Assembly: GCF_000003605.2 (NCBI RefSeq)
Contig: NW_003106597.1
Span: forward strand, 333,161 to 355,861
DNA length: 22,701 nucleotides
DNA from: Saccoglossus kowalevskii
Taxonomy: Eukaryota; Hemichordata; Enteropneusta; Harrimaniidae
Direction: 5' to 3'
In this document: positions 1 to 22,701 of the stretch, one piece after another
Position numbering within the stretch: position 1 is the first letter of the stretch
Layout: the number at the start of each line of letters is the position of its first letter
Notes under the pieces: generated by a model
The model's database searches: none
Seen by the model: only the letters and a program-made list of their open reading frames with translations
Told to the model about the DNA's origin: nothing
Program-made: the position numbers and the translations under genes

Positions 1-2412
1 TTATCAAAAAACAAACAAAACAGAGCAGAATTTTCGCAATGAATAAAATAGCTATATATATTTAATGAACATTAACAGTCAGAAAAAGTTTCAAAACATG
101 AATAAAGATATTCTCATGGCAGTGAAGTTAACACCGATTGTCGCTCTGTGTCATGTTCAACATGGGTCCCATGCAACGGATTGCTTACTTGATATTCCAA
201 CACATTTTATGTGATGATGGTTTACTTATAAAAAGACAAATGCACTTTGAATTACTGATATTGTAGGTTATTTTCTTTTCTTGATTTTAGGTTTAGTTTG
301 AAACCTATACCTCACAGATTTTTTAATTATATTTTGCCATTTCAGGTACCAGTTAAATGAGCCACATGGTAGAATGGGGATTATTTGTTTTCTGTTTGTT
401 TATTCAAACCTATGTTTAATGTAAAAATTTGAGTAAAAAAATAAATTACTCAATGCTATTAGCAATGCACATTTCACAAGAAATCTGAACAAAACTTACA
501 CAAGGTACCTACATTAAAGAATTAAAGATATTATCACAAAATGAACAAATGTGAGAGAGAACCATCCAAGGTACCTATATGTTCAATATTAAAGAAATCA
601 GACCTGCAGTTTTCAACAAGTCGTAAAATTACAAAATTATTTATCAAAATTAGAAAATTAAAGATATTATCACAAATGAACAAATCAAAGAGAGATCTAC
701 CAAGGTATATATATATACAAAGTAGAAAAGCGTTAAGGCTTGCAGTTTTCAAGAAAAAGTTAGTGCTGACGGCAGATGCCAATGAAAAATCAGTCATATT
801 GGTTAGCTCAACAAGTTGAGAGTGGATGAAGACATCAGAAATGACTCATCATGTTATATAGGGGTCACACCACTAATTGAATTTCCATAAACGACAATCT
901 TAACATATGACGAGATTGCTATATGGAAATGATGAAGAAAGTTGAAAACATGGTTCAAAAATGGGAAATAAACATGCCAATAAACAACCATATGAAAAAA
1001 ACTAACATGTTGGCCAGCTCAAACTCTTGCAAATCTCAGGTAAACAAGACACACCTACTGTATTTGGATTGCACCAAGAGAAATCACTGGGAAAACACCA
1101 AGATTAGAACATCCAAATACACACAGAATAAACCCACAGGTACTCAGTCGCTAAGTAGTAAACAGAAGACCACATGTTGGTCTCGTGTTTTACCCAGGTG
1201 ATTACGCTCTCAAACAGGGAGCACCTGAGAAAAGAAATATTTACGAGCAGCCATTGGTTGATTAGTGGCATGAGAAATAAGAAGGTTTAATAAAGTTCTT
1301 GTTGATCTTATATATGATGGAATATCATTAGACGAGTAATTTCCCATGCAAAAAAAATCCCCAAAATTTAAACCCTCAGTTATTTATCAAAATTTACCAC
1401 TTCGTGGCACCCTATACCCAGACAATTAGTTGTAGAAATTGGCAACATACACACTCAGCATAACACAAAATTAGATGGTAGGCAATGAATATAAGCCTGA
1501 TTATTAGATGCAGTACTGTAAAGTATAACGTTCTCATTCACCACAAACAAGTACAACCCAATGGTTGGCATAATTAGTAATTTAATTAATTAATTTATAG
1601 AAATAATACATAAAATTATGATAATTAAAGGTAGTTTATCACTATACCGGTAATTATATAACTATAAAAAAAAAACAATTCTACTGAATCAAAAGTCTCA
1701 ATTCATCAGCTCATTATTTCTCCAATTACTTAAAAACAAAAAAACAATTCCACAGTATCTGCATTTAGGCCGGAGACACGTGACTGACAATCTTGGATAT
1801 ACCAAAACACAACAGTTGGTTTGATTTACCATGGCCACACATGGAATTTGCTCAACATAATACGCTTAATCAAATCTTATGTGAAAAAGATGGGATTAAT
1901 TGGCTAACTATTCACAAAAATTCTGAGAAAAGAGCAATACCCTAATTGTGAAATTGAATGAGTTGTAATACTTGGCTAATATACTGACAGTATGCAAATC
2001 TCTTGACAGTGACAAGATACACAACACAATTTTGAGAATTTATTTGGGAGTTTGACCTCATTAAACTTTGAATAGGGTACATTAAAAATGACCACACTAC
2101 AAATTGTTAAGATTGTCTACCATAATGTGAAAATAAGACAAAAAACCCATAAAATGGGGTTAAGCATTTTTCTCAGAATTCCTAGAGCCATTGAAATTAG
2201 TGGTGACATGAATAATTCATTGTTGAATGAATGACATTTTTGAACCAGTTTAATAAAAACATTTATATTTACAGACCACAGCCCAACCTAAATCAAATTA
2301 ATATATTATAATATTAGGGCAAAAAATATACCGAATTACAAATTTTCAAAGTCTTTAACCAAGATATAAGAGATTGACAGAAATAGGTTGTGATGAACAG
2401 CTTCACAGCACA
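1..2412. other. Intergenic stretch, no supported gene
   Basis: AT-rich DNA with stops in every frame at short intervals. Open frames of about 92 codons at 541-819 and 923-1201 (plus) have lysine- and asparagine-rich compositions typical of AT-rich noncoding DNA and no recognisable domain. The right part should include the 3' untranslated region of the minus-strand gene that ends at 2413. An AATAAA on the minus strand (plus TTTATT at 2039-2044) is a possible polyadenylation signal about 370 bases past its stop codon. That assignment is inference. Confidence 0.5.
521..757. repeat. Diverged tandem duplication, spacing about 136 bp
   Basis: Two direct copies begin near 522 and 658. Each starts with TTAAAGATATTATCACAAA, then ATGAACAAAT, then AGAGAGA, then CCAAGGTA, and later TTGCAGTTTTCAA or CTGCAGTTTTCAA. 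The copies differ by substitutions and small indels, so the duplication is old. The 92-codon open frame across it (541-819) is not supported as a gene. Confidence 0.65.
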
Positions 2413-2507
2413 TCATCGAACATGCCTCACAGTAAAACCATGCTGACCGGGAATAAAATCTACAAGTTCTCCAGTCACTGCTGGTAAGTCATCTATATGA
2501 GGAAAAT
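2413..2507 (-). CDS. Unrecognised gene, terminal coding exon
   Basis: The acceptor is TTATTCCTAG. Two bases complete the codon from exon 6, then thirty codons end in FIPGQHGFTVRHVR and a TGA. The residues look constrained rather than random. Confidence 0.66.
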
Positions 2508-5500
2508 CTAGGAATAAGCAAAACATACAAATCAGGATATAATTAAAATATGATTTAAGACAAGGAGCATTATTAATAGACTACATGTACATTTCTGGAG
2601 TGTCAGATATTACACTACCAAACACATCATTTTCTGTTCAATGCAAGATCTTGTATTATCGGTATGTGTGATTTGACAAAGGAGAAAGTAATTTAAGAGT
2701 ATTTTCACGCTTGATGATTTTGAAAAAGTAAGGGCATCTCAATAGAATTTTCCTCTCACAATGATTGACATTTCGACATAGAGCTATAAAAAAAGCAATA
2801 ATTATGCAAGATCTTGCAGTGAACAGAAAATCTGAACCACAATTGAACCAAAGCTTTTCATTTTCAACATTTTTCATTGTAGCAAACCAAACATTTTCCT
2901 GCCATGCAAAGTGATGTGATAGATATTTTGAGAACGATTTTTAGTGATTATTGTAAGCTGACTCAAACAAAACGGCTCAAACAATAATAGCATATGATAC
3001 TGAAATCTGCAAGTCATCTATTGTAACTAACTTTTATTTAAATTACATCGACGAGCAATAATTACAAAAAAATAAAAACAAAATGCTCTGTTTCTGCATG
3101 ATGTATAGATTTAAAGCTTGTTTTAAGTTATTCATGCATTATATGGGAGTATGTATGTCATGACGCTATAAAACACAACTAGTCTCCATGCTTGTGTGGA
3201 AAATCATTCTTATGCAAGAAAAACATTCTTTGATTGAACATTTCTATGGCATTGTGGTATTGGTACATTGCTCTAAACTGTAGTAGTCATATGATAAATG
3301 CATAATAATTGATGACTATGTCTTTATTTTTTGGCCAGTATGTTATGTTGGACCTCAAATATTTTGTTTACAACTTTCTAACATGGCTTGATCGTTCCCA
3401 CCAGACTGCATGATGCCCATGATAAATCAATAATAACAATTATAATTGATATTTGAAACACTAATACTAGAAATAAAATAGTATCAACGAAGAGATCAAT
3501 ACTGAAATAAAAATATTATCGACAAAAGTTGCCCCGGATACACTTGATTACAGCTTAGCTGGAAACCCATTATAAAGTGACAATATCCCATTTAAAGGTT
3601 TGACATCACTTGCATCACATGACCTCAAAAAACCTGTATACAATATAGGTCGCTTGAGATTCTAAAGAAAAGTCCATTCAACTAATTATATCCTTATTCC
3701 ATTCTAGGGTCAGGCAGCTTCTTGTTATATTCGGAGGCTCACTTAGCCTTAGTGCTTCAATTTCAACTTGTCAAGATCTCCTTTGCCCAGAAAGATCAGT
3801 GTTGCCACTGACAGTAGTTTCTTAGGGTGGCCCATGTCCAATCAATTTTAATTTTGTTGTTTTTTAGTTGCCATAGTGTTAGATGTAATTTCATATGCAG
3901 TCTTTTCCTACTTTTATTAAGCCTTTCAGTTAATTTGTTGTTTTCTTAATAAATGTTTACAATACAAAGTCCACATTGAAATGTTTACCAATGGTTATTA
4001 TAATCTTGGAAGAAATATGACTACCCTTACTCTGTTTAGTAGCATTGCGACTTTCAAGGCACTTTACACATTCACTTGAATGCCTGTAAAAAAACAAAGA
4101 TGGCGATACAGTAATCTAATGTAATGATACTGATTTAGCCATTGCTTACTGTGGTAGCTATGTTGCAATTCTTCCATGCAGTCGTGAATGGCTTACACAA
4201 AGGTGTGTTGGTTATTTTCATGAACAACTCACCATCAACGTCTGGTTACCAACTTTTGAAATTGGTAGCGCACTTAGACTTATAATAATAATAGTAAATC
4301 CTTTATATGTATCTGGTCAAGTCAATGTAAAGGTACATGAGGCTGACAGGATAGGGGTTAAAGTAGCCCTGTACATCATCTACATATCATCTGTGTTTAT
4401 TACAATATTGTTTATGCAAAGTATGAACTAGTTGGTGAATAACTTTAATATGAATATTCATGACTAGATTGTTTGCTTTAGAAGGAAAAAAAACATTTGA
4501 GGCGCATACAATGTAGTTCAAAATGATGCGTGCGGAAACGAGAAACAGATATGTTTTTTCTCAGCTTAATAATAATTTTTCTCTGATTTGTTCTTTATTG
4601 GCTAAACAAATTTCAAGTGTAACTTTTATTGAAACAGCAGGAACACAAATTCTTTTCATACTATACCTTTTGTGAGTGCTTGATCTATCTGGCTCATTGT
4701 CAGTTCCTTCTGTTTTGTTATCTTCTGTTGGAATATCTTGTTGCTTCTCCCACTCAAATCCACCTTGCATTCGAGTCACTGGGTGGGAATATGGATTATT
4801 TAGTAGGCAATGCAGAGAGGGATTATTTTTTTTCCTATACTGGTATGTGTTAACCAAACTCAAATTCATTGTTTGTGCAATAGTGAGATGACTTTTAGAA
4901 ATAGAAATTCTATGGCTTATTTTAATAATAACAGTAATAATAATAGCTGTAATAGCAGTAATTATTCGCTGTGTTTAATTTATGTCATTTTTTAAATATT
5001 TTTTGTTAACACTGTAATGGCATTAGATATTGATTGGATTTTAATTTTACTATTTTGCGAAGACGAGAATTTTGCTAAATCCGATCTAAGTGAACATGTT
5101 ATACTAGAATAAAAATGGTAAACTGTTTATAGTTTAAAACCCAGTAAATTGACTCAGATTAGTGAAATAGAAAAGAAAAAATATTCTTTTACAGTACCAG
5201 TATATTAATTTTTCCTGATTTGACGAAGACGACATGATATTTGTAACGCCATTGTAATTTCACTGCTGCAAAATCTTGAGCTCTTAGCTTATTTTACAGT
5301 ATTTTTAATTAAGTAGGCTTACATTCATACATCTCAGCAGGTGGTAGAAAATATTTTCCAAGAACAACATCATTCAGAGACTTTTCTCTGCAGCAAGCAT
5401 CTATATAACTGGCATGAAAAACTGCTATGGCATTATCTGAATAAAGAGTGGAGCTAAATATCCTGAAAAAAAAAAAAAAAAAAAAAAATAACAACTACTA

Positions 5501-6533
5501 TTATCAACTCATTGAACCTTCGGTATTTTCCCCAGGCATTTTAATTTTTTTCTCATCATTATTTTGAGGATTGCATCGTAAGTGGTGTGATATGTGATAA
5601 AGATCTCACGAAAATTGAAGAAAAGTAATTTGAATTGTGAGATGATCACAAAATATGTTACATGATCGATCACGGCAAGATATAACAAACTTTGAACATC
5701 GCAACTAGCTAGGTTTTTTATGTTTTGCGTACAACACTTTCAACAAAATGTTGCCAACAATACAAATTTACAGCAAGTGTTATATTAAACATTATTTCCG
5801 TATCGTAGGAAATTTCATTCTTATCTTCTTATCGGAGTTCGTTTTCACTTTGACTGTCAAACCAATATTCCTAGACTAGTTTTCATAAGGGATGCAGGGG
5901 TGGTAAAAATTTAGTGGGAACACTATTGGGAACATAACTGGATCTATCCCATATGCAAATATATGAGATTAGTTAAATCTTAGCCCGTACTTGGTGTAGT
6001 GTGAATACTACCATTGATAGTGTTATAGCAGTTTTCATGATCAGTGTCACCCAATGTAAACATACCATTGTGTATCTTCTGCCATGGAATCTTCACTAAA
6101 TAGAAATTTAGCTGTGTTTCTATCGGCAAAAATCCCACCTTCTTGCACTAAAAAAAATCATGAAAAATGTACATTCTGATAACAGAAATATGAAAATGAT
6201 CAAGCTGCAATTGTTATTTTTTTAACTTAAAAAATAATTGCACTTACATTTCTTCAATGTTGCCTGCAACTAAAAGGCAAATTTGGCACTTCGGGAGTCA
6301 CTGGTGATTAGAAGTTCAGCACTGTGACAGGATTGTGAGTCAAACCATGGAGGTAGAAAAGAGAAGGAGTGAGGACGCTATTGTTTCCGCTGGTTTCATG
6401 ATGCTTTGGATTTGTTTACTCACATACACAATGTAATTAGTTTGCAAACACGCTGTACAATGTCACAGTTAATCAGCTTACGTGTTTCGGCTGTATTCGG
6501 AAGCTTCATGAAGATTCTCAACGCACTGCGCAT
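2413..6533 (-). CDS. Seven-exon gene, about 220 aa, product not recognised
   Basis: The predicted coding sequence joins, in minus-strand order, 6533-6482, 6147-6066, 5462-5323, 5265-5193, 4834-4667, 4083-4031 and 2507-2413. All boundaries are GT-AG and every junction phase matches without a stop, which is strong evidence for a real gene. The product starts MRSALRIFMKLPNTAET, which is basic and could be an organelle-targeting or simply a short N-terminus. A well-ordered part follows (FLFSEDSMAEDTQWIFSS, YSDNAIAVFHASYIDACC, GKYFLPPAEMYE, then the strand-like HVVFVKSGKINILVL). Next comes a polar, acidic linker rich in E, D, K, T and N, a short CVKC segment, and the C-terminus GELVDFIPGQHGFTVRHVR. 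I see no signal peptide and no clear membrane helix. I do not recognise the family. In vertebrates the head-to-head neighbour of TTC37 is the sulfatase ARSK; this protein is too short and lacks a sulfatase motif. An additional small exon in the 1.5 kb last intron cannot be excluded. Confidence 0.72.
2508..4030 (-). other. Last intron of the unrecognised gene
   Basis: 1.5 kb of AT-rich DNA. It holds the inverted repeat at 2630-2830 and, near 3700-3970, a less AT-rich patch followed by AATAAA on the plus strand (near 3950). That patch resembles the 3' end of an old interspersed element, but I cannot name it. No further exon with fitting phase was convincing. Confidence 0.5.
2630..2830. repeat. 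Inverted repeat with 30-bp arms
   Basis: The arms at 2630-2659 and 2801-2830 both contain TTTTCTGTTCA and TGCAAGATCTTG in opposite orientation with two or three mismatches. The spacer is about 140 bp. It could be a worn fold-back element or an inverted duplication. No flanking target duplication was seen. Confidence 0.65.
4031..4083 (-). CDS. Unrecognised gene, coding exon 6
   Basis: Small exon of 53 bases with an excellent acceptor (TTTTTTTACAG) and donor (GTAAGG). It encodes HSSECVKCLESRNATKQ. The phases on both sides fit exons 5 and 7. Confidence 0.66.
4084..4666 (-). other. Intron between exons 5 and 6 of the unrecognised gene
   Basis: AT-rich intronic DNA. An open stretch near 4141-4260 on the minus strand ending at a GTAAGC was considered as an extra exon, but its acceptor is poor and exons 5 and 6 already join in phase. 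Confidence 0.5.
4667..4834 (-). CDS. Unrecognised gene, coding exon 5
   Basis: Fifty-five full codons. The first half includes NNPYSHPVTRMQGGFEWEKQ; the second half is a hydrophilic linker (DIPTEDNKTEGTDNEPDRSS) likely to be disordered. The donor is GTATAG. The leftover AG plus G of exon 6 makes AGG (Arg). Confidence 0.65.
5193..5265 (-). CDS. Unrecognised gene, coding exon 4
   Basis: The acceptor is TTTTGCAG. The exon encodes VKLQWRYKYHVVFVKSGK and then INILV, with two bases left over at donor GTAAAAG. A nearby GTACTG donor (exon end at 5198), paired with an alternative acceptor of exon 5 (CCAG, five bases upstream), also keeps frame. The exact ends of exons 4 and 5 are therefore uncertain by a few bases. 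Without this exon, joining exon 3 to exon 5 would make an immediate stop, which is why it is required. Confidence 0.62.
5323..5462 (-). CDS. Unrecognised gene, coding exon 3
   Basis: This is the longest well-ordered exon (46 full codons, IFSSTLYSDNAIAVFHASY through PPAEMYE). The donor GTAAGC is strong. The acceptor CAG|G directly follows a 23-base T run on the minus strand. Confidence 0.78.
5466..5488 (-). promoter_or_regulatory. Homopolymer polypyrimidine tract of exon 3 acceptor
   Basis: There are 23 consecutive A on the plus strand, which is T23 on the minus strand, ending three bases before CAG|G of exon 3. It serves as the polypyrimidine tract of this 3' splice site. It is also a mononucleotide run expected to vary in length between individuals. 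Confidence 0.75.
5489..6065 (-). other. Intron between exons 2 and 3 of the unrecognised gene
   Basis: AT-rich intronic sequence with no coding or repeat signal that I can support. A further short intron (6148-6481) separates exons 1 and 2 and contains the left arm of the 6344/6741 inverted repeat. Confidence 0.5.
6066..6147 (-). CDS. Unrecognised gene, coding exon 2
   Basis: The acceptor is a T-rich tract ending in TAG and the donor is GTATG. The exon encodes QEGGIFADRNTAKFLF and then SEDSMAEDTQ. The leftover TG plus G of exon 3 makes TGG (Trp), a phase match. Confidence 0.72.
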
Positions 6534-6773
6534 GCCCAAACAGATAACAATAATACAGAATGCAGTGACGTACGCTAAGTGACTGATGTTTAACGGAATT
6601 TATTTTTTTCAGTTCTACTCTCGTTTTCTTGTGTAAATAAGCGGCTATCATCATGTAGATAAAATGACTTCTAAACAAAAACAATAAGTGGCTTAACCAG
6701 AGCGAAGACAAAGGATGTTTATAAGATTAACATGGGCTTAAATAGCGTCCTCACTCCTCTTTTCTTCCATGGT
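6344..6773. repeat. Inverted repeat pair flanking the first coding exon
   Basis: Arms 6344-6382 (plus) and 6741-6773 (read on minus) share ACCATGG, an AAAAGAGAAGGAGT-like tract and GAGGACGCTATT, with a few indels. Both arms contain an ATG in a strong context (ACCATGG) and both read in frame as an ME..EKRSEDAI-type peptide. The plus copy continues as a 29-codon frame (6347-6436). The pair encloses coding exon 1 and the probable promoter of the minus-strand gene. Confidence 0.65.
6482..6533 (-). CDS. Unrecognised gene, coding exon 1
   Basis: Seventeen codons plus one base, ending at donor GTAAGC. The first ATG after an in-frame TAA gives MRSALRIFM. A second in-frame ATG eight codons on is an alternative start. 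The leftover C plus TG of the next exon makes CTG (Leu). Confidence 0.6.
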
Positions 6774-6787
6774 CATGTGGACAAGGC

Positions 6788-6795
6788 GATCCAAG
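6788..6795. repeat. Left target-site duplication GATCCAAG
   Basis: This exact 8-bp sequence directly precedes the left terminus (CACAGGCGCTCG) of the large transposon and is repeated at 11399-11406 beyond its right terminus. Confidence 0.8.
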
Positions 6796-6843
6796 CACAG
6801 GCGCTCGTAACGTTTCTTGGATAATAAAAAATGACCTAAAGTA

Positions 6844-6939
6844 GGGTCGTTAGTCAGTCGCCGGTACATTCGTCTGCCACTCATATAATAACATAACATG
6901 AGTGGTAGGCGAATGCACAGGCGACTGACTACTTTAGTA
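6844..6939. repeat. 96-bp fold-back within the left TIR
   Basis: The arms 6851-6884 and 6898-6931 are 34 bp each with four mismatches (TAGTCAGTCGCC .. CCACTCAT), and the loop is 13 bp. The right TIR lacks this block: there AAAGTA runs straight into TGGGG. The right arm ends CTACTTTAG, the reverse complement of flanking element sequence, which suggests templated inverted duplication rather than, or as well as, a miniature transposon. Only AGTA is shared at both borders. Confidence 0.75.
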
Positions 6940-6984
6940 TGGGGTGAGAATACCGCCAAAATTAGCTTGGTGTCATTATTTGAA

Positions 6985-7250
6985 CATTGTTTAGTTGTTT
7001 GGTCTTTATTTGGAAACTTGTTTGGTTATTATTTGGTCATTATTCGGTTATTTGGTCTTTATTTAAACATTATTTTGCACTTATTGTGTTATTACTGCAG
7101 CATCATATTGCTATTGTTTCATTATTCCAACTTCATTTCTTAATTATTTCATTATTGTGTAATTGCTACAATATTATTTTGTCATTGTTTCACAATGTTA
7201 CAATTGTGTCGTTATTTAGACATTATCTTGACATTCAATTGTTATAAGAT
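6985..7250. repeat. AT-rich subterminal repeats of the left TIR
   Basis: Degenerate 8-10 bp motifs of the type TTATTTGG, TCATTATT and ACATTATT follow one another. The same array in reverse complement is at 11045-11320. Such subterminal arrays are typical transposase-binding regions. The leucine- and phenylalanine-rich open frames over both arrays are by-products of the repeats. Confidence 0.6.
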
Positions 7251-7253
7251 TCT

Positions 7254-7335
7254 TGATATTCGGTTCGCTTAACTTGCGATGACCTCGACATTCGGTTCGC
7301 TCTACTTGCGATTACCTCAACATTCGATTACCTGA
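7254..7335. repeat. 31-bp direct repeats in the left TIR
   Basis: The units GATATTCGGTTCGCTTAACT, GACATTCGGTTCGCTCTACT and AACATTCGATTACC follow each other at about 31-bp spacing, each with TTGCGAT.ACCTC between. The mirrored set in the right TIR is at about 10955-11042. Confidence 0.7.
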
Positions 7336-7801
7336 CCTACATTAGCTGACCCCGCTATACATGTAGTATTCAATCCATAGTCCCGGGCCGCCTCCGATAA
7401 AGCATTGCTCAAGATGGCAATGCGGCCTTTGTAAAAGTTAGCGGGAATTTCTAAATAATGGTCGTTTCGCCAACATCCAGGGAACTAACTGAGGTTGTCA
7501 GAGCCTGTTGATTAGAGAATATTACTTCTCTAAATGCGATGACTGAAGTGAGGGGGAATTATTACCCAATTGATCGTGACACGGTCAATAACCGGCCTTT
7601 CAGCGGACTTGGTAGTGCCATCACGGTTCTTTTTTTTTAGTAAAAGTTGAACCATGTATCATTCTGATTCTCATTCCCCGGCCTCTCTTATCTCATGTAC
7701 TTATTGACAGACATATTCCTGTTATGGGCGTGATTTGTTTTACGTTCACTCCGTTATTGTCAAGATGCCAATATATGTACGGCTGATTTGTAGCGCGCCA
7801 T

Positions 7802-7979
7802 TCATTTCATGGCGCTACGAAATCGGATGTCTTCGTTGGTAACAACTGCATTGGCAATGAATTTGTGGGTTTCATTGCCAATATCAATCACGTCAGTGTC
7901 ACGACAGTTTTTCGCAGCCATGCCTCGCATCTGCAATAATCATAATTATGCTGTCTTCGAGGTTTTCGTAAATGTCGAC
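7802..7979 (-). pseudogene. Transposase-like relic, segment with DARHG motif
   Basis: Two overlapping minus-strand frames read as one protein broken by a frameshift. The first (7979-7899) gives DIYENLEDSIIMIIADARHG and then ends at a stop. The second (7930-7802) gives KNCRDTDVIDIGNETHK followed by FIANAVVTNEDIRF, then a stop. The composition is clearly protein-like. A [DE]xRHG..KN..DTDV..IG..[ST]H arrangement recalls uncharacterised transposon proteins of aquatic animals, but I recall this only loosely and name no family. It is the segment farthest along the element's coding strand. Confidence 0.5.
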
Positions 7980-8081
7980 TTCCGATCGCAAAGCAGTTTC
8001 ACAGTTTCAATTTTGTTTTGATTCGATTGCTGTGAATGTCTCCTCCGTCAAATTCCCCCATATATTACTGGCCAAAGTAGC

Positions 8082-8294
8082 TTATTCCGACAGATGACAA
8101 AACCCAATTCTGTAGTTGACTAGTAATTTGCTATTTAGTAGACTGGGAGCTGAATTCCATCGAAACGTGTGCCCCGGTTGCAACGGGTTTTCATCAGTTG
8201 CGCCACGAACTAAATAAACTGGGTTGCAGTTGTAACTGTGAAATTTCGCTTGCTGCACAAGGTTCTCGATAGATGACACTGTGGTTATAAACAT
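8082..8294 (-). pseudogene. Transposase-like relic, middle segment
   Basis: A 70-codon minus-strand frame reading LVQQAKFHSYNCNPVYLVRG, then ATDENPLQPGHTFRWNSAPS, then LLVNYRIGFCHLSE and a stop. It lies on the same strand as the DARHG segment and just upstream of it in reading direction. The next bases stay coding-like only after a stop (ASNIWGNLTEETFTAIESKQ). I interpret it as part of the same broken gene. Confidence 0.45.
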
Positions 8295-8299
8295 TTGCT

Positions 8300-10044
8300 G
8301 TTCAGTATCACCACATAATTTCCAGAAATATCAGTATGTGTGGGCGGGATTCATTCGTTTTATGGATCTTTACATATAACCTTTGACAGTTTATAGTATA
8401 ATGTATGTTTGTGTTTATTCATATCACATTTATTGACAGTATACTTCTTAGAGTCATCATTTCATAACCATATGTTTTCTCCATATTTCATGTTATGCAT
8501 GTACAATGTAATCCTAAAGGAAACTACTAGTAAGCACACCGAGCATTAATTTGGCCAATATTTGTTCAAACATCGGAGTAAACACCGTATTTATATCAGG
8601 TCAATGAGAACGCCTCCGCCCTAAAAATTGTTACTCGACGAGATCTATGGCAACGTAATCTGTAATTCAGATGGGGCGGCACGAAATTTTACATCGGGGG
8701 CGAGATCTGCTCACAACCTCTAGGGGGTCCGGGGGCATGCAAAAATTTAAAATCTAGACAATCTAAAACGCTATTTCCTGCATTAGGGGGAAATTTTGCT
8801 GACACAAAGGGTTTCCGCTTGATTTTGGAGAGGCGACGCCCCCAACATTTTCTTCGTGGGGTGACCGCTGCCAATGTGTATGTATGCTATTGAAGAATAC
8901 ATCGAGGTTGAGTTGTAATTTTCACGTGCTCGTTTCAGTTTCACTGCTAAGAAGATCGACCCCCACCCCCCACACACACATACGCGGGTCATAGGTTCAT
9001 ATCGTTTAATTACATAATTTAATTATATTCACACAGAAGTAATAAACTGTCACACATACTCGCCATGACTGACAAATTACGTTGTGTGGAGTATAAACAA
9101 GCAAAAAATATTTCTGCGTGTTTTTTCCGTGTCCCTAAATCTTTTGAATGAAATAAAAAAAAACACTGATGCACGCATGTCAATGCGTCTATAGTAGTCT
9201 GAAATGTTATGACTTAAGGTTAGGAGTACTTTAGGGTCAACTACTAGTATCTTATTCCGGGATCGCAAAAGCTAATTCGTATACAGTAAAATACTATATT
9301 TTAGCTGGAAATAATTTTCGCTGTTATTTCCCCCAATCACTCACGCAAACGCACACACATATGCTATTTCCATATATTGAATACGTTGGCAATGGAAAGG
9401 ACAAGTTAAATCATATTTGTATTAACACAACTTGAAAGCAACAGTCTCACAATGAATATACATGTATGTCCATCAATTATCAAACTAAACATTCAATGAA
9501 GCGGACTGTGACGGTTGAAACGAAAAGACAAGGCTAAGACGAACACATGTGACAGTACGATTATTCTCGTCTACTACACGCCCGGGGACTACAAGTTCAA
9601 GTATCCAACTTCCCAGCTTACAAAACATGATTAGTATCAGCAATAGTTTCTAGTACTGCCTGGATAATTGTGTATTATTAGTTGACATCAGACATAACCC
9701 TGTACAGGATCGTTTGAACAATGTCTCAAATTCCCGAAAGGATATATTCAAATAAGTTGGGATGAATATGAATTGAATATCCATAAGATCTTTTGAAAAA
9801 TCAGCTAAACAGTTCTCCACCACGATTATGGTGAATTGGCGAGTCTTCAACGAAAACGACTGGACGTCTCCGGTCATGAGCTGGCTGGTTCGAATTTATT
9901 TATCCACTTCTACAGTGATGAATATTGCATTCGAGTTGAGTTACTAGTAATTACAAGCCTGATTTACATTTTTCTTGTGTTTTTGTCAAGGTATTAAATA
10001 TAAGTGCGTTGGGAAATGGCATAATTATATTGCCTGAGTGAAAG
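8300..10044. other. Interior of the large transposon, mostly uninterpretable
   Basis: Between the coding relics lies AT-rich sequence with a GC-rich patch near 8620-8880 (AGGGGGTCCGGGGGCATGC type), which resembles interspersed repeats common in marine invertebrates, and a C/CA-rich run at 8960-8982. A 75-codon minus-strand frame at 9650-9877 may be another decayed coding piece, since two overlapping frames look protein-like there. It cannot be assigned. Confidence 0.4.
8640..8880. repeat. GC-rich interspersed repeat fragment
   Basis: A compositional island inside AT-rich DNA with CTAGGGGGTCCGGGGGCATG and GACGCCCCCAAC. Similar G-run motifs are, from memory, frequent in interspersed repeats of marine invertebrates. 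The 61-codon minus-strand frame over it has no support as a gene. Confidence 0.35.
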
Positions 10045-10218
10045 NNNNNNNNNNNNNNNNNNNNNNNNNNNNNNNNNNNNNNNNNNNNNNNNNNNNNNNN
10101 NNNNNNNNNNNNNNNNNNNNNNNNNNNNNNNNNNNNNNNNNNNNNNNNNNNNNNNNNNNNNNNNNNNNNNNNNNNNNNNNNNNNNNNNNNNNNNNNNNNN
10201 NNNNNNNNNNNNNNNNNN
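10045..10218. other. Assembly gap of 174 N
   Basis: Unresolved bases. The right flank is TGGGGGGGGGG, so a G-homopolymer is a likely reason for the gap. Open frames crossing it have no meaning. Confidence 0.99.
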
Positions 10219-10279
10219 TGGGGGGGGGGGGTTACTGATATTTCCCGCCCCCTACAAAAAATAGATAAATCCTCTGCCC

Positions 10280-10441
10280 TCAACAAAAATCCCTGGACCA
10301 GTTTTTCCGATGAACAGCTCCACTGGCTGCACTTGATTGTAACACAGTCCTGCATGATTGTGATACATTAGTAATGCCGGCGCCAGTTCCAACAAGCTGC
10401 CTCGTCACCAGAAACGAATTGTTAATTTCACTTTTCACAGC
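10280..10441 (-). pseudogene. Transposase-like relic, segment near the gap
   Basis: A 53-codon minus-strand open frame without ATG, bounded by stops. It reads AVKSEINNSFLVTRQLVGTG, then AGITNVSQSCRTVLQSSAAS, then GAVHRKNWSRDFC. Serine, threonine, valine and glycine usage looks coding rather than random. It sits between the N-terminal relic and the later segments on the same strand. Confidence 0.4.
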
Positions 10442-10583
10442 TTAGACCACAGGGAACCCAGGAACTATAATAAACTGTACGCGGTGCGGTGCCTTATGGG
10501 CGAGGGGAGGGGGCGTTATCGGCTGGTATCTAGGGTATTAGAAATAGACAAGGGATAAAGGCTCCAGCCAGCTCACATTTTTA

Positions 10584-10836
10584 AACTGGAAAAATAGACG
10601 AAAAAGAATGAAAAATAAAATCTATAAAAATACCAGCTTGAAGAATATTAGTTGCTCTTTCAAATTTTGCGAGTTCACGGCACGATAACGAGTCTTGTGA
10701 ACGGTTCTTAGCACATCTCTCGCGAATTTCGCTAGGAGCGCGTTGTGTCAACAACAAGTTTTGCGGCATTTGATATTTCGTCACGACAGGCTCTGACGAC
10801 CTCAGTCAGTTCCCTGGATGTTGATGAAACGGCCAT
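10584..10836 (-). pseudogene. Transposase-like relic, N-terminal segment
   Basis: An ATG at 10836 opens MAVSSTSRELTEVVRACRDE, then ISNAAKLVVDTTRS, and stops at 10732. Shifting frame at that point continues as APSEIRERCAKNRSQDSLSC and then RELAKFERATNILQAG. This gives a start and two frames of one charged, helical-looking protein broken by one frameshift. The start codon lies within the right TIR. The left TIR has the equivalent start at 7459 followed by an early stop. Confidence 0.55.
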
Positions 10837-11398
10837 CATTCAGAAATTCCCGCTAACTTTTACAAAGGCTACATTGCCATCATGAGCAACGCTTTATCAG
10901 AGATGACCCGGGACTATGGATTGAATATTACATGTATAGCGGGGTCAGCTAATGTAGGTCAGGTAATCGAATGTTGAGGTAATCGCAAGTCAAGCGAACC
11001 GAATGTTGAGGTAATCGCAAGTCAAGCGAACCGAATGTCAAGACATTTGGACATGAAAATAACCGAATCTTATGACAATTGAATGTCAAGATAATGTCTA
11101 AATAACCACACAATTGTAATAGAATGAAACAATGACAAAATAATATTGTAATAATTACACAATAATGAAATGACAATACGATGCTGCAGTAATAACACAA
11201 CAATGGAATAAGCGCAAAATAATGTTTAAATAAAGAATAAATAACCGAATAATGACCAAATAATAACCAAACGAGTTTCCAAATAAAGATCAAACAACTA
11301 AACAATGTTCAAATAATGACACCAAGCTAATTTTGGCGGTATTCTCACCCCATACTTTAGGTCCTTTTTATTATCCAAGAAACGTTCGAACGTCCGTG
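10786..11398 (-). repeat. Right terminal inverted repeat of the large transposon
   Basis: Reverse-complement partner of 6796-7508, without the 96-bp fold-back. It carries the same layout: 31-bp repeats with GAATGTTGAGGTAATCGCAA, AT-rich subterminal repeats, AACGTTTCTTGG near the end and terminus CACGGACGTTCG. Confidence 0.85.
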
Positions 11399-11406
11399 GA
11401 TCCAAG
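11399..11406. repeat. Right target-site duplication GATCCAAG
   Basis: Exact copy of 6788-6795 in the same orientation, directly outside the right terminus. Confidence 0.8.
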
Positions 11407-11443
11407 TGCTTATATTGACCCACGAGACACAAATCATCATTCT

Positions 11444-11542
11444 GCGTTGACCTAGCCCTGAGTACAGTCAGTCCTGTAGGTTGGCCTTCTTCCGCTGATC
11501 ATTCGGGGACCTACAGGACTGTACTCAGGGCTAGCGTTGACC
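11444..11542. repeat. 9-bp target duplication pair GCGTTGACC
   Basis: GCGTTGACC at 11444-11452 and again at 11534-11542 exactly flanks the 81-bp fold-back element, showing that it inserted by transposition. Confidence 0.85.
11453..11533. mobile_element. 81-bp miniature inverted-repeat element
   Basis: It begins TAGCCCTGAGTACAG and ends CTGTACTCAGGGCTA. The arms continue as TCCTGTAGGT and ACCTACAGGA, giving about 25 paired bases interrupted by a 4-base insertion (TCAG) in the left arm. The spacer is about 27 bp. A perfect 9-bp duplication flanks it. A 9-bp duplication is usual for Mutator-like elements; with an 8-bp reading plus a chance base, hAT is possible. It is non-coding. Confidence 0.85.
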
Positions 11543-12439
11543 CAGGCGCTAGTTGGCCGAAATTATCTATTAAACGAAAATATTATCGTGTTTATACAAA
11601 TTTACTCTTATTTGTACTTACCCCAGGTTTCTTTTCTTCTCTTTTTGACACTGTTCGAAAACCATGCACTTTTTTCTTTAAATAAATCACCCATTTTTGC
11701 AAACGATTATAATAATTCTTACCAAAACATTACTTTCCATGCGTATTTTGTTTTGACCGCCGAAGAGTTTGTTGTGGCCACTTAAGTAACTTAATACGAA
11801 CATACAATGTCGACAATTACCAAAATAACCAATGCCCACGGACACCAAAAACTGGATATTTATAATAAGAATTGTAAATCTTACAAGCTGATAGTGTTGT
11901 TACATTCAGTATTTTGGAAAACTGGTTCCTTCTCCGTCAATCATCTGTATCGGCGAAAAATAACCAAGCCTAGGTGGTCTAACTTGAGGGCGTACTTTAA
12001 AAATATAAGATTGGTTCAAAGTTCAAAAGGCAAACTTTCGTTTCGATCCTCCTGTTTGTTACTCCATGGATCCGTCGGTAAGAATCATTCAGTGGTGTAA
12101 CTTATGTACAAATGTTAGTGAGTGGCTGTGTGATGAGTAAAGAAGAACATCGTCCAGGCATTTATTTTATAATTTATTGTATAATGTTGTTTGATAAGTT
12201 ATTTTACCTCAATGGTTTGATATAGTCTACGAGTACCCAATTTTTGGGCAGGCGATTGTTGAGCAACAATTTACAATTCAGTAAATCGAACAAAAATTTC
12301 ATTCAAACAATCGACTCTATGGCATCTGTGAATTATAAACAGTGCGAGTTGATGAACATTAATAGAAATTAATTTCCATGTTACTTGAAATAGAACTGAT
12401 AATGTTGAGATCAGTACCAACAATAGCTGCAGTTCTGTA

Positions 12440-12580
12440 GCTCTGGATTTCACTGGTGTCTGTGTTAGTGTTTTCTGTTGCATTGGTAGTCTGATTCGTT
12501 CGTCTATTGGTAATTGTGAACGAATCAGACTACCGATTCAACAAAAAACGCCAAAAACAGACACCAGCAAAATCCAGAGC
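12440..12580. repeat. 141-bp fold-back, arms of about 62 bp
   Basis: The arms 12440-12501 and 12518-12580 pair over GCTCTGGATTT, CTGGTGTCTGT, TGTTG and GGTAGTCTGATTCGTTC with scattered mismatches. The loop is 16 bp. The inner 17 bp are perfectly paired and the outer parts are more diverged. No target duplication was seen. It is a miniature fold-back transposon or a palindromic duplication. Confidence 0.8.
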
Positions 12581-12699
12581 AAATTTAATTTAGAGAGGGG
12601 GGGTTCAAGTGTCAAGCTCTTCTCAATACGTTAGTGTGTGTTCTTTAAATTTAGCAGATGCATTTAACAGTGTATTGAAAAAAGGAAAATGTGAACAAA

Positions 12700-12800
12700 A
12701 AGTTGTTGATGCACCCCCTCCCCCACTAAAAATGATCAACCTTTAAACTATTTTAAGATAAAATGAGCTACTTGCGAGTTTTTAAATAATTTTAGTGCAT
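12700..12800. repeat. Dispersed repeat copy, C-rich then CAACCTTTAA
   Basis: GCACCCCCTCCCCC, then ATCAACCTTTAA, ATTTTAAGATAAAAT and GCTACT or GCTCAT recurs in similar form at 15648-15730, where the C-rich part has become a CCCA microsatellite. A shorter related piece (GGCACCCCCTCCTAAAAATG) is at 18721. Confidence 0.5.
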
Positions 12801-13265
12801 ATGGCAGGAGAAATAAAAATAATTTGCATAAAATGCCATTTTAGTAGCGGTTTTCATAGACCACAATGAAAACACATTTCCACGATAAAAAGCCACTAAA
12901 AATATTGTTAATTTTTCAAAACTTCTAGAATTACCTTGTAAGACACTATATATCTATTTTCACCATATGTCATTGAGCAAAATTTTAAGATACATGTATT
13001 TAGATATATATCCGTAAAATAACCAAAAACAGACAAAACATGCTATTTTTACTTCATTTGTACATGGTTTTTCTCTGAACCAAGTATGATGACCCATATT
13101 TTTATTCCATTTTCTTAATCTTTATGACATGAAATATCAAATATGTAAAAATTAAAAAAATTACAATATTTTTACTTCTCTGTAGCATTCTACTTTAAGA
13201 GAACATTGTAATATTGTCCAAAATTCCTTGTTGTTTAGTTAATGTCTTTTCATTGTAATTTACAG

Positions 13266-13297
13266 TTAAAATAGATTACCGGTAAACATTTCCTGCA
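13266..13297 (+). other. SKIC3: SKIC3 5' untranslated part of first coding exon
   Basis: The tract TCTTTTCATTGTAATTTACAG ends at 13265 and looks like a functional acceptor, so an upstream non-coding exon is likely. The 32 bases to the ATG contain an in-frame TAG, which supports the assigned start. Confidence 0.5.
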
Positions 13298-13396
13298 ATG
13301 GCGAGTGGAGCGAGTAAAGAAATAAAAAATCTGCTAAAAAATGCCAAGGAATCCATCAAGAACAAAGATTACAAAGATGCTTTGAAACACTGTAAA
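13298..13396 (+). CDS. SKIC3: SKIC3 coding exon 1
   Basis: 33 codons from [10 protein letters not shown] to DALKHCK, donor GTAAGT. It covers the first TPR helix pair (lysine-rich A helix, then YKDALKHCK). Confidence 0.92.
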
Positions 13397-16300
13397 GTAA
13401 GTGAATTCTGGAACATGCATGACTAATTTTTTTTTCAATTCAAAATAGCTTATCAAGTTGTGCTTCCAGTAACAACATTGTATGGAACCAGGAAGAATTT
13501 ATAGTAGGCAATGAGTGTGAGGGAAATTGAGAATAGGGTTTCACACTCATCTCAACCCTAACGAGCGTAATGTTCAAGACACATAAAACAAGGGACTGTC
13601 AATCAAAGGAACAGGTAACAAATAAACGATATGAAGAAACTGCATTTATTACTCGTCACTGGAAATGGTTACATGTACTCGTGCACTAGAACAAGTGTTA
13701 GGATCAGCCACCATAACAAATTCTAGCGGGCTTGGTGCTGATTGGTTCATAGTGCTATGACCTATGATTGGCTAATAAAAGAATAGCATTTGAAATGGCA
13801 TCTGCTATCGTTATTTGTGCTAGTTCTCTTCGAGTTAAACATGTAATAAAGACGATCGAAACACAATAACAATATAAGAAAGCACTGAAACACAATTGAA
13901 TAATATTGAATCAATAATACAAACATAACACAGTAATAATTAGGGAAATAATAGTGGATTATTTTCCCTCTCATCGACAATGAGAATGGTGGGAAGTTTT
14001 TCATACATATTTTCACTGATTTTGTTCAAAGTTAGTGCAAAGACTAGACATAATTGGATACATATGCACATCAATCTGTGTCCATTTCGGTCCCCAAAAA
14101 ATTAAATCACCAAATTTGAACATATCATCAGGCATGCTGTTTGTTTGTGTCCAATGCTATTTATCAGATATGCTTTGACTAATCACATTGAGATTTAACA
14201 CACAGACCACGTATAATGACATACATATGCACATCAATTCTTATTATCATTTGATCAAGTATGGCTGACTGGTGGCCATTTTAGTCTTCAAAATTGCTAA
14301 ATTTTGAAACCACTATCTGCATGGGTTGGAATTAAATTTTTCAATGAGTACTTAAAGAAATTGTCTTCTATTGTAGGCAGTATTAAAGCAAGACAAGGGC
14401 AACTACAATGCATGGGTGTTTGTTGGTGTGTCTGCTGGTGAAATGGACCAGCCGGAGCAAGCAAGGATGGCTTATAAGAAAGCCATTGACTCAGATCCAC
14501 AGCAGATCTTAGCATGGCAGGTATGTTTATGGCGTTTATTAAAACTGTAAAAATACTTTATTTTAGCTGAAATTAATTTTGGCTGATAAAACTTTTTGTG
14601 TGTTTTGTATGGAATATATTTTGACTGATTTTTGAAAAGTAGAATGTAAAATATAATAACTATATATTCGCTAGATTTCACTTTCCCTGAATCATCCCTT
14701 CAGTGCAAATAACAAAAATAAAGTATTTTAAAATACTGGTCCATATGAAATAAGATTCCCCACAAAGGGAGTCAATGGTAGTTAATATTTATATTTAAGT
14801 CCTTGACTTCTTTAACACTTTGAACGCCAAATTTTGTTCCCGACCATATTTCGGTAAATTTGTCCAAATTGTCTGTATCGTATTTATCCGGGTAAAAACC
14901 CAGGGTCCTGAACATGGAAAATTGCTATATAAAAAAAGGTGGGCTTATGCCCTGGCATCCCCAGCAAAAAATATTTGCGAAAATTGACAACATGCAGACC
15001 GAACTGTGGCAGGGAATAGAACGGCAAACGAAAACATGCAACAGAAATAAATGAACAATATGCAGCATCAGAAGTAAAACAAAAGTAATTTATTGCTTAT
15101 AATGTGACAAATAAACCAGTGACAGTGAGGAATCATTTGAATTAGGATCTCCCCGCCAACAAACATGCCTAATACGCTAAACTCAAAATGTCATGGGTTA
15201 AACTGCGTAAAATTATTTTCGGTTTTAACAAATTACGGCTTTGTCTTGTAGTTCGTTGATATCATTACGTACAATTTGAACTTGGCACTTATAATCCACG
15301 GATTTGGCTGTCTGTCAGTTTGGCACTTTTAAGTCATGTCTAATCACAATAAAGAGACAAGAAAAATTGGAACGCTCTGCTACGATGGCACACAATGCTT
15401 TTGTTTACAGTCTGTCAATCATCTTTGACCTTTAAGTATATACTTTACTGATTGGCTAAGAATTACATCACTACGAGTGTTTCATCATAGAGGTCAAGTC
15501 ATAGACGCTCATCAAGCGCCCACCCCAAAAAATCATGATTTTCTGAGTTGAGGCCCCTGGGCACTAAGGCGGTCGAGTACGGTACATCTTTTATGCAAGT
15601 GCAAGCAGTAGTAATAGAACAAAAATGGTACGTAAAATTACGCAACACACCCACCCACCCACCCACCCACCCACATTTCAAAATGCTCAACCTTTAATCC
15701 ATTTTAAGAGAAAATATTGCTCATCGTTTACAACAAGGATTCATAATCTTAGTATTTTGAGCCAAATTCTAATGACATCTAAAATTCAGCTAAACAAATT
15801 GTACTCGCCATTCATCCATCCTTAATATACATAGTGTTAGTATACAATTCTACCATTTATAGTATACAAATGCACATTGATAACACATTGATGATATTTA
15901 ATATCATATTCATAAAGCATATTAATGGTAATGCAGTTTTAAGTCCATCTCCAGTAATGGGAAAAAAATCAATTATTATCATTATTATACCTCATAGCCC
16001 TATTAGCCAATCAGATTTGTGTATTTAGAGAAGGGTATATATTTGCATATTGACTTCTCAGCAGTAAAAGACGTAATATTCGGCTTCTGTGCTTGTGCAG
16101 ATGTTATGAGCCGTCTAAGCTGATTCACCGTTGAGGTTTGTTGGCGTTTTCTTTGAGAATCACATGTAATTTTATGAACAGGTCGAACGACTATAACATT
16201 TTCTGCTCTAAAAGGTATCTTGCATTACTTGGGATGAGTTATGTTCTATGTGAATACATGTATATGTACATAGCTAGCTCTGTTAGCTTGAATTTCGCAC

Positions 16301-19300
16301 TCACTTCGGGTCAACAAATCAGTATATCTTGGCCGGGGTCAATATTTATATATTATTGACCATATTTAGTTTAGTTTATATAATTTTAAGGGCACTTTTC
16401 TTGTGTCACATGTTATCAAATTTTGTGTCAGCAAGTAATCTTGCAAAGAATCAACTCATTGTTATCGTAATGAAGTTGTTCTGCACTATGTCAGTATTGC
16501 ACATGTATTTACTTTGCTTAGCCCTCTAACTGTCAGTATTGTATTTACTTTCTTTAGCCCTCTAACTGTCAGTATTGTATTTACTTTGTTTAGCCCTCTA
16601 ACTGTCAGTATTGTATTTACTTTCAAATTGTTTAGCCCTCTAACTGTCAGTATTGTATTTACGTTGTTTAGCCCTCTAACTGTGAATATTATATTTACTT
16701 TGTTTAGCCCTTTGTCAGTATTGTATTTACTTTGTTTAGCCCTCTAACTGTCAGTATTGTATTTACTTTCAAATTGTTTAGCCCTCTAACTGTCAGTATT
16801 GTATTTACGTTGTTTAGCCCTCTAACTGTCAGTATTGTATTTACTTTGTTTAGCCCTCTAACTGTTAATATTGTATTTACTTTGTTTACCCCTCTAACTG
16901 TCAGTATTGTATTTACTTTGTTTAGGGTCTGTGTGCATTCTATGAGAAACATAATATCCCTGCATTCAAGGCTGATCTACAAGATACTTACATCAAAATG
17001 ATGCAAATCTATGAAAATACTGACATGAAAAAATGGAAAGAGGTTGCCAAAAAACTCGCTCAGTTACATCTGCAGCTTGGTAATGAAATGCAGGTAATAT
17101 CTTCACTGTGAGGTGGATCTATTTATTACAACAGAGAATATTCCATGATAGCAATATCAGTCAAATAATCCCCCCCCCCCCCCCCGCCACACACACACAT
17201 TGGGCAAGATCCCATAGCCCCAATTGGAAGGCCTCAAGCCACAGGGTTTCCTTCAATTGCTGCTACAATAGATGAGTCTGCTGGTGCTTGTGTTCACCAT
17301 GCCTGGTTGATGTTAGGATAGTGCTTTACTGTCCAAAACAGCAACATTGTCAGCTAAGTTGCTGACTGCTTTGGTATGCGCGTCTGAAGATCATTATCTT
17401 ACTTGACCCTCTTCAATCAAACTAACACCAAAAGGAGACTTCGCACTGATTACGTGGAACACACACAAGTCAAGTCTTATGGAAATCGGATCAAGGATTA
17501 CACCTCCAATTTCAATGTATTTAAATAATCTGTGTACGTTGGCATATACATGTATCACAATGTATGAGATATCAAAATATAAGACACACTGTATGTACAG
17601 TGTCAAATTAAAAGCGGCAACCCCCAAATTATAATGAAACGATCTGTTGAAGTTTTGCGCGCAAGTTTGTGTTTATTATTACATGTACCGGTACATCTCC
17701 GTGTTCATTTTTTGATACGACAGGAGTGAAATGCATGGCGGGCAATCGTGTCTATGGACATGTTCCAGTCGGTCAGCCGGCAGTGGAAGTGCAAAGATAC
17801 ACAACATAAATTTTACCGTGAATTTATTGCATAGCCCGCTTGGTGTGACCCATTTCAATATTCTCCACTGTCCTTCAAAGGGGAAGGAGCTGTTAAAATT
17901 TTTTTGAGGAGACATTGAATGAAGAAGTAGTAGATGGTCAGCTGTTTATTGGAGAAGGCGACACTGTTGTGATGGTTGTAGCATCTAAAACGAGAATTGC
18001 AAAGAAATGATGTATTTGCTAATCGGTTCACTGAATTCGCTATTCTGGATGCCCTGGACATGATCATGCCAGAGGTTTCTTCCGACATTGCGCATTTTAA
18101 ATATTGTCCGCTATATACTAAGAAAACCTAAAAAAAGTGGCCCTTTTCAGGGCCACTACATCCTCCAAGAGAGATATACTGTTCTATAGTATAATATTTA
18201 TATTACGTATATACAAGACACTTCGCAGTGGGCTTCATTCACAGTCAGTAATATTTACGAAAATTTGTGTTCACTATTTTATACACTGGCTTGGTAATTC
18301 CCATTACCAATTAGACAGCATTTCGGCTATTTTTTCAACAAATCCAAAATCACTCTCGATAATTTTGTTTACTTTACATTTGTACTATGACTACAGAGAA
18401 ACTACTTATACATTATAACGCCTTGCGTAACAAAGCAATTCCAGGCAACATAAAAACATTCTATGTCCCCTAATACAATGACTCGTCCAGAGTGGACACG
18501 ACCACGAATCGGCGCCAGTGAGAAAGCCAACTGTTTAGACAAAACCCAAGCAGTTAGCTAATTCGCTAGCGAGTTTGCAAATTGGCTGCCCCAATACTTC
18601 TGAGATTTGCTGTAATAATAAACAAAACAAGCACACCACAGTCACTCTACTGTGAGCACACTGAGAGAAATAGCCATGTGTTAACTTGAGTTTACTTACA
18701 CTGCCCACATTAAGTCGAGTGGCACCCCCTCCTAAAAATGAGTTGATCCGAGAAGGTCAAGTAACATAACAATCTTTAGAAACGTACACCAAAGCAGTCA
18801 GCAACTTAGCTGGCAATGTTGCTGTTTTGGTGTTCGGAACAATATGGCGGTGACAGTAAAATTGCTATGGGACAAGAGAGATGGTCACATCATCCTGTAG
18901 TCCCAAACATGAATATAGTACATGTAACTACAAAATGCACTAAATTATGATTACCCAGGGCTATTATCATTTGCAATAGTAACAACAAGAAATCAGTAGA
19001 GAGAACAGGGAGATTCCTTGCCTCTAACAAATGATATCTTTAATTTCACTTTATTGTGTTTGAGAAAGCATGTATTGAATATTGAGTTGTTTGATCATTT
19101 TTCCTATGTAAAACAAGTTCTCTCTTTTTACCTCGTCAGGCAATTACAATATGGCAGAGTATCACTAACTGTAAAGATTTGGAAGAAAAAGATGGGATTG
19201 AATCCTGGATAAATATATCCAATATATTGATTGGTATGAAAGTTGTACCACCAGAGTTGACTGATTTAGTAAGTCCTTGATTTTACTGCAGTATTCTCGG

Positions 19301-21220
19301 GGCCATCCAAAGTTTTCATCTGTACTGTACTGTACTGTACTTAAGTATAGTTGTTGAGAACCCCCCTCCCCGACCTTGGTATTAAACAAGATTACCCCTG
19401 AATGTCCAACATCTATAAATTTGATTGCTTAGGATTACCGTAAAATTCCTAATTGAGTCTGCGGCTTTAATAAAAATTGATTTTTTTCAATGGATGACTT
19501 CAGATTCGTGAAGTCTTGGTGATTTCGATTACATGTAGATGCTCTATCCGATACGATATCCGCCATGTTTGTCCAAGCACATTAGAGACTTGAAACTGTT
19601 CTTTGACCTGATAGGTCAAGTCACCAATATTAACCAATCGAAACGCTGGATGGTGCCAACGTGTTTGAGTTACCATAGCTCGTTTGATTATGTTAATGGT
19701 AGTTCAGGGACTTCATGGTGATCGCAACATGGAAGAAACTTACTGTTGTTGTAGTGCGATCGTTTGGCTTTGATTTTGATAGGAAAACGGCATAATTTTT
19801 TTAAAAATCAATACATTGAAGAAGAATTTAACACTTTTTACGATGATAACAGCTAATTGACGAAGCGCAGTTTACCCATTCACGCTACCCACAATAAACA
19901 CTGTACTTTTGAATAGGCGTCAATGACTATGGAAAACCTAAATCAGACTCTAATCTAGGCATCAAGAAAGATTGAAATGTTTGAAAAATTATGGTATATC
20001 TTTTTCTGAAATATGTGGTGGCTGTTTGGTTTGTGATGCGGCTTATATTGCAGGCTTTTTCCTGGGATCAAAACTTGTCAATTTCAACGTGAAACAATGT
20101 CTCAAGTTAGGGGTGTGGCTTCTATGAAACCTGCGGCCTCAAATATGATTTTTATGGTACTTCAAAGTTTGTGATATTTCCTCAACTTTAGCTGCCTTCA
20201 CCAGCTCTTCGACCAACATTCTACAGCAGCTCGCTCAGATCCGACAGAAATACATGGTACAGTGGTGCACGTCTTAGCATGTCTCTGCTCCCAAGACGAT
20301 CCTGAATACAGAACTCGTGTTGATTTCTGAGATGATTTAGTGAGGTTGACGCATTTTGGTCACCATTCCTAATGTTGATGATTTCATGTTTCACAATACA
20401 AAATGTATCTTGCATTACTTGGGACAAGTTATGTTCTATGTGAATACTTGTAACCATAGTCACTTCAATATTGCACTCTCTTCGGGTCAACAAATCTGTA
20501 TATCACCCTTGGCCCGGGTCAATATTTATTTCTATATTGTTTACCATATTTAGTGGAACAAGTTCAGGACAATGCAGGGAAAATAATAATTATGCATAGA
20601 TTAATTCATGTGCAATTATGTCTCCCATTCTGTGTATAATGTTTCAGATGATAAAATATGACATGAATTATTTTTTCAAAGCTCATTGTTTGCTATAGAT
20701 GCTTTGCACAAAACGGGGTGAAGACCAGTGTACTCTCTTAGCCGATGTGACTTGTCACTGACACACAGTTATGCTTCTGTTGATGCACCAATGACATAAC
20801 AGTAAATCATACATTGGTACAATTAGTCTTCTAAAACATCTTACTATAGTTGTAGAATTTGTAATTTGGTAATAAAATGAATGGGATAAACATTTTATAA
20901 ACAAAATCAGTTCTGTTAGAGGGCAGCAATTATAAAGTGATTCACTAGCCTAACAAAAATGACAGAAACATTCATTTAGGGTTTATGTTGTTTTGTGCTA
21001 TTGAATGTAACCCCTGCCAAACATTGTGGGTAAAGGTGAAATTGTAAGTTTGAATTTGTATGTTTTTAATTTCAAATGGAGATGTTTGCTTTAAATTGTA
21101 TTTTTTTGGTTTCAGATGGAGACATGCTTGGATACAGTGTTACACTCGAATACATCCATGACTGATCCTGAATTACAGCTTTATTATAAGAAATATATCA
21201 GTATTTTAATGGATAAATAT
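13298..21220 (+). CDS. SKIC3: SKIC3/TTC37 N-terminal part, five coding exons
   Basis: Tetratricopeptide-repeat scaffold of the cytoplasmic Ski complex, which with the SKIV2L helicase and WDR61 unwinds mRNA and feeds it to the RNA exosome. The exons 13298-13396, 14377-14520, 16926-17093, 19140-19268 and 21116-21220 join in frame to 215 residues; the gene continues beyond the window (vertebrate proteins are about 1560 residues). The start [18 protein letters not shown] resembles the vertebrate N-terminus, and [21 protein letters not shown] and ILAWQGL match its TPR landmarks closely. TPR-like helical pairs span about residues 7-40, 43-77 and 78-112. Residues 138-215 correspond to the more variable helical region that follows in vertebrates. 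All five introns are phase 0 with GT-AG ends. The identification rests on remembered family sequence and is strong for the first three exons. Confidence 0.92.
13397..14376 (+). other. SKIC3 intron between coding exons 1 and 2
   Basis: Phase 0 intron of 980 bp, AT-rich. An 84-codon minus-strand frame at 13762-14016 has no support. No repeat was recognised. Confidence 0.6.
14377..14520 (+). CDS. SKIC3: SKIC3 coding exon 2
   Basis: 48 codons, [20 protein letters not shown] through DPQQILAWQ. The acceptor is TTCTATTGTAG and the donor GTATGT. It contains a canonical TPR ([27 protein letters not shown]). Confidence 0.95.
15648..15730. repeat. CCCA microsatellite within a dispersed repeat
   Basis: About seven ACCC units at 15648-15674 are followed by GCTCAACCTTTAATCC and ATTTTAAGAGAAAAT. 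The latter matches the copy at 12700-12800. The C-rich start of the repeat has probably expanded here. Confidence 0.65.
16212..16370 (+). repeat. Dispersed repeat, copy 1
   Basis: Shares GTATCTTGCATTACTTGGGA, GTTATGTTCTATGTGAATAC, CTTCGGGTCAACAAATC and GGGTCAATATTTAT, in the same order and orientation, with 20399-20553. Similarity may begin near 16130. Non-coding. Type unknown (short interspersed element or miniature transposon). Confidence 0.75.
16488..16925 (+). repeat. 36-bp minisatellite of 3' splice-site cassettes
   Basis: Eleven full units run from 16522 to 16925, preceded by a partial one from about 16488. The unit is CCCTCTAACTGTCAGTATTG followed by TATTTACTTTGTTTAG. Eight units are 36 bp, two are 42 bp (extra CAAATT before GTTTAG) and one is 32 bp (lacks CTAAC). 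The lengths sum exactly to 404 bp. A 42-bp unit is followed each time by a unit with ACGTTG, so a block of about four units was duplicated. Each unit carries a branch-point-like CTAAC 28 bases before a T-rich tract and AG. The last unit's TTTAG is the acceptor of coding exon 3. Confidence 0.93.
16890..16925 (+). promoter_or_regulatory. Functional 3' splice site formed by the last unit
   Basis: The CTCTAAC motif (candidate branch A at 16897), the T-rich tract and TTTAG|GGTCTG meet the spacing expected of an animal 3' splice site. The unit before it (16854-16889) has lost its AG (TTTAC) and also its CAG (GTTAAT). Confidence 0.75.
16926..17093 (+). CDS. SKIC3: SKIC3 coding exon 3
   Basis: 56 codons, [14 protein letters not shown] through [12 protein letters not shown]. 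It continues the third TPR begun by LAWQ in exon 2 and resembles the vertebrate LASLYEKYN and VYQKLLDLYE region. Donor GTAATA. Confidence 0.93.
17170..17199. repeat. Poly-C and CA microsatellite
   Basis: Sixteen C are followed by G, then a CACACACACACA run. A low-complexity tract. Confidence 0.9.
17333..17423 (+). repeat. Inverted-repeat arm, left
   Basis: CCAAAACAGCAACATTG, CAGCTAAGTTGCTGACTGCT, then GAAGATCATTATCTTACTTG is the reverse complement, with scattered mismatches, of 18741-18830. Similarity may continue outward past a 22-bp insertion next to the right copy. Confidence 0.8.
17897..18131 (+). pseudogene. Coding-like relic in two frames, unidentified
   Basis: Frame one (17897-18010) reads [20 protein letters not shown] and then [14 protein letters not shown] and stops. 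Frame two (17982-18131) reads [20 protein letters not shown], then [16 protein letters not shown], then [10 protein letters not shown] and stops. Both look protein-like and follow each other with a frameshift, suggesting one decayed gene, probably of a mobile element. I could not match it to a histone convincingly, although IMP with preceding AI at H3-like spacing was noted. It ends eight bases before the histone-type stem-loop. Confidence 0.35.
18139..18154 (+). terminator. Histone-mRNA-type 3' stem-loop
   Basis: GGCCCTTTTCAGGGCC fits the metazoan histone 3' stem-loop consensus at every position (GG, three pyrimidines, TTYTNA, three purines, CC). It is preceded by an A-rich stretch and followed by ACTAC. 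The paired outer bases GT and AC extend the stem. Confidence 0.6.
18166..18174 (+). promoter_or_regulatory. Histone-downstream-element-like purine motif
   Basis: CAAGAGAGA lies 11 bases after the stem-loop. The known U7-binding downstream element of animal histone genes is purine-rich of the CAAGAAAGA type at similar spacing. Confidence 0.5.
18741..18830 (-). repeat. Inverted-repeat arm, right
   Basis: Partner of 17333-17423. Together the arms bound about 1.5 kb that includes the coding-like relics and the stem-loop, so the whole may be a mobile element. No clear target duplication was found. Confidence 0.8.
19140..19268 (+). CDS. SKIC3: SKIC3 coding exon 4
   Basis: 43 codons, [20 protein letters not shown] through [10 protein letters not shown]. 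The acceptor is TTTTTACCTCGTCAG and the donor GTAAGT. It joins in phase 0 on both sides, and the [18 protein letters not shown] pattern fits the helix following the first TPRs of the vertebrate protein. Confidence 0.85.
20399..20553 (+). repeat. Dispersed repeat, copy 2
   Basis: Same-orientation partner of 16212-16370. It lacks the ATGTATATGTACATAGCTAG stretch of copy 1 and has small indels around TTGGCCCGGGTCAATA. Confidence 0.75.
21071..21090 (+). other. Degenerate copy of the exon 5 acceptor
   Basis: TTCAAATGGAGATGTTTGCT lies 40 bp upstream of TTCAGATGGAGACATGCTTG at the intron-exon border. CAA replaces the acceptor CAG. A short old duplication of the splice junction. Confidence 0.5.
21116..21220 (+). 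CDS. SKIC3: SKIC3 coding exon 5
   Basis: 35 codons, [16 protein letters not shown] through [14 protein letters not shown]. The acceptor is TTTTTTTGGTTTCAG and the donor GTAAGC. It aligns in character with the vertebrate segment that contains LYRHFIQSLSKF. The initial ATG is an internal methionine. Confidence 0.85.
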
Positions 21221-21267
21221 GTAAGCAAAAAACACCACTGTCATCTTGCATTGTAAAACTACAAACG

Positions 21268-22701
21268 TTGTATACGTATGTGCGTTGTATAAGTATGTGC
21301 GTTGTATAAGTATGTGCATTGTATAAGTATGTGCGTTGTATACGTATGTGCGTTGTATAAGTATGTGCGTTGTATAAGTATGTGCATTGTATAAGTATGT
21401 GCGTTGTATACGTATGTGCGTTGTATATGTATGTGCGTTGTATACGTATGTGCGTTGTATACTTATGTGCATTGTATACGTATGTGCATTGTATACGTAT
21501 GTGCATTGTATACGTATGTGCGTTGTATACGTATGTGCATTGTATACGTATGTGCATTGTATAAGTATGTGCATTGTATACGCATATGCGTTGTATACGT
21601 ATGTGCGTTGTATACGTATGTGCGTTGTATACGTATGTGCGTTGTATACGTATGTGTGTTGTATACGTATGTGCATTGTATACGTATGTGCATTGTATAC
21701 GTATGTGCGTTGTATACGTATGTGCGTTGTATACGTATGTGCATTGTATACGTATGCGCGTTGTATACGTATGCGCGTTGTATACGTATGTGCGTTGTAT
21801 ACGTATGTGCGTTGTATACGTATGTGCGTTGTATACGTATGTGCGCTGTATACGTATGTGCCTTGTATACGTATGTGCCTTGTATACGTATGTGCATTGT
21901 ATAAGTATGTGCATTGTATACGTATGTGCGTTGTATACCTATGTGCATTGTATACGTATGTGCTTTGTATACGTATGTGCCTTGTATACGTATGTGCATT
22001 GTATAAGTATGTGCATTGTATACGTATGTGCGTTGTATACGTATGTGCATTGTATACATATGTGCATTGTATACGTATGTGCCTTGTATACGTATGTGCA
22101 TTGTATACGTATGTGCCTTGTATACGTATGTGCGTTGTATACGTATGTGCATTGTATACGTATGTGCGTTGTATACGTATGTGCGTTGTATACGTATGTG
22201 CATTGTATACGTATGTGCGTTGTATAAGTATGTGCGTTGTATACGTACATGTATGTGCGTTGTATACGTATGTGCATTGTATACGTATGTGCATTGTATA
22301 CGTATGTGCGTTGTATATGTATGTGTGTTGTATAAGTATGTGCATTGTATAAGTATGTGCGTTGTATACGTATGTGCGTTGTATACGTATGTGCGTTGTA
22401 TACGTATGTGCGTTGTATACTTACAAATGTATGTGCATTGTATACGTATGTGCATTGTATACATATGTGCATTGTATACGTATGTGCGTTGTATACGTAT
22501 GTGCATTGTATACGTATGTGCATTGTATACGTATGTGCATTGTATAAGTATGTGCATTGTATACGTATGTGCGTTGTATACGTATGTGCGTTGTATACGT
22601 ATGTGCGTTGTATACGTATGTGCGTTGTATACGTATGTGCATTGTATACGTATGTGCGTTGTATACGTATGTGCGTTGTATACGTATGTGCGTTGCATAC
22701 G
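21268..22701. repeat. 17-bp minisatellite, about 84 units, to window end
   Basis: The unit is TTGTATACGTATGTGCG, with frequent last-base A and frequent TATAAG for TATACG. Rarer forms are TATATG, TACCT, TACAT and GTGCC. Two units near 22240 and 22415 carry insertions of 6 and 8 bp. Units 1-4 and 5-8 (21268-21335, 21336-21403) show the same variant order, a 68-bp higher-order duplication. No unit has a stop in any frame, so long but meaningless open frames cover the array on both strands. It begins 47 bases after the donor of SKIC3 coding exon 5 and is intronic. Confidence 0.97.

Follow-up and report, generated by a model that had tools for sequence, protein, structure and literature searches.

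Does a minisatellite that repeats an intron's own 3′ splice signals regulate the splicing of its gene, or is it simply tolerated? The question is raised by intron 2 of SKIC3 in the stretch of Saccoglossus kowalevskii DNA analysed here (22,701 nucleotides, referred to as the window). This intron closes with twelve head-to-tail units spanning 16484-16925, with the consensus CCCTCTAACTGTCAGTATTGTATTTACTTTGTTTAG. An initial annotation had placed about eleven units at 16488..16925 and had offered both answers, a length-variable regulator of productive splicing and a tolerated curiosity. The array and its location stood, and the count was corrected to twelve. The portion of the gene that frames the array consists of the following features.

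13298..13396, plus strand: SKIC3 coding exon 1 (from the ATG), donor GTAAGT, from translation and phmmer matches to SKIC3/TTC37 chains

14377..14520, plus strand: SKIC3 coding exon 2, acceptor TTGTAG/GCA, donor CAG/GTATGT, phase 0, from translation and phmmer

14521..16925, plus strand: SKIC3 intron 2, 2405 bp, with the array at its 3′ end

16926..17093, plus strand: SKIC3 coding exon 3, donor CAG/GTAATA, from translation and phmmer

When exons 1-3 were translated and compared with PDB by phmmer, the match was to Superkiller complex protein 3 / Tetratricopeptide repeat protein 37 (TTC37), with E = 5e-49. It covered query residues 4-131 and crossed the exon 2/3 junction without a gap. Lower in the same list were designed TPR proteins, followed by other Superkiller protein 3 chains; the best-matching Superkiller complex protein 3 / TTC37 chains are presumably human. 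The assignment of the window gene as the predicted SKIC3/TTC37 orthologue holds on this alignment. Introns 1 and 2 are both phase 0. A search for further SKIC3 exons in the window gave two candidate ORFs with no convincing match. The productive acceptor of intron 2 is predicted to be the AG at 16925, since it is the sole AG of the array's 21 that leaves the reading frame open and the SKIC3 alignment is gapless there. This agrees with the earlier proposal that the last unit supplies the acceptor of coding exon 3. The array itself divides as follows.

16484..16521, plus strand: array unit 1, degenerate, lacking CTAAC and ending in CTTAG

16522..16853, plus strand: array units 2-10, comprising eight complete branch-point/TTTAG modules and unit 7 (32 bp, lacking CTAAC)

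16854..16889, plus strand: array unit 11, the penultimate unit, its AG lost and its end reading TTTAC

16890..16925, plus strand: array unit 12, the terminal unit, with a CTAAC branch-point-like site 28 nt from the predicted functional AG (AG/GGT)

Eight of the twelve units are 36 bp long, in keeping with the earlier statement that most are. Units 4 and 8 reach 42 bp through a CAAATT insert, unit 7 has 32 bp, and unit 1 is drawn as 38 bp, its left limit being a matter of judgement. CTAAC followed by TTTAG had been stated for every unit and is present in nine; the exceptions are units 1 and 7, which lack CTAAC (unit 1 also ending in CTTAG), and unit 11, which ends in TTTAC. The G of the AG lies 28 nt past the second A of CTAAC, or 34 nt past it in the 42-bp units. 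The array stops exactly at 16925, the final base of intron 2, and exon 3 begins at 16926. Exon sequence is absent from all twelve units; after the AG, CCC stands where one unit meets the next and GGT where exon 3 begins. This anatomy, together with the exact 3′ limit, upholds the view that what has been repeated is the 3′ end of the intron itself.

The array is real and far beyond anything seen in shuffled sequence. Its top TRF score was 719, while 200 dinucleotide shuffles of the 2405-bp intron gave one array only, with a score of 53. Complete CTAAC...TTTAG modules number nine in intron 2; the 200 shuffles averaged 0.18 and never exceeded 2. The pyrimidine content of the array is 0.72. No unusual RNA fold was found for the array, its folding being no better than that of shuffles (z = 0.26), and masking of the upstream AGs by RNA structure was ruled out on this ground. 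In a search of the array DNA against the assembly, which skips very common words, the sole match was the array itself. The assembly contains the array once, and the number of its units may include an assembly error.

The reading that fits these data best, held here with good confidence, is that the array is a tolerated intronic minisatellite born from a duplicated intron end, with a functional terminal copy and no regulatory role. A founding duplication, an event suggested by the anatomy, would by chance have had its end at the final base of SKIC3 intron 2, and each unit would for that reason be a copy of the branch point, the T-rich stretch and the TAG of that intron. Slippage or unequal exchange may then have lengthened the array, and at least one step would have added several units at once. 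The terminal unit, like exon 3, would be preserved by selection and the units upstream of it left to drift; the array would be tolerated because its last copy works.

The history written in the units is consistent with such growth. Units 3, 10 and 12 agree with the consensus at 36 of 36 positions; divergence is greatest in unit 1, at the far end from the exon, with 30 matches over 38 bp. A pair made of a 42-bp unit and a unit with a T-to-G variant is present twice (units 4-5 and 8-9; TRF period 146) and is read as the probable trace of a multi-unit duplication, which would fit ordinary minisatellite turnover. Two possible sources of the unit were discarded. A dispersed repeat at 16210-16370 is not the origin of the array, because it stops 113 bp short of it. 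Membership of the unit in a dispersed family was rejected as well: the array DNA matches only itself, and the unit was seen nowhere else among the listed matches to a CTAAC/TTTAG pattern (107 in total).

An unlikely alternative is that an older intronic minisatellite, whose unit already held a branch point and TTTAG, was joined to exon 3 by deletion of the original intron end. An array of this kind does exist in the genome away from an acceptor. The L018 array (C2606; reverse strand 233-726) has 12.5 copies of a 39-bp unit whose consensus carries CTAAC and TTTAG. It is intronic. A normal acceptor, with its own CTAAC and T-rich stretch, follows 236 bp downstream, and the exon behind that acceptor encodes the end of an MPPED2-like protein (PDB match E = 7.8e-9). 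Such a capture, however, requires a deletion exact to the base, and with the terminal unit equal to the consensus and the most diverged unit farthest off, growth from the exon side fits at least equally.

Several other repeats were observed in the window. The dispersed repeat just mentioned has a second copy at 20400-20554 (79%). Two segments of about 570 bp, 6936-7508 and 10786-11356, form an inverted pair with 85% identity and flank about 3.3 kb that include an N run at 10045-10218; each bears a short 32-bp tandem repeat, and the pair resembles a DNA transposon or a foldback element. An 80-bp repeat forms an inverted pair at 17333-17412 and 18751-18830 (87.5% identical). The segments 12440-12580 and 6851-6931 are self-complementary (81%) and hairpin-like, perhaps miniature transposons. 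A 17-bp minisatellite with over 80 copies of the unit CGTTGTATACGTATGTG extends from 21266 to the window end at 22701, with N beyond; its unit contains GTATGT, a donor-like word that also serves as the exon 2 donor.

The duplicated intron end, tolerated as proposed above, still leaves a row of potential acceptors in front of exon 3. About ten upstream acceptors had been counted initially; there are 20 upstream AGs, ten at unit ends and ten in internal CAGs, so that with the real acceptor the array holds 21 (11 at unit ends). Eight of the ten internal CAGs sit 7 nt past the second A of a CTAAC. C follows the AG at all ten upstream unit ends and T at the ten internal CAGs; the real acceptor has G in this position. 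SKIC3 intron 1 and the MPPED2-like exon, whose acceptors were identified as well, also read AG/G. Acceptors generally prefer G after the AG, and the three cases here fit, though they are few. The spliceosome thus probably prefers 16925, the sole AG of the array that has a G and an exon after it. Some splicing to upstream copies is likely nevertheless and would be cleared by nonsense-mediated decay, with no regulatory role.

The consequence of upstream use was predicted correctly by the initial annotation. Reading on from any of the 20 upstream AGs meets a premature stop; for the AG at 16707 it comes 98 codons in, for the remaining 19 after 5-14 codons. The same outcome was obtained with control AGs, both those 21-404 nt upstream of the intron 1 acceptor (13/13) and those in the part of intron 2 directly preceding the array, which served as a stand-in (18/18). 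The argument that the units read TAG in the gene's phase is therefore factually right but weak as evidence, because control AGs always give stops too, and regulatory design was no longer read from the premature stops.

These observations bear on a length-variable regulator, in which upstream modules compete for U2AF/U2, some transcripts stop early and the length of the array sets the amount of SKIC3; we consider it improbable. The raw material for it is present, with nine complete modules (one of them the real acceptor) and 20 upstream AGs that all give premature stops, and so are precedents for its parts. TERT intron 6 VNTR6-1, with a 38-bp unit, is tied to splicing and nonsense-mediated decay, and its deletion raised the full-length fraction, according to the available text of the report (PMC11830802). 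VNTR6-1 shares with the SKIC3 array its nature as an intronic minisatellite and a similar unit length; it differs, as far as that text describes it, in lying about 3.5 kb from an exon, in being thought to act via G-quadruplexes and in having no repeated acceptors (PMC11830802). Minisatellites at amphioxus exon-intron boundaries, called mirages, are described in the accessible portions of two reports as length-unstable; the same portions state that they do not interfere with regular splicing (Adh3 data, globin RT-PCR), conceding that cryptic sites may be used (PMC3087553, PMC3902484). Against regulation in SKIC3 stand the generic nature of the stops and the upstream units themselves, which appear unconstrained: no sign of constraint on them was found in the alignment, two lacking the branch-point motif and one the AG.

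Quite improbable, too, is a decoy bank, in which copy number would divert SKIC3 transcripts into nonsense-mediated decay and so tune an RNA-decay factor, with the loss of the unit 11 AG as compensation. That loss, in the unit closest to the real acceptor, could reflect selection against the strongest competitor, although it concerns one of eleven upstream units and is a weak indication. A regulatory role of the array is possible, but of all the findings only the lost AG of unit 11 points to it, and weakly.

If tolerance of a duplicated intron end is the better account, the exact abutment of array and exon should not call for a special cause, and this was assessed from the density of minisatellites. 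Five arrays (period 32-157, at least 5 copies) were present in 53.6 kb of assembly outside the window, sampled as 14 stretches of which six contained letters and eight read N, under a TRF filter of period at least 15 and at least 3 copies. Scaled to the 572-Mb assembly, this density corresponds to about 53,000 arrays. By rough estimate, 3-55 exact abutments of an array edge on an acceptor would be expected by chance, assuming 100,000-250,000 acceptors and Poisson limits on five arrays in six stretches. The exact abutment is within the range of chance because the assembly is so rich in minisatellites, and on this rough estimate some acceptor-adjoining array is to be expected in such a genome. 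With abutment within chance and stops generic, the regulator of productive splicing put forward at the outset was not borne out, and the tolerated curiosity is the better fit.

The sampled stretches offered further points of comparison. In three of the five arrays a branch-point/AG order is weakly present on one strand, and their pyrimidine contents are at most 0.5, versus 0.72 in the SKIC3 array. Eight of the ten edges of the sampled arrays were readable, and inspection of these by eye revealed no exon besides an open frame at L014. At that edge the frame is open over the 100 codons examined and the array has no terminal AG; against Pfam the frame gave no significant match (best E = 0.06, below the family cut-off). 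The sampled stretches are rich in long minisatellites, among them a 41-bp minisatellite of about 53 copies at L014 995-3211. The GC content of the six nuclear stretches is 0.31-0.36; that of amphioxus is about 0.41, which makes amphioxus an improbable host. In the mitochondrial contig AAA stands at conserved Lys and AGA at conserved Ser positions, which speaks against the echinoderm code.

Two patterns were then counted across the genome. CTAAC-N16-30-TTTAG-N2-12-CTAAC had 107 matches versus 705 for the reversed pattern, and three TTTTNYAG at 18-48 nt gaps had 2146 versus 4145 for the reversed control, counts that in both patterns and both controls may be dominated by a few satellites. There is no excess of acceptor-like tandem arrays over the reversed controls. 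Four compact CTAAC/TTTAG arrays are among the matches listed, the SKIC3 array, C2353, C2606 and C4471, along with dispersed, satellite-like copies on C3522, C3765 and C2872. An acceptor position was found, among the matches listed, for only the SKIC3 array of the four. The downstream edges of the other three (L017-L019) were read, and none lies at a recognisable acceptor, though an exon there is still possible. The L017 array has no terminal AG and is followed by a 94-codon open frame, for which no Pfam match and no significant PDB match were obtained (best E = 0.26). At L019 the TRF edge falls after an AG, but the sequence there is the purine-rich AAAAAGTAAG, without a T-rich stretch, and the 45-codon open frame that follows had no match in Pfam or PDB.

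Two further long arrays have strongly acceptor-like units, one at G000:C254:696314-696860 with TTGTTGTCTTGTTTTCCAG followed by GAG every 26 bp, the other at C138:150486-151906 (minus strand) with CATCTCTCTATTTACTATGTTTTTCAG every 44 bp. Both are good candidates for a census of acceptors.

That a lineage process linked to splicing or transcription preferentially amplifies intron ends, SKIC3 being one of many, is very doubtful in spite of the several amphioxus genes with boundary repeats in the accessible text (Adh3, globins, troponin C, PGBD5), since neither genome-wide count exceeds its reversed pattern and one of four compact arrays among the matches listed was found at an acceptor.

The tolerated intron-end duplication can be compared with the amphioxus mirages, described in the text available as minisatellite-like tandem duplications of exon-intron boundaries in Adh3, BflGb6, BflGb9, troponin C and PGBD5; the Adh3 units measure 10-72 bp, and the BflGb6 repeat joins the intron 3′ end to the start of exon 2, in six and three copies in two haplotypes (PMC3087553, PMC3902484). 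As far as that description goes, the SKIC3 array shares with mirages the position at a boundary, splice signals in many units (nine of twelve here) and an overlapping unit size, and with BflGb6 the involvement of the intron 3′ end. Mirage units span the boundary and contain exon sequence, whereas the SKIC3 units are wholly intronic and extend no farther than base -1. Because its units lack exon sequence, the SKIC3 array is not a mirage proper in the sense of those papers, and it is provisionally filed as a variant of boundary minisatellites. Another splice-site-bearing minisatellite, at a donor in IFI6, was reportedly first described by Turri in 1995. In the human gene two downstream units serve as donors and three mRNAs result, according to the part of the report available (PMC4526556). 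On that text, IFI6 shares with SKIC3 units that bear splice sites beside a real exon, and differs in that the site is a donor, versus an acceptor in SKIC3. A literature search, with most subscription papers outside its reach, found no report of acceptor units that lie wholly within an intron and are arrayed in tandem.

The SKIC3 array offers a natural test of which of several complete, near-identical 3′ splice sites in a row the spliceosome takes. Smith and colleagues are said to have described in 1993 how a 3′ splice site is chosen through scanning and through competition between AGs, and the AG scanning rule is a general one from laboratory studies. According to the text available, scanning from the branch point locates the AG, and an AG too close to that point goes unrecognised (PMC10946897). 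As stated there, the rule would apply to each SKIC3 module, and SKIC3 presents it with a natural twelve-fold array. Protein would come only from the most distal acceptor, though the upstream copies are transcribed earlier and would be favoured on that account and by the scanning rule. The array therefore bears on how far exon definition and the base after the AG override position. It also shows that a boundary minisatellite can consist of intron sequence alone, and such arrays may extend beyond amphioxus. If splicing proves clean, the SKIC3 array would be a lesson in tolerance, not regulation.
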